NCBI GenBank assembly: GCA_001839685.1
Contig: MLAK01001115.1
Span: 87,115 to 151,114, forward strand
Length of the DNA: 64,000 nucleotides
Reading direction: 5' to 3'
Source: Tritrichomonas foetus
Taxonomy: Eukaryota > Parabasalia > Tritrichomonadida > Tritrichomonadidae
The notes beneath the pieces were generated by a model. The model was not told the DNA's origin, did no database searches, and saw only the letters and a program-made list of their open reading frames with translations. Every line of letters begins with the position of its first letter. Position 1 is the stretch's first letter. Position numbers and translations under genes: made by a program. Of the stretch, positions 1 to 64,000 are shown piece after piece.

Positions 1-3000
1 TTTTTCTTGAATTTTTGTATATTATCGTTACTGTCTGACATATTTTCATCGCTACTTCCAGAAAAGTCTTTCCTCTTTGAAAACGAAGTTTTCTTGTGCA
101 GTGAATTCGATTTTTTCTTTTTTGAATCAAAAACATCTTCATCACTTGAAAAAATATTGGTTTTCACTCGCTTTTGTTCTTTGATATTCTCTTCTTCTTC
201 AAAGTCGCTGCTATCACTGAATCTGGATTTTGAACCTTTATCTCCTTTCAAAAATACATTATTGCTATTTTGAAGTTTTGTATTTTTATCACTCTTCATT
301 TCATTTTTGTTCTCTATTTCATCATCATCATCATCATCATCAAAGAAAACTCCTTTTTTCCTTTTGTGAGAACTGCTTTTCATATCAGAAATGCGTTTGA
401 GTGAAGTTTTATTCTTTGATTTTTGATTAGAATTTGTATATTCGGCTTTTTCATCACTTTCTGATGAAGAAGTTTGTTTTTCCAGAGAAACTTTTTTCTT
501 TTGTGAATCCAACTTTTCATCTGAAGAAGAAGAATTTTTATTTTGTTTTGATTTCTTTAATTTTCTTGCTTTTGATTTGATTTTTTCTGTGATCTCCAAA
601 ACATGTTCATCTTGTCTAATTTCATCATCATCATCGCCACTATAAATTCTTTTGTTTTTGAAAATATTTTTATTATTTCTATTTGGTGAAGAAATTTTCT
701 TTTTAGGGATATTTTCTAAACCATCATCCGAGTTCTTTTTCACCAATTTTGGATTTTGTTTATTTTTCATTATTTTTTCTTCATATGAATTGTCATCATC
801 TTCATCGAATCTGGAATTTGGCTTTTGTTTTAATTTTGGTTTATCTTTGCTTGAGGCAAGAAGCTTTTCAGAATCTAAAGATTCGCTTGAATCATCAAAA
901 TTATTAGATTTCTTTATTTTTTGATTTTCCTTGCCTTTCTTCAAAGAATCAGAATCATGTTTTTGATTTTGTTTTGATTTTGCTTTTGCTTTTGGATCGG
1001 ATTCTGATTCTGATGAGGAAAACTTGAGGATATCTTTTTGTTTATTTGATGATTTTTGTGGGTGCGGCTTTTCTAGTTTATCATCATCAGAGGAAAAGAA
1101 TGATTTTCGTTTTTTAATGGAATTAATTTGATCATTTTTCTTACTTTTCTGCTTGGAATTTGTTTCATCTGATGAAGAAGGCCATTCATCTTGTTCTTCT
1201 TCATCTGAAAAATGTTTGTTGGCATGATTCGGTTTCTCATCTGAAGAGTCTGAAAAAATTGGTTTCTTTTTATTTTGTGGTGATTTATTATTTTCTTTTT
1301 CATCTTCATCAGAAAACTGGGGTCTTTTCTTTTTCTTTGGAGAAACTAGTTCTTCAGAGCTAGAATCAAAACCAAATTTCTTCTTTTTCGATGCAGGCGG
1401 TCTCGCAGAGGAATCAGAATCAGAGCTGTTATCAAAACGAGATTTTTTATTTTCTTTGGATTGAATTAATTCGTCATCATTTTTAATTTCTTGTTTTGAT
1501 TTTGAAAATTCTGGAATTTCTTCTTCTTCTTCGTGTAAAGATGTATTATCAGCTTTAGGATTTCCTTTTATTTCTTCACTTGACGAATCATCGAAAAGAC
1601 TCTTTTTCACTTTTGATAGATTATTTCCTGTTTCTTTTTTATTTTCTTCTTTTTGTTTAATAATTTTATTATGGTGAGAAGAAGTACTTGATGATTCATC
1701 AAATTTATTCTTTTGACTCACAATTTCATGAACACTTTTTTCTTTCTCATCATCATTGTTAATTTCTTGATCTTTTTCTTCTCTTTTTTCTTCCTCAACT
1801 CCACTCATTAAATCATCATGATCCTCATCTTTATTCACATTTTCATTTTCATTTTGTAGATGTGGAGAAGTATTTGGATTATCTGCGTTGTTGTTGTTTA
1901 TTGGGACAAATGATGTTTCAGAAAATTCTGTTTCCTCTTCTACAATAACTGGTATTTCTGGTTCATTTTCAGGAAGTTCTATTTCAAAAATTTCTCTTAG
2001 TTCATCATCAATATACAAAGGAAATTGATGAGAGAATTCAGAAACAATTTTAACAGGAATATCTTCAACATAATCATTGATTTCATCGAATTCATTTCCT
2101 TGAATGCCATAAAACCTTTTCTTTAGTTGAACAGCATCTTCTTTCGCTAAGATTTTTTGGGAAACAAGTGCTTTAATTGTTTCAAACGGATAGTATGCCA
2201 TTATTGGTTTTCTTAAATCCAATGAATCAACAAACGAATTAAAGCAATCACTAGTTTCAACTTCACTATTATCAAAAATCACGGTTTTCAAAGATTTGCA
2301 TGAAAAAATCATTTCTTTCAAAACAGTTAGTCCTTTATCGCCTAATTTATTATTAGAAATATCCAAATATTCAAGTGTTTTATTTTCTTTAAGTGATCGA
2401 ATAAAAGCAATTATAACATTTGAATTATCTGCCGTTCCATCGCCAATTAAGCTTAGTCTTTGAAGGTTTTTGAGTTTAGGAACATAGGTGGTAAATTCTT
2501 CTTCAATTGTAGGATCAAAATCAGGACCAAAACATTTATTAAACGATAAATATTTCAAATTTTTGTTGTGAGATAGAAATTCAAAGAATTCGTCAGATAA
2601 TTCATTTTCATCCCAGATTAAAGAAACCAATGGATAATTTTTAATCAACATTAATGATTCATCAAATGTTCCACTTTCAAGTTTGGTTTTTTCCATGTTT
2701 AGCATAAGGCCAGCATGCCAATTTCGATGAAAGATAAAATGAAGGAGTCGTGAAAGTTTGATATTATCCCAAGTCATTTCACAAATATCTAAACGCATTA
2801 GTTGAGGAGGGATGTGATCGGGTGTCCGAAAGAAATCCGGAATATTTTGAGAAATATCAAGGTATCGTAAATGTAACAAAGTAGATGAATTTTTGCTCAA
2901 TGATTCAAAAATGCTTTGAATAGATAAATTACAACCTCTTAAGGATAAAGAGTTGAGATTTGTGAATAATGGGAATAATTTATCCATTTTTTTCATGCAG

Positions 3001-3947
3001 TCCAATTTCTGTAAACCTAGCAATTTGATTGAATTTTGTGATTTCATAAAATCAGAAACTAAATTATCACTTTTTATGTTTCCAATAAAATTGATTGAAG
3101 TGAAATTCTTTTCTTGTGCTAAATTTTTCAATTGACTGATGAATTCCTTTTTCATTTCAAATCCAGAAAGTGTGATTGCAACCAAGTTAGATTTTTTGGC
3201 AGATTCACAAAACTCTTTAAATTTCTTAGTTTGTGATGAATTAATAAAAATATGCTTTAACTGCTTCATTTGTGAAATGTATTGTGATAAAATAGGAAAT
3301 ATTTCTGCTTTTTTATCCAACTTTTCAAATATTATACTTTCCATTGAATTATATAATTTCAAAGAATCGAATAGCTGCTCAAATAATGAATCAACTTTAT
3401 CATTATGAACGTTTTTTTCATTGAAGTTCAGTTGTTTTAAAGTTGAGACGAAACATGTTTTTAAATACTTGTATGTTGAATCCGCATGAATTATTTTTTT
3501 ATTTTTTTTCAAATTATAATCAAATCTTGCTAAAATTGATGATAACTCTGGCTTTGGTGAAAATTGGTCATTTGGAAATTTTACATTTAATTTGCTGAGT
3601 TCATCTTCGCTTTTTATTGAAGAAAGTGCCCTCAAAATTTTCTCATTTATTGTGGCTATTGGAACATCATCGTTTTCTGATTTGAATTTCAACCCGGATT
3701 TTCCGAATTTCATCTCAATAAATTCGTCGTCAATTTTGTATTCAGTAAGTTCAGTCAAATAGAATTTTGAATCTTCTGAAAGCGATGATTTGCTCTCTTT
3801 ATAAAGAAATAATAAATTTTCTGAAACAACGAGAATTCGGTTTTCTTTTCCTTTCTTATCTTTCATTTTGAGGATTTCGCAGGCGAGAATAATCTTGCTA
3901 CATGACTTGAGTGCAGCGCTGCGTGCTTTTTCGATAATCTCGCTCAT
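1..3947 (-). CDS. CARMIL-like leucine-rich-repeat protein with long acidic tail, 3' end cut by the window edge
   Basis: An open minus-strand frame runs from the ATG at 3947 to the window edge, about 1315 codons without a stop. Residues about 20-110 look like the N-terminal PH-like domain of CARMIL capping-protein regulators: the stretch KMKDKKGKENRILVVSENLL matches the K-x-ENRxLVLT-type core of that family. Residues about 230-610 hold irregular leucine-rich repeats of the ribonuclease-inhibitor type, for example KTLEYLDISNNKLGDKGL. From about residue 650 the protein is low-complexity, rich in K, S, D, E and N, and repeats a short motif of an aromatic residue followed by S/D/E (KSLFDDSSSEE, KPIFSDSSDE, NIFSSDED). 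In other eukaryotes CARMIL proteins bind actin capping protein and act at membrane-linked actin; that role here is inferred. No capping-protein-interaction motif was recognised in the visible tail. Confidence 0.75.
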   Translation of the reverse strand, partial: MSEIIEKARSAALKSCSKIILACEILKMKDKKGKENRILVVSENLLFLYKESKSSLSEDSKFYLTELTEYKIDDEFIEMKFGKSGLKFKSENDDVPIATINEKILRALSSIKSEDELSKLNVKFPNDQFSPKPELSSILARFDYNLKKNKKIIHADSTYKYLKTCFVSTLKQLNFNEKNVHNDKVDSLFEQLFDSLKLYNSMESIIFEKLDKKAEIFPILSQYISQMKQLKHIFINSSQTKKFKEFCESAKKSNLVAITLSGFEMKKEFISQLKNLAQEKNFTSINFIGNIKSDNLVSDFMKSQNSIKLLGLQKLDCMKKMDKLFPLFTNLNSLSLRGCNLSIQSIFESLSKNSSTLLHLRYLDISQNIPDFFRTPDHIPPQLMRLDICEMTWDNIKLSRLLHFIFHRNWHAGLMLNMEKTKLESGTFDESLMLIKNYPLVSLIWDENELSDEFFEFLSHNKNLKYLSFNKCFGPDFDPTIEEEFTTYVPKLKNLQRLSLIGDGTADNSNVIIAFIRSLKENKTLEYLDISNNKLGDKGLTVLKEMIFSCKSLKTVIFDNSEVETSDCFNSFVDSLDLRKPIMAYYPFETIKALVSQKILAKEDAVQLKKRFYGIQGNEFDEINDYVEDIPVKIVSEFSHQFPLYIDDELREIFEIELPENEPEIPVIVEEETEFSETSFVPINNNNADNPNTSPHLQNENENVNKDEDHDDLMSGVEEEKREEKDQEINNDDEKEKSVHEIVSQKNKFDESSSTSSHHNKIIKQKEENKKETGNNLSKVKKSLFDDSSSEEIKGNPKADNTSLHEEEEEIPEFSKSKQEIKNDDELIQSKENKKSRFDNSSDSDSSARPPASKKKKFGFDSSSEELVSPKKKKRPQFSDEDEKENNKSPQNKKKPIFSDSSDEKPNHANKHFSDEEEQDEWPSSSDETNSKQKSKKNDQINSIKKRKSFFSSDDDKLEKPHPQKSSNKQKDILKFSSSESESDPKAKAKSKQNQKHDSDSLKKGKENQKIKKSNNFDDSSESLDSEKLLASSKDKPKLKQKPNSRFDEDDDNSYEEKIMKNKQNPKLVKKNSDDGLENIPKKKISSPNRNNKNIFKNKRIYSGDDDDEIRQDEHVLEITEKIKSKARKLKKSKQNKNSSSSDEKLDSQKKKVSLEKQTSSSESDEKAEYTNSNQKSKNKTSLKRISDMKSSSHKRKKGVFFDDDDDDDEIENKNEMKSDKNTKLQNSNNVFLKGDKGSKSRFSDSSDFEEEENIKEQKRVKTNIFSSDEDVFDSKKKKSNSLHKKTSFSKRKDFSGSSDENMSDSNDNIQKFKK

Positions 3948-4462
3948 TTTCCCAATTTTCAAATTTTTAGTCAAAAAGTTAATTGGTTTTTCAACTTTTT
4001 AAGTGAAGACTTGGATATTGAGAGTTAATTGGTTATTTTACCATATTTCGCCATAAATCTTAATGAATTAACGTAAAACCGTCAAATGATTAACTAAGGG
4101 TTTCATATGAAATATATATTTTTCCGATATTCAAAAACGCCAACCATATGTTTCTGATGATCTTAAACTCAAATTATTTGGAAAAATTATTGTTTAAAGG
4201 TTTCAGTATATAATATAAAGGTGATTAGAGATTTCTTTTTCGATTTACCTAATTTCTCGTGTATGTGCACAACATGAAAAGATGCATTTTATCTGTGTTT
4301 TTTTCATTTAATCAAAGATTCTAGCATTCATCATTCAGTTTCGCAATATTGAATTAAAAGAATAATGCCAATATTTTTTCTTCTCAATTTTATAAATGAA
4401 ACATTGTTTTGAAGGAATATTTGCCATTTCATTGAAAAAAAGTTTTTGACATTTTTTGGAAA
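3948..4462. other. Intergenic, divergent promoter region
   Basis: AT-rich spacer between two divergent genes. It holds AAAAAGTT at 3973-3980 and AACTTTTT at 3993-4000, close to the minus-strand start, in the AACTTTTTC/GAAAAAGTT class seen before several genes here. No reading frame or RNA gene was recognised. Confidence 0.5.
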
Positions 4463-5422
4463 ATGGAAGAAATCTCGTATTTCGACCAAATCAAAGATCA
4501 ATTAGACAACGGAGAAATTGTTGATGAAATCTTTGTCAACAAAATTTGCACAAAACTCGCCGAAATTTTATATACAGAAGAAAATATTTTAGAATTACAA
4601 TCACCAATCACAATTTGTGGCGACATCCACGGACAATATGAAGACTTACTCGAATTATTTGACACGGCCGGCGGATTTGAACAGAAGTATTTGTTTATGG
4701 GCGATTATGTTGATCGGGGGTATTATTCTTTAAATACGTTTTTATTACTGGCCACACTGAAATTAAAATATCCAAATAAATATTACCTTCTCAGAGGCAA
4801 TCACGAATGTCGCGCAATTACAAAAACGTATGGTTTTTATTTTGAAATCACCCAAAATTATGGAACATCGGCTTTATGGAGTCGAATTATGGATATTTTT
4901 GATTTGCTTCCTGTTTGTGCTATTGTTGATAACGATATCTTTTCTGTTCATGGCGGGCTTTCTCCATCATTGCCAATCATTTCATTTGCAGCAGATATTA
5001 ACAGAAAAACAGAGCTCCCTTCATCAGGGATTTTCTCTGACCTCTTGTGGAGTGACCCAACAGAAAACCCGGAGACCGTATGGGCACTAAACAAAAGAGG
5101 TGCCGGATACAGTTTCGGCAATAAAGTGATCGAAAAATTCTGTCACATCAACAGGTTGAGGCTAATTACTCGCTCTCACCAAGTATCACAGAAAGGCTAC
5201 ACATATTACTGCCCAAATCATGATAAAGAGCCAGAAGGAAAGCTGCTGCTTGTTTGGTCAGCTCCAAACTATCAATACACAGATGGTAACATGGCATCGG
5301 TGCTGAGAGTTGGATATACTGCGCAAGATAGATTTAACCTAAGAATTTTTGGTCCCCGCGATAACAAGTTAAGGATAAAAACAGAAAATCCTCTCTGTTT
5401 CAACTCAATATATTTTGCTTAA
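4463..5422 (+). CDS. PP2A-like serine/threonine protein phosphatase catalytic subunit
   Basis: The product has 319 residues and is a complete PPP-family catalytic domain. Metal and phosphate ligands are in place: GDIHGQ (residues 53-58), GDYVDRG near 82-88, RGNHE near 112-116, the HGGLSP loop and the RSHQ histidine. Sequence around YGFYFE, LLWSDP and RGAGYSFG places it with PP2A/PP4/PP6 rather than PP1. RGNHECR replaces the usual RGNHESR. The protein ends YFA, whereas PP2A-type subunits normally end YFL, whose terminal leucine is carboxymethylated, so that regulation is probably absent. Length is close to the family norm. It dephosphorylates phospho-Ser/Thr in the cytosol or nucleus, usually with regulatory subunits; the substrate cannot be told from sequence. 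The start is the first ATG of the frame. Confidence 0.93.
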   Translation: MEEISYFDQIKDQLDNGEIVDEIFVNKICTKLAEILYTEENILELQSPITICGDIHGQYEDLLELFDTAGGFEQKYLFMGDYVDRGYYSLNTFLLLATLKLKYPNKYYLLRGNHECRAITKTYGFYFEITQNYGTSALWSRIMDIFDLLPVCAIVDNDIFSVHGGLSPSLPIISFAADINRKTELPSSGIFSDLLWSDPTENPETVWALNKRGAGYSFGNKVIEKFCHINRLRLITRSHQVSQKGYTYYCPNHDKEPEGKLLLVWSAPNYQYTDGNMASVLRVGYTAQDRFNLRIFGPRDNKLRIKTENPLCFNSIYFA

Positions 5423-6010
5423 AAAATGTACTATACAATTCGATGCTTTTATCGATTTTATTATATTATATTCGTCTGCATTCATACTAAAAGTTAAGCA
5501 AGAAATACATTCAGATTCACATATCTAGTTAACCAAGATTAATTTAGTTTTAATCTTTCTCATTCGAGGTCGCCAAATCCAATGAACGCCATTTATCATA
5601 CGAACAAAGCTCTTCATCATTTTTCGATCAATATTCAAATAAAAAGGTAAAATTGGAATGACAGGTTTATTTTTTGTTCACTACATCATTATAGATGAAA
5701 ACAATTTTGCCTAAAAAATTGATCATTAAGAAAAAAGAACGTATGTAAATCAATATATTTTAATATTAGCATAAATAATTGTATTACATATGAAAACCGT
5801 AATAATAATAAAACTTTATTCAGGAATCCATCAAGATATTTTGAAATAGCAATTAGACAAATTGAATGAATATATATTTCAAAAAGTGTATTTTTGGAAA
5901 AACTCAAATATCTTTTTATTTATTCCACAGATTTCTTTGAAAATGAGGAAACTATAATAAGATAATTCAATGATTCTAAAATAAGAATAATGGAAAATAA
6001 AAATAATTAT

Positions 6011-6262
6011 ATTTCGTTATTGGAAAAAAAGATGATAAAAAGATTTTCATATCATTTTTCTGTTCATTGATACTAAGAGAAATTGTATTCGATCACCAAT
6101 ATGAAAGTAAACATACCTTTTTTAAAATTTCATAAAATGACATGTTCAATAATGCATTGTCTGCAGAATGAAAGAATATTTGTGTCAAGAGATGAAAGGA
6201 AAGCTCTTGTTCATCTACCAATTCGATCTTTGATCGGGCTATGGCAATACATATATTTCTGA
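6011..6262 (+). repeat. Dispersed repeat, copy 1 (partner at 52348-52607)
   Basis: Read by eye, this block aligns with 52348-52607 over about 200 bases, with long shared stretches both before the small ORF (ATCATTTTTCTGTTCATTGA) and inside it (CTGCAGAATGAA, then AAAGCTCT.GTTCATCTA). The two copies lie 46 kb apart, in the same orientation, in otherwise gene-free DNA. The type of element is not recognised. Confidence 0.75.
6101..6262 (+). CDS. 53-codon ORF inside the dispersed repeat, function unknown
   Basis: ATG at 6101 to TGA at 6260-6262. The frame is closed just upstream by a TAA, so this ATG is the natural start. The core NERIFVSRDERKALVHLPIR aligns in frame and without gaps with the copy at 52428-52607, which reads NERILAPRHERKALVHLLIR but carries one TAA at codon 9. 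A shared frame between two diverged copies suggests former coding, either a small gene or the start of a larger decayed one. No family is recognised. Confidence 0.35.
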   Translation: MKVNIPFLKFHKMTCSIMHCLQNERIFVSRDERKALVHLPIRSLIGLWQYIYF

Positions 6263-6785
6263 GAGATGATGATCAATTCAGATTCATCAAGATAACTATA
6301 TTTATCGTATCATACAAAATATTTTACGTCATTCAAATGAACACAAGTAAGAAAGGCAATTTTCTCAAAATCTATAAAAAAATTTTGCCAAAAAATCTTT
6401 GATAGTATTAATCTCCAAAAATGAAAATAAATTTTTGCAAAATCTAAGCAAAATAAGGCGATTGAAGTGTCATACGTTCGTATGAAAAACTCGTAATAAA
6501 TTATCTCAGAAATTTCTAAAGCCAATTAGATATCATACAATTCAAAATTATTTACAAGAAACGTGATTTTCTTAATATCTGTCTATTAAATATGTGGAAG
6601 ATTGAAAGATTGTAATTGCTGATAATATTTTATATTAATATTAAAAATTCTACTGAAAAGGGGCGAAAATTTTGGAGTTACCAACGTTGATGAAATCGCC
6701 AAAACCTTGCCATTTCAACTTGAATTCCTCTCAATATGTTATCGTGTATATTCAAAAAGTTGGTGATGGCTAACGTACCTTTTCT

Positions 6786-6791
6786 TCACTT
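6786..6791 (+). promoter_or_regulatory. Initiator-like element TCACTT before the Nudix gene
   Basis: TCACTT fits the trichomonad initiator TCA-Y-W-W and lies 16 bases before the ATG at 6802. This supports starting translation at 6802 rather than at the in-frame ATG at 6736. Confidence 0.45.
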
Positions 6792-6801
6792 TTTTTCCAA
6801 A

Positions 6802-7380
6802 ATGTCTTGGAAGCAAACTCTCATAAACAAATTTCAAGCATACAAGCCTCATGACATGCAAGAAACTAAAGATAAAGAAACAATACTCAAGTATCTCAAT
6901 GATTTCGATAACCTTTTGACTCGCGATAACGAATATGCGCATTTCACAAGCTCTTCATGGATTGTCAATCCGTCTCGCACAAAGGTCTTGCTTATTTATC
7001 ACAATATTTATGACGCCTGGACATGGACTGGTGGTCATGCCGACGGTGATGAAGATTTCCTTGCAGTTGCGATGCGCGAGGCCAAAGAAGAAACAAATGT
7101 CGATGTAAAACCACTTTCAAATGATTTTGCTATCATTGATATTCTTCCAGTCTGGGGACACGTTAAAAATGGAAAATGGGTTTCAACTCACCATCATTTG
7201 AATGTGGCATATTTGATGGAAGCTGATGATTCTCAAGAAGTGCAAATTAAAGAAGATGAAAACAGTGGAGTGAAGTGGGTTCCTGTCGAAGATGTCTTAA
7301 AGACATGCAGGGAAGTTGAAATGCACTATGTGTATAAGAAATTAATGGAAAGAACAAAAGACTTTCCTCCATCAAAGTGA
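6802..7380 (+). CDS. Nudix hydrolase
   Basis: The product has 192 residues. The Nudix box runs from about residue 78: GHADGDE, seven residues, then REAKEET. It keeps the catalytic RE..EE core that binds divalent metal. The glycine normally near the end of the box (EExGU) is asparagine here (EETNV). Nudix enzymes hydrolyse nucleoside diphosphates linked to another moiety. The TWTGGHADG context resembles a bacterial-type clade of small Nudix proteins, but the substrate is not predictable. An in-frame ATG at 6736 would add 22 residues. The ATG at 6802 is preferred because an initiator-like TCACTT lies 16 bases before it and trichomonad leaders are short. Confidence 0.88.
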   Translation: MSWKQTLINKFQAYKPHDMQETKDKETILKYLNDFDNLLTRDNEYAHFTSSSWIVNPSRTKVLLIYHNIYDAWTWTGGHADGDEDFLAVAMREAKEETNVDVKPLSNDFAIIDILPVWGHVKNGKWVSTHHHLNVAYLMEADDSQEVQIKEDENSGVKWVPVEDVLKTCREVEMHYVYKKLMERTKDFPPSK

Positions 7381-7587
7381 GAAACATTGAAAAATTAGAA
7401 ATTTAATAAAGATACAAATTCGAATTCCATTCTTTTTCACAATTCCTTTTCTCTTCTTTTATAAATTTGCCTATTCATAATAATGCACAGATTACAATTA
7501 ATAAATTCATCTTTTCCATGAATAATATGTGTGAAAAATTTAAGACCATTTATAATCATAAAAAGTTCAAATTCAACGGATAAATCA

Positions 7588-8526
7588 ATGAATTTCAAAT
7601 TCCATCACCCGCTTCATCTAAAAAAAATTACAGAAGATCTTCAGTATCGATTTGCTGGTATAAAGCGAGAGACCAAAATTATATACGATGATTCTGATTC
7701 CGAATCAGATTCAGTTGATTTTGAATTTAAAAAAAATCGTGAACTCATGTCAGATCCAAAAAGGATTCGAAAAGCATATACATTTCGACCAAAGCCAAAA
7801 AAGAAACCAAAAAATGCAGCTACACCAAAATTGAAAAATGATCGAATGAGACATGATTATATTATTCCCAATAGTTCATTAAATTATCGAACAAATCAGG
7901 ATAAAAGATCATCTCCAAATCAAAATTCATCTTCTCCTTTGGACAGAGTAAAATTCGTCTTCGACTCTGAGAAAAATAAAAATAAAAATAAAATCGAAGA
8001 TGAAACAACCAAAATGGAAGATGACAATAAACTTATCAATGATGAAGAATACTATAATATATATAATCCAAGTGTTGAATATGGCTTAAGTTTACGAAGT
8101 GGCTTTGAAGACAAAATCATTCTTGATAAAAAAGTGAAAGTGACAGGACAAAAATTTGTTGCCTCTTCTGCAACAAATGTTAGACCGACGCGTGTGGAAA
8201 GATATGAAGTGAAATCAAATAATAATCCACCATTATTGCCAGTTACATGGAACTCTGCCAAAAAGAATGTTGTAATCCACAAAAAGGAAAACAAATTGCT
8301 TGATTACCTTCAAAATTATGAACTGAAATCAATGATGACACAAGACGAAGTAAATGCAATGGGAAGAGAATTGAAGAAGATAGAAGATAGAAGGAGAGAA
8401 GCAAGAGAAAACCAGAAGATTCCAGATTGGGCAAAAGGTACAAGTGGAATGATAATCACAGCACCAAAGAAGACAAAAGTTGCAGTGAGATCGAAGTATA
8501 TGAAAACAAACGACTATTTAACTTGA
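7588..8526 (+). CDS. Unknown basic protein with C-terminal ENQxIPDWAKG motif (paralog A)
   Basis: The product has 312 residues and is highly charged, with an acidic serine cluster near residue 35 (SDSESDS) and lysine-rich, probably disordered regions. The last hundred residues are the conserved part: LPVTWNS, a predicted helix rich in E, R and K (MGRELKKIEDRRREARENQK), then IPDWAKG and a terminal NDYLT. The convergent neighbour at 8837-9682 shares the same order of motifs, so the two are paralogs. IPDWAKG after a basic helix recalls the start of the INCENP IN-box (IPxWA), which binds Aurora kinase; this is a motif-level guess only. Upstream of 7588 the frame stays open but has only a GTG, so this ATG was chosen. 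Confidence 0.6.
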   Translation: MNFKFHHPLHLKKITEDLQYRFAGIKRETKIIYDDSDSESDSVDFEFKKNRELMSDPKRIRKAYTFRPKPKKKPKNAATPKLKNDRMRHDYIIPNSSLNYRTNQDKRSSPNQNSSSPLDRVKFVFDSEKNKNKNKIEDETTKMEDDNKLINDEEYYNIYNPSVEYGLSLRSGFEDKIILDKKVKVTGQKFVASSATNVRPTRVERYEVKSNNNPPLLPVTWNSAKKNVVIHKKENKLLDYLQNYELKSMMTQDEVNAMGRELKKIEDRRREARENQKIPDWAKGTSGMIITAPKKTKVAVRSKYMKTNDYLT

Positions 8527-8606
8527 TCGTTTGTTTCTTTTTATTCTATATACCATGCTAAATGTTTGAAACCATTCTATCTAGACTTTTATATTATGTT
8601 CATTAT

Positions 8607-8760
8607 TCAACATTATTATTGAATCTTTCATCATTTTTATTTTATCTTTCAACATTATTATTGAATCTTTCAACATTGTTATTTTATCTTTCAACATTAT
8701 TATTGAATCTTTCAACATTGTTATTTAATCTTTCAACATTATTATTGAATCTTTTAACAT
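8607..8760. repeat. 21-bp minisatellite with 42-bp higher-order period
   Basis: Seven tandem units of TCAACATTATTATTGAATCTT-type sequence. Alternate units end GAATCTT and TTATCTT (one TTAATCTT), giving a 42-bp dimer pattern. It lies about 80 bases after one paralog stop, between two convergent genes. Confidence 0.9.
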
Positions 8761-8836
8761 GAAAAAGAGAAAGTTATGAGGAAGAGGAAAGTAGTTTTTA
8801 CATGGTAAATAAAAAATAAATAACGCAAATAATGAA

Positions 8837-9682
8837 TCAGGGAATGAGATAATCGTTCACAGCAAGAGACTTTGAAAGAACTTTCGTCTTATTCTTCGCG
8901 GAAGTCTCTTTTGCAGGAGCCAGAATTGTTGATGCTCCTTTCGCCCAATCAGGAATAACTTGATTTTCCTTTCTTTCACGACGCCTCGCCTCGAGCAAGT
9001 TCAATCTCTCCTTAGCATTTTTGAGTTCTTCTTTTGTCATCATTTTTGATAGAATTTTTTGTTCATTTGTTTGAATTGGCATGATTTTTCTTGGCCTCTT
9101 GACAGGGTTTGCAGTTAATCGTGACCATGAGACAGGCAGGGCAGGATTAACAAGAGTTTTTTCTTCAAATGGATGTGACTTTTGTGATCTGACATGTGAA
9201 ACAGAAGAACTAACAATAGATCTTCCTACCACGTGAATTCCAGAAAGTGATGACTTTTGTTTTTTATTTATGTCATCAAATGCATCATTTCTTCGAGAGC
9301 TTTTTAATGAACTTATTTGAGTGGCTGGTCTATTTGAATCATAATAAACATCTTCATTTTTTCTTCCACTTTTTGAATTGTTGAGTTCGTTAATTTCTCT
9401 GTCATAAATCACAGAACGTAAACGGTCGACGTTGATTTTGAATTTCTGTTTTTGGCGCGTTTTGGGTTTTTGAGAATGCTGGGTCAAGGCTCTTTCGGAT
9501 AATTGCGATTCAAAAAAAGATGGATCAAGTGGATCAATATTCGATTCAGATGATGATGAAGATAATTGCAAAACTGGCTCTTTTATTCGCCTTGAAATTG
9601 GAGGAGGCGGGTGAAGAGCTGTGTGAGCAAGTCGGTTCGGTGGTAATGTGTGATGGACTTGTTGCTGAAGCGTAAATAGCAT
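8837..9682 (-). CDS. Unknown basic protein with C-terminal ENQxIPDWAKG motif (paralog B)
   Basis: The product has 281 residues, encoded tail-to-tail with 7588-8526. It has a histidine/proline-rich start, a serine cluster (SSSSSES), then a lysine/arginine-rich middle. The C-terminal block parallels paralog A: LPVSWSR, a helix MMTKEELKNAKERLN with a basic continuation, ENQVIPDWAKG, and NDYLIP at the end. The shared block is about 80 residues, while the N-terminal halves are hardly alignable. This suggests an old inverted duplication followed by drift outside the motif region. The function is unknown; an INCENP IN-box-like role is a hypothesis. The AACTTTTTC box at 9707-9715 sits 25 bases upstream. 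Confidence 0.6.
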   Translation of the reverse strand: MLFTLQQQVHHTLPPNRLAHTALHPPPPISRRIKEPVLQLSSSSSESNIDPLDPSFFESQLSERALTQHSQKPKTRQKQKFKINVDRLRSVIYDREINELNNSKSGRKNEDVYYDSNRPATQISSLKSSRRNDAFDDINKKQKSSLSGIHVVGRSIVSSSVSHVRSQKSHPFEEKTLVNPALPVSWSRLTANPVKRPRKIMPIQTNEQKILSKMMTKEELKNAKERLNLLEARRRERKENQVIPDWAKGASTILAPAKETSAKNKTKVLSKSLAVNDYLIP

Positions 9683-10251
9683 TTAGCTTCAACGTTTTTT
9701 TATGAAAACTTTTTCAAGTATCTAAGGTGAATTTTTTCTGAATTTATTTGGTTTCAGATTAATTAAATGGCCATTTAGGCTTAAAAAAAGCTGGATAAGA
9801 GGAAACTTTTATATATTAGGTTATTTTATCGTCCACAAAAATTAAATATATAAATGGTTACTTTCATACAAAATCCTTTACATATCATTACTTTGGGATA
9901 ATATGTCGAAAAAATGATATATCTTTTTATCAAATTATATATATTGCATTGTCAACATTTTACACGAAATTTAGATGTTTTTATTGATCATACGACTGAA
10001 AAAATACCTTTTTTTCAATGAATGGTGGCTCAGAATTCACTTTGAATACTATATTCAATTATTGTATTCTGATAAAAATAATACTTCTTTCAATTAGCAT
10101 CAATGTCAAGAAATTTTGGTAATTTTCCTCAAGCTTTCTCAATTGATTATTAAAAAAATTGAATAAGAATAATTTTTTCAATACTTTCCCGTAAAATTAA
10201 TTTATTGAAAAAGTTACAGAATGAAATGAGGATTTAGAAATTGTTCTTTCA
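9683..10251. other. Divergent intergenic region with two GAAAAAGTT boxes
   Basis: AACTTTTTC at 9707-9715 lies 25 bases before the minus-strand gene, and GAAAAAGTT at 10207-10215 lies 37 bases before the plus-strand gene. Nothing else is recognised. Confidence 0.45.
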
Positions 10252-12812
10252 ATGATCTTTCTCTCTTTCCTCTTTTACCTAATTTTGTCGAAAAACTCGG
10301 AAATATGCGGTAATATCATTGCTGATTATGATGTTATGCAGATACTTTCAGCTCCTCTTCTTTCGCAAAAGCTTGGAATGGTCGACTCGGTTGGAAATCT
10401 GCAAACCACAAATTTTGAACAATCCATTCAATTAGGACTTATAAATGAATACGGAAAATACGGTCTTATTCTTGCTTTTGGAAAATCTCAAAACTACAAA
10501 ATCGATATTTCTCAATTTGACCAAAACGTGAATTGGATTCAAGTGATGTATGACACACGATTAAATCTATTAATTCCACCAACACTTGAATTGAAAATTC
10601 GCGATGGTCAAGTCATTAATTTATCTGTCATTGATATATCAGTGACTCTTGAAATTGTTCCTGCAACTGATTCTCATAAAAAAAGTTCACTTTTAGACAA
10701 TAAAATACTTGAACAAAATTATGTTCAAAATGATCCAATAGCTGAAGAAAATACAGAAAATGAAAATTATACTAAAAATTTGAACTCTACAACAACAAAT
10801 AAGAATTCTACAAAGGTTGGAAACACAGGAAATGCTACAAATAATGGATTATCGAATAATAATAAAGCAAAGTTACATTTACAGTCTTTAAAACTCTCAA
10901 ATAGTGCAACAATCTCAAAGTTAGATCAAATTGAATGTAGATATTTTTTCGTTCATATTTCATCTTCCATGCTTGGTTCTCTATCCTGCATCATGTCTGC
11001 AATGAAAGTTAATATTAGTAATGATGAAGTGCTCACTAGCATTCCATCCATTTTTGGAGATTCACTTGTTCATTACATTTTTGATGGCCTTACTTATGAG
11101 CAACTTTTTATTGAATACAAACTCACATCTCTTGCATGTAATATGACAATCCGACCAATTGATGACATTACTGAATTAAAAGATGTAACAATATTATTTG
11201 ATCAAATCTATGACGATACCACACAAATGTATTTACCATCTGACTTATTTTATGCTGACTTTGATGGATGGGAAAAAATCAAATTCACAAATAAAATTCC
11301 AACACTTACTTTTCTACAAGACCTAAAAATTGAATATGCAGATCCCCCTGAAAATCTTTATGCTCAACAATTCCAAAAAAATGGGCATAATATTGTTTAT
11401 CAGAATCCGATTTCAATCGATGAAGTATTCATTTGTAATCAGTATTGTCCTGATGGAATTAAAGAAAGTCACGACAGATTGTTAATATACATTTCTAGTG
11501 AAGAAGAAGTCGAATTTTGGCTAAATTCTATCGATATGACAACAACACAAAATATTTACTTATTTTCACCCATTCCTATCGGTTCATCAAGGCCAATTTC
11601 ATTGGCTGGTGTTCCTAAAATCGCCAATCTATATATTCAAGGTGCACAATATATGACTGAAGCAGGAACAATCGAATATTCATTATTTAATGTTGATGTT
11701 GATGAATTCGTTTCAGTCGAAAATTTAGTTGTTGACCATGTAACTTTAAACGCAAATGGATTATCTAAAATGAAAGTTAACGCTCTTTATATTCAAGAGT
11801 ATGGTGTAATTAAAGGTAGAATTAATGTACAAAATGCATATGTGAACTTTGATGATTTCACAAATTCGTTTGATTCCATTACTCTTGAAAAATTAAACTT
11901 GCAACTCAATTTAACTTCACATGCTGAACTTACTTATGATACATTGGCAGATGGGAATTCTCATTGGCAGATGGGAAATCAGTTATTATTGTTCTTTCTT
12001 CATCAACTGCTGTTGCCAATAGTGTTTGCTTCCATATTTATACTGATGGAAACTACACAATAGTTTTAACTCTTCGCCGAATTGATATAAAATCGATCAA
12101 AGGCCTTGAATTTGTAATCTATCCTGGCTTACAAAGTTCTGACCGTTACTGGAATACACTAAAAATCCATTCAGACTCATCAAATGAATTCTATGACTTT
12201 GTCAATGAAAATAATTATGAAAATTCTTTCCAAAAATCACAGAATGATGATATTCATCATCATCTCGAATTTTCAAACCAATACACTTCTAATCAGAATA
12301 ATTTGAAATTCTCAAGCAATCTTCTCATAGAAAAGCATGGAATCAACCAAGTCAGAATCGAAAATTCTAATTTAATACATTCAAATCATAAAAGAAAGCA
12401 AATTAAGCTGCCAAAAAGAGATAATAAAGTATATAAAGTTGATTTTATTTTTAATACTGATTCATGGGTGGATAATAGAATTGGCTATTGTGAAATGATT
12501 TTCAATGCAGCAATAATGACTATTGTTTCTGTTGATGAAAGTTCAGCACCAGATAACTTCAAACTCATTATTCAATCAAGTGCAATTGATCCTACAATTA
12601 CTGAGGAAGTGAATGAAACAACACCTGGACCTGACTATGAATTTGATGAAAGAAGAAGCAGTTTTGTGATAAACCTTGTCATTGGAATTACTATCCCTGC
12701 TTTCTTAATAATTGTTGGAATTGTTATTTACTTTGTGTTTCTACGCTTTAGGAATAATGATTCAGACGATCAAAACAATCAACTCATTCCGAATGAAGGG
12801 CAAGAAAACTAA
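10252..12812 (+). pseudogene. Type I membrane surface protein, frame broken by a 20-bp tandem duplication
   Basis: The first frame (10252-12063) begins with a signal peptide, IFLSFLFYLILS. The second (to 12812) ends with a transmembrane helix (FVINLVIGITIPAFLIIVGI) and a short acidic, polar tail. Each half alone lacks what the other has. At 11942-11977 the 16-mer CATTGGCAGATGGGAA occurs twice with a 20-base period. Counting one copy only, the two frames join into one product of roughly 850 residues. The ectodomain is rich in N, S and T with many N-glycosylation sites, and resembles no family I recognise; it has the layout of a trichomonad surface protein. This is either a recent frameshift pseudogene, a length-polymorphic allele or a sequencing error. 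Confidence 0.8.
11942..11977. repeat. 20-bp tandem duplication causing a frameshift
   Basis: CATTGGCAGATGGGAA at 11942-11957 recurs at 11962-11977 with TTCT between. The 20-base period shifts the coding frame by two. Confidence 0.95.
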
Positions 12813-13209
12813 TTTGTTTTAATCATTTTTATAGAAAATAAAGGCCTCTATAATAAATATGTTTTTTATCTTTTTCAAGCATAAAATAACATTAACAATA
12901 ACATTAAATGAAATTTTGGATCTCCATTTGATTTATTTCTAAAAAAATTTGAAAACATAATTTGTGATGACTAATCATAGGAATATATATATATAAATTA
13001 GAATTGAGATATGTTACCTTTATCATATGATATTTCGAAAATATATGTATCTTCACACGAAACTATTTCTTTAGTTATATGTTTTGACATATTGAAATTC
13101 GCTATCTCAATTTATTTTATGGCTTCTCAAAGAAATCTTTTAGCCAAACTTTTTCATATATGTACGTTAAGTGTTGATAAATTCGAAAAGTTCAAAAATC
13201 ATTGAGAAA
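12813..13209. other. Intergenic, AT-rich
   Basis: It holds AACTTTTTC at 13147-13155 overlapping TCATAT at 13154-13159, upstream of the coiled-coil gene. A short frame at 13011-13205 looks like chance. Confidence 0.4.
13154..13159 (+). promoter_or_regulatory. Initiator-like TCATAT fused to an AACTTTTTC box
   Basis: TCATAT fits the trichomonad initiator consensus, 51 bases before the chosen ATG at 13210. It overlaps the end of AACTTTTTC. Confidence 0.35.
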
Positions 13210-15348
13210 ATGAGTATGAACGTCAGAATTAATAAATTTCGAGCACATACTGCTTTCGCCAAAGGGCAGATACAAAATAACGATCTTCAACCAAAGCGAA
13301 TTTCAACACCTGCAGAAATTACATCATATTCTGCACTATTTTCTGTTCAAAAATATTGTTCGAAAATCGAAGAAATTGTTCAAAACATGAAAAGATTATG
13401 CCCAATTCGTGAAATGGATCAATTTTTTACAGCCTATGCGGAATACAAAAATCGAATCTCTTCTATCGTTGATCAATCAAATATGATACTTAGAAAACTT
13501 AGCCCTAATTTCCAGAATCCAACATATCATACTGGTGAAGATTTAAGAAAATACCACGAAGACTTTATGACTGCTGTTTCTCACATGAAGCTTCAGAAAC
13601 AGCCAATTTATTTCCATGCTATTACTGAATTATTGAATAAGCTTCCATTAGACTTAGATAAGTTTTTATATAAATATCGGTCGAATGCACAAGTCAAACA
13701 ATTTTTAGCTACATTTGAAAATAAATTTAAAGATAAACTTCACAAATTAGAACAAGACATTCGAACTATTTTACTTCCACTTGAATTTGAGCATCTTAAT
13801 TATGATAAAGTTTATGAAACAGTTGAGCGTTTACGTGGAATACATAGAATGTTTGAAATCACTCTAATTACATCTGTTAAACAGCGTTGTCCGAAAGATC
13901 CGAATTTTCCGATGCCAAAAGATACAGACTGGCATGCAACTGTCATTCAACTAGTTCCAATATTATCAAATATGCCAATGTTTGTCGAAAATTCAAATAC
14001 TCTAGCCCAAACAATTCCAGATTTAACATTAGCTATTGAAAAACTTTGTTTAGAAATTGATGAATTAATGCCTGATGATGTTGGTGCTTTTAATGAAACA
14101 GCTACTCCTAAGAAAACTGTTTATCAGGAAGATAAAGTTGATGTTTTACTTGAAAGAGTGAACAACTTCCTTGGAATTCAAACAAGAAAAGGTCAATCAA
14201 AAGTGGACAAACTCACTGAAGTTGTGTCAAAAGTTGAAGAAACAATTAATTCATTAATGAATAAACTTGAAGAAGCTAAAAAAGAAAATGAAAAAGCTAA
14301 AGAAGATTTAGATCGTTCAAGTATTGTTAGGAGATTTCAAAGAATTCGTCAAGCGTCTGATGATATTGCAAAGAAATTTTCTGATGATAAAGATCATTTT
14401 TTAACTTTTGTGATTGATAAATTAAGAACATTAATTAAATTCGATTTTACATTGGATGAAGATGATCCATATAGAATGTTTAATGCAATATTCAAGCAAT
14501 TAAGCAAAGAAATGGATCAACTTCGAAACAATAATGGAAATTATACTGATTTAAGTAAAGACAATAATAGAAACGAAAATGATTATCAAAATGATTGTAA
14601 AAGTTCGAATTCTTCTTATAAAGAAGCATTTATTAAACTTTGTTCATCAATCACACATCAAAATGATGATCTTGATACTAAATCACCTGAAGAACTAAGT
14701 TCAATGATTAAAAAAGCTTTTGATGATAATGATGAAATGAAATTAATTGATGTTGATCGTTTAATGCAACTTATACCAACACGGTATAATCGTGATAACT
14801 ATCTTGAATCATTAAAAGAAGATTTAAAGAAAACTGAATATACTTTAGAAGCAGTTGAGCCATTTAATAATGTTACTAACAAATTAACAACTTTACTTGA
14901 TCAAAGTGAATCATCATATTTACCGACATCGCCAGATTTTTCAACATATTTAAATGCTTTGGCCGAAATGAAAGATAATTTAACAAAGGTGAAAGCAGAA
15001 AAAATGCATAAACCTATATATTCGCTTCTTGTTAAATCAACAGAACTTTTTAATTCGTTGGCAATTGGATTATCATCGGCATCTTTTGCTCCAGAATTTT
15101 CGCCAAATCAAAAAAACATTGAAAAAATCCTAACTGAACAACAGAATATGAATTTATCACTTTCAAGACTTCGAATTTTATTAGAAGAAAAAGATTCCCT
15201 TCTTCTTGCTGAAACAAGAAAACTATCAAAATTAGAAAAACAATTTTCCAATATTCTTTTAGAAAATCAAAAATCGAACGAAAATATTGATCCGCAAAAG
15301 GTTATTTACAAAATTGAAACAAATGAATCGGAGTCCGACTTTTTCTAA
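13210..15348 (+). CDS. Large coiled-coil protein of unknown function
   Basis: The product has 712 residues, almost entirely predicted helix. Coiled-coil-like heptads are clearest at about residues 335-390 (VSKVEETINSLMNKLEEAKK, then ENEKAKEDLDRS) and near the C-terminus (LRILLEEKDSLLLAETRKLS). An N/D/S-rich linker lies near residues 445-475. There is no signal peptide, membrane segment or catalytic motif. Long helical proteins of this kind are common as cytoskeletal scaffolds in trichomonads, but nothing ties this one to a structure. The frame is open to a GTG at 13171; ATG at 13210 is the first methionine codon, with MSMNV offering a second ATG two codons later. Confidence 0.7.
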   Translation: MSMNVRINKFRAHTAFAKGQIQNNDLQPKRISTPAEITSYSALFSVQKYCSKIEEIVQNMKRLCPIREMDQFFTAYAEYKNRISSIVDQSNMILRKLSPNFQNPTYHTGEDLRKYHEDFMTAVSHMKLQKQPIYFHAITELLNKLPLDLDKFLYKYRSNAQVKQFLATFENKFKDKLHKLEQDIRTILLPLEFEHLNYDKVYETVERLRGIHRMFEITLITSVKQRCPKDPNFPMPKDTDWHATVIQLVPILSNMPMFVENSNTLAQTIPDLTLAIEKLCLEIDELMPDDVGAFNETATPKKTVYQEDKVDVLLERVNNFLGIQTRKGQSKVDKLTEVVSKVEETINSLMNKLEEAKKENEKAKEDLDRSSIVRRFQRIRQASDDIAKKFSDDKDHFLTFVIDKLRTLIKFDFTLDEDDPYRMFNAIFKQLSKEMDQLRNNNGNYTDLSKDNNRNENDYQNDCKSSNSSYKEAFIKLCSSITHQNDDLDTKSPEELSSMIKKAFDDNDEMKLIDVDRLMQLIPTRYNRDNYLESLKEDLKKTEYTLEAVEPFNNVTNKLTTLLDQSESSYLPTSPDFSTYLNALAEMKDNLTKVKAEKMHKPIYSLLVKSTELFNSLAIGLSSASFAPEFSPNQKNIEKILTEQQNMNLSLSRLRILLEEKDSLLLAETRKLSKLEKQFSNILLENQKSNENIDPQKVIYKIETNESESDFF

Positions 15349-15759
15349 TCAAGAAAATATATGTTTTGTATGATATAAAATGTTAATAAAACTCGATAGA
15401 TCATGATTTTGATTTCTTTATTTTTTAATGGAGCAAATATGATCTAAATTCTATCAATTTCATCCAAATCACTGTTCAAATCATTTTTAAAATTTCATCA
15501 CATCATAATGTATTTCCCATTTTAATTTTATAATTGGTAAACTTTTTATATATTTAATTGGTCGTATCAAAATTGATAGATATTCTCTCTACCAAAATAC
15601 AATTTTTTCATACATAGAAAAACTATGATGTGCTGAGATCTATTTTCTATCACACAATACTCAATATGTATAATTGTCACAGAATACAATTTTTGTTTCT
15701 CTCATGAGCTCTCTAACTTTTTCAAAAATATTGAAAAATTAAACTTTTTATAAGCTTAG

Positions 15760-15783
15760 TTGGTCGTATCAAGATATGACCAA
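15760..15783. repeat. 24-bp imperfect palindrome
   Basis: TTGGTC-GTAT-CAAG-ATAT-GACCAA: the outer six bases pair perfectly, and the inner arms pair with one G-T. It could form a hairpin or be a dimeric protein site. Confidence 0.6.
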
Positions 15784-15950
15784 TTACCGAATACCAAAAG
15801 ATAAACTTTTTGTTCAGATAAATAGCTCTTTAACTTTTTCAAATTGTAAAATTTGTTCGACTATTTTAGTCTCACAAAAATTGAATACATAATTGTTCAT
15901 TTAAATTATCCATTGAAAACAGACATCAAAGCATCAACAAAACATTGACT

Positions 15951-15956
15951 TCATTT
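15951..15956 (+). promoter_or_regulatory. Initiator-like TCATTT before the MLF gene
   Basis: TCATTT lies 27 bases before the ATG at 15978 and fits the trichomonad initiator. It argues for that ATG rather than the in-frame TTG at 15945. Confidence 0.45.
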
Positions 15957-15977
15957 TTTAATAACTCAAGAATAAAA

Positions 15978-16706
15978 ATGTTTGGATTCTTTCATGATCC
16001 CTTCGATGATTTATTCGTTGATCCATTCGATGGAATATTCAATCGCTATTCTTACTATCGCCCAAGATATCAATATGTTTACCGCCCAAGATACNTCAAT
16101 GATTACTTCGCACTGATTAACGATCGCTTAAACCAAGTTCTTTCAGAAGAATTTGGAATTAATCCACATCACCCACACATAGATATTCTCAAGCGAGCAA
16201 GAAGCCTTGAGCACCAAAAGCAGTTGGATTCGCAAGACCATTCTGAAATCAAAGAAAAAATCGTTCACGAAGCTGAGGAAGAAGCGCACAAGGCCGAGGA
16301 AGAAGCACNTCAGCGAGCAGNAAACTCGCCAAAGCCAAAGCCAAGCTCAAAACATTCACCATATCAAAGCTTATTCTATGAAAGTCATTCCTCTTATAAT
16401 GGAAAGAACTATGTAGAAGAACATCGTGAGCGTGTTCAAGATTCAGATGGAAAGGTTCATATTACAACAAGNCGAAGACTCGGTGATCGTTGGTATGAGG
16501 CCAAATCAATTACAGACGAGGAAGGNAAAACATCAACCAAAGAAACATGGCACAATGTTCCAGAAGATCAAATCGAACAATTTAAACAAGAATGGGCTAC
16601 TCAACATCAAACGAAGTATGCATCAATTTCTCATGATAATTCCCAAAAACCTGAAGAAAAAGTAAATCAAAAAGAAGAAAATGCACCAGATGCCCAACAA
16701 AAGTAA
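15978..16706 (+). CDS. Myeloid leukemia factor (MLF) family protein
   Basis: The product has 242 residues. It opens with the DPF-rich start of MLF proteins (HDPFDDLFVDPFDGIF), then a tyrosine/arginine-rich stretch, a charged helix (EAEEEAHKAEEEA), and the MLF core at about residues 140-210: SSYNGKNYVEEHRERVQDSD, then a DGKVHITT strand, RRLGDRWYEAKS and an acidic region ending in QEW. MLF proteins occur in animals and several anaerobic protists and are linked to stress response and protein quality control; the molecular activity is not settled. Five single ambiguous bases (16095, 16309, 16321, 16472, 16526) fall within the gene, yet the frame stays open. This suggests the assembler merged near-identical copies or could not resolve them. 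Confidence 0.85.
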   Translation: MFGFFHDPFDDLFVDPFDGIFNRYSYYRPRYQYVYRPRYXNDYFALINDRLNQVLSEEFGINPHHPHIDILKRARSLEHQKQLDSQDHSEIKEKIVHEAEEEAHKAEEEAXQRAXNSPKPKPSSKHSPYQSLFYESHSSYNGKNYVEEHRERVQDSDGKVHITTXRRLGDRWYEAKSITDEEXKTSTKETWHNVPEDQIEQFKQEWATQHQTKYASISHDNSQKPEEKVNQKEENAPDAQQK

Positions 16707-17070
16707 AATAAAAATTTAAAGGCTTGATTTTAGATTCTTTTACATAAAAACTTTAGACTTAATTCATTATTGTTTTTTATCATCTTTTATATTTTTTATT
16801 AATATTTATGTTCCACATCCAATTTTCTAATCATTGAATATTCATGTTTCATGGAAGAAAGGAAATTGGAATTAATTAAAAGTATCATAACAAGACAATT
16901 AATGATAAAGAAGAAGAAGAAAGCAGTTTCTAATTTAAATTTAACTAAAAAAGAAAGAAAAAACTAAAAGAAGAAGAAAAGAAGAAAGAATAAAAGCAAT
17001 AAAAATTATAGAATTCTAAATATTTAACAAAAAAATAATAAAAAAAGAGTGAAAATGGAAAATAAGTTTC
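16707..17070. other. Short convergent intergenic region with polypurine tract
   Basis: The plus strand is almost pure A/G from about 16905 to 17000 (repeated AAGAAGAAG runs). It lies between two convergent stops. No gene is seen. Confidence 0.5.
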
Positions 17071-18726
17071 TCACTGGCCCATGAGGGATTCAATCTTGAA
17101 TGAAAGTGATGCAGCATGCTTCGAAAGGATGTCATGATCATGTTCAACTAAATTGAGGAGATGGTCATAAATTTCATATTCAGCAAAGTGTGAAATAATT
17201 TCTTGGAAGTTTTGTTCTTGTGAGAGTTTGAGAATGATATTTAAAAGGGCATCAACTGTTCGTAGAGCAATTGAATCAACACCTGAACAAAGCATTTCAT
17301 CAAAAAGAGAAATCATTTCATCATTTAAAAGTTGATGTAATTCTTCAGATGATGCAAAAATGACATAAGTTGCAACGAAGTAAATTGATTCCTTTTTAAC
17401 TTCGAGTGGAGCATTTTGGCACATTTCTAAGGTTGCTTTAATGAAATCAAGTGAGAAGAAATTCTTAACAATATTAGGTACAGATTCAATAACCATGCTG
17501 AAAAAGTAATAAACGTCAGGAATGACATCTGGGTTATTGAGAAGTTGCATCATTGTTGAAAGAAGGTTTGGACTAAGGAAACCATTCTCTATTGAGCTAT
17601 TGGAAATTACTGTACGAGCTAAAAGATGAATAGCAGCTTTACATAAAGAAGGATTTGACAAAAACTCTGCTGCGAGTTGGCAGATTCCTTTCGAATAAAG
17701 TACATCAATTATTGAAGGTCTAGCAACAGTTAATGCTGTGAAAATTTGAATAATAATGCAGATATTGTGCACATTTATGGTGATGTCATTTTTTGATGTA
17801 AGAATCTCAAAAAGTGGACATATAGTATCTTCAATCACAGTTGCATCAATTTCTTCGAAATTCGCATGTTCCCATGATGAAGTGTAAATGGCTAGGATTG
17901 CATATAAGCAAATTTCCGTCAAATCAGGGTCTGTTGAAGTTTTAGCAATTTCTAAAAGCGTGGAATGAACACCAACGCATGTTATTGAATTCCTTGCATA
18001 TGTTGAGTTTTCTGCAAACGTTTGAATCAATTGAATAATGGAAAATGTTATTTTTTGATTCATTGAAAATGTTTCGATCAAGCCATTTAATGAAAAGGCC
18101 AAATTATCTGCATACATGGTTTTGATTTTTTCTGAAGCAGCGGCAAAGAAAAGTGACGTGATATTCAAAGCTAAGTCGACTAAAAAAAGCATCTGAGTTC
18201 TTGGGCCAGCTGAATTTGATGAAATGTTATCGTCATAAATACAATTCGATAAAAAATCACACAATAGTTCACAGATTTCTTCATGCTCGGAAATATGGTG
18301 AAGATAGGCTTGAGCCAATTCGCTCAAACTCTGTAAAAAGGCGACTTTTGATTCAAAACTGGAATTTTGGATATTAAAATGGTTTTCGTTGACTTCATTG
18401 ATAGTAAAATTGAAATCTGTCATTTCAAGTTTTTCTAACGAAAGAATTTCTTGGCCTGACGAAGTTGAATTCAATACGCTTTGAAGTGCTATAAAAACAT
18501 TTTCTGGTGTCGCCAATGTTTGAAGAGAATTGCTATTTGTTGAGCAAGTCCAACGACGCGTCTGGCGTGGAAGAAGGAAAATTTGATGGCCGATTGAAAT
18601 CCTTCGAAGTTGAAGGGTTCGTTGGGAACGTTCTTGTTCAAAACGTTCGTGGTATTTCGAAAGGTCGAAGTTGTCTTTATTATGAAGAGGCAATACGCCT
18701 TGTTTTCGGGTGAGGGTCAGTGCCAT
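17071..18726 (-). CDS. Divergent importin-alpha-like armadillo-repeat protein
   Basis: The product has 551 residues, close to the 530 of importin alpha. Residues about 24-60 (ERFEQERSQRTLQLRRISIG, then RQTRR) resemble a degraded importin-beta-binding domain, with fewer basic residues than normal. The rest is a run of helical armadillo-like repeats with typical phrases such as LLEIAKTSTDPDLTEICLYA and LLNNPDVIPDVYYFFSMVIE. The N-W pairs that bind nuclear localisation signals in canonical importin alpha are not clear, so cargo binding may differ. The role would be nuclear import adaptor or another armadillo scaffold. The frame opens with a TTG at 18735; the ATG at 18726 (MALTLTRK) is chosen. 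Confidence 0.65.
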   Translation of the reverse strand: MALTLTRKQGVLPLHNKDNFDLSKYHERFEQERSQRTLQLRRISIGHQIFLLPRQTRRWTCSTNSNSLQTLATPENVFIALQSVLNSTSSGQEILSLEKLEMTDFNFTINEVNENHFNIQNSSFESKVAFLQSLSELAQAYLHHISEHEEICELLCDFLSNCIYDDNISSNSAGPRTQMLFLVDLALNITSLFFAAASEKIKTMYADNLAFSLNGLIETFSMNQKITFSIIQLIQTFAENSTYARNSITCVGVHSTLLEIAKTSTDPDLTEICLYAILAIYTSSWEHANFEEIDATVIEDTICPLFEILTSKNDITINVHNICIIIQIFTALTVARPSIIDVLYSKGICQLAAEFLSNPSLCKAAIHLLARTVISNSSIENGFLSPNLLSTMMQLLNNPDVIPDVYYFFSMVIESVPNIVKNFFSLDFIKATLEMCQNAPLEVKKESIYFVATYVIFASSEELHQLLNDEMISLFDEMLCSGVDSIALRTVDALLNIILKLSQEQNFQEIISHFAEYEIYDHLLNLVEHDHDILSKHAASLSFKIESLMGQ

Positions 18727-20135
18727 TTGTTTCAAGTGATTTATGATTCGCCAAATTCTACATTCAAATATTTAAATACTATCACAAATAAATTTTTATA
18801 TGGTATTGAATTACTTTGGTTTCATGGAATGTACTTAGAATTTTTGTTTTCATACTTCGACTTTTTATGAGAGATTTTTTTAAATTTGAATATGTATTTA
18901 ATAAAAATTGTAGTAAAAACTTTTTGTGAGCATAATAATTAGAGAAGAAAATTTAAAAAAGCAACAATCACAAATATGAAATGCTTTTCTTTTCTTAAAA
19001 TTATAAAATAATATCAAAGAGAAAGATAAATAGCTTGAAATACCATATATTCGACTAAAACACGTGAAATCATGGAAAAAATCAGGTTATCTGTCAAGCT
19101 TTTCTTTGTTTTTGTTGTTCTTTGAAAATTGATACAATTTTAATCTTACTTGAGAAAAATATAATGGCCTGGATTTATTTCTAATGTCTTTAGATTTCTG
19201 ATAAAATTCTCAGAATTATTACAAAAAGCATAGTTAATCAATTGTAAGTATTTTTCCCAAATTGTGAATCGTTTTTCATAGTTTTCGGAACTTTTTCTAT
19301 GGTACTAAACTCGATATTTTCAATCATTCATTTCATCGTAAAAATTAAATTAACTTCACACAAACTTGGATTTAGTTATAACTTTTATCCACTTTTATGT
19401 GATATAGCATTATTACTGAAAATATCGATAGAAAAATTAAATTAACCAATAATTTGGTGAAATAACTGTAGATAGCCGTTAAAATTTCTGAATTTTTATC
19501 TTCAACAATGAAACTTTTTGTAAAAACCTAAATTTACGTATATTGAAAAAGTTCACCTATAACTATTCATTTCTAAAAATTATGTTTTTCTATATTGAAA
19601 AAATAAGACCTTTTGAATTTTCAGAAATAATAAACAGATATCACTTTAAAGGGAGATATCTTGGTATTTCTATTTCATTTTTATGATATTCTTCTAAAAT
19701 ATTATTCTGTTAATGATTAAAGAAGAATTGTGATTGATTTTCAATACAATTATTGTCAACTCCAATCTTGGAGTTCCTACATTTTAATTTTCACAGCTAA
19801 GATCAATAAAATACCATCAAATACGTCACATTTCCATTATCTTCTCTCATCGAATATTTCTCGTTTTTTCATCCAACATTCTGCATATCAATTTGAAATT
19901 GCTAAACCTAGAAAAAGCTAATATACAGAGACACAACATGATGTCAAAATGTGGGATTAGAATCACATATACATCTTAAAAACATCATGGTAACAAATTT
20001 ACAGTCAGCATTATTTCTCATTTCACTGTAAAATATGTTTTCAGTATTCAGCCAATTAGCATATCAAAAAGTTTCATATAAAATATTTGATAATTAGTTC
20101 TGAAATGTGAACACTTAACCTTAGAAAAAAGAAAC
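18727..20135. other. Long divergent intergenic region
   Basis: About 1.4 kb of AT-rich DNA between divergent genes. It contains several AACTTTTT/GAAAAAGTT-type boxes (near 18918, 19512, 19543 and 20067). No coding relic or RNA gene was recognised. Confidence 0.45.
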
Positions 20136-23100
20136 ATGATTTGCGAAGCCAATTCGACTTTTTTCTCAGTATTTTTCATTACCAACGCTCTGGCTTCTCA
20201 ATCAATTTCTTTGTGCTACAATTCGATAAATTTTCCACTCCGAAAAACCTTTTCTTTCGATTTTTCTCACGAATCAATAGAAATATTTGGCACAATTTCT
20301 CATTCTCTCATTTCGCAGGGATTCGATATCATACTAGGATATACAGAAAATGCATCTTTTCTACTTACTTCTTCATCAGGCTGCATTCACGAACCATATG
20401 ATAAAACTATTGATATCGTTTGTAAAGAAGGGGAAATATTGGAAAATAATATAAAAATTAAAAGTTGTGTTAATGTGAAGAAAGTTTTTCTTCTCATTAT
20501 ACTTTTTTTCTTCTTAATAATTAGTAGTTATTATTACCGTGAAAAACACATTTTAAAATCCATTCAAAATGATGCAAGTGTCAAATTTGGATCCAGCTAT
20601 AAATACTATTGGCCCAGTGCACAAAATCAATTAATTCAAGATTGTGTCAAAGAAAAAATTATTAAATCAAAAATTAATTCTGCTGATTTCAAAAACAATG
20701 ACTACATTTTGAATAAAACAATTTCTGTTCCATCAAGAAACTCCTACTTCAATGTTGAATTTGATGACATTCCATTTAAAACAACTATAAAAGACGTAAA
20801 TTATTCTGTCAAATCACGGTACATCACTGATGAACTTGAAAAATTCACTTTAATTGATACAAATATTATTAATTCTGATATCGAAGAAGCTCAAATTCAT
20901 CTTAAACATGATGATTTCTCAATTAAAATAAAACCTTTATCAAACTCCCAGAAAATTCCATTTGGTTCTTCAAGTTTAATGGACAACTACACACTAAATG
21001 TAATTTTATATTTAGTTCGACATTTATTAATTGTTGAAAATGAAGAAAACTTTAAATATTTATTAATGAGAGCCTCAGATAGACTTGCACTTGATGGTGT
21101 AGCTCTATATAAAATAGAATTAGGTCAATTTAAAAAACTTTACGATTTCATTCCAAATCCAAAAGTTGAAGAAATAATGGAATCATTTTTAAAGGAAATC
21201 ACTTTTTCTCCATTTTTGAATTGCATTGTAAATGCACAAACGATAAATGGATATCGTGTAGCAGGAACGGTAACATGTCATTCATCAGTAAGATTCGCTT
21301 TTATTACTGCAAGTGAATCATCATGCAGTTTAATGAGACATTCTGAAACAGTTTTTATGTCAATGTTTAGTTTTTTCGTACCAACTGTTTATCTTCAATT
21401 TTCAGATAATAACCCAAATAAAACAAAATTATTGAAACTATTTCATAAATTAACTAGACCTTTCGATATTTATCAGATATCAATAGTGAATGGCCATATA
21501 TATTGGGGATGTAAAAAAGATCAAGAGCGAATTTCAGAAATTTTTCAACTTTCGAAAGATCCAACTATGCTTCAAAGAAATGATTTTACCAAAAAATATA
21601 TCGAAATTGATAAGAAAAAACAACTAATAAAGCAACAACAACAAAGCGAATCACAACAGGAGCATGATTTAGAAATTAAATCGCCCATTTCTAAACGTAA
21701 TCATCATGGTAATGATCATTATAGTATTCACGAATGTAATTTGATCAAATGTCATTTTGATGAAAAAATTCCAGTTGAAACTTGCCAAATCAAAACTTTG
21801 ACATCATCTCGAAATGCCACTTTGTGGAATATCGGTCCTTTTGTAACCCCATCAAAAGTTGAAGAAAATACCTTTGCAAGTATTTTCCATCCTGTTTTCT
21901 TTGATAACAAAGGAAAGATCATGGCCCAAAATACACAATTGTTGAACTTTCGAACAATTTGTGAATTCCAAGATTATGAAAATGCAAATGTTCTTCATAG
22001 CAATTCCAAATTCTATGCACTTTTGAGGTTTAATAATCTTTTTTCTCGAACACCTTCATCATCATATTTGTCTTCTTCAAATATTCCAACTTTTCCCAAG
22101 TTAACTTCAGTTTCATCGTCTTCATCTAGAAAAAGCATAAATTCAATGAATTCTATGCAATTTCCAACCTTATCTAGTAATCTTCAAGATGGAGGTGCAT
22201 TAATAGAAATAGCACAAAGAATCGAAGAGCCAATGTTGATTGAATTTGAAAGTAAAAGTAGATTTGCTGTTTGGGTTGTAAGTTTTGTAACTCTTGATGT
22301 TGTAATGTCAGTGACAAATAAACTCACAGCAAAAAAAATTGAACCAAGATTTTCATTTTTACTGGAAAATTGTCACAAAGACGATATTAAAATGATTAAT
22401 GAAAGTATTGATCATATTAAAATTGTATCATCAATATCACTTTTTATAGAAGTCAGATTAAAACTATATACAGATAATTATGAATGGTATCAAATTCTTT
22501 TAACTAGAAGTAATTCTTCGTATTTGACAATGTTTGCCACAAATATTCATGAGCATAAACGAAGAGTCTCTCTTTTCCAAGAAATTGATCAACAATTATT
22601 AACTGCAATGAGATTTGGTAACGTAATTTGTTTTTATTTCGATGATACGCACTTTCCATCTCGTGTGTATAATTCTGCAACTACACCTTACCAAGCAATT
22701 GATATTAATTGGACTACAATTCAATATAATATTCTAAGTGAAGCGCAAGAACAATTGACTGAAGTGTTTCAAAATACATTGGAAGGTGGACCACCATTTT
22801 CTGTTGAATGCCCTGCCATATTCAGTGAATTTAAATGGCTTACAATTCGTGGGGCTCAAATGACAACACCTGGACACTTACTTGGTATTATGTTGGATAT
22901 CACGCAAATGAAAGAAGCAGAAAGATGCGCAATTGAAGCTAAGCAAAACGCAGAAGAAGCAATGAATGCTAAATCCAAATTTTTATTAAGCATGTCACAT
23001 GAAATTCGAACACCATTATGTGGAATTTGTTCTTTAATTGACATGTTAATCACAACAAAATTGAACGATGAACAAACACAAATGTTACAAATTGTAAAGA

Positions 23101-24698
23101 TGTCATTTACTCGATTAAATGAATTATTGAATGATACTTTAGATCTTGCAAAAATTGAACAAAATGAAATGGATGTTGTCAATGTTAAATTTGAACCACA
23201 AGAAATATTAACAAATTTAATTCGTCCTTATTTTAAAGCAGCAACTGCCAATGGAGTTGAAATGTTTTCAAAAGCATCACCAAGACTTCCAAAAATGTAT
23301 TATGGAAGCCCACATTGTCTTTCTCGGATATTCTCTAATATTGTTTCAAATGCAGTAAAATTTACTTCACAAGCAGGTGCTAATTCTGTCCTCAGTGCGC
23401 AAAAAGAATCCTCATTAGATGATGACGAAATAGACAATAACCATAACACTAACAGAAGTAATGAAAATGTAGCTGAAAAATATCTTGGAAATAATGCGAG
23501 ACAGGAAAAAGCGAAAAGAATTTCTATTTCTGTGAAAGATGATGAAGAAGGCCATCTTATCATTAAAGTGAAAGATACAGGTATTGGAATCAGTGAATCT
23601 GATCAACAAAGAATTTTTGAGATTTTTACACAAGGTGATACTTTAATTACTCGACCATATGGCGGTCTTGGTGTTGGCCTTGCACTTGTTAAGAAAATGC
23701 TTGATTTGATAAATGGGAAATTATATTTAAAGAGCGAAGTAGGAGTTGGTTCAAGTTTTAAAGTCATTTTTCCTTTTGAACCTTTACTTGTTCCCTACAT
23801 TCCCAAAACTTTACTTTCAATGAATTGCCAAATTTTATATTTGACTGAAGAAAATATTTCTCCTCAATCTTTTAAATCATTGAAAAGGCTCACTGATTTC
23901 TATGGATTTGAAATTATACAGGATGTGAATAAAGTTGATTATAATCGAATAGTACTAGTTACATTATCTAATTATAAAAAATTTAGAGAAACTAGTCTAA
24001 AAATAAAGAAAACTGCAAAAACAAACGTCATATTACTGCATGTTTCAAATGAAGGTGTTGATGATCCTGAATTTTATTCAATAATCAAGCCATTCAGGCT
24101 TGATTTCATTTCAACTTTTCTATCGCATATTTTGTGGATGAATAAACGAAGCATAAATGAGCAAAATGATAAATCTTCACCATATGAATTAAAGGATGAT
24201 AATAATAAAATGGTTCGCTTTACAGAATTAAATGACTCCTTAATTCAAGGAAATGAATCTTCTCCTGATAAGAAACAGAAAAACATGAATATCTTTTTCA
24301 ATTTACGTGTTTTAGTCGTGGATGATGATAAAACGAACCAATTCATAATGAAAAAGATTCTCGATAAATTAAAATGTTACTACACTGTTGCCAATAACGG
24401 AATTGAAGGAATTTCGTCTTTGAAAGACGAAACATTTGACATTGCTTTCATTGATCATCAAATGCCCTTTATGGATGGTCCAACAACAACTAAAAATATC
24501 AGGGAAAGTAAAGCTGTTTACGCCGACATTCCAATCATTGCAATGACTGCAAGCGTGTTAAAAGAAGATGAACAAACTTGTTTAGAAGCAGGAATGGACT
24601 TTGTTTTGATAAAGCCTGTTACACTAGAGAAAATAACAGAATTTATAACAAAAGGAATTGAAGTTGGAAAAAAAAAGAGAGAAAATGAGAAAATATAA
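20136..24698 (+). CDS. Membrane hybrid sensor histidine kinase with receiver domain
   Basis: The product has 1520 residues. A short outer region of about 110 residues, possibly after a signal peptide, is followed by one transmembrane helix at about 115-133 (VFLLIILFFFLIISS). Residues about 285-430 look GAF-like, and one or two PAS-like regions lie before the kinase core. The H-box is FLLSMSHEIRTPL with phospho-acceptor His955. The N-box (IFSNIVSNAVKFT), G1 (DTGIGIS), F-box and G2 (GGLGVGLALVK) are all intact. The receiver domain begins at LRVLVVDDDKTN with the acidic pocket near Asp1396, the phospho-acceptor Asp1440 (FIDHQMPFMDG), the TAS threonine and Lys1493 (IKPV). Every catalytic residue is present, so it should autophosphorylate and pass phosphate internally. 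The input signal is unknown. No separate phosphotransfer protein is encoded nearby. Confidence 0.93.
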   Translation: MICEANSTFFSVFFITNALASQSISLCYNSINFPLRKTFSFDFSHESIEIFGTISHSLISQGFDIILGYTENASFLLTSSSGCIHEPYDKTIDIVCKEGEILENNIKIKSCVNVKKVFLLIILFFFLIISSYYYREKHILKSIQNDASVKFGSSYKYYWPSAQNQLIQDCVKEKIIKSKINSADFKNNDYILNKTISVPSRNSYFNVEFDDIPFKTTIKDVNYSVKSRYITDELEKFTLIDTNIINSDIEEAQIHLKHDDFSIKIKPLSNSQKIPFGSSSLMDNYTLNVILYLVRHLLIVENEENFKYLLMRASDRLALDGVALYKIELGQFKKLYDFIPNPKVEEIMESFLKEITFSPFLNCIVNAQTINGYRVAGTVTCHSSVRFAFITASESSCSLMRHSETVFMSMFSFFVPTVYLQFSDNNPNKTKLLKLFHKLTRPFDIYQISIVNGHIYWGCKKDQERISEIFQLSKDPTMLQRNDFTKKYIEIDKKKQLIKQQQQSESQQEHDLEIKSPISKRNHHGNDHYSIHECNLIKCHFDEKIPVETCQIKTLTSSRNATLWNIGPFVTPSKVEENTFASIFHPVFFDNKGKIMAQNTQLLNFRTICEFQDYENANVLHSNSKFYALLRFNNLFSRTPSSSYLSSSNIPTFPKLTSVSSSSSRKSINSMNSMQFPTLSSNLQDGGALIEIAQRIEEPMLIEFESKSRFAVWVVSFVTLDVVMSVTNKLTAKKIEPRFSFLLENCHKDDIKMINESIDHIKIVSSISLFIEVRLKLYTDNYEWYQILLTRSNSSYLTMFATNIHEHKRRVSLFQEIDQQLLTAMRFGNVICFYFDDTHFPSRVYNSATTPYQAIDINWTTIQYNILSEAQEQLTEVFQNTLEGGPPFSVECPAIFSEFKWLTIRGAQMTTPGHLLGIMLDITQMKEAERCAIEAKQNAEEAMNAKSKFLLSMSHEIRTPLCGICSLIDMLITTKLNDEQTQMLQIVKMSFTRLNELLNDTLDLAKIEQNEMDVVNVKFEPQEILTNLIRPYFKAATANGVEMFSKASPRLPKMYYGSPHCLSRIFSNIVSNAVKFTSQAGANSVLSAQKESSLDDDEIDNNHNTNRSNENVAEKYLGNNARQEKAKRISISVKDDEEGHLIIKVKDTGIGISESDQQRIFEIFTQGDTLITRPYGGLGVGLALVKKMLDLINGKLYLKSEVGVGSSFKVIFPFEPLLVPYIPKTLLSMNCQILYLTEENISPQSFKSLKRLTDFYGFEIIQDVNKVDYNRIVLVTLSNYKKFRETSLKIKKTAKTNVILLHVSNEGVDDPEFYSIIKPFRLDFISTFLSHILWMNKRSINEQNDKSSPYELKDDNNKMVRFTELNDSLIQGNESSPDKKQKNMNIFFNLRVLVVDDDKTNQFIMKKILDKLKCYYTVANNGIEGISSLKDETFDIAFIDHQMPFMDGPTTTKNIRESKAVYADIPIIAMTASVLKEDEQTCLEAGMDFVLIKPVTLEKITEFITKGIEVGKKKRENEKI

Positions 24699-25116
24699 CT
24701 GTTATGTTTTTGAATTCATGAATTTTTTTTGTTTGTAAAATATCGCGCGATTACTATAACTTTTCCTTTTCTATTTTTATCATATTTGATTGTTGATTAA
24801 TCATATTTTTTATTGACATTAAAATCAAAAATAGAAACCTCCTTTTGATAAAGTTCAAAAGATTTCATAGTTTAATATACATGAGTAAGATTAAGGGTTA
24901 TATCTCTATGATCATCAGATAAGTAGTCAAAACCAACAATCAGACACAATTTTTCCGAGAACTTGAAGGTACTTTTTATTGTTAATTATTTGGGCAATCA
25001 TTGGTTCAGAATTTTTGACAGATTTCATCTGAAAAGTTCCACAAATTCTGAAAATAAATGTTGACAAGTATATTAACACACAAACCAAAAAAATGCCAAC
25101 TATTGAATTTCTTTCA
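24699..25116. other. Intergenic
   Basis: AT-rich spacer of about 420 bases between two same-strand genes. Nothing is recognised apart from the initiator at its end. Confidence 0.4.
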
Positions 25117-25122
25117 TCATAA
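25117..25122 (+). promoter_or_regulatory. Initiator-like TCATAA before the RCC1/EF-hand gene
   Basis: TCATAA fits TCA-Y-W-W and lies 21 bases before the ATG at 25138. Confidence 0.4.
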
Positions 25123-25137
25123 TTTTCGATCGAGATA

Positions 25138-26955
25138 ATGGGAAGCTCTCCCTCTTCAGCTCAAAAATTAAGAGTGTGTGGATTAAATACATACTCTCAA
25201 CTTGCTGTTAATTCAAATCAGACTTTTAAAAACGATATTCCTTTCGTATGTCCACCATTGGGCGTTAATATTGACATTTCGACACTCAATTCGTTTTCGA
25301 CATTTAGAGGGCATTCAGTATGGGTCAACAAAAATGGAGAAGTTTATGGAATTGGAGATAATCGCCAAAGATTGCTTGGAATTCCAGATCGCAGGATTTT
25401 CAAAGAGGCCGTCCGAATTGAAATTCCAGGAAATACAGAAAAAGTTGTATCGGCAGTATGCGGATCTTCTTATACGCTTTTCTTAACCGAAAATGGAAAT
25501 TTAATTCTCACTCAAGATTTTCTTGGTGATGAGCCCTCAGACTATATCAAAACGTTTAAATTTGATTCAAAAATGGTTCAACTCTTTGGAGGAAGTAGAA
25601 TTCAAGGAGCAATTGATGAAAATGGTGATTTCGTAATTCTTGTTGATAATAAATTTAATGTTATTGATCCAATTAAAGTTCATCTTCCTGAAAAAACTGT
25701 ACAACTTGCTTGTTGTTGTAACTTTGTATGTGCACTAACTGAATCTGGTCAAGTCTATGGAAATTATCGATTTAACAGATACATCAAAACATGGGACATT
25801 TTCAACAACAAAAATCGGAACTTCGTCGAAGCAAAAAAATTGAGTGGAATTAAAGTCACATCAATCGTTGGTACTTCCCATCATTGTATTGCTGTATCAG
25901 ATGATGGTCGAGCCTTTGCAATTGAAGATGAAGTTTGTTGTCACTCAACTGGATTGAATATATCTCTGAATTCAAATGATTTCACTGAAATTTCTTCTTT
26001 GAATCAACACAAAATTGAATTTGCGGCAGCAGGTGAAAACACCTCATTTTTTGTTACAGACACTGGCAAAGTTTTGGTGTGTGGAGAAAACCAATACGGA
26101 CAACTCTTTACAACCACTCAAACAATGATGGAATCAATTCAAAAAAATGATGGAAAAAGCATAACAAATGAAAACTATAAAGATAATACTGTTATTATTA
26201 AATTGAAGTCTAATGAATCAGAAATCAATTCAATAAATGACGTGAAATATCTTGTGCCTGGTGATGGAATAACTTTAGCATTAATTAATTCAAATCCCCC
26301 TGAATACATGCCAAACTTAAACAAACTTCTATTCAATAACATTCTTGAAGCCAAAAACGTCGAACAAAATTTAGAAATAGACAAAAAAACAGAAAAAGAA
26401 GAAGAAAATAATGATTTCTCAGAAGTGCTGAGATCATTGAAACATCATAGTTCAAGGAAAAGAAAAAGTCTCATAAAAAGAACATATACGAAAGAAGAAA
26501 AGAAAGAATTGAAAAGAAAATTCAAACAGGCAGATTCTGATGGAAATAAATCACTCGATATTGATGAATTCACGAATTTTATCAGCACTGAATTAAATAT
26601 AAACAGGAATCTTTCTCCTTTGATTTTTGAAATCTGTGATAAAGATGACAATGGATCAATTTCATTCAAAGAATTCATTTTTTTCACTGAATTGCATTCG
26701 GAATTTGAAAATGAAGAAGTTCTTTTTAAGGCATTGTTCACGAAACTTGATAAAGACAATGATGGGTTCCTTAAACGTGAACAACTTATTCGATTCATTA
26801 AAGCTACAAAGTTACTTTTTGAGGTACAACTTCCTATTAAAATTACACCAGAAAATATAACGAATTTCCTTATACAAACGTATGATAGTAATGGTGATGG
26901 AAAACTCTCGTATGATGAAATGCTGACTTTCTTCAAAGAATATTTCATTGTATAA
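25138..26955 (+). CDS. RCC1-repeat protein fused to four C-terminal EF-hands
   Basis: The product has 605 residues. Residues about 10-390 form an RCC1-like beta-propeller, with blades marked by phrases such as VYGIGDNRQRLLGI and VLVCGENQYGQL. After a charged linker come four EF-hand loops: DSDGNKSLDIDE (about 466), DKDDNGSISFKE (501), DKDNDGFLKREQ (about 538; Gln at position 12 instead of Glu) and DSNGDGKLSYDE (583). Three should bind calcium well and the third more weakly. The protein begins MGSSPSS, a good N-myristoylation motif. A calcium-controlled propeller anchored to a membrane is the natural reading; the client is unknown. Fusions of these two domains are uncommon. The stop is followed after about 105 bases by perfect palindromes. 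Confidence 0.88.
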   Translation: MGSSPSSAQKLRVCGLNTYSQLAVNSNQTFKNDIPFVCPPLGVNIDISTLNSFSTFRGHSVWVNKNGEVYGIGDNRQRLLGIPDRRIFKEAVRIEIPGNTEKVVSAVCGSSYTLFLTENGNLILTQDFLGDEPSDYIKTFKFDSKMVQLFGGSRIQGAIDENGDFVILVDNKFNVIDPIKVHLPEKTVQLACCCNFVCALTESGQVYGNYRFNRYIKTWDIFNNKNRNFVEAKKLSGIKVTSIVGTSHHCIAVSDDGRAFAIEDEVCCHSTGLNISLNSNDFTEISSLNQHKIEFAAAGENTSFFVTDTGKVLVCGENQYGQLFTTTQTMMESIQKNDGKSITNENYKDNTVIIKLKSNESEINSINDVKYLVPGDGITLALINSNPPEYMPNLNKLLFNNILEAKNVEQNLEIDKKTEKEEENNDFSEVLRSLKHHSSRKRKSLIKRTYTKEEKKELKRKFKQADSDGNKSLDIDEFTNFISTELNINRNLSPLIFEICDKDDNGSISFKEFIFFTELHSEFENEEVLFKALFTKLDKDNDGFLKREQLIRFIKATKLLFEVQLPIKITPENITNFLIQTYDSNGDGKLSYDEMLTFFKEYFIV

Positions 26956-27059
26956 ATAGATTAAACCAATTTTTACTTCACAGAATAATGATAATCAAAT
27001 ATTTTTTTGAAATCGATAACAAACCATATCGACGATTTCAAAACGTCATGACTCAATGA

Positions 27060-27101
27060 ATTATTATGCATAATAATGTTATATGCATATAACATTATTA
27101 T
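27060..27101. repeat. Two overlapping perfect palindromes (18 and 32 bp)
   Basis: 27060-27077 is a perfect 18-bp palindrome centred on ATGCAT. 27070-27101 is a perfect 32-bp palindrome, also centred on ATGCAT, whose half site is ATAATAATGTTATATG. Either could extrude as a cruciform or fold as an RNA hairpin in a 3' flank. Confidence 0.9.
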
Positions 27102-27212
27102 TTCAGACAATAAACAAAAGTATGAATACATTAATAATTCATGAAGGGATCTTTTTTTGATTTATTATGAAAATGAATATCTTACTTACATTTGTAGTAT
27201 TTGAGGTGGTAA

Positions 27213-27523
27213 GCATATCCTGTTGAAAAGGCAACAGGAAGCATCGCAACCTTAGATTTGATTAAAGAGGACTATTGTACATTTCCTATGACAAAGTTTG
27301 GAGTTGACATTTTTTCATCTTTTGGGGAGACTTATTGTATAATATTAATATCAAGACTGTGTGTTAGTTGATAAAATTCAAAATATGGCTCGGAGAGGCC
27401 GTTTCGTCATTTTCGGACTGGGGCGGCACATGTTACTCTTCAGCGCATTTTGTTGAAACATACTTCGTTATATATAACAATATATCAATACCGATCTTGA
27501 ATTGCTCCAAAATAATGAAGTGA
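27213..27523 (+). pseudogene. Possible decayed coding relic, family unknown
   Basis: Two adjacent open stretches lie in different frames. 27213-27371 reads AYPVEKATGSIATLDLIKED and onward to a TGA. 27368-27523 reads KIWLGEAVSSFSDWGGTCYS and onward. The segment is locally richer in G and C than all nearby spacer DNA, and the composition of both readings looks protein-like. One frameshift would join them. No family was recognised, and a non-coding RNA at the GC-rich patch is an alternative. Confidence 0.3.
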
Positions 27524-28669
27524 TATTCCCATCAAACGATACCTCACAAAATTTAGCTAAGCCAAAGTATTGAAAATCATATGTTTGGATATTCAAAGCG
27601 AAAGCAGTTAAATGTTCTTTGTTTGTAACTTTTTCGAAATTTGTGGTATTTTTTAATTGGGAAGTTACTACTTAAAAATCTATCAATAATACTAAGTTAT
27701 GATCATTCTGGAAAATAGTTAATGATTTTTTCAGAAATATTATTTTCTTTTTCGAAAGATATGGTTATTTTGTGAATAAAAACAAATCTCTTATGTGAAT
27801 GAAATAAATTCATCCATCATACAACATGAATTTATTTACTAAATAAAATTTCGGATTATCATTGGTATCACCCCATTTGTTTATTAGAAATTATGTTGAA
27901 TGATTTTTCTATTCTGATAAGAGTTAAACTCATGTTAAATCAATCTTCTCAAGAAATCGATAAAATCTCTATTTCCAAATCAAATGATGAACAATATTTT
28001 CATTTTTTTGAAACCAAAAAAGACCCTACTATTCGAATCAATAAAAAAGGACAGATTTAAGTTTGAATAGATAAAATTATTTATGAGATTGATCTTACTT
28101 ATATAGGTAATTAATAAGAATTATACTAGCACAGTAATATTAAACGATTTTCCAGAAGGCTTTTTATTTATTTTTACTGATATTGAATATATTACTCAGC
28201 TAGTTAAACCCACTATTAAAATCTCAGCATTCACTTCGATTATTAATTGACGAGTTATACATTCCCAAAGATTAGCTGATTTAATTTATACAACTTCGTT
28301 CATTTTCAAACGCTTGAATTCGTCAATTGTATTCTACATGAAACACATCACATAATAGATTTATGATCACATCTCTTTCTGATATGAAATGAATAAATGT
28401 TAATTCAACTTTCTTATAAATCATTTATTTTAATTTATTTTTATTCTCGATTCTTTTGGCAACAATATATAATTGAAGCACAAGGTCTAATAAAGATACG
28501 TCCATCTGTCAAGCTATCAATTTTGAAGAAACCTGAAGAATTGTCAGCAGAAAAGAATAATGACATATCACTTCTAATCTTGATGTTCATAAGTATTTAA
28601 AAAGTTCTTATGCTATACAACTTTTTCTTAAATTTCACCAAAAATTTGATTCTTACAGATTAAAATTTG

Positions 28670-31600
28670 ATGGCTCGAACAAAATCCACCCCTCGCAGAT
28701 CCTTTCATATGCAGTATCGTTCGCCTGGCAAGAACAAAGGAGCTCCAATGTTTTCGATCTTGCAATTTTCGGTCAACTCAACAAAAGAAAAACCAAATTC
28801 TCATTTGTCGTTTATTTCCATGAATCTTAATTTAATGAGTCAAAATGGCTTTTATATCAGCAATATTATCGAGTATATACTTGAAAACGCGCCAAAAGAC
28901 TTTAAAATAATCGTTGACGGGAATGAATATTTTGTCAATAAAATAATTTTACAAATTTCATCAGAAGTAATAAAAACAAAGATAAAAAATGATCCAAAAT
29001 TATCATTTTATGAAATCCAGACTCCGGCATCTTCCAATTTTATTTCCAAATTTGTTAATATATTGAATGGCAAAATTGTAAAAATAGAAAAATCAGAATT
29101 TAGAATTTCGAGAAAAATTGCAAAAGAATTAGCTTTAGATGGATTTCCTCCTTTTATGAAGCCAAAAGATAGAAATTCACCAACAATGCAAAATGTTTAT
29201 CAGTCTAATGCAAAATATATAAATTTAGGAATTTCAAAGCAATCTTTTTTATTGTATCTTTCAGAATGCGAAAAAGATATTGTTATTAAAACGCGAAACA
29301 ATTCATATAAAGTTCCGTATCTTGGAGCTATCTGTTCTCCTGTGATAATGGAATTTATAAAAAGTGATAATGAATTAACTGAATATTTTTATGATTTGGA
29401 AGATGATAACAAAGAATTTGAAATATTGTCAAAATTTATGACAGGACAAGTGTATGATTTAACCCCAAAAAACTTAGAGATTTCATTAAGAATGTCTGAA
29501 GATCTTGCAATTACTCCACTTTTCAATTACATTAAAGATTCAATTGAGGATTTCCAAAAACGAAACGAAAACATTAAGAAATTTGAATACATTATGAATG
29601 ATGTGAATGAATTACTAGACAAATTACTTCACTTGAATAAAAATAATTTTGAAGAAACTCTTTCTTACTTGACCAGTTCAATTTGGTGTCAAGATTCAGA
29701 ACATGTGAAAGAAATGGCAACAAATATTCTGTTTGTTTCAACCTTTAAATACAAAATTTTGAATGAACTCTCACTTTTATGCTTAAGACTTGATAATTTA
29801 CGAGAAGAAATTCCATCACTAAATATTTTTAAACCATATATCAAAAAAACTTTATTAGGAAAAGAAAATTCTAGAGTGAATCACTTTGACATGGTTTCTG
29901 ATACCCATGAATCTCAACAAGCAAGCAACAACTTCTGTCAGATTATTCTTTATCTGAAAAAAGTGAAATTTTTCACGTCACAAGATCTTTTAGAGATAGT
30001 TGGAATTCATGATTTGTTAAATAATATATTTTACTATGATCGCAATTCAATTAATCCCAATGTAACCCGTTTTGGACGTGCAAGATTTGGAAATTCTCCA
30101 GATTTTTCTTTATCACCAGTACAAATTTTTCATGGTACTGAAATTAATGAGGTTTTTCCCGGTGTTTTAAATCATGTTGATAAAACAATAACTCCAGACT
30201 TACAGAGATATGTTGAGGGGGTTCCAGGTTCACTTAGAAATATTATATTTAATGATGATTTATCAGAATTTCAGAGAATTTCATCCTCACCTGAGTTTGA
30301 ATTCAATCAGACAATTCTATTTCCAGGATTTTATAATTTTAATTCTTTAAGTCTTATTGAAGTTGCTGCAGTATTAGATTCACCGAAGATTTTTAGATAT
30401 TTGATTGAAAATAAAGTCGAAGTTACATGGAAAGCTGTATTTTTAGCAATTGGCTCTTGTAAAGAAATAACTGATGCAATTAAAAATGACATGGATAAAA
30501 TAATTGAAAAATCACAATCATCAAAAGAGTCCTTATTTGACATACATAATAATTACTTCAATGAAAATGGTGGATTCAGAAAACATTTAATGACAAAAGG
30601 GACAGTAAAAACTTTTTTAAGTGCTGCAATTTATAAACATGATTATGAAGTAATGACTTCGTTAATACCACGATGTAATAATTTCGAACTTGGTATTACT
30701 TGTTTTAATGATTCAATTTTGAATAACAACTTTCGTGCTTTTAAAGAAATTCACGAAAATTTAGTTAATTTTTATGGGAAAGACTCTTTAATTCATGCCG
30801 CAAACACTCTAATTTATAAACGCTTTATTGATTTCTTTATATTACTTGCAAATATATTTGGAATCGATAATATTGTTAATAAAAGAATAATAAATCGGGG
30901 TAATAGATTCCAAGGGCAATTCCAAGCTATTAATTTTCTAGATAATACACTATGTGAAAATGTTGCACTTTCAAATTCTATCCGACTTCTAAAATATTTA
31001 ATCAAAACTATTCCAAAACGGATTAAAAACGAAGCAAGTACAATTGCTTCTACAGCAGCACAAGACAAAAACATAGATTTAATAAAATATTGTTTTACTA
31101 AATTATATCGTCAACTGAATAAGGAATTAAAAATAGAAAAAGAAGGAACCAACGCGGAAATTAATGAATTTACATTATCAGAAATAATTAATATCATGCA
31201 TAATTTATGTAGTCATGACTTTAATTCTGATGCGCCAAAAATTGTTTATCAAAATAGTAAAATTCCAGATGATTTTATCAAATATTTTATTGAAGTTGCT
31301 AGTGGAACAGATGATCTTGAATTTGTTTCAGAATTAATTCAAAAACAACTTGAAATTCAACCAAATTCGAGCTTTGAAATCGCTTTTGATAAATCTGTGT
31401 TATCAGGACATCTTGAAATGTGTAGATTAATTGCACAACATCCAATTAGCAATATTGGTTCACTTGATTATTTAAGCACAATTTCAAAATTAATTCGGAC
31501 AAGTGAATCAAATGAAGATACCATTGAAATCTTACGACTTTATTTAACATTTTTATTTAATGATGATTTAAGAGATGCTGTAATTCGAATCTTGATAGAA

Positions 31601-33844
31601 TCCACTTACCTCCAGAAAATCGAAATTGCACTTTTTGCTTTAACTTATAACATTGCTTATGGAAACGCATTTGTTATCGCTGCCAAAAATGGAATGATTG
31701 AAGTTGTTAGACGTATGGCAGAAATTGAAAACAATTCTCCAATCTTTATAAATAAAAAACATCCAATTTTCGGAAGCGCTCTTACAGCAGCTTGTGAAGC
31801 AGGAAAAATTGAAATTGTTTCATTTTTACTCACAATTCCTGGCATAAAATTCAATATTTGTGACAGCTTTGATCGATCACCACTTGATTTGTCAGTCAAA
31901 AACCTTCATTATGACATTTTTACGCTGCTTCTCAGAACCAATTCCACTTTTCTTCAAACAAACAACGATAAAAAATCGAATGGTGAAGATGAGGATAGAG
32001 ATGATGAAGCTGAACATGAAAGAATGCGAAATTTCTATACACAAGAAGATATCAATAAAAGTTTTTATTATTATTGTTGTTCGAATAACCAAAAACCCAA
32101 TCAAAATAATACTAATGAAATGAAAAATAAAGAAAATGTTATTAATCAATCTCCAATTTCACCTTCATCTCCAAATTTGTTTAATCTTTTGAGTCCGCCT
32201 GGGATTGGAGATATGGAATTTCGATCATATGAAATTCAAATGTTTACATCAATGTTGAATTGTGGAGTTTCAAATGAAGAATTAATGAATGACTTTCCAA
32301 ATCTATTCTTTAATAACCATTATGGTGGTGTTTTCTTTTACAATCTTCCAGAATCGGAATTACTTGTTCAAAAGGAGGATCCCCGATTTTTTGATATCTT
32401 TTTCACTAAAGGTATTTTCCAAATTGATTTTGATTTCTACCCATCAAATGAAACATTTCTAATTGCAGCATGTAGGAATAAGCGTGTAGAACTTATTAAA
32501 AGACTTCTTAAAGAACCAGATACAAACATAAATGCATATGATAAGCATGGAAACACTGCTTTAATTTATGCAGTTATTCAAAACTCTCTTGAAATTGTAA
32601 AACTGTTATGTGAAAATGATGAAATTGATATTAATCATCAAAACTTTTTCAAGAGAAATGCTCTTTCGTTTGCAGCTTGTGGAAACTTTTACGAAATTTT
32701 AATTTATTTAATAAATAATCCTGATTTTGATCCAAATAAATCACTTGTGAATGCAGCTTTAGCTGCTGCAATAATAAATAAACATCAAGAAATTGTGAAA
32801 ATTCTAATTCAAATTGATTTCAACATCAATGCGAAAGTTCAATTTGATGAATTTTGCTGTACTGATCCATTAGTGAGATCAAGGGTGGTTCAGATTCCGA
32901 ATGTTCGTGCAAGTAGTATTTTCCAAGTAACAAACAACGACAGACCAAAAAAACAAAAAGAATTTGCAAACTGGTCACTTTTAAAAATTGCTGTTCAGAA
33001 ACAAGACTTAGAATCGTTGAATTTGATTTCACAGCATAAACAATTTCGACGAGAAGAAAGCAATGCTGATTCTGCTCTTGTTTATGCTGCGAAATCTTCA
33101 AATTTAGAGATTTTTAAAGCAATGCTAGCTATATCAGGGCGCGATGTTAATTTTGTATATAAAAAGGAAAGTTTGCTTTGTGTAACAACTTATCATAATT
33201 CTGAAAATATTCTTAAATATATCATTAAATGTGATGATTTCGATCCAATCTTATCAAATACCAATACTGCTTTTTATACTGCAATTATAAGTCAGCCTTA
33301 CAAAATAGTTAAGAAGATTTCACATATCAAAGGAATCGAAATAAATGGGAAATGCCCAAAAATGCCACCGCATATTGTAAATCGACTAAACGGTCAATTA
33401 TTAAATGGAACTTTAGAAGGAATGACTCCTTTGGCTATTGCTGCAATTAATTCACCAGATATCGTTAAGCTTTTATTAAAACATCCGGATATTGATGTCA
33501 ATTGTCGCAATTCAGATGGCTCCACTCCAATTTTCAATGCTTTACAAAATCCAGTGTCCTTGGATCTCCTTTTAAAGGATAAAAGAATTGATATAAATGC
33601 ACAAGATAATAATGGAAGAACCCTTTTAATGACAATGGCAATGCACAGGCAAGTTCAATTTGCGTTTACAATTCTTGCACGAGATGATGTCGATTTGACC
33701 CTTGTTGATCATGAAGGAAAGAATGTAATAAATTATTCAAATCCCTCAATGGAGAATGTAGATATAAAAACGTTAACCTGGAAAGAAGTGGCAGAAATTA
33801 TGCTCCAGTCTGTCTATAATCAACCAATGCTTCTTGACTATTGA
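28670..33844 (+). CDS. Giant BTB/ankyrin-repeat protein with histone-H3-like N-terminus
   Basis: The product has 1724 residues. It begins MARTKSTPRRS, matching the histone H3 tail (ARTKQTARKS) at seven of ten positions. Two BTB-like domains follow: residues about 55-150 (KDFKIIVDGNEYFVNKIILQ) and about 185-300 (EKDIVIKTRNNSYKVPYLGA). From about residue 480 to the end there are degenerate ankyrin repeats, clearest at the C-terminus (GNTALIYAVIQNSLEIVKLL and GMTPLAIAAINSPDIVKLLL). An acidic low-complexity insert lies near residues 1100-1170. BTB/ankyrin giants are an expanded trichomonad family, probably scaffolds or ubiquitin-ligase adaptors. The frame also has a TTG just before this ATG. Later ATGs (for example MQYRSPGK) could be the real start, in which case the H3-like stretch would not be made. 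Confidence 0.85.
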   Translation: MARTKSTPRRSFHMQYRSPGKNKGAPMFSILQFSVNSTKEKPNSHLSFISMNLNLMSQNGFYISNIIEYILENAPKDFKIIVDGNEYFVNKIILQISSEVIKTKIKNDPKLSFYEIQTPASSNFISKFVNILNGKIVKIEKSEFRISRKIAKELALDGFPPFMKPKDRNSPTMQNVYQSNAKYINLGISKQSFLLYLSECEKDIVIKTRNNSYKVPYLGAICSPVIMEFIKSDNELTEYFYDLEDDNKEFEILSKFMTGQVYDLTPKNLEISLRMSEDLAITPLFNYIKDSIEDFQKRNENIKKFEYIMNDVNELLDKLLHLNKNNFEETLSYLTSSIWCQDSEHVKEMATNILFVSTFKYKILNELSLLCLRLDNLREEIPSLNIFKPYIKKTLLGKENSRVNHFDMVSDTHESQQASNNFCQIILYLKKVKFFTSQDLLEIVGIHDLLNNIFYYDRNSINPNVTRFGRARFGNSPDFSLSPVQIFHGTEINEVFPGVLNHVDKTITPDLQRYVEGVPGSLRNIIFNDDLSEFQRISSSPEFEFNQTILFPGFYNFNSLSLIEVAAVLDSPKIFRYLIENKVEVTWKAVFLAIGSCKEITDAIKNDMDKIIEKSQSSKESLFDIHNNYFNENGGFRKHLMTKGTVKTFLSAAIYKHDYEVMTSLIPRCNNFELGITCFNDSILNNNFRAFKEIHENLVNFYGKDSLIHAANTLIYKRFIDFFILLANIFGIDNIVNKRIINRGNRFQGQFQAINFLDNTLCENVALSNSIRLLKYLIKTIPKRIKNEASTIASTAAQDKNIDLIKYCFTKLYRQLNKELKIEKEGTNAEINEFTLSEIINIMHNLCSHDFNSDAPKIVYQNSKIPDDFIKYFIEVASGTDDLEFVSELIQKQLEIQPNSSFEIAFDKSVLSGHLEMCRLIAQHPISNIGSLDYLSTISKLIRTSESNEDTIEILRLYLTFLFNDDLRDAVIRILIESTYLQKIEIALFALTYNIAYGNAFVIAAKNGMIEVVRRMAEIENNSPIFINKKHPIFGSALTAACEAGKIEIVSFLLTIPGIKFNICDSFDRSPLDLSVKNLHYDIFTLLLRTNSTFLQTNNDKKSNGEDEDRDDEAEHERMRNFYTQEDINKSFYYYCCSNNQKPNQNNTNEMKNKENVINQSPISPSSPNLFNLLSPPGIGDMEFRSYEIQMFTSMLNCGVSNEELMNDFPNLFFNNHYGGVFFYNLPESELLVQKEDPRFFDIFFTKGIFQIDFDFYPSNETFLIAACRNKRVELIKRLLKEPDTNINAYDKHGNTALIYAVIQNSLEIVKLLCENDEIDINHQNFFKRNALSFAACGNFYEILIYLINNPDFDPNKSLVNAALAAAIINKHQEIVKILIQIDFNINAKVQFDEFCCTDPLVRSRVVQIPNVRASSIFQVTNNDRPKKQKEFANWSLLKIAVQKQDLESLNLISQHKQFRREESNADSALVYAAKSSNLEIFKAMLAISGRDVNFVYKKESLLCVTTYHNSENILKYIIKCDDFDPILSNTNTAFYTAIISQPYKIVKKISHIKGIEINGKCPKMPPHIVNRLNGQLLNGTLEGMTPLAIAAINSPDIVKLLLKHPDIDVNCRNSDGSTPIFNALQNPVSLDLLLKDKRIDINAQDNNGRTLLMTMAMHRQVQFAFTILARDDVDLTLVDHEGKNVINYSNPSMENVDIKTLTWKEVAEIMLQSVYNQPMLLDY

Positions 33845-34036
33845 TTTTAACAATAGATTTATTTTTTTGTTTTCTTTATAAAAAAGGTAATTTTCTTATT
33901 CATTTCCTAATTTTTCCTCATGTTAACTATCCTTAAATAACCGATGTTTATATTTTAAAATATTCTAGAATCTTAGATTACGCATTCATCATATATTTTG
34001 ACATCAAATAAAATGTACAGTTTAAATCAAGAATTT

Positions 34037-35485
34037 TTATTTTTTTTCATCCAACATCCGCAGCATATCATCTCTTAAATTTAAAACAGGAATAGCATCA
34101 CCAATATAAATTTTCGTCAATCTTTCTTTTGATTTGACAAGATTTTCACCATATGTATAAAAAATTTCTTTGGTTTCTTCTCGATAGCAGCATGGACAAT
34201 CACTGTCACTAGGAATCATAAACAAACCATTTTTCAGGCAGTTTCCATCATCTTCCTTCACTGTTTTTTCATCAGGAATGATTGGAAACACAGACCACCA
34301 CTTCCTTTCAGTATCATAAACATAAAAGTGTGTCCATGATTGTTGTGCACCACCGAAAACCAAAATGAACTTGTGATTTATTGAAACCATCATTGTTCCA
34401 CTTGTGGCAGTTGGTGGTTCAATCCCAGTTGTGAATACTTCATCAAAAAGATAAGTGTCCATGTTTATTTGCAATAATCCTTGCCTTTTCGTTGAACCAA
34501 ATACGAATAATTTATTATTTAAAATCGAATAACTTGGATGGCTTCTTCCAGCAACGAAGCTTCGATGCTTCTCCCAAACAAAAGTTTCCAAATCCAAAAC
34601 AAATAGCTCAGATTGAGATATGCAACCATCCCAACCGCCCCACAATAGTAATTTTTTCACTTTTCTTTTAATTTTTCTCTCACTGTTATTTCCAATAGTA
34701 TTCATAAATTCACTTTTTTCATTATTTTGAGTCTCATTTTCATTACTCTGTTTTTCATAGTATGGAACAAAAACAGGATTAATTCTACCTTTTGGTGAAT
34801 CTTTACCTTTTGTATTTACTGTTGTCACCTTTCCATCAATGATATCCAAAACATGTAAATCGGAAAAATACTTTTCTTTGAAAACTCCACCAAAAATATA
34901 CATTTTTCGACCAACAATCAGTGCACGAGCATTTACTCTTGGTGTTCTCATGTTTTTTGCTATTTGTCTCCATTTGAACGTTTTCAAATCGAGTCCCCAA
35001 GCATCATTATAATATATTGAATCATTTATCGCGCTTTTCCCATATGCCATAATCAATAAATTAAATTCGGATGAATAAGCATAACAAGTGAACTCTCTGG
35101 GCTTTGGTGAAGGTCCTTTAAATGAGAGTCGACTCCAGGTTCCAAAGTATGGTAAATTGGTCATCATTTCATATTTATTTCCTTTCTTTTCAGGAATTAA
35201 ATTTGAATTGACTTCATCCATTTTACTGTTTTTTCGATTTTTCTTTTTTCTTGATTGTGTTTCATATGTATTGTTTACAAAATAGTCATTATCATTATAA
35301 ATAGAGGTGATCACTTCATCTCTATGATCAAGAAATGTTCGAGTTCCTAAATCTGGAACAATGTCTTCACTCTTCCGAAAAGCCTCTTTGGGTGAAATAA
35401 GATTTGATGATCCATATGTCCTTTTCTTGACTTTTTTAGGAGCAGGAGTGCCCGGTAAAGTAGCAGAAGAGGTGAATGCTCCCAT
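34037..35485 (-). CDS. Kelch-repeat protein with myristoylation motif (paralog 1)
   Basis: The product has 482 residues. The start MGAFTSS is a plausible N-myristoylation signal. A basic, disordered region (to about 110) is followed by Kelch blades, for example MYIFGGVFKEKYFSDLHVLD, LLLWGGWDGCISQSELFVLD and FILVFGGAQQSW. A K/N-rich insert interrupts the propeller at about residues 245-280. The C-terminus PVLNLRDDMLRMLDEKK is shared in pattern with the second Kelch protein at 41327-42517, so the two are paralogs. Kelch propellers bind partner proteins; neither a BTB domain nor an enzyme domain is present. A cysteine pair (DCPCCYREE) lies near the end. Confidence 0.85.
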   Translation of the reverse strand: MGAFTSSATLPGTPAPKKVKKRTYGSSNLISPKEAFRKSEDIVPDLGTRTFLDHRDEVITSIYNDNDYFVNNTYETQSRKKKNRKNSKMDEVNSNLIPEKKGNKYEMMTNLPYFGTWSRLSFKGPSPKPREFTCYAYSSEFNLLIMAYGKSAINDSIYYNDAWGLDLKTFKWRQIAKNMRTPRVNARALIVGRKMYIFGGVFKEKYFSDLHVLDIIDGKVTTVNTKGKDSPKGRINPVFVPYYEKQSNENETQNNEKSEFMNTIGNNSERKIKRKVKKLLLWGGWDGCISQSELFVLDLETFVWEKHRSFVAGRSHPSYSILNNKLFVFGSTKRQGLLQINMDTYLFDEVFTTGIEPPTATSGTMMVSINHKFILVFGGAQQSWTHFYVYDTERKWWSVFPIIPDEKTVKEDDGNCLKNGLFMIPSDSDCPCCYREETKEIFYTYGENLVKSKERLTKIYIGDAIPVLNLRDDMLRMLDEKK

Positions 35486-36787
35486 TGTAATTTATATATT
35501 CAATTTTTGAATATTCACAAAACTTCAGATACATTAACAAAAAGTTTTCAACTTCCAATTTTTCATTAATAAATTCAATAATTTCATTGCGGAAAATGTG
35601 GGTAAATTTGGTTTATATTTTTTAAAAGTTGCTTTAATAATATAAATTCGAAATATATAATAAGAGAATATATTTTCTTCACTAATAATATAAATAAAAT
35701 CAATAATTTTAATGTGTAAAGAAGATATAGTCGACTTTAGTTTTTCCTTACGATAGGATGTATAATTTTTTCAATGTTTTTTTGAGAAGAAAAAGATTTA
35801 TTGGCAAAACTTTTTCATAAAAGCCTGGTAATTTATTTACGCAGTGTTATCTCGCTAAAACCAAAATATTTCGCAAATATTTTTGTAAAATAAAGTATAT
35901 AAAACTATAGTATACTTTTAATTTCGTTAAAACACAAAGTGCTTGATATCATTTTTTGGATTACGAATCAAACGAAAAATGATGTTCTATAGACATCTTT
36001 CTATAATGAAAATGGTTAATAAAAGCTTCTTTTCAAATGAATACAGTCAACTCTGTTCCAAATTGGTGACTCATCTTATGATTCTTTTTTCTGGTGTTCA
36101 AACGGAATCTTGTTGATTCAAATCTATTTTATTATTCCTTTTATTTGATTGTAAAGGTGATACTTAGCATCACAGTTCTAATCAATTTTTTATGATTTTG
36201 TTTTTTGAAAAACTTGTTGAGATTTTCTTGACAAGTTATATTAGTGTTATCCTGTATGTATAAAGTTTAAATAGAATATAAAATCATTTTAATTTGTATC
36301 AATGAGGAATTTCAAATTTGGAACTCAACTCATGATTAATATTCATTATTATTTGTCAGCCTAATAGGTACCTTGCCTAAGAAGTAAGCTGCTTATAGAA
36401 CTATATATTATTTTCGAAGATCAACTCACCTTTTTCATAAAAATAAGCTGATGTGATTTATTTCAATTTGGATCAAAAATTCAATTGGAGAAATGAAGTG
36501 AATCACACAAATATGATAAAAGATTTCGGTGATTATTCTAGATTATTGTTCTTTATATCTTTGTTCTTCTCCTTTTATCGCTTTATTCACAATGCTTATT
36601 GAAAAAATTACCATATTATTTTATCCTTTCGACAACCAAAGTGACTAAACCCTCTTATCTTCAGTAAATATACTCTTCTTCAACAAAATTATATATTATT
36701 TTTTCAAAGGACGACACATTTTTTTAAAAACTTCAGTTGTGTAAAATGAAAATTACAAAGGAATTGAGAGTTCATTCATTTATTACA
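35486..36787. other. Long divergent intergenic region
   Basis: About 1.3 kb of AT-rich sequence between a minus-strand Kelch gene and the plus-strand glycosidase. No relic, repeat or RNA gene was recognised. Its size suggests it once held something, but no trace can be read. Confidence 0.4.
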
Positions 36788-36793
36788 TCACAT
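36788..36793 (+). promoter_or_regulatory. Initiator-like TCACAT directly before the GH2 gene
   Basis: TCACAT fits the trichomonad initiator and would leave a leader of only about five bases before the ATG at 36795. Confidence 0.45.
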
Positions 36794-36794
36794 A

Positions 36795-38357
36795 ATGCTT
36801 CTCGAATCTCAAGATACCGATAGTTATATCGATTTAGATGTTAAAGAAGAAGGGTTAACTAGAAGGCCTTTCATGAAGAAATTGTTAATTGGTTTGGGAA
36901 TTTTCGCTTTAGTATCTGTGATTACTATTGGAATTGTAATGATTCCGAAGACTAATGTACAAAAAACTCTCTTTTCTTCACACTCTCAAGCAAATGGACC
37001 AAGAACATACATCCCTCTTGATATATGGAATTTCACAAAAGATATTAAAGATGTTGGAACAGGTGCCGTTTTTACAATTGACAAACCACACCTTTGGAAT
37101 GGAAGGGCTGATCCATTTTTGTATACTGCTTATGTTGAAGTGTTTATTGGAAGTGAAGTAAGCGATATAATATCGCATGATTTCGGTTTTCGAACGATGG
37201 CAATTTCCAGAGAAGGATTCTTTTTAAATGATGAAAAGGTGAGATTGAATGGTGTGAATCGTCATCAAGACAGGCAAGATAAAGGCTGGGCAGTTTCCAG
37301 CGAAAATGAAATTGAAGATTTTGATCTTATTTATGAAATGGGTGCAAATGCAATTAGATTAGCTCATTATCAGCAAAATGAATCAGTATTTGAAATATGT
37401 AATCGAAAAGGATTTATCGTTTGGGTTGAAGTTCCATTTATTCAAAGGTTTATGAATACAAGAAAATCAACTGATAACATTATGAATCAATACATTGAAC
37501 TTATTAAGCAGAATTTCAATCATCCATGTATTGCAATGTGGGGAACCATGAATGAACTTGCATTTGATGGTCATGAATCTGAAGAACTTACAGCTGTCAG
37601 CAATATGTCACTAATTGCGCATGTATTGGATCCTACAAGATTAACAACTGGTGCCATAACACCTAATTTCAAATCAACTGATGAACTACCAAATATTCCT
37701 GATGTGAATGGTTGGAATTTTTATTATGGATGGTATTATGGAGAAATATCAGATGTGTCTTCAGTAATTGATAACTTATTAAAAGAAGTGTCATTCCATC
37801 CAATGTCCATTTCTGAATATGGTGCTGATGCCAACATCAAATATCATTCAGAAAATCCTAAAGCTAAAGATTACTCTGAAGAATATCAGACACTCCTTCA
37901 CATGAAAACATATGAAATTTTCTTAACAAAGAAGATTTGGGGAACTTTCATTTGGAACATGTTTGAATTTGCTGTTGACTCAAGAGATGAAGGTGGTGTT
38001 AAAGGAAGAAACAATAAAGGTATGGTTACATATGATAGAAAGATAAAGAAAGATGCCTACTATTATTATATAGCAATGTGGAGTGAAGATCCATTCGTTT
38101 ACGTGAGTGGAAAAAGATTCCATGATCGAGCGGTTGATAACATCAAATTCTATGTTTTCAGCAATCAAAAAGATCTCAAAGTTTACTTAAATGATGAAAT
38201 TATTGCAACAGAAACGAATTTCACAAATTATAAGGAATATTCAGTAACTTTGAATAAAGGAGTTAACATTGTGAAAACCATTTCTGGTGATCTTGAAGAC
38301 TCCTCAGAATTTGAGAGAGTTACAAAAGAAAATCCAAGTTACCGATGTCCTAATTGA
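36795..38357 (+). CDS. Membrane-anchored GH2 glycosidase (beta-galactosidase-like), lacking the N-terminal domain
   Basis: The product has 520 residues. A cytosolic N-terminus leads into a type II membrane anchor at about 28-50 (LLIGLGIFALVSVITIGIVM). The sequence then enters GH2 within the middle immunoglobulin-like domain (LWNGRADPFLYTAYVEV), followed by the TIM barrel (FFLNDEKVRLNGVNRHQD). The acid/base Glu254 (MNELAF) and nucleophile Glu341 (SEYGAD) are both present. Full GH2 enzymes are usually much longer and start with a jelly-roll sugar-binding domain; that domain is missing here. Either this is a real compact anchored enzyme or an internal deletion has joined the anchor to the middle. 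The family is bacterial-like, so lateral transfer into the lineage is plausible. It would cleave beta-linked sugars at the surface or in the secretory pathway. Confidence 0.82.
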   Translation: MLLESQDTDSYIDLDVKEEGLTRRPFMKKLLIGLGIFALVSVITIGIVMIPKTNVQKTLFSSHSQANGPRTYIPLDIWNFTKDIKDVGTGAVFTIDKPHLWNGRADPFLYTAYVEVFIGSEVSDIISHDFGFRTMAISREGFFLNDEKVRLNGVNRHQDRQDKGWAVSSENEIEDFDLIYEMGANAIRLAHYQQNESVFEICNRKGFIVWVEVPFIQRFMNTRKSTDNIMNQYIELIKQNFNHPCIAMWGTMNELAFDGHESEELTAVSNMSLIAHVLDPTRLTTGAITPNFKSTDELPNIPDVNGWNFYYGWYYGEISDVSSVIDNLLKEVSFHPMSISEYGADANIKYHSENPKAKDYSEEYQTLLHMKTYEIFLTKKIWGTFIWNMFEFAVDSRDEGGVKGRNNKGMVTYDRKIKKDAYYYYIAMWSEDPFVYVSGKRFHDRAVDNIKFYVFSNQKDLKVYLNDEIIATETNFTNYKEYSVTLNKGVNIVKTISGDLEDSSEFERVTKENPSYRCPN

Positions 38358-38551
38358 GTAAATAGTAGTATGTCTTAAGACTTTAAAAATTGTTGTAAAT
38401 TTTAGAGATGATATCAAATTCGATTTTTTGTTCCCCTTGTAGGATAATTGAAAAAGTGAAAAATCGTAAATATCAATAACTTTTTCTATATTTATTTTAT
38501 CTAATTATTCAATTTAAGATCATATATCTAATGAATTTTTTATTTGAATAT

Positions 38552-38562
38552 TCACTTCACAT
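38552..38562 (+). promoter_or_regulatory. Overlapping initiator-like elements before the aldo-keto reductase
   Basis: TCACTT (38552-38557) and TCACAT (38557-38562) both fit the initiator and lie 22-32 bases before the ATG at 38584. The promoter looks intact although the gene is broken. Confidence 0.4.
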
Positions 38563-38583
38563 TTTTATCAAAAAACAAAGAAA

Positions 38584-39501
38584 ATGGAAACATTTCCACG
38601 ATTTGGACTTGGAACATTTTTGTCTGAGCCAGGACTGACACGAGAAGCTGTTAGGTGCGCCATTGAAGATGCTGGTTATCGAAATTTAGATTGTGCCTGG
38701 GTCTATGGAAATGAAGCTGAAGTAGGTGAAGCATTACATGATCTTTTTGAAAGAAAAGTTGTAAAAAGAGAAGAAATTTGGGTAACATCAAAGCTTTGGT
38801 GTAATGCACATCATCGTGAGGATGTTGAGCCACAATGTAGAGAAACATTGAAGAATTTACAACTTGATTATCTTGACTTATATTTAGTCCACTTCCCAGT
38901 TGCTTTCCAAAAAGTTGAAGGCAACCCAACACCAATCATTGATGGTAAAGTTCTTGTTGATGAAACTGTCTCTGTTATAGAAACATGGATAGCAATGCAA
39001 GAACTTGTAAAGAAAGGATTAGTCAAAAGAATTGGTGTCTCGAATTTCAATATAGAATTAATGGAAAAAATGAGATTCCACCCGGATATTACAATCCAAC
39101 CATATACAAATCAAGTTGCTTGCAATCTTTACATGCAACAAGAAGCGTTAATTGATTATTGTAAAAAACGAAATATTATTGTTACAGCTCACACAGCAAT
39201 TGGAAGGCCTCCTGATACAGTTGGTGAGCCAGTTTTACTTGAAGATGAAGAACTTGTGAAAGTTGCTAATTAATTAAATGTTCCACCAGCAAATGTTGCT
39301 ATTAAATTCTTGATTTCACTTTCACCAAATGTTGTCGTTCTAGTGAAAAGCACAACACGCGAAAGAATCATCTCAAATAATAAGTTAGATTTCGAACTTA
39401 CTGAAGATCAAATAAATAGATTGAAGAAGCGAGAAAGATGCTACAGATATAAAAACCTGAAGAAGAGATGGGATATTGATGTTTTTGGTGATGGATGGTA
39501 A
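38584..39501 (+). pseudogene. Aldo-keto reductase interrupted by one in-frame stop
   Basis: The frame codes for an aldo-keto reductase with the complete catalytic tetrad: Asp36, Tyr41 (LDCAWVYGNE), Lys70 (VTSKLW) and His103 (YLVHFP). The NADP-binding side follows (GVSNFN, QVACNLY). A TAA at 39271-39273 ends it at residue 229, after VKVAN. Reading continues in the same frame with family sequence (NVPPANVAIKF, VLVKSTTRERI) to the stop at 39499-39501, so the whole is 305 residues, normal for the family. The lost part contains the cofactor-binding strand, so the truncated product should be inactive. A single change from a sense codon such as GAA would explain the stop. These enzymes reduce aldehydes and ketones with NADPH in the cytosol. 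Confidence 0.88.
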
Positions 39502-40047
39502 ATTTTGAGGTAATTAAATAAACCAAAAATAAATAGAAAAGAAACTGTGAGATAAAAAGATGCAATATTTTTATTTGAATTATTATTATTGTTATTTACT
39601 GTCAATGAAGAAAGTGTGAAAGAAAGATTAAATCGATGAAAAGAAAAAATCTCTGGAAATATCATATTGATTCTTCAAGAGTTTAGCTTGTTACAAGAGT
39701 ACTTAAAGCAGAGGCCCTCTCTGATGTAAGTAATTCTTATTTTAATAAATTCTTTTGTTATTCATACTTTCATTACAAACAATTCATTAGTTCTTATTTT
39801 AGAAGAAAATCAATAAATGGAATAGTTTTAACAATGAATCAACCAGTCGAAATGAAATCTAATCAACGAATTGATGTGAAAGACAATTGCCTTATTTCTA
39901 TTTACAAAACAATAAATAAAGATTAAAATTAATGAACTTTGAATCACTTTTAATTCAAATAAACAAACAAAAAGCAAACAAAAAATGCAGATGAATCAAA
40001 AATAAATAAAAAAATCATAATTAGGTTGATTCAACTTGAATGATTGA
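39502..40047. other. Convergent intergenic region
   Basis: About 550 bases, A-rich. A small hairpin (AGAG-GCC-CTCT) occurs near 39711. No gene is recognised. Confidence 0.4.
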
Positions 40048-40656
40048 TCAACAGCAAGACAATGAAAATGTATTGTTCACAAGCTTCTGTTCCATTTTGC
40101 GGCGTGACATATACATTTCGTATTGGAAATCATTGTTTGTTTTCACAAAGGTTTCTACTGCATTTTCGATCATTGAGTTTATTCCAACGCCGGTCTTTGC
40201 ACTCACTTCTGTATAAATCATTTGATTTCTTCCTGCAAATTCTGCATATTCACTTTTTTCGATTTCTCGCTGATTCTCGAGGTCGATTTTGTTTGCGACG
40301 AGACAGACCAAAATGTTGTTTCCTGCAAACTCGCGAAGCTGTGAAAGCCACTTTTGGGTATTTTCGTATGTCGATCTTTGCGTAATATCGAAAACTATGA
40401 AGGCGATGGAAGAATTCCGGAAGTAAATAGGAACAAGACTTTGATATGTTTCTTGGCCTGCCGTGTCCCAAAAGCGAAGTTCGATCTCATTGTTTTCGAA
40501 TTCGATAATTTTTGATAAATATGAGGCTCCGACAGTTGGGCTCATCAGGTCAGGCATGATTCCAGTATTGTATTGAGCAATTATACTCGATTTGCCCACT
40601 CCTGAGTCTCCAAGAATGACAATTTTTATTGATGCACGGACAACTTCATTTTCCAT
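40048..40656 (-). CDS. Rab-family small GTPase (Rab5/Rab22-like)
   Basis: The product has 202 residues with all nucleotide-binding motifs: P-loop GDSGVGKSS, switch I threonine in PTVGASY, WDTAGQE, NKID and SAK. The C-terminus SLSCC carries the double cysteine for geranylgeranylation, so it is membrane-bound. The effector region and TVGASYLSKIIEF suggest the endosomal Rab5/22 branch, but trichomonads have very many Rabs and the exact subfamily is uncertain. It would control vesicle docking when GTP-bound. A VPS9-type exchange factor candidate lies at 59179-61281. Confidence 0.93.
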   Translation of the reverse strand: MENEVVRASIKIVILGDSGVGKSSIIAQYNTGIMPDLMSPTVGASYLSKIIEFENNEIELRFWDTAGQETYQSLVPIYFRNSSIAFIVFDITQRSTYENTQKWLSQLREFAGNNILVCLVANKIDLENQREIEKSEYAEFAGRNQMIYTEVSAKTGVGINSMIENAVETFVKTNNDFQYEMYMSRRKMEQKLVNNTFSLSCC

Positions 40657-41326
40657 TTTTGTTCATTGTAATGGTGAAAAAATTCGCCTTATATTGACCC
40701 TTCACTCTCTCAATTTGTAATATTTTGAGGAATGCATTCAATCCAGAAAAATATTGAAAAACATGTTTTCTCTCGGGATTTTTTAGACTGCTTATTAAAC
40801 CATAGATCTATAGACTATATCTAAACAATTATTTTCAGTTTTTTTGAAATGAAAACCTTTCTCGATCAAGAAATAATAAAAACAACTTTAATTGCCATGG
40901 TGAATATTTCTTTTTAAACTTTGACCATAACCCATTTTCACACAAATGTGATTTCTGAGTATTGAACTGTCTTGATTCAAGAGTCTCGAAACCGATTTCT
41001 GAACTAATGAATAAATTATAATTTGTTTGAGTGAAAGAAATCGAAATAAAATGGAACAATGAAATAAATGGATTGTATTTGTTCATTTAGTATATAAAAA
41101 TAGTGGAAATGGTTCACAAGAAATCCAAATCTATGAATCATTTTCTTGTTTTTCCTCTTTGTCGAATGACATCGTTTTCCTCCTTCTAAATATTTATCTT
41201 TATTTTTTCTTTAATTATTTATCACTGTATATTTAATTTATATAAATTCTTTCTAAAATTATATATAATAATAATTAATCTAAGGCAAAATCCAAAAATA
41301 AAATATAAAAAAATCACAAAAAATTC
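40657..41326. other. Intergenic
   Basis: AT-rich spacer between two minus-strand genes. An 83-codon minus-strand frame at 40835-41086 has no recognised family or partner copy and is probably chance. Confidence 0.4.
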
Positions 41327-42517
41327 TCATTTCTGTCCATGGTCGACAAGAAACATATCCAACATATCTGATCTAAGGTGAAGTACAGCAAGAGCGTGTC
41401 CAATTTTGAGACAGAAAACAGGAGGCGGATTAATCATTTTCGATCCCATCACTGAAACAATTTCCCTTTCACGTGGTGAATATATGACCGACGCTGAATG
41501 TTCGCGCGGCAGCATGAAGTTTCCTGTTTTGTTGATGATTCCATCTTGTAAAGTAAGACTGTCATTGTCAGGACGAACATGAAATGCAAACCACCACGAT
41601 CGTTTCACATCTAAAGCGAAAATATGCATATATTTAACGTTCGTTTCACCACCAATTAAGAAAATGAATTCATTTACAGAGACGAGAGAAGCATGGGCTA
41701 ATTCATGGGTTGGTTCAACACCAGTACAAGGAATTGGCCTTAATTTTCCTTCAATTGGATTAAATTTGGCCATTGGAGTACCAGTCACACCACCAAAAAC
41801 ATAAAACTCTCCTTTATGTTCACAAAAAGCTGGAGCAGGAACACCTGTATTGTATTTTTGGGCACGTTTCCATTCACCAGTACTTGGTCGAATACGATAA
41901 ACACTTCCGTGGGCACGCCCGTCAAATCCTGACCACAGATAGATATGATTTTTCGATGAAAAAATCGCTGGTGAAGTTCTTGGAACAGGCTTGTCTGCTC
42001 CAGTTGTATTTAACAATTTGACTTCACCTGTGTCGAGATCCAAATAATGAAGATCTGCGTAGAAATCGTTTTCGTAGGCGCCACCAAAGAAATACATACG
42101 ACGACCTAAAAGGACGCTGGAGGCATAACTGCGTGGCGAAAGCAGATTTTTGGTGATGCATCGCCATCCAAGCGGATTGAGGTTAAGGGCCCAGGCATCG
42201 TTAAGATATTGTCCGTTGGAGCTGTAACCATATGCGATAATTAGCGAGTCGGTTTCTTGATCGTAAACATGGCATTGGCCGACTCGAGGTTCGGGCCCAA
42301 TTCCATTTAAAATTTTCATCGACCAAAGACCCCAGTATGCTGTTCGAAGTAACGGTGCGGGTTTATCGATGAGATCTTGATAATTAATAAAATTTTCGCC
42401 TTGGAAGCGAGCCGTGTATGTAGCTTCGGTACGATATGTCGTGACAGGTGCATAACTGAAAGAATCAAACATAAGAGCGTATTCTTTAGAGTTTGGCGTG
42501 CTGCTGTTATTTCCCAT
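41327..42517 (-). CDS. Kelch-repeat protein with myristoylation motif (paralog 2)
   Basis: The product has 396 residues. MGNNSST at the start fits N-myristoylation. Kelch blades follow, for example MYFFGGAYENDFYADLHYLD, IYLWSGFDGRAHGSVYRI and FIFLIGGETNVKYMHIFALD. The C-terminal phrase AVLHLRSDMLDMF mirrors the first Kelch protein at 34037-35485 (PVLNLRDDMLRML), showing common descent. The present copy lacks the long basic N-terminal extension. GC content of the coding region is higher than its surroundings, suggesting stronger expression. The role is likely a membrane-tethered binding scaffold. GAAAAAGTT lies upstream near 42630. Confidence 0.87.
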   Translation of the reverse strand: MGNNSSTPNSKEYALMFDSFSYAPVTTYRTEATYTARFQGENFINYQDLIDKPAPLLRTAYWGLWSMKILNGIGPEPRVGQCHVYDQETDSLIIAYGYSSNGQYLNDAWALNLNPLGWRCITKNLLSPRSYASSVLLGRRMYFFGGAYENDFYADLHYLDLDTGEVKLLNTTGADKPVPRTSPAIFSSKNHIYLWSGFDGRAHGSVYRIRPSTGEWKRAQKYNTGVPAPAFCEHKGEFYVFGGVTGTPMAKFNPIEGKLRPIPCTGVEPTHELAHASLVSVNEFIFLIGGETNVKYMHIFALDVKRSWWFAFHVRPDNDSLTLQDGIINKTGNFMLPREHSASVIYSPREREIVSVMGSKMINPPPVFCLKIGHALAVLHLRSDMLDMFLVDHGQK

Positions 42518-43141
42518 TTTCTAAATTCAGAGTGAATTTCTGAGAATTTGATGCTTTTAATCATTATTAATTCTATTAAAGCTTTTTCCATACTTTCGTC
42601 TTTGTGAAAATTTAGTGTTGGTAACTTTTTCAATGTTTTTTGATTTTTTTTTCTTGATCTAAACACCAATTGAATATTTCAAAAAAATATGGTTTATACT
42701 TAAAAAATAAAAATTTACAAGAATGAAAGAAAAATATTTCGAAAACAAATTAATATTGCTCAATACAATTTGGTATTAGTTATGTTATTCGTATGAAAAG
42801 GAAGAGTATTTGAAATATAAAGAAGATATTATGATGACAAGATTGTTTTATTTTCAAAGAGAATTATAGGAGTTTTCAGAATCTGAGAAAGAAAGAAATG
42901 AGTTACTTTCGCAAATGTTTTGAATTATTCATTGAAATATTGGAAGGGAAGATAAATGAGAACATTCAGAAAGTTTGATTAGACATAATAGGGAAAAATA
43001 TTTACATTAAAAAATACATTCTCAAATTTCAATACAATTATATCATTATCTTATGAAAAAGTTGCCAAAATAAAAAAAATACATTGAAAAAACCCTACCC
43101 ATATTGGCGAGGTTGTGGTTTCAGAACTATCTTATTCTGTC

Positions 43142-43199
43142 ATCGATTGAACAATCGACATGTAATTAATGGAAAATCATAAAGAAGAGTTCAATCGAT
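43142..43199. repeat. Inverted repeat with 11-bp perfect arms
   Basis: ATCGATTGAAC at 43142-43152 pairs with GTTCAATCGAT at 43189-43199, with a loop of 36 bases. It could be a hairpin or paired protein sites. Confidence 0.85.
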
Positions 43200-43452
43200 T
43201 GATGGTGAAAAACGCCAACAAAAATTAAGACTTGATAGGATTATTACAAATGTAAATTTATATTTTCAATCTGCACTATGTATTGTTGCAGCAATCAACT
43301 CAAAATTATGTCTTCTCATCGATGACTTTTTTCTTTCAACGGTTTGAATGATTTATTTAGTGATTCAATGAAAAATGATCGTCCTTATTTTGACATGAAA
43401 TGAAATTTAAAATCAAAGTGGCCTTGGAAACGCCGCTAATCTAATTTAATCA

Positions 43453-43525
43453 ATTATGAGAAAATAAAAATCAACAGTGATGTCACTCTAGTATCAGATT
43501 ATGAGAAAATAAAAATCAACAGTGA
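43453..43525. repeat. 28-bp direct repeat
   Basis: A 28-base block beginning ATTATGAGAAAATAAAAATC occurs at 43453-43480 and 43498-43525, identical in both, 17 bases apart, about 190 bases before the CH-Hsp70 start codon. Confidence 0.9.
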
Positions 43526-43715
43526 CAGATTTAATTTGAAATCTTTTTTAATCATAATGATACTTTCATCTAACATTTCGGAAAAAGACAATTTTCTATT
43601 TGGCGACCAAATATATGACAGTTTAATAAACAATTCATTATCATGATATTCATAGATTTTTTGAAAAAATATTCATTCAAAAATGAATGCGATTTGATCG
43701 TTCTAACAGATTTTT

Positions 43716-46700
43716 ATGGAAATCCCAAGCAATATTCTCCCTGATGAACGCATTCAAGTTAAAAACTGGGCGAACGGAATCATTGGGAAATATCGAATAA
43801 GAGTTAAAAATATCAGACTTGATTGCGCAGACGGAGTAATTTTTCTACGAATCATCGAAACAGTCACAGGACAGCCAGTCGGGATTGACTGGAGTCAACA
43901 GCCGAAAGATATTTTAGAAAAACGAACGAATGTACAAGCAGCGATTTCCTTCTTAGAAAATAATGATATTATTCCAAAAAATTCGATTTCAATCGACGAT
44001 ATAATTTGGGGAGAAGAAAAGTATTCATTCGCACTTCTCAGACAAATGCAAAAAAGCCTGAAAAAAGGTCAAACGAAGCCTTTAAACAAAAAAGATAATT
44101 TACCCAAAATTAATCAACAATCGAACAAATCTAGCCAACCAAATAATAAGCCTGGTCAGTCAAATCAACAAATGACAACTTCAGCCCAGCAAAGAAGCGC
44201 ATCAGCCCAAAATCCAAAAGCCAACATAAATAAACAAAAAATGTTTCAAATGAAATACGCAAAGCCATTCAACCCCACCCCAAATGTTCCGTTATACATG
44301 ATGGATAAGAAAACAGAAAAGCAGCCTGAAAAAGTGTCACTATTTGCCGCGGCAAAATCTAAAAAGCCAAAAGTGTTTCAATTTGATGCTGGATTTTTCA
44401 AAGGAAGAGATCCTAAAAAGTCTCCCCAACAACAACAGCACGATAATCAACAGCCTCAATCTCAACGACAAGGAAGCCTCTTCAAAAACCGGAAGCCACT
44501 TGGAAACTTACCTGATGAAAGAAAAGCCAATTCTGCAATGGAAGGAAAGCGCACGAAGAATCTGAATAGTAGCGGTGAAGTAAACACTGATGACGAAGAA
44601 AATATCGATGAATTATTGAAAGGCATATCAAATGAGACCTTAGCAAGATATAGAATTACAGATGACATGCCACTGAAAGAAAAACGAAGAAGAATACTGA
44701 TGTTACGAGAAGATGAAGAAAATGGTGATGAAACAAACTTACTACGACTTAAAGAAGAAGATGAATTGGGTGAAGGAATATTATCAAGAAGCCGAATACT
44801 GCAAAATGGTGAAGGTAATGGAAATCCAAGCAATGACGATAATGATAATAGTAATACTAAAGCTAGAAGTGGAAATTTGGAATTAGGTGAATATGCAAAT
44901 GAAACTCCAGAACAAAGAGAAAAAAGACTAGAAGAAGAAAGAAAGAAGAAAGAAGAAGAAGAAGAAGAAAAACAACGAAAAGAGGAAGAAGAAAAACCTC
45001 AACATACTCAAACCGAAGAGCAAAGAAGAGCTTTAGAATTAGCTGAACAACAAAAGAAAGAAGAAGAAGAAAGAAGAGCTTTAGAATTAGCTGAACAGAA
45101 AGCCAAAGAAGAGGAAGAAGAGCGAAAGAAGAAAGAGGAAGAAGAAAAACGTCAAAAAGAAGAAGAAGAAAGAAGAGCTTTAGAATTAGCTGAACAGAAA
45201 GCCAAAGAGGAAGAAGAACAAAAGAGAAAAGAAGAAGAAGAAAGAATCAAGAAAGAGGAAGAAGAACAAAAGGCTAAAGAAGAAGAGGAAAGAAGAGCTT
45301 TAGAATTAGCTGAACAGAAAGCCAAAGAAGAAGAAGAACGAAAGAAGAAAGAGGAAGAAGAACGAAAGAGGAAAGAAGAAGAAGAAGAACGAAAGAGGAA
45401 AGAAGAAGAAGAAGAAGAACGAAAGAGGAAAGAAGAAGAAGAACGAAAGAAGAAAGAGGAAGAAGAAAAGAAAGCCAAAGAAGAAGCTGAAAAGAAAGCC
45501 AAAGAAGAAGCTGAGAGGAAAGCGAAAGAGGAAGCTGAAAAGAAAGCNNNNNNNNNNNNNNNNNNNNNNNNNNNNNNNNNNNNNNNNNNNNNNNNNNNNN
45601 NNNNNNNNNNNNNNNNNNNNNNNNNNNNNNNNNNNNNNNNNNNNNNNNNNNNNNNNNNNNNNNNNNNNNNNNNNNNNNNNNNNNNNNNNNNNNNNNNNNN
45701 NNNNNNNNNNNNNNNNNNNNNNNNNNNNNNNNNNNNNNNNNNNNNNNNNNNNNNNNNNNNNNNNNNNNNNNNNNNNNNNNNNGAAGCTGAAAAGAAAGCT
45801 AAAGAAGAAGCTGAAAAGAAGAAGAAACAGGAAGCGGAGCGTAGAGCTCGTGAAGAAGCTGAAAGAAAGAGGAAAGAAGAAGAGGAAGAACCACCTATTG
45901 AAGTTAAAAATCAACTTTCTCCTGAGCAAATGCAAGAACTTCCTCCACCCCTTCCTAGATCTAACTATGTTGTTGGAATTGACTTTGGAACTGCAACGAC
46001 TAGATTTGGAATCTACAAAGATGGAAAACTCAATGAGAAAATGAATGAATGGTCGATTCCTTCTGCAATTGCGTTTGATGACAAAGGGAACAAAACATTC
46101 AATATCACTGATGAAATCCTTAACGATCCTTCATTTACAATTGTTTCAGCTACAAAGAGATACCTTGGACGTGATGTTTCTCCTGATATTGCAGAAAATC
46201 TCACTTTCGATATTCAAAGTGATACTCTAAGCAAGACAATAGGTAATTCTAAAAGTGGTACAAAAAGAGCAACTGTTCGTATTGGAAATGAATGTCTTAC
46301 ATTTGAACAAATTGCTGCGTTGGTTCTCGGTGAAGCCAAAAGAATTATCGATGATCAAATGAAAGAAGATGTTGTTGATGCAGTTATTTGCGTGCCAGGC
46401 TTTTTCAGTAACAACCAAAAAGTTGCAATGCGTGATGCTACTGCAATTGCAGGCTTCCAAGTTAAAAAACTTGTTACTGAAACAGCGGCCGTTATGACTG
46501 CTTTCCACAACAATAGTGTAAAAATTGGCGAAGGAACAGGGGATGGACAAAACATTGCTTATTCCACTCAAAATCAAAAATCACTTGTTGATGGAGCTAA
46601 AGTTCAATCAAATTCTGGAAATGAATCAAATGCAACTGGCACAGCTGGTGATACAACTAAAGATGGATCAGGAAATGAAGCCAAAAATGCCACTGGTGAT

Positions 46701-47960
46701 GGTATTGACGGCAATAGAAGCAGTAGAACATCCAATCCAGATGAAAAGAAAGCTGTTGTTGTTGACTTCGGTGCAGGTACTCTTGATGCTTCAATTGTTG
46801 GAATTGAAGAAGATTCCATCACAATTCATCGGACTTCAGGTGATACCAATTTAGGTGGTATTGATATTGATATTGCATTGGCACAATTTGTTTTAACAAA
46901 AATACCAACAGACAAAGCCGATGCAATTAAAGGAGACCATCGTGCAATGAGACTCTTATTTAAACAGTGTGAAAAATATAGGATTGAAGGGTTAAACAGA
47001 GTAACTGTTCCAAAAATCATTGATGATTATGATCTTGATGTTGAAATCACTGCTGATGAATTCCGCGACATCTTGAAACCATTTGGCGAACGCCTTGAAA
47101 GTTGTCTTGAAGAGCTTTTTAAGCGAAACAACAGAACACGCAAACATGATATCAGTGAAGTTGTTTTAGTTGGTGGTGTTTCAAATATGCCTGCCTTAAC
47201 CCAAGTTGTTAACGACTTCATGAAGACTGACAATCCTGGAAAATTCCAACTCAGACATTTAGATTCAAATGCAGCTATGGCTGGAGCTGCTATCCAAGGT
47301 GCAATCTTCATTGGTGATGGTAGTGTTAAACCAGTTTCTGTGAAGAATACTATGGCATTATCAATCGGATTTTCTCTTGCTGATGGAACTACAAGTGTTT
47401 TAATTCCACGAGGTACAGTTTTACCTGCATCATTTTCAACAGAAACAACAACATTCAAAGATAATCAAAAGAATGTTGGTTTTGATATCATTGAAGGTGA
47501 AAGGAAAATGGCGGCTGATAACATTAAGCTCGGTAATGTTTGTGTTACTGATATTCAAAAAGCGCCGAGAGGAGTTCCAAAGATTATTATTACTATGGAT
47601 ATTAATGAAGAAGGGCTTTTAATTGTTACTGCACATGATAAAACAACCGGCTCTTTAATTCGATCAACAATTAATTCACAGAATAAGCTTACTAAAGAAG
47701 AAGTTAGAAGAATGATTGCTGAAGCAGAAGCAAACAAGCAAGCAGATAAATATGCAAGAAAACAGGCAGAATCTCGTGCCAAATTAACATTCTATGTAAA
47801 TGAAATTAAATCGAAAGGAAAAGACATAGATGATCCGCAATTTAAAGAGAAAGTTGAATATTATTTGAAATGGATCAGTGAACATCAAGCTGAAAAGCCG
47901 TCTGTGTACTTGAAAATGTATAGTCAGGCTCAAAAAGAATTGAAATCATATGTTACATAA
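43716..47960 (+). CDS. Calponin-homology / charged-helix / Hsp70 fusion protein
   Basis: The product is about 1414 residues. Residues about 8-110 form a calponin-homology domain (VKNWANGIIGKYRI, LDCADGVIFLRIIE, a tryptophan in WGEEKYSFALLRQM), the type that binds actin or microtubules. A Q/N/K-rich disordered region follows to about 400. Then comes a long highly charged E/K/R helix built from repeats such as EERRALELAEQKAKEEEEER and KKAKEEAE, interrupted by an assembly gap. Residues about 751-1414 are an Hsp70: GIDFGTATTRFGI, ATKRYLGR with its lysine, VVVDFGAGTLDASIV, VVLVGGVSNMP, then the substrate-binding beta domain and a short lid. A low-complexity insert of about 65 residues sits before the second phosphate motif. 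Some Hsp70 signatures are altered (GAGTLD for GGGTFD, GGIDID for GGEDFD). The frame is open across both sides of the gap. Confidence 0.88.
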   Translation: MEIPSNILPDERIQVKNWANGIIGKYRIRVKNIRLDCADGVIFLRIIETVTGQPVGIDWSQQPKDILEKRTNVQAAISFLENNDIIPKNSISIDDIIWGEEKYSFALLRQMQKSLKKGQTKPLNKKDNLPKINQQSNKSSQPNNKPGQSNQQMTTSAQQRSASAQNPKANINKQKMFQMKYAKPFNPTPNVPLYMMDKKTEKQPEKVSLFAAAKSKKPKVFQFDAGFFKGRDPKKSPQQQQHDNQQPQSQRQGSLFKNRKPLGNLPDERKANSAMEGKRTKNLNSSGEVNTDDEENIDELLKGISNETLARYRITDDMPLKEKRRRILMLREDEENGDETNLLRLKEEDELGEGILSRSRILQNGEGNGNPSNDDNDNSNTKARSGNLELGEYANETPEQREKRLEEERKKKEEEEEEKQRKEEEEKPQHTQTEEQRRALELAEQQKKEEEERRALELAEQKAKEEEEERKKKEEEEKRQKEEEERRALELAEQKAKEEEEQKRKEEEERIKKEEEEQKAKEEEERRALELAEQKAKEEEERKKKEEEERKRKEEEEERKRKEEEEEERKRKEEEERKKKEEEEKKAKEEAEKKAKEEAERKAKEEAEKKXXXXXXXXXXXXXXXXXXXXXXXXXXXXXXXXXXXXXXXXXXXXXXXXXXXXXXXXXXXXXXXXXXXXXXXXXXXXXXXEAEKKAKEEAEKKKKQEAERRAREEAERKRKEEEEEPPIEVKNQLSPEQMQELPPPLPRSNYVVGIDFGTATTRFGIYKDGKLNEKMNEWSIPSAIAFDDKGNKTFNITDEILNDPSFTIVSATKRYLGRDVSPDIAENLTFDIQSDTLSKTIGNSKSGTKRATVRIGNECLTFEQIAALVLGEAKRIIDDQMKEDVVDAVICVPGFFSNNQKVAMRDATAIAGFQVKKLVTETAAVMTAFHNNSVKIGEGTGDGQNIAYSTQNQKSLVDGAKVQSNSGNESNATGTAGDTTKDGSGNEAKNATGDGIDGNRSSRTSNPDEKKAVVVDFGAGTLDASIVGIEEDSITIHRTSGDTNLGGIDIDIALAQFVLTKIPTDKADAIKGDHRAMRLLFKQCEKYRIEGLNRVTVPKIIDDYDLDVEITADEFRDILKPFGERLESCLEELFKRNNRTRKHDISEVVLVGGVSNMPALTQVVNDFMKTDNPGKFQLRHLDSNAAMAGAAIQGAIFIGDGSVKPVSVKNTMALSIGFSLADGTTSVLIPRGTVLPASFSTETTTFKDNQKNVGFDIIEGERKMAADNIKLGNVCVTDIQKAPRGVPKIIITMDINEEGLLIVTAHDKTTGSLIRSTINSQNKLTKEEVRRMIAEAEANKQADKYARKQAESRAKLTFYVNEIKSKGKDIDDPQFKEKVEYYLKWISEHQAEKPSVYLKMYSQAQKELKSYVT
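45548..45782. other. Assembly gap of 235 unknown bases inside a repeat
   Basis: N run flanked on both sides by the same KAKEEAE-coding repeat. The frame is kept if the N count is taken literally, but the true length is unknown. Confidence 0.98.
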
Positions 47961-48520
47961 AATTATTGTATATTTTTGATCAATTTAACATTCTATTATA
48001 TTTCGTTAGCATATTTGTAAAAAACATCATTGCATGCATTCGATTCAATGTTCGGGTTGTAAGATCGAAACTTCTTCTTGTAATTATAATATTTTTTCCT
48101 CAATTATGCGATCTTTTCATAGATATACTTTAACTGAAGTATATGAACATCCTTACCTATATCTATGTGGTGGGTTCATAAACAAAAAAAGTTTATCGAA
48201 AGATCAATAAATATTAATCCCATAAAATAAAATGAGTGATAATAAATAAAATCCGTGATGTGTATCTTCAATTATAGTTCTAGATACTTCTATTGTGTTA
48301 CTGGATATCGGAGAATTCGTGTTATCGAAGATCGTTTAGAAATTGAGAGAAAAAGACCAAACATGAAGTCAAAGTATTGAAAGACAATAATATCTCTTTA
48401 AAAAATTCTATCAAAAAAAATTCCACTCACCTTCAGAATTGTTTACCTCCAATGCTGAAATTGACCTTCAACAATTCTGGTTAGAGATTTTTGAATAATG
48501 GAATCGTTTAAATTAAGTGG
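47961..48520. other. Intergenic with an inverted repeat
   Basis: AT-rich. CAGAATTGTT (48434-48443) and AACAATTCTG (48470-48479) form a perfect 10-bp inverted repeat about 50-95 bases before the next ATG. Nothing else is recognised. Confidence 0.5.
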
Positions 48521-48526
48521 TCATAT
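48521..48526 (+). promoter_or_regulatory. Initiator-like TCATAT
   Basis: It lies nine bases before the ATG at 48530 and fits TCA-Y-W-W. TCACAT overlaps the ATG itself. Confidence 0.4.
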
Positions 48527-48529
48527 CAC

Positions 48530-49066
48530 ATGTCATCAACAATCTCCCGAAGCGATGCTCAAGCATTACTTGCACAAATAATTGCCGGACTCAGAGCCAA
48601 AAAGCGCGAGATATCGGACCAGTATCTCTTAGCGTCAAGAAAACTCATGCGATCTTTCGATTTATCACCAAAAGACGAAATAATCAAAAATGCGCATGAC
48701 GAGCACCGCCTTGCACAACTTAAATCTATTGTCGAGCAATCAACGCGCACAGCAACATCACTCAATATGAATTTCAATGACTTTTATCGCAATTATGAAA
48801 ACAACCAATCGTATTTCACACTTTGCAGCCATTCAAAGATTCTTGAAGTTGAGCAAATCGATTCACTTGCGCAAGCGCTGCCACCAAAGAAGCAGGTCAA
48901 GCAGGTAGAAATCCAGCCACTTGGCGATAAAGAAGTTGGCGCATATGTCAGAAAATTTGCCGAAAACAAAGGAAGCTCGCAAGGAGCTGATGAGAGGTTG
49001 CTCGATTTATTCCGCCCGCCAAAAGCCCAGCAAGTTCGACCATCACCAAAAAGAGAAAATGACTGA
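48530..49066 (+). CDS. Small helical protein of unknown function
   Basis: The product has 178 residues, without a signal peptide or membrane segment. The first half is predicted helical and amphipathic (ALLAQIIAGLRAKKREISDQ). The last 60 residues are basic and proline-rich (LLDLFRPPKAQQVRPSPKRE). The coding region is noticeably more GC-rich than the flanks and uses varied third-position bases, as in well-expressed genes here, which supports a real gene. An initiator-like element directly precedes it. No family is recognised. Confidence 0.7.
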   Translation: MSSTISRSDAQALLAQIIAGLRAKKREISDQYLLASRKLMRSFDLSPKDEIIKNAHDEHRLAQLKSIVEQSTRTATSLNMNFNDFYRNYENNQSYFTLCSHSKILEVEQIDSLAQALPPKKQVKQVEIQPLGDKEVGAYVRKFAENKGSSQGADERLLDLFRPPKAQQVRPSPKREND

Positions 49067-49574
49067 TTTCTTTTCTGTCCAACCATTTTATCCCTTCTGA
49101 AAAAGCGAAAAAAGTGCAAGATAGTGAAATATTTTTTTGTTATGAATCACTCAATTTTATTAGGCCAAATTTTTGACCATGAAAAAATAGTTTATTTATT
49201 TATCATTTGAATGATCTGCACATTTCAAAGAAAAGTAAAGCAAAAATCCAAGCAATTGCTCACTTCATATCAAATTCTCAATAAAACAATACTGTTGTCA
49301 TGACATATCATATATAAAATCAATATTTTTAAAGCTCTTCATAACAATAAAATTTTAAAATAAAATAAATAAATTGTCAATGAAAAATGATTTTTGGTTT
49401 AATGTTATGAAGTATCTTTTTAAATCCAGATAATTGTTTATCTGCTCATTAGACTTTGATAGAAAATGAAAATAGTCAATAAATATATAATACTTTGTTT
49501 ATTCTTCAACTCAAAATGAAGTTTAATTATCTTTTTTTTTTTTTTCCTTATTGAAGGGCTAGATGATTTTACAC
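49067..49574. other. Convergent intergenic region
   Basis: About 500 bases of AT-rich DNA, with a run of about 15 T near 49533-49547 just beyond the minus-strand stop. No gene is seen. Confidence 0.45.
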
Positions 49575-51653
49575 TTAATGTGATGAAGTATCCTTCTTCT
49601 TCTTCTTCAAAACAATAATGACAACAACTACAACTACAACGATGACGACAACAACTGCGACAACAACTCCAACAATGAGACCAACATTGGCTCCATCAGA
49701 TTTTGTAACTTCTAAAACATACATATCTGGATATTGTGAAGCAAATGAATCATATTGAATTTGACCCAATCCAGCAACATAAACAATATCACCAGCTTTA
49801 GCTTGACGGTATTGATAACTAGTGATAAGATTTGGTTGAAAACCACTAACTGTACCAATAGCAAGTAAGAAATCTTCTTTTGGTTCACCATCCATCTTAA
49901 TTTCTATATCAAGTGTGTCAATTTTAATTTCTTTGTCTAATAATTTAGAGCTAGCTTGTTCAATAGAACCAGCTGGCATAGTCTTTGTTGAAGCATCACA
50001 ATGTAAAACAACTTTTCCTTTGACCATGTAAACATTAGTGAGTAATGGACCTTGAATTGTAACTGTGCCTTCATTAACACTAATGGCTCCAACTGATAAA
50101 CTTTCACTTTTAACTGTCACACTACCTTTGGACGTGATCTCAGCATTTTCATTGGAAATTTTAACTGATTGACCATCTTCTACTACATACTCACTAACAT
50201 TTTTATTTGTCAAATCATTAAGTTTCTTCATAAAGCTTTGAGTTTCTTCATTTGGTTCAAAAGGCACACAGTATCCTTCTGGAATATCTTTTTTAGAAAG
50301 TTTAATAGTTGTTGCTTTTGTGTTATCTTTGATTTCAAATGGTGAAGCAAGAAGAGTTCCACGTTCTGGACAATTTAAGAGTCCTTTGCCTGTTAAATAG
50401 ATTGAGATGTTAAATGCCTCTGATTGACTTATAGTTAATTTTTCCAAAAGCTGAATAGGCCCATCATTAATATTGTAATGAAAGATGAATCTTTCATCGA
50501 AATCTGCAGTATTAGGTTCAATAATGACAGTGTATAGTTTTTCTGTACATTTGCCTGCTGGAATATTATCTTGAGTAAGAAAAGCATTGGTTGGTGTTTC
50601 AAAGTTGGAAACTTCAAATGCATTGCCAATAAGAATGTCGGTACAATCATTTCGTTCAGGATTTGTTGCATAAAATGAAATAGAAAATGGATCTTTCCGA
50701 CTGATAGTTTTTTCTGTCAGTTCATGTGCATCTTCTTCTCCAATCTTGTATTTAATGGTGTATGGTGGATTTAATGAGTAATCAACATTTATTTTAACGG
50801 TATATTGTTTTTCTGTGCACTTATCAGAAGGAATATCATCTTTCCTGAGAGTAATAAGTGTTGGTTCTGCAGCATTGTTAATGCTATGAGAACTGCCGAT
50901 AAGAACATCAGTGCAATCGACTAAGTCACTATTTGTCGCATAAAAAGAAACTTCAAAGGCATTTTCCTCAGTTATTGTTTCTTTGAATGGTAATTTGCTT
51001 CCAGAGCCTATTTGATATGTAATGTCGTATCCAGATAAACTTGCATCTTTTGTAATTGTTGCAGTATATTTGGATTTTTCAGTGCAAGATCCAGATGGAA
51101 TCTTAGATGCTGAAAGTTCAACTGATGTTCCACTAGCCTCAGTGACAGAAATTTTATCAGTAACAGCGACTTTATCGCAATTAGCAAGTTCAGCATTGGA
51201 GACAAAGAATTGAATACTAAAGGTTCCGCGATTGGTGACACTACTATCGCTGCCTAAACTCTGATATTTGGTACTTTCTCCAATTCGATAATAGATTGTA
51301 TAGGCACTCAAATCGGAGTTTTTCTGAACTGTGATTGTATATTCTGGAGGATTGCATACAGTGCCTGAAATTTTATCAGGAGTGAGCTGATAAGTAGAAC
51401 CAGTTTCTTCTGTGAGAGGGATAGGATGTTCATAACTACTACAACCTGTGAATTTTGAATTAGTAATGAAGACATTACATGTATCACCTCCTGTATTCAC
51501 TGACATTTATACTGTTTGTTTGGGATTAAGAGTCATCTCGCCATATATATTATATTTGACAGTATAATCTGATGAAAGACTGTTGTAGACTTTGAAATAA
51601 TTCTTTTGTGCACAATGAGAAATTTTGATGAGGGTCAGAAAAAGGGAGAGCAT
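49575..51653 (-). pseudogene. Repeat-type surface membrane protein with an in-frame stop after the signal peptide
   Basis: From the ATG at 51653 the frame begins with a signal peptide (MLSLFLTLIKISHCAQ) and runs 48 codons to a TAA at 51507-51509. It then continues in the same frame, through an immediately following ATG at 51506, for 643 residues. The long part holds four or five repeats of about 90-100 residues, each with a CTEK-type cysteine motif (SGSCTEK, SDKCTEK, AGKCTEK) and a FYATNxxxxDCTDILIG phrase. It ends in a valine-rich transmembrane helix and a tail KKKKKDTSSH. Without the signal peptide the long piece would not reach the surface. A TCACTT initiator lies upstream of the outer ATG. 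This is a recent pseudogene, a variant allele or a sequence error. No family name is recognised. Confidence 0.8.
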
Positions 51654-51673
51654 TATTGGTTCTTACAAAAAAA

Positions 51674-51731
51674 AATGAAGTGACTTCAGTAAGGCTGGCA
51701 ATGAAATCAAAAAGTTTGATGTCACTTCATT
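51674..51731. repeat. Inverted repeat with 11-bp perfect arms
   Basis: AATGAAGTGAC at 51674-51684 pairs with GTCACTTCATT at 51721-51731. The left arm, read on the minus strand, contains the initiator-like TCACTT of the surface-protein gene. Confidence 0.85.
51678..51683 (-). promoter_or_regulatory. Initiator-like TCACTT (minus strand)
   Basis: It lies about 25 bases before the outer ATG at 51653 and supports that ATG as the original start. Confidence 0.4.
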
Positions 51732-52347
51732 CTACGTTTGATGAAAGGTCATTTGCTGATAGCAGTTAGGAGTGTTTGAATTTGTCACATTTCATTCAAA
51801 AATTGTGAAAGTTTTTCCTAACAATTTTTGACTATTTTGAATCGATAATTTCGTCGATTAACTTTTTGAATAAAATATTTCTATCAATCATAGATACGGG
51901 GTTTCAAAAAATATCAATTCACTAACGCCAACAATAAAGTCAAAAAAATTGATGTCACTTCAACCTACATATGACTTTGATGAAATGACAATAGCTAAAA
52001 TCAATAAGGAACGATCGCTTATTTTCTTTTGATAAAAAACATTATTTGACAAAATAAGTATGCAACCAAACTTTAACCATCATGTATTTTGATATTTGTT
52101 ATCTTCAAAATAGTATGCAAAATAAATAAAACACACTTCTGGAAAATCCGTCTCGAAACTACAGAGAAATGAAACATCATTCAAATTAATACTTGTCTGT
52201 AAACAATTTATGTCAATTTTTTTCTATCATTGATTCAATGTCACGTTTTTTGCTTCAACTATAATATATACAATTTGCAAATTGTATTAAAAATAAGAAA
52301 CTAAAGAGAGCAAAACTCAAAGAAGAAAGAAAGGCATAAAGCTTTAA

Positions 52348-52607
52348 TCTTATTTCTATATTGGAAAGGACTTTCTTATCATTTTTCTGTTCATTGATAC
52401 TAAGGGAGACATTATTCAATCACCATTATGAAATTAAACATTCCTTTTTTCTAATTTCATAATTTGAAATGTTCAATAATATATTTTCTGCAGAATGAAC
52501 GAATATTGGCCCCAAGACATGAAAGAAAAGCTCTCGTTCATCTACTTATTCGATCTTTGATCCAGTTTTATCTCGATTTTTCGAAATTTGTCGTGAAACA
52601 TCTTTAA
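52348..52607 (+). repeat. Dispersed repeat, copy 2, with a decayed ORF
   Basis: Partner of 6011-6262. The ORF frame (52428-52607) is aligned codon by codon with copy 1 but has a TAA at codon 9 and a different C-terminal end (QFYLDFSKFVVKHL). Similarity starts before the ATG, so the duplicated unit includes upstream sequence. Confidence 0.75.
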
Positions 52608-52801
52608 TAATTAATAATAAAACGATTTATTGAGGAAGGAACGAGAAATAAAAATAATTTTTTTGGCCCGAATTTTGGAATTTTCCCAAAAAATGATCTT
52701 CTTCAAAATCCTGAAAATAAATTTGACCTTTTTTGTAAACGGTTTGTTGCTCACTTTCTTCAAAATAATACTATTGATGCTCCAAGAAAACGGCCAAACA
52801 G

Positions 52802-53178
52802 ATGATAAATTGATTATTTATTACTAATGTTTCGCGCATATCCCCAAAATGATTTTGGAAAATTAAAATTGTGGGCCTAAAGATTTCATGAAAAATAAAT
52901 ATTTCACGTCACATATCATGTATGACATGTCCAATATTGGACATACCCTATTTACAACTTAGTAAAATTCCCAAAAAAATGATAAAATGGTTGTTTATTA
53001 TTAAGTTTCTCTCATTTGCCGAAATGATTTTGGAAAAAGAAAATCGTAGGAATGAAGATATCTCTACAAATAAACATTTCATATCACATATCATGTTTAA
53101 AAATGCTCCAATATTGGACATACCCTATTTACCACTTAGTAAAATTCCCAAAAAAAATGATAAATTGATTATTTATTA
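52802..53178. repeat. Tandem repeat, unit about 178 bp, two full copies plus a partial third
   Basis: ATGATAAA marks unit starts at 52802, 52980 and 53157. Units share ATGATTTTGGAAAA, TCACATATCATGT, CCAATATTGGACATACCCTA and CTTAGTAAAATTCCCAAAAA. The two short ORFs inside are products of the repeat. Confidence 0.88.
52927..52944. repeat. 18-bp perfect palindrome within the 178-bp unit
   Basis: ATGTCCAATATTGGACAT is its own reverse complement. The second unit keeps the inner 12 bases (TCCAATATTGGA). Confidence 0.92.
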
Positions 53179-53222
53179 AAATATTAAAATATTGTATTTA
53201 TCATACCGAAGAAAAATTCTTC

Positions 53223-53254
<32 letters not shown>

Positions 53255-53269
53255 TCTTTTTTTCTTTTA

Positions 53270-53899
53270 TCAGCTGTGCTTGAGTTCATCTGGTGTTGGA
53301 AGCATAGAAACGTCAAATTCAAATGCATCTAAAATTCCTGGTGAACAAGTGATCATTTTAGTGAAATCGGTCAGGGACATGTCATCTTCGCCTGATGTGT
53401 CATACTTTTCGAACAAATCATCAACGAGCTGGTCCAGGTGTGCCTCATCCATTGACATGAAAGTATTATTTTCTAACGATATGTTGATAATATCCTTGAT
53501 TTCATCTTTGGAGACGTTTCCAGAGCCATCAGAATCGTAAACCTTGAAGCATTTAACAATTTTATTATTGAGTTCTGCGTTTGGGTGAAACGTGTTTAAA
53601 CCGTAAACAAACTCATCAAAATCAACAGAATGATCGCCATCTGTGTCGAGCATTTGATACATCATTCTTCCGATTTTTTCATTTGAAAATTTGATGCTGT
53701 GCAAGAACTCCTCTTCATCTATCTTTCCGTCGCCAAAGTCGCTTGTTGATCCGCCGATTTTTCGATAAACGAGAAGCAAATGTTGTATATCTTTGGGTGA
53801 AAATTGGGTCCTTTGAGTAAATTCCTGCATCTTCTCGGGCGTAAGTGGACCATCTGGTGTATCTCCATTCAAACTAGCAATCGATTCTTTATTTCCCAT
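53270..53899 (-). CDS. Calcineurin-B-like EF-hand protein
   Basis: The product has 209 residues and begins MGNKES, matching the myristoylated start of calcineurin B. Canonical EF-hand loops are DTDGDHSVDFDE and DSDGSGNVSKDE. The first hand is altered by an insertion (STSDFGDGKIDEEE), and the last (DTSGEDDMSLTD) ends in Asp rather than Glu. The order and spacing fit calcineurin B or its relatives, though it is about 35 residues longer than typical. It would carry calcium control to a phosphatase catalytic subunit. The only phosphatase in the window (4463-5422) is PP2A-like and not the expected calcineurin A partner. A T-rich tract lies directly after its stop. Confidence 0.87.
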   Translation of the reverse strand: MGNKESIASLNGDTPDGPLTPEKMQEFTQRTQFSPKDIQHLLLVYRKIGGSTSDFGDGKIDEEEFLHSIKFSNEKIGRMMYQMLDTDGDHSVDFDEFVYGLNTFHPNAELNNKIVKCFKVYDSDGSGNVSKDEIKDIINISLENNTFMSMDEAHLDQLVDDLFEKYDTSGEDDMSLTDFTKMITCSPGILDAFEFDVSMLPTPDELKHS

Positions 53900-54581
53900 C
53901 TCGACGCGATTTTAGATATTTTTTATTTTTCTTTGTTAAATTGTATATTACGACAGAAATTTTCTGATGTTCATTTAATCAAATTTTACTTTTTTACTGA
54001 ATTTCTCTGATTTGATCGAAATCTTTAATTCAATTTTCAATAAAAAAAATCTTGTTATCTCACATGTCACAATTTATTTATCGGCCAAATTTGAATTACA
54101 TATTGAATATCTATGAAAAAGCCTGATGTTAAAAAAATATTGGGTTAAAGATACCAAAGAACTAAATTTAGGATTTTGATATCACTGATTTTGTTGAAAA
54201 CAAGTATATTTATTAACTGTATTCCTATTCTTGAACACAAAATCTAATTCAACTAAAAATGATTATCATCTACATGTTTTTTTTGATGTTAACTAAGATT
54301 ATGAATCATAAATATTTTGATTTTTAATAAAGTCCAAGTGTATTGTTTTACTATTATATAAATCATGTTCTCAAAATGGTGTTTTTAAGCTTTAATAACA
54401 TAATTCATTTTATGAAAATAATAGAAATTTATAAACAAAATTTATAAATATTTCAGAAGATAATTGAAGCAAAAATTACGTTTAGAGAAAAATAAATCTG
54501 AAATGTCATCATAAGATTCTAAAAATCAAGTTATTACCTAATGTTCAACGATGATTAGAAGCAAAAATAATCAATTGATTT
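53900..54581. other. Intergenic
   Basis: About 680 bases of AT-rich spacer between two minus-strand genes. Nothing is recognised. Confidence 0.4.
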
Positions 54582-56255
54582 TCAATCACCATTAGTCAAA
54601 AAATATGCCAGAAATAAAAGCTTTGCAATATTTGTATATCTTTGTAATAATACAGCTGGTGTGAATGTATCAGTTGCTTGACAATATGTTAATTCTTCCT
54701 GATATCTGCAATATTGAAAAGCAGTTTCATGGATTTTTGTAAAGCAGTTTGTTACATTAACTACTTTTAAACTATTGGAAGAAGAGAAAGATTGTATCCC
54801 AACATACACTACATTTTCTGGAAAAACAATTTTTGTAATTGATCCGCAACTATAGAATGCATGAAATTCTATATAAAGTAAAGATTTTGGAAATGTAAAA
54901 TCCTGAAGGTTTGCACATCCAGAAAATGCTTCATTGTTTATTGTCGTTAGTCCTTCATTAAATACAATCGTAGTAAGTGATTGTATAGATGAAAAAGCAC
55001 CACTATCAATTACTTCAACGTTTTTTGGAAGGGTAAGTGAAACCAATTTGGATAATCTAAACATTGTATTTGGAATCATTTTTAAATTGTCATTTAAAAT
55101 GATTGTAACCAATGATGCCATATGAAAAACAGAAACATCAAATGATGTAACATGTGAGCAATCCATATGTGCTATTTTACTTAAGCGAAAAGCACCTGCT
55201 CCAATGTGAGTTATGGTATTTGGAAGATCAATTGATGTAATTATTGAGCCATCGAAAGCACACATTCCAAGTGATGTTGTTCCATCGCGAATATTGATAT
55301 TGGTTTTATATGGTGGAGCTAAATAAAGGCATGTTCCCTTATATAATATTCCATCAACTGCCTCAAAAAATGTATTACTAGCTGGAACGATAAATTCCTG
55401 TAGATTTTCTGCTGCTTGAAATACACTTTCTGCAACCTCTTCCATATTTGGTGGAATTTCATAAGAAACTGCAAGAAGATTATCGGGATAAAAAAGTAAT
55501 AATGACATATTTTTGTTAAATATTGCATTATTATAGGCTGAATAATATTGGTTGTCTAAATCTATTGTAATAGATGCAACATTTGATTTTGAAAACGTTC
55601 CAGAAGCTATAAATTTCACATTTTTTCCAATAAAAACAATTTCACAAGTACATCCATAAAAAGCACTATTTATTTGCTCTAAATTATCACCACTATTAAA
55701 TGACTTAATAGATTTTGAGTATTCAAATGCATAACCATATATTACCTTCACTGTACTTGGTAAAACAACATCAACTGCGTCTGTTGTACTAAAAAGAACA
55801 TATGTTTTATCATAATCCATTAATAAACCATTTTCAACACAGTAAAATTGATTCCCTTCTTCAAAATTGATTGATGCGAGTTTAGATGTCCCTCTAATTG
55901 CCCCCATTTGATAACTATTGAATCCTTTTGGGAATGTTACACTTACAAGTGAACTACATCCAAAAAATGCATTATATGACAATTTTGTAAAGTCACCAAT
56001 AAAAGTAACACTTGAAAGTTTTGAACACCCATTAAATGCACTTACATCAACATGTTGTAATGAATTTGGAAAAGATATTGTGACTAAATTAGTACATCCA
56101 AGGAAAGCACTATCTCCTATTTTCAAAATTCCCTCTGGTATTTCAACATCGGTGATATTTGTCCATCCATTGAACTCTGATGGATAAACATAATCACGTC
56201 CTGGTTCAAAAGAAACATCACTTGACACTGAAAGATATAGCAAAAACACAAGCAT
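54582..56255 (-). CDS. BspA-like leucine-rich-repeat surface protein
   Basis: The product has 557 residues. MLVFLLYLSVSS at the start is a signal peptide. The rest is a chain of LRR_5-type repeats of about 23 residues, for example IPEGILKIGDSAFLGCTNLV and LPNTITHIGAGAFRLSKIAH. BspA-like proteins form one of the largest surface gene families in trichomonads and are linked with host-cell and matrix contact. No clear C-terminal membrane anchor is seen: the end (NIAKLLFLAYFLTNGD) is hydrophobic but short. The protein may therefore be secreted, or the C-terminus may be cut short. The frame extends upstream to a TTG at 56300; the ATG at 56255 puts the signal peptide at the very start. Confidence 0.9.
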   Translation of the reverse strand: MLVFLLYLSVSSDVSFEPGRDYVYPSEFNGWTNITDVEIPEGILKIGDSAFLGCTNLVTISFPNSLQHVDVSAFNGCSKLSSVTFIGDFTKLSYNAFFGCSSLVSVTFPKGFNSYQMGAIRGTSKLASINFEEGNQFYCVENGLLMDYDKTYVLFSTTDAVDVVLPSTVKVIYGYAFEYSKSIKSFNSGDNLEQINSAFYGCTCEIVFIGKNVKFIASGTFSKSNVASITIDLDNQYYSAYNNAIFNKNMSLLLFYPDNLLAVSYEIPPNMEEVAESVFQAAENLQEFIVPASNTFFEAVDGILYKGTCLYLAPPYKTNINIRDGTTSLGMCAFDGSIITSIDLPNTITHIGAGAFRLSKIAHMDCSHVTSFDVSVFHMASLVTIILNDNLKMIPNTMFRLSKLVSLTLPKNVEVIDSGAFSSIQSLTTIVFNEGLTTINNEAFSGCANLQDFTFPKSLLYIEFHAFYSCGSITKIVFPENVVYVGIQSFSSSNSLKVVNVTNCFTKIHETAFQYCRYQEELTYCQATDTFTPAVLLQRYTNIAKLLFLAYFLTNGD

Positions 56256-57255
56256 ATTTAAAATGGATACGACAATTAACTTTTTGATTGAGAGAGTCAA
56301 TTTTTTCTATTAATGATTCCACTCATGGAATCATTTTGAAAGAATAGCATTCGTTTATTTTTGAATGATAATCATTAAAAAGTATTTTGGATTGAAAAGA
56401 AACAAATTATACTTATTCATGCATGTAAGTGTTTTATTATCAGTTTTGTGCCTTGCAGTCTGATTTAGATTTGCTGGATTATCTCGACTTTGACAATATT
56501 TCTGTGAATTTTGTGGAGGAGGCTGTGATGGCTGGTGGGGTGAATTCTTTTTCCTAGATAGAGTTTTTAACCCATGCTGTGCAATAAATTGTGATGCAAA
56601 GTAAAATGTTTATTCGAGTAATTCATTGAGTTGTGGATCGTTGTTATTTGCTATTGATGCAGCTTTTTTAGCTGTTTTTTTGAGTAATAAAGTCTTCAAT
56701 ATAGTCAAGGCCACCAACAAAAGTTGGACCATACGCTAAAAGTGATAAACAACTTGATGGTATGGCACTCGCCATTGTGTGAAGAAATCCGATAGACATA
56801 ACAGTTTTTACTCTCTAATTATAAGCAGCTAAAAATCAAGCTTTTTTAATTTATATCAAAATATACGACATCTGATCAGAGGAGAAACATGAAAAAGATA
56901 TAATCATTCTCCGAATTTTAAAATAGGAGAAAGGAGCTAAAAAAGACGACTCTCCGTAAGAACCAAATCAATACGGCAAGATTGATATCGGTGAATATCA
57001 AATTACTAGACTAAAATTGCAGTTTTTACAATTGTTGAAATTATTGGTATGTATTTAGTAAATTATTCATTGTGAAGTTGTTATCATTAGCAAGAATGAT
57101 TATATTCACCAAAGCAACAAAAAGTGCCATATGAACTTTTTATGTATTTACAATTTTCAATATATGTTTGGCTGTTTAAAATTAAAATTGACTAGGTTTG
57201 TCTGACCAACTCCCGAAAAAATTATCAAAATCAATAATTTTTTAACAAAAGCGAA
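56256..57255. other. Intergenic with a coding relic
   Basis: About 1 kb. The minus strand of 56354-56799 carries a decayed coding segment. The rest has no recognised element. Confidence 0.5.
56354..56799 (-). pseudogene. Decayed coding relic, family unknown
   Basis: From an ATG at 56799 the reading MSIGFLHTMASAIPSS continues to GLDYIEDFITQ and hits a stop. After a frameshift it resumes as KKAASIANNNDPQLNELLE, then a TAA, then TFYFASQFIAQHGL and a Q/P/N-rich tail. The composition is protein-like, and the segment is richer in G and C than nearby spacer. No family was recognised. The relic has at least one frameshift and one stop. Confidence 0.45.
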
Positions 57256-58743
57256 ATGGCAGTTTCTCTTGACGAAATAAACAACCTAGTCTGGCGATAT
57301 TTAAGCGAGAGTGGTTTTCAACATACTGCCTTTCTTTTTAAGACTGAATCAATGGTTGATGCCTCAGATTCTTTATCGTCGCAAATTCCATCGGCTTCTC
57401 TCATTTCGATCCTTCAAAAAGCACTCCTATACAACAAACTTGAAAAAAAGATAAATCGGGCGCGATTAGATCCAAACGATCAATTACATGATATTATTAT
57501 TGAACTTGAGAAAAAATTCCCAGAACTGGAACAAAAAACAGACGACCAATCGAATAACAAAGACAGTTTACTTGATTCTCCAATGCCTGGTGACCGACCA
57601 TATACGCTCAGAATTTCCAGTTCGATTGCATCAATTTTAACAGGACATCGACTCACAGTATTCACAGGCCGCTGGTCCCCAGATGGAACCCAGCTCGGAA
57701 CAGCTAGCGAAGATGGTACGGCTATCATCTGGACAATGAATAATAACGGAATTCCAACCGATCGGAAAATTTTAGGAATCTCACAAGACAACCCATCGCC
57801 AGAGCATCTCATCACATCGATAGACTGGGAATGCAGCGGGAAGTATTTCGCTACTGGCTCGGGCGATTGTTCAGTTAAAATTTATAATAATCAAGGCGAT
57901 CTTCTTTTCACAATGAATCAACATAAATCAACCGTATACGCTCTTAGCTTTAGTCCCTCGGGTAATTTCCTCGTTTCTTGCAGCGCTGATAAAACGGCCA
58001 TATTATGGAATGTGGCAAACGGCCAACTACTCCATATATTTGGTCATCACACTGATACTATTTTCGATGTTTGCTGGAAAGATGATGCGACTTTTGCAAC
58101 TGCGTCGGGCGATACGAATGTCGGTATTTGTATGACGAACGGTAAGAGCGTTATTTTAAATGGACACACTATGCATGTTACTGCTATAGATTGGAATAGC
58201 AACAACACATTGCTCGCTTCTGCAAGTGAAGATAAAACAATTCGTATTTGGATCATCGATCCGAATTCACCTTTACAACCGTCGAATTCGGCCATAACCG
58301 CCACATCAAAATTATTACCAGTTAATAATAATAACCAAAACAATAGTCTTGGTGTAGTTGCTTCAATTGTTTTAGAAGGACATCAAAGTGGCGTCTCATG
58401 CGTGAAGTGGATAAAAAGCACTCCAAATATTCTCGCGTCTGCCGGCCAGGATGGATCCATCCTTTTCATGGACGTTACAACAGCCACCATTCTCTCGCGA
58501 GTGAATCATCATACGCTTGACATTTTTTCACTTTGTGTGAGTCCATCTGGCGAATTTGTTGCAACCGGCGGAAATGATCAAACCGTTGATATTACTCGTG
58601 TGCATGATGGCGAAGTGATGGCAACATTTATTGGATCGAGTCCAGTTTATGAAGTTGCTTGGGATCCTTCAGGAAGCTTCATTTCAATCTGTTTCGATGA
58701 TTCAACTGTTGCAGTTATTTACGTTTCGCCTTACCTCAGATGA
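57256..58743 (+). CDS. TBL1-like LisH/WD40 corepressor subunit
   Basis: The product has 495 residues. The N-terminus has a LisH motif (EINNLVWRYLSESGFQHTAF) followed by ASLISILQKALLYN, closely matching TBL1/TBLR1, Ebi and HOS15. WD40 repeats fill residues about 125-495, with typical GH...WD endings such as HKSTVYALSFSPSGNFLVSC and ADKTAILWNV. TBL1-type proteins tetramerise through LisH and join histone deacetylase corepressor complexes in the nucleus, so a chromatin role is likely. The coding DNA is GC-richer than its flanks, suggesting good expression. Length matches animal TBL1. It is followed by a 19-bp minisatellite. Confidence 0.92.
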   Translation: MAVSLDEINNLVWRYLSESGFQHTAFLFKTESMVDASDSLSSQIPSASLISILQKALLYNKLEKKINRARLDPNDQLHDIIIELEKKFPELEQKTDDQSNNKDSLLDSPMPGDRPYTLRISSSIASILTGHRLTVFTGRWSPDGTQLGTASEDGTAIIWTMNNNGIPTDRKILGISQDNPSPEHLITSIDWECSGKYFATGSGDCSVKIYNNQGDLLFTMNQHKSTVYALSFSPSGNFLVSCSADKTAILWNVANGQLLHIFGHHTDTIFDVCWKDDATFATASGDTNVGICMTNGKSVILNGHTMHVTAIDWNSNNTLLASASEDKTIRIWIIDPNSPLQPSNSAITATSKLLPVNNNNQNNSLGVVASIVLEGHQSGVSCVKWIKSTPNILASAGQDGSILFMDVTTATILSRVNHHTLDIFSLCVSPSGEFVATGGNDQTVDITRVHDGEVMATFIGSSPVYEVAWDPSGSFISICFDDSTVAVIYVSPYLR

Positions 58744-59178
58744 ATTCATCATATTTCGTTTTTTAACTTCTTGATTTATTATTATTGAGTTTTTAATGAC
58801 AACACATTAAATAATTTATGGATTGATCCAAAAGTGTAAAAGTTGGCTTGGAAAAAGAGTGTGAAGAGAAAAAAGAAGAAGAAAAATTTCTTGTGCGTAA
58901 TATTTTTTTTGTATTTTTATTTTGTAAAATGTATTATTTTGGTTTATTTCTTTTATTTTGGTTTATTTCTTTTATTTTTGTTTATTTCTTTTATTTTGGT
59001 TTATTTCTTTTATTTTTGTTTATTTCTTTTATTTTGGTTTATTTCTTTTATTTTGGGTTTTATTAATATATAATTAATCTATTTTGCTATGAAGTTCATT
59101 TTTCATGATTATCTGAAATTCATTAATTGAAAAAGAAAAATAATGAAATAGTAGAAAAAGTTAAAAACTAAAAACAAT
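58744..59178. other. Convergent intergenic region with minisatellite
   Basis: It holds the 19-bp repeat (58943-59056). Apparent small proteins here made only of F, L, Y and I are frame readings of the repeat. Confidence 0.6.
58943..59056. repeat. 19-bp minisatellite with 38-bp alternate pattern
   Basis: Six units of TTTATTTCTTTTATTTTGG type begin at 58943, 58962, 58981, 59000, 59019 and 59038. From the second unit on, ends alternate between TG and GG, giving a two-unit period. Confidence 0.9.
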
Positions 59179-61281
59179 TTATTGAGAAACAATGTATGAA
59201 TATAATTTGGAACTTAATAAAAATCCATCATTTGTAGAATATTTACTAACTAATAGATCAAATGTTTGTTTATCAATGACTCCATTTTCGTTTACTTTAC
59301 CAGGAGTGAATAATTTTTGTTTGAGATATTTAACTAATTCAAATGTCATATTTTGATTTTCGTCGAAATTTTCTATTGTTTTGGAACGAAATTGTGACCA
59401 TTTCATATAAAAGTCTTTTTTAATTTGATGTAAATTCGCTAATTTATTTGATACATTAGGAAGCATCAGCATCATATTGGACATATCTGCGATATCATCA
59501 ATTAAATCATCAAATTTTTCATTATTACCGAGTTTTATTAAATCATTCAATTTATTTATTCTTCCATTTCGATTATTTATCTTTGCCTTATAAAATTCGA
59601 GAGAATCACTGTAGTTGCTGCTTTCACTTGAACTATATTCGTTGTTTGGATCATTATAATGAATTTCGTTTAAGTCATTCATGAAATACAATAAGGATCC
59701 ATATTCAGTTGGTATTGTAAAATAATCGCATTCGATGTTAATTTCTGATATTGCTTGATATTGATATAAAGTAGCTGAATCATTAAAATTACCAGTACAA
59801 TGAACAATTGCAGGAATTTGACTATCACAATAAGTTGGATATGCATAGACAGTAAATCCGTGAAATATTATTTCTTTTATACTTTCTTCTTTTTCTATTA
59901 TGCTACTATTCTCTGATTCTCTATCAAAAGTTTCACTTTCTTTCACGAGCTCAAGTCCTTTTAACTTTTCATTACATTGTTTGAAAGGAAGAAGCAGATA
60001 AGGCGGAACATTGATTAATCTTCTTGATCTTATGAAATCAATTGCAATGTTTAATCTTACAAGATAAAAATTCATTTGTGATGCTTTGAAATCAGGTGGA
60101 ATGAAGCGATTCATTAATTCAAAAATTGATAATAGTTGATATAAACGAGCATCAGCAAGGACGACAACAAAAAATTGAAAACTTTCATCCATTCCAACTG
60201 CTTTTCCTTCAGTGGAAAGTGCTTCATTTAACAGTTTGGAAATATTTGATAAAATATAATAACAAAATGTGACAGATGGCTTTGTTGCCAATTTTCTCAT
60301 TTCTAAAACAATGTGTTGAAGACAAAGATATTTAGATTCAGCATCATAATTATCGTTCATATTATAGTTGCTATCATCATATTCGAGAGGCTGGTCAATA
60401 CGAGTATTTTTATCAATTTGTGGTAACATAAATTTGCCATTTTCTTCTTTCTTTGTTGTGAAATTATTTTTATTAAATGAAAGATTTTTCTCGATTATTT
60501 CAATAAAAGTTGGTTTGATATCAATTTGTTCAAATTTATTATTAACTAACATTCTACAGTTTTGGTTCAAGCTAAAATTTTGCAGAGGATTGTCTGTGCT
60601 TTTTATTCGAGATTTATAAGTCAAAATCGATAACAATACTTCTGCTATTGCTTCAATTGCATAATGATTATATTCTGATAAGAATGGTCTTTTTTCTTTC
60701 ATCAACAACTTATAAACCTTTTTCAGGGAGTCCGTATTATTTTTTGGGTCATATTGAATTGCAATTTTTAACAATTCTGGAAAGAATTTTGGACTATTTA
60801 ATAAAATATTGTACATTTCTCTGTATGGAAAGAAATAATCCAAACACATCATTAAATCATCAATATTCACCATATTTTTAATAAAATCAGAGTTGTAAAA
60901 TGATTGAAATGATGATTCAAATGCCCAAAGAAAATCTTTTGATTTTAATATCATTTGGTGTGCTGATATTTTTTCAAACAGCCTCTTGAATTCATTAAAA
61001 TTGTCATGAATCGAAAATTTATGCTTCTGAACGGCCAATCCAAATGGACATACTTTTGAGTAAACTTTTTTGAGTCCGTTTATATATAATACATAAACAG
61101 ATCTGACATCAATTAAAAGGGAGCGCTTCACAAAAAGCAACTTCAACATGTTCTCTTTTTTTGGATAACTATCATCGAGTAAGCGGTAGAAATTAATTTG
61201 GTCTTCTAGAATGTCGATCTCGCACTCGAGTTGAAATGTTCTGTACTGAAAAGAATCGATTATAAAGTCGAGGATGGTCAT
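59179..61281 (-). CDS. VPS9-domain protein, candidate Rab5-type exchange factor
   Basis: The product has 700 residues, mostly helical. Residues about 330-425 look like a VPS9 domain: a helix (PSVTFCYYILSNISKLLNEA), then GMDESFQFFVVVLADARLYQ, then a helix ending MNFYLVRLNIAIDFI, in the order seen in Rabex/Vps9-type exchange factors. The usual D-x-x-P motif before the third helix is altered (MDESFQF), so activity is uncertain. The rest carries no other recognisable domain; an S/N-rich acidic stretch lies near residue 560. VPS9 proteins load GTP on Rab5-like GTPases at endosomes. A Rab5/22-like gene is at 40048-40656, though proximity means little in this genome. Confidence 0.6.
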   Translation of the reverse strand: MTILDFIIDSFQYRTFQLECEIDILEDQINFYRLLDDSYPKKENMLKLLFVKRSLLIDVRSVYVLYINGLKKVYSKVCPFGLAVQKHKFSIHDNFNEFKRLFEKISAHQMILKSKDFLWAFESSFQSFYNSDFIKNMVNIDDLMMCLDYFFPYREMYNILLNSPKFFPELLKIAIQYDPKNNTDSLKKVYKLLMKEKRPFLSEYNHYAIEAIAEVLLSILTYKSRIKSTDNPLQNFSLNQNCRMLVNNKFEQIDIKPTFIEIIEKNLSFNKNNFTTKKEENGKFMLPQIDKNTRIDQPLEYDDSNYNMNDNYDAESKYLCLQHIVLEMRKLATKPSVTFCYYILSNISKLLNEALSTEGKAVGMDESFQFFVVVLADARLYQLLSIFELMNRFIPPDFKASQMNFYLVRLNIAIDFIRSRRLINVPPYLLLPFKQCNEKLKGLELVKESETFDRESENSSIIEKEESIKEIIFHGFTVYAYPTYCDSQIPAIVHCTGNFNDSATLYQYQAISEINIECDYFTIPTEYGSLLYFMNDLNEIHYNDPNNEYSSSESSNYSDSLEFYKAKINNRNGRINKLNDLIKLGNNEKFDDLIDDIADMSNMMLMLPNVSNKLANLHQIKKDFYMKWSQFRSKTIENFDENQNMTFELVKYLKQKLFTPGKVNENGVIDKQTFDLLVSKYSTNDGFLLSSKLYSYIVSQ

Positions 61282-61637
61282 CTTGAGGGCAGTTTTAAAT
61301 TTAAATAATTACAACAGAAACTATATATAAAATTGAATAAAGTATTCAAATGAAATACATTAATTCTGAGTGTGTTAAGAATGAATTCAAAGAAAACAAA
61401 ATTTTTCAAACTTCATGAACATGAAAACGATAGTCCTACAATTTGAGGCGTCTAACAAATATTGAATACAATTGTTAACAAATGAAATCAACAATCATTC
61501 AATTTTGAATTAAAAAGGCAGAAATTGTGACCGTAAGAATTTGGTTGGTAAAACTTTCGGCTTAACTTCATAAGTATTCTGGAAACAAAACTAATAAACA
61601 CGATTAGAATGTACTTTTAATTATTTTCCAGCTTCTT

Positions 61638-61658
61638 TATCTATCTATCTATCTATTC
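61638..61658. repeat. TATC microsatellite
   Basis: About five TATC units in a row. Confidence 0.9.
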
Positions 61659-61797
61659 AAAAGTAATGTTGAAACTTATTTCATGTTTAACTTAGAATTA
61701 GCTGTATAGATAAGTACGCTGATTCAATATAACAGAATCTTTTTCATCCATATCGGAATCATAAAATTAACACATAATAAATATTTATATATATTAG

Positions 61798-62095
61798 ATT
61801 CAGTCTAGTCAATATTTCAAAAATGAAAAGTCTGTTCTTTCATAATGTTGATCGAATTGATCAAGCTTGAAATGAAATGTCAAGAATATTAAATCAAAAA
61901 GAATTGCTAGATGTAGTTCTTTTCGTTTATGGGAATGAGCAAGATTTACCGAATGCAATTCATCTAGGAGAACTCAAAAAACACTTAGAGTTGAAGAAAA
62001 CCATAAATAAATGGAATATTCAATGATCATGCTCAATTTCTGGTATTGGTCTTTCAAAGTGAATGGATTGACTGAATGATCAGCTAAAAAGTTTT
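61798..62095 (+). pseudogene. ARF-family GTPase pseudogene, C-terminal half only
   Basis: Read in the frame from 61823: DRIDQA, a TGA, then NEMSRILNQKELLDVVLFVY, GNEQDLPNAI and WNIQ. This follows the ARF order of the RxLN helix, the NKQDLPNA nucleotide motif (Lys changed to Glu) and the WYIQ strand. After another TGA the match goes on as SCSISGIGLSK, and LNDQLKSF for the last ARF helix. Upstream, in another frame, QYFKNEKSVL matches the HYFQNTxGLIFV region. There is one frameshift and four in-frame TGA codons (61868, 62024, 62060, 62069). The N-terminal half with the P-loop was not found. ARF proteins drive coat assembly on membranes; this copy cannot. Confidence 0.82.
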
Positions 62096-62834
62096 GATTG
62101 CATAATAAATTTATTTAAACAAAAAATATACAATGGATTATTATTAGAAATATGTGTGATCTTTTAAAAATTATCGAGGAATCGTTTTACAATATAGCAT
62201 AACTAAAATGGAAAAAATCTTTCAAATCACTCAAAGATAGAATAGTCGAAAATCAAATATTCTTGTCAATTTGACTAAAATCACTCATTAAATATAATAG
62301 TAGAATGAAATTAAATATTATTTATTTAACATGATATTAAAAAACAGAGATGTTTTTCAATGAATCACCAAAAGGAATTTCATAAATTTTTGTTGAATAT
62401 TCATATAAAAAATTCACTGCTTAGTTATCTAACAGATTTCCTCTAGATCCAAGTTGATAGAAATTATCACGAAGGCAATTTTTATGATAACAGCAATGAG
62501 GAATTAATGATGTAAATAAATGATCGATTCATTCAAAAAATATTCACATGTTTTCAATTTCGGTCATGTAAACTATTCAAATATGAAAAATTCAATAGAA
62601 ATTTCGATCATCATTTTTAGATTTATCTTTTTTCACATCTTCCCAATATTAATGTACTCATTTAAAATTGTTATTTTCATAATGAAATGAGAGTGGTTAA
62701 ATTGAAAGACGTGTCACAAATCGCATTGTACTCGAATCACTTTTTCTAATCTATATTACGGTTTTTTCCAATCAGAACTACCATCATTTAAGTTACTTTG
62801 CGCTCTCTTAAAAAGTTGATTTTCCTGTTAGATT

Positions 62835-62863
62835 TTCACCTTGTATTTTCTGATGAAGGTGAA
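62835..62863. repeat. Inverted repeat with 8-bp arms
   Basis: TTCACCTT (62835-62842) and AAGGTGAA (62856-62863) pair perfectly across a 13-base loop. Confidence 0.75.
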
Positions 62864-63146
62864 TTCTGAATAAAGTGTAACTCGCCCAGATATCCAGAAA
62901 TAATTTGTCTAAGAAAATTTTTATCTATTTCTTCTCCATTAATACTCATTTAAAAGAGTTTCAGTTCGTAAATATCTTTTCCGAAGGATTAATCACGGCT
63001 AAATTACAAAAATACAGAAGAAAATGTTACTTCTTCACAATTTTTCGGTGATATTTCTGTGCTTTTTGATTCTGACAAACGTATTGTGATAAAAATCGAT
63101 ATTCTAAATTTTTAAAAAGATTAATTTTATTTAATTAATCCACGCA

Positions 63147-63776
63147 ATGGCAGAAGAAGATCTCAAATTCAAGATAGTTTTTGTTGGCGACACGACAGTC
63201 GGAAAGACCTCTCTTATTCATCGATTCCTTAACCTCGATCCTGTAAATGCATCGACAACCGGAGCAACATCCACTCGCGCAGAGACCCAAGTTGATGGAA
63301 AAACAGTAATTCTTAACGTCTGGGATACAGCCGGCCAAGAAACGTTCAGAAATCTTGTCCCAATTTACGCCAAAGGATCCCATGCGGCAATCATTGTCTT
63401 CGATCAAACAAACCAAGCGACATACGATCACGTCGACGGATGGTATAGCTATATTCGCGAGCAGGTTGGTGATAAAACCATTATTTGTCTTGCGGCCAAT
63501 AAATCTGATCTTCCGCCAGTTGTTCCAACCGAAACAGCTCTCTCTTGGGCAGCCGAACATAATGTCGAAATGATGAGGACATCCGCCGCAGACGGAACAA
63601 ACGTCGAAACTCTATTCGAAACTGTATCACGTCTACTCGTGAAGCAGAACGAGGAAGAGGCGAAGGCTGCCGCGGAAAAGAAGAAGAAAGAGGCGGAGGC
63701 CCAGCCAGTAAACATCGCAGGCGAGGAAAAACCGTCCAAGAAGAGCGACAAAAAGAAGGACAACTGTTGCAATTGA
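63147..63776 (+). CDS. Rab-family small GTPase
   Basis: The product has 209 residues. Motifs are GDTTVGKTS (P-loop), TTGATS (switch I threonine), WDTAGQE (switch II), NKSD and TSA. The C-terminus is a K/E-rich linker ending KKDNCCN, with the two cysteines expected to be geranylgeranylated. The effector loop differs from Rab1, 5, 7 and 11, so I do not assign a subfamily. The DNA is rich in C and G at third positions compared with most of the window, suggesting strong expression. It would regulate vesicle traffic. A 14-bp minisatellite follows its stop. Confidence 0.93.
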   Translation: MAEEDLKFKIVFVGDTTVGKTSLIHRFLNLDPVNASTTGATSTRAETQVDGKTVILNVWDTAGQETFRNLVPIYAKGSHAAIIVFDQTNQATYDHVDGWYSYIREQVGDKTIICLAANKSDLPPVVPTETALSWAAEHNVEMMRTSAADGTNVETLFETVSRLLVKQNEEEAKAAAEKKKKEAEAQPVNIAGEEKPSKKSDKKKDNCCN

Positions 63777-63890
63777 TGTTTCACACTTTCGAGATAATAA
63801 AAAATGAATCCATTTATAGCTTTCATTCCTTTTTAGTTTTCATTCTTTTTTATTTTCTTTTGTTTTTTAGTGTTATTAATTCTGTAATTT

Positions 63891-64000
63891 TAATGTTGAA
63901 ATATTGATGTTGTTATATTAATGTTGTAATATTGATGTAGTTATATTAATGTTGTAATATTGATGTTGTTATATTAATGTTGAAATATTGATGTTGTAAT
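63891..64000. repeat. 14-bp minisatellite with 28-bp alternate pattern, runs off the window
   Basis: Units alternate between ATATTGATGTTGTT and ATATTAATGTTGTA types, with small changes, from about 63891 to the last base. The array starts about 115 bases after the Rab stop and continues past the window edge. Confidence 0.88.

What the first reader, a model, noticed from the sequence alone, without database searches (positions are those of the whole stretch)
43716..47960. Calponin-homology domain fused to Hsp70 through a long charged helix
One frame joins an N-terminal calponin-homology domain (cytoskeleton binding), a long E/K/R helix and a full-length Hsp70. I know of no standard Hsp70 class with this layout. 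It suggests a chaperone tethered to actin or microtubules, with the helix as a rigid spacer. Altered ATPase signatures (GAGTLD, GGIDID) and a 65-residue insert before the second phosphate motif hint at changed ATP handling.
Basis: partly seen in the sequence, partly recalled or inferred. Interest (0 to 1): 0.82.

Follow-up and report, generated by a model that had tools for sequence, protein, structure and literature searches.

The report
Hsp70 chaperones fused to cytoskeleton-binding domains
A cattle parasite and some of its relatives carry a family of Hsp70 protein-folding helpers built in one piece with a domain that often grips the cell skeleton, in this gene joined by a very long charged helix, which suggests chaperones anchored to the cytoskeleton.

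Summary
Window 43716-47960 (+) is one 1414-codon frame crossing an N gap (45548-45782): CH domain (Pfam E 4e-9), low-complexity linker, 372-residue E/K/R helix, Hsp70 (E 1e-92). It is very unlikely to be an assembly join. The organism is Tritrichomonas foetus. Its genome has four more CH-Hsp70 loci free of N gaps, three as single unbroken frames. One is recorded as "Heat shock protein SSA3"; another (TRFO_07700) was annotated without its CH domain. T. musculus and several unnamed sequences have relatives with both domains; one more, P0002, has the window's linker motif, long helix and Hsp70 without a gap, but no CH in its frame. In trees, the 13 fused CH domains form one clade (100/99) and the 20 family Hsp70 domains another (100/100), with the same main split, as one fusion would give. 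CH typing favours actin-type CH1, but CH2 and the CH1 second-site sequence are missing. The window keeps six recalled core ATPase residues, so it need not be dead; its relatives mostly carry Lys for Thr204 (21 of 24). Best reading: a distinct, cytoskeleton-tethered Hsp70 class. The tether target is untested.

The parts
43716..47960 (+). CH-Hsp70 gene, one frame of 1414 codons plus stop
43749..44045 (+). calponin-homology domain (aa 12-110), CH1-like; family motif DDIIWGE at 43995-44015
44097..44837 (+). low-complexity linker (aa 128-374); motif KVFQFDAGFFKG at 44370-44405, ten residues of it (FQFDAGFFKG) also in P0002
44838..45953 (+). E/K/R-rich predicted single alpha-helix (aa 375-746, by a 50-residue charge window), partly hidden by the gap
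   Evidence: ionic-pattern and charge-period computation
45548..45782 (.). assembly gap (235 N) inside the helix repeat array; true length unknown
45969..47327 (+). Hsp70 nucleotide-binding domain (from VVGIDFGT)
   Evidence: Pfam PF00012 E 1.3e-92; PDB matches
46506..46751 (+). 82-residue Gly/Asn/Ser-rich stretch (cytosolic T. foetus Hsp70: 11 residues) before the second phosphate motif
46764..46787 (+). phosphate-2 motif DFGAGTLD (aa 1017-1024)
47328..47957 (+). altered interdomain linker, substrate-binding domain and short lid; no EEVD tail

Best explanation
The window encodes one member of a distinct Hsp70 class in tritrichomonads, 'CH-Hsp70'. It most likely arose by one fusion of a CH1-type domain to an Hsp70 and then duplicated into several subfamilies with different spacers. 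Shown: the CH plus Hsp70 architecture in unbroken relatives, common descent of each half, and retained core ATPase residues. Inferred: the CH domain docks the protein on the cytoskeleton, most likely F-actin; the E/K/R helix, about 50-60 nm if fully helical, holds the Hsp70 module away from the filament; the Hsp70 module binds clients with a well conserved substrate-binding domain and runs an altered, probably slower and differently regulated ATP cycle, so that it works more as an anchored holdase than as a free refolding machine.
Confidence: 0.6

Rival explanations
1. Structural flagellar part: the protein is a fixed component of the axoneme or another trichomonad microtubule structure, with the Hsp70 half as a docking or assembly module, as the CH protein CPC1/SPEF2 and HSP70 sit together in the C1b projection of the Chlamydomonas central pair.
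Against: CH typing is CH1-like, and the CH-like sperm-protein family CH_2 scores only E 0.087. The same paper found no Hsp70 specifically associated with C1b/C1f subunits in Tetrahymena. Five loci with very different spacers do not look like one fixed axonemal part.
Confidence: 0.18
2. The CH domain is a protein-protein or regulatory module and the Hsp70 half a scaffold with little ATPase activity; no filament is bound.
For: Type 3 CH domains usually stand alone and act in signalling and other proteins too (PMC7240100 passages). T204K in 21 of 24 family rows, altered adenine side and interdomain linker. One subfamily carries strongly degenerate tandem Hsp70 units (P0030, P0031, C370 plus, C239).
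Against: The window keeps the core catalytic residues and T204, and the substrate-binding region is well conserved, which is not expected of a dead scaffold.
Confidence: 0.17
3. Assembly artefact or two genes joined across the N gap.
For: The gap lies between the CH half and the Hsp70 half, in what is probably the short-read draft of PMC5399258; no single gap-free relative has CH, long helix and Hsp70 together.
Against: Similar coding repeats flank the gap in frame; P0002 runs from linker motif through helix to Hsp70 without a gap; unbroken CH-Hsp70 proteins exist in T. foetus, T. musculus and unnamed sequences; the two halves give matching main splits.
Confidence: 0.04

Closest known systems
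Cytosolic Hsp70 / Hsc70 (PF00012)
   Same: Nucleotide-binding domain, substrate-binding domain and lid; core catalytic residues kept in the window
   Different: Separate clade; N-terminal CH domain and spacer; E231 and linker changes, no EEVD tail; T204K in most relatives
CH1 domain of alpha-actinin, filamin and plectin actin-binding domains
   Same: Sequence profile, tree side and predicted fold
   Different: No CH2 partner; second-site region replaced by a WGE motif (by eye); fused to Hsp70
Single alpha-helix (SAH) domains, as in myosins and drebrin (PMC5378345, PMC12203971: search listing with abstract starts)
   Same: E/K/R-rich, i to i+4 opposite charges, few hydrophobic positions
   Different: Here between a CH domain and an Hsp70; length uncertain because of the gap
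CPC1/SPEF2 plus HSP70 in the ciliary C1b projection (PMC8175508: passages)
   Same: A CH protein and an Hsp70 listed in one cytoskeletal complex
   Different: There two separate proteins, here one polypeptide; no localisation known here

Membership tests
Hsp70 (PF00012) | Profile match over both nucleotide-binding and substrate-binding domains | tested here: met
   E 1.3e-92, above cut-off; two-part PDB matches to full Hsp70s
Hsp70 (PF00012) | Core Mg/phosphate residues D10, T13, K71, E175, D199, D206 (Hsc70 numbering recalled) | tested here: met
   All six in the window and in 14 more of 24 family rows; the 9 exceptions are listed in the report
Canonical cytosolic Hsp70 | LLLL-type interdomain linker and EEVD C-terminus (features recalled) | tested here: not met
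   Window linker reads PVSVKNT and the protein ends LKSYVT; none of the 20 family rows with a natural C-terminus ends in EEVD
Hsp110-like | Groups with Hsp110-like T. foetus rows in a tree | tested here: not met
   Two separate clades, each 100/100; the Hsp110-like label of those 7 rows is by eye, with no named Hsp110 in the tree
CH domain (PF00307) | Profile match and CH fold | tested here: met
Tandem CH1-CH2 actin-binding domain | Two CH domains in tandem | tested here: not met
   One CH stretch only in aa 1-610
CH1-type CH domain | Closer to first than to second CHs of tandem proteins | tested here: met
   99/96 branch with first CHs of C250, C177, C238, C243, their second CHs elsewhere; but the first CH of C367 also lies elsewhere; best PDB stretches in first CHs
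F-actin or microtubule binding protein | Measured filament binding | not testable with these tools
   Sequence only
Single alpha-helix domain | Dense i to i+3/i+4 opposite charges without a heptad hydrophobic seam | tested here: met
   helicity itself not measured, X residues removed before the calculation

The most novel reading that the evidence does not exclude
Tritrichomonads evolved an Hsp70 class that is a mechanical chaperone: a CH1 domain grips actin, a 50-70 nm single alpha-helix acts as a constant-force spring, and the Hsp70 head, with a rebuilt phosphate-2 site (Lys for Thr204 in most members) and rewired interdomain linker, holds client or partner proteins at the filament in a cycle set by force or a non-standard nucleotide.
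Probability: 0.15. Interest if true: 0.92.

Novelty: new variant of a known kind. Interest (0 to 1): 0.72.

Why it matters
Hsp70s are usually steered by separate J-proteins and adaptors (general knowledge). Here targeting seems built into the chaperone and was duplicated several times, which makes the question of whether chaperoning at the cytoskeleton needs a fixed address directly testable. The family also has Hsp70s with Lys at the threonine of the second phosphate motif, a natural experiment on the ATPase. Records hide it: one member is named only 'SSA3', another lost its CH domain in annotation.

Tried and rejected
Two-gene or artefact reading: judged unlikely on gap-free relatives. 'Dead ATPase' from GAGTLD and GGIDID: not supported, core residues kept. 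Coiled coil for the charged stretch: hydrophobic a/d occupancy is low and the charge period is 8, not 7, so a single helix fits better; not proved. CH_2-type CH: weak Pfam score, though a central-pair chain is among the VIA rows. A J-protein carrying the same CH: among matches below E 1e-8 the CH part was found only on Hsp70 frames; the 36 DnaJ matches were seen by frame length only and not scanned for CH. PDB search with alignment A2 was swamped by Hsp70 and told nothing about the CH. Plasmid search gave DnaK-type matches at about 31% in the five of 176 records listed. Rows dropped: of 47 aligned Hsp70 rows the quick tree left out o_C487, o_C136 and o_C350 (44 rows), and the tree also four degenerate tandem domains (40 rows). 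In one search the label 'CH seen' (12 rows) needed 7 changes, so it is not one clade by itself; the whole family is. Of the own genome's Hsp70 matches only those with loci (30 of 64 rows) were read.
Full report
What is there. Window 43716-47960 (+) is a single open frame of 1414 codons starting with ATG. Pfam finds a CH domain at residues 12-110 (E 4.4e-9 for the 128-residue piece, above cut-off) and an Hsp70 (E 1.3e-92). Between them lie a low-complexity linker (aa 128-374) and an E/K/R-rich stretch (aa 375-746). The frame crosses one run of 235 N at 45548-45782, the only long N run in the window. The assembly is probably the short-read strain K draft (PMC5399258, first of two parts of the text read: 68.5 Mb in 1,573 scaffolds); the held genome is 63.7 Mb in 1,064 contigs, so the match is likely, not proved.

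Organism. The own-genome CH-Hsp70 on contig C206 is letter for letter the 811-residue protein named Heat shock protein SSA3 of Tritrichomonas foetus. The IMP dehydrogenase frame matches PDB 1ak5 with 1084 bits; the next full-length chain has 249, three shorter chains 759, 758 and 629. That 1ak5 is from T. foetus is recalled.

It is not a lone gene. Searching the own genome with the N-terminal part gave, besides itself, nine matches. Four are N-terminal CH domains on frames that also carry Hsp70: C537, C206, C370 minus and C370 plus. Of the other five, three match the charged helix only (C1041, C11, C214) and two are other CH proteins (C243, C238). C206 (811 aa), C537 (1236 aa) and C370 minus (759 aa) are unbroken frames. 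C370 plus holds CH plus an Hsp70 unit in one frame; two open frames overlap between 21786 and 21957, and further Hsp70 units follow in the second. I describe it and leave it.

Relatives elsewhere. With the Hsp70 half of P0003 as query, 3397 proteins passed E 1e-5 among 7991 scored, 120 were listed, and 8 of these 120 carry precomputed CH plus Hsp70 domains: P0028, P0029, P0030, P0031, P0033, P0037, P0038, P0042. P0028 is the T. foetus C206 protein. P0038 is named Hsp70 chaperone of Tritrichomonas musculus and pairs with C537. P0039, TRFO_07700 of T. foetus, is the C537 protein without its first 122 residues, so its CH domain is missing from the record. P0003 has a weak Pfam CH (E 0.051) but aligns along the CH domain of the others. 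P0002 (1428 aa), next to the window in the Hsp70 tree together with P0001, has the linker motif FQFDAGFFKG, a 463-residue charged helix and the Hsp70 in one unbroken frame; Pfam finds no CH in it. So CH to Hsp70 and long helix to Hsp70 are each seen without a gap, though not CH, long charged helix and Hsp70 all in one gap-free relative.

One origin. A CH profile built from 13 proteins found those 13 (by construction) and otherwise only P0027 and P0028, copies of C206, among 144 fetched proteins and 27 own-genome Hsp70 frames. In a tree of 42 CH domains the 13 fused ones are one group (100/99, all 200 bootstrap trees). A 99/96 branch puts them with 13 other rows, among them the first CHs of C250, C177, C238 and C243, whose second CHs lie elsewhere; the first CH of C367 also lies elsewhere on a long branch, and the root is for drawing only. 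In a tree of 40 Hsp70 domains the 20 family rows are one group (100/100), apart from the cytosolic, BiP-like, DnaK-like and Hsp110-like rows; these names for T. foetus rows are mine by resemblance. Both trees have the same main split: window, P0003 and P0037 (83/84 in the CH tree; within a 7-row clade of 100/99 in the Hsp70 tree) against the rest (99/96 and 97/89). Smaller joins, such as the places of P0042 and P0033, differ. A quick tree of 44 rows labelled only by visible CH needed 7 changes, because several family rows show no CH. Some of these look truncated; others, such as P0034 and the C239 tandem domains, may have lost it.

Helix. Aa 375-746 has 294 readable residues, 39% E, 20% K, 10.5% R. 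Its net i to i+3/i+4 ionic score is 0.61 per residue against -0.01 (sd 0.048) in 200 shuffles, its charge autocorrelation peaks at 8, and its best heptad register has 12% hydrophobic a/d positions, 19% with Ala counted. This is the pattern of single alpha-helices (abstract starts of PMC5347031 and PMC5812594, search listing). At 0.15 nm per residue, a textbook value, 372 residues would be about 56 nm; the gap length is uncertain and the calculation closed up the X residues.

Hsp70 half. Sites are numbered as in Hsc70 from memory, aligned on the T. foetus cytosolic protein. The window keeps D10, T13, K71, E175, D199 and D206. Over 24 family rows, all six are kept in 15; C370m, P0002, P0030c and P0031c have D for E175, P0001 has E for D199, and four tandem domains have S for T13 and E for D206. 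T204 of the phosphate-2 motif is K in 21 of 24, T in 2 (window and P0001) and C in 1 (P0002). It is T in 9 of 9 canonical T. foetus rows and 4 of 4 outside rows; of the ten other divergent T. foetus rows one, o_C350, also has K, one T and eight other letters. E231 is lost in 24 of 24. In the window S275L, R342N, D366N, R155K and R171K depart from residues invariant in the nine canonical rows, N174T from one kept in 8 of 9; R272I and S340V are at sites that vary among the canonical rows too. I recall R155, R171 and N174 as important for allostery and J-protein contact. The LLLLD-type linker is replaced, and none of the 20 rows with a natural C-terminus ends in EEVD. The substrate-binding region stays well conserved. 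The stretch before phosphate-2 is 82 residues against 11 in the cytosolic protein; of 24 family rows P0001 has 117, P0002 57, and the other 21 have 8 to 36.

Function. I judge it a cytoskeleton-tethered Hsp70, with the architecture and common descent shown and the tether and the altered ATP cycle inferred. An axonemal role is the main rival: CPC1/SPEF2 and HSP70 are listed in one central-pair complex in Chlamydomonas, while the same paper found no Hsp70 specifically associated with those subunits in Tetrahymena, though Hsp70 was lower in mutants lacking them (PMC8175508, passages).

In print. Ten paper searches were answered. Those bearing on this layout listed no paper whose title or abstract start speaks of a CH-Hsp70 fusion; only open-licence full texts were searched. 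I read passages of PMC4053983 (where the two terms are unrelated), PMC8175508, PMC7240100 and PMC12428144 and part one of PMC5399258. The main text of the T. foetus review PMC12428144 holds no word beginning with hsp70 or calponin.

Mended on re-reading.

Noticed in passing
own genome G000:C239:73791-85248 (L028, L071, L026, L022, L024, L016): An Hsp70 array: five Hsp70 units in one frame of up to 3375 codons, another Hsp70 unit upstream, and a 2.5 kb N gap starting at 75149; the last unit belongs to the CH-Hsp70 clade but no CH was seen.
   Followed up: partly
own genome G000:C370:16533-26624: Two CH-Hsp70 loci head to head; the plus-strand one has tandem, partly degenerate Hsp70 units and a frame switch near 21.8 kb. 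P0030 and P0031 are unbroken relatives with several Hsp70 units.
   Followed up: partly
P0039 (TRFO_07700), own genome C537: The public T. foetus protein lacks the first 122 residues of the frame, so the CH fusion is hidden in the record.
   Followed up: yes
window 20136-24698 (+): Hybrid histidine kinase: HisKA, HATPase and response regulator in one 1520-codon frame of a parabasalid.
   Followed up: no
window 25138-26955 (+): RCC1-type repeats joined to EF-hands in one 605-codon frame.
   Followed up: no
window 36795-38357 (+): Glycoside hydrolase family 2 frame matching the barrel and only the end of the middle domain; possibly a cut-down gene.
   Followed up: no
window 44370-44405, P0002 and P0037/P0040 linkers: Short conserved linker motif (FQFDAGFFKG in the window and P0002; RIFDIGHDPRVF in P0037 and P0040 may be related), perhaps a docking motif.
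   Followed up: partly
own genome, PF00012 matches: 64 Hsp70 matches, many to part of the nucleotide-binding domain only, in frames of about 650-1260 codons; an unexplored set of divergent Hsp70-like proteins.
   Followed up: no
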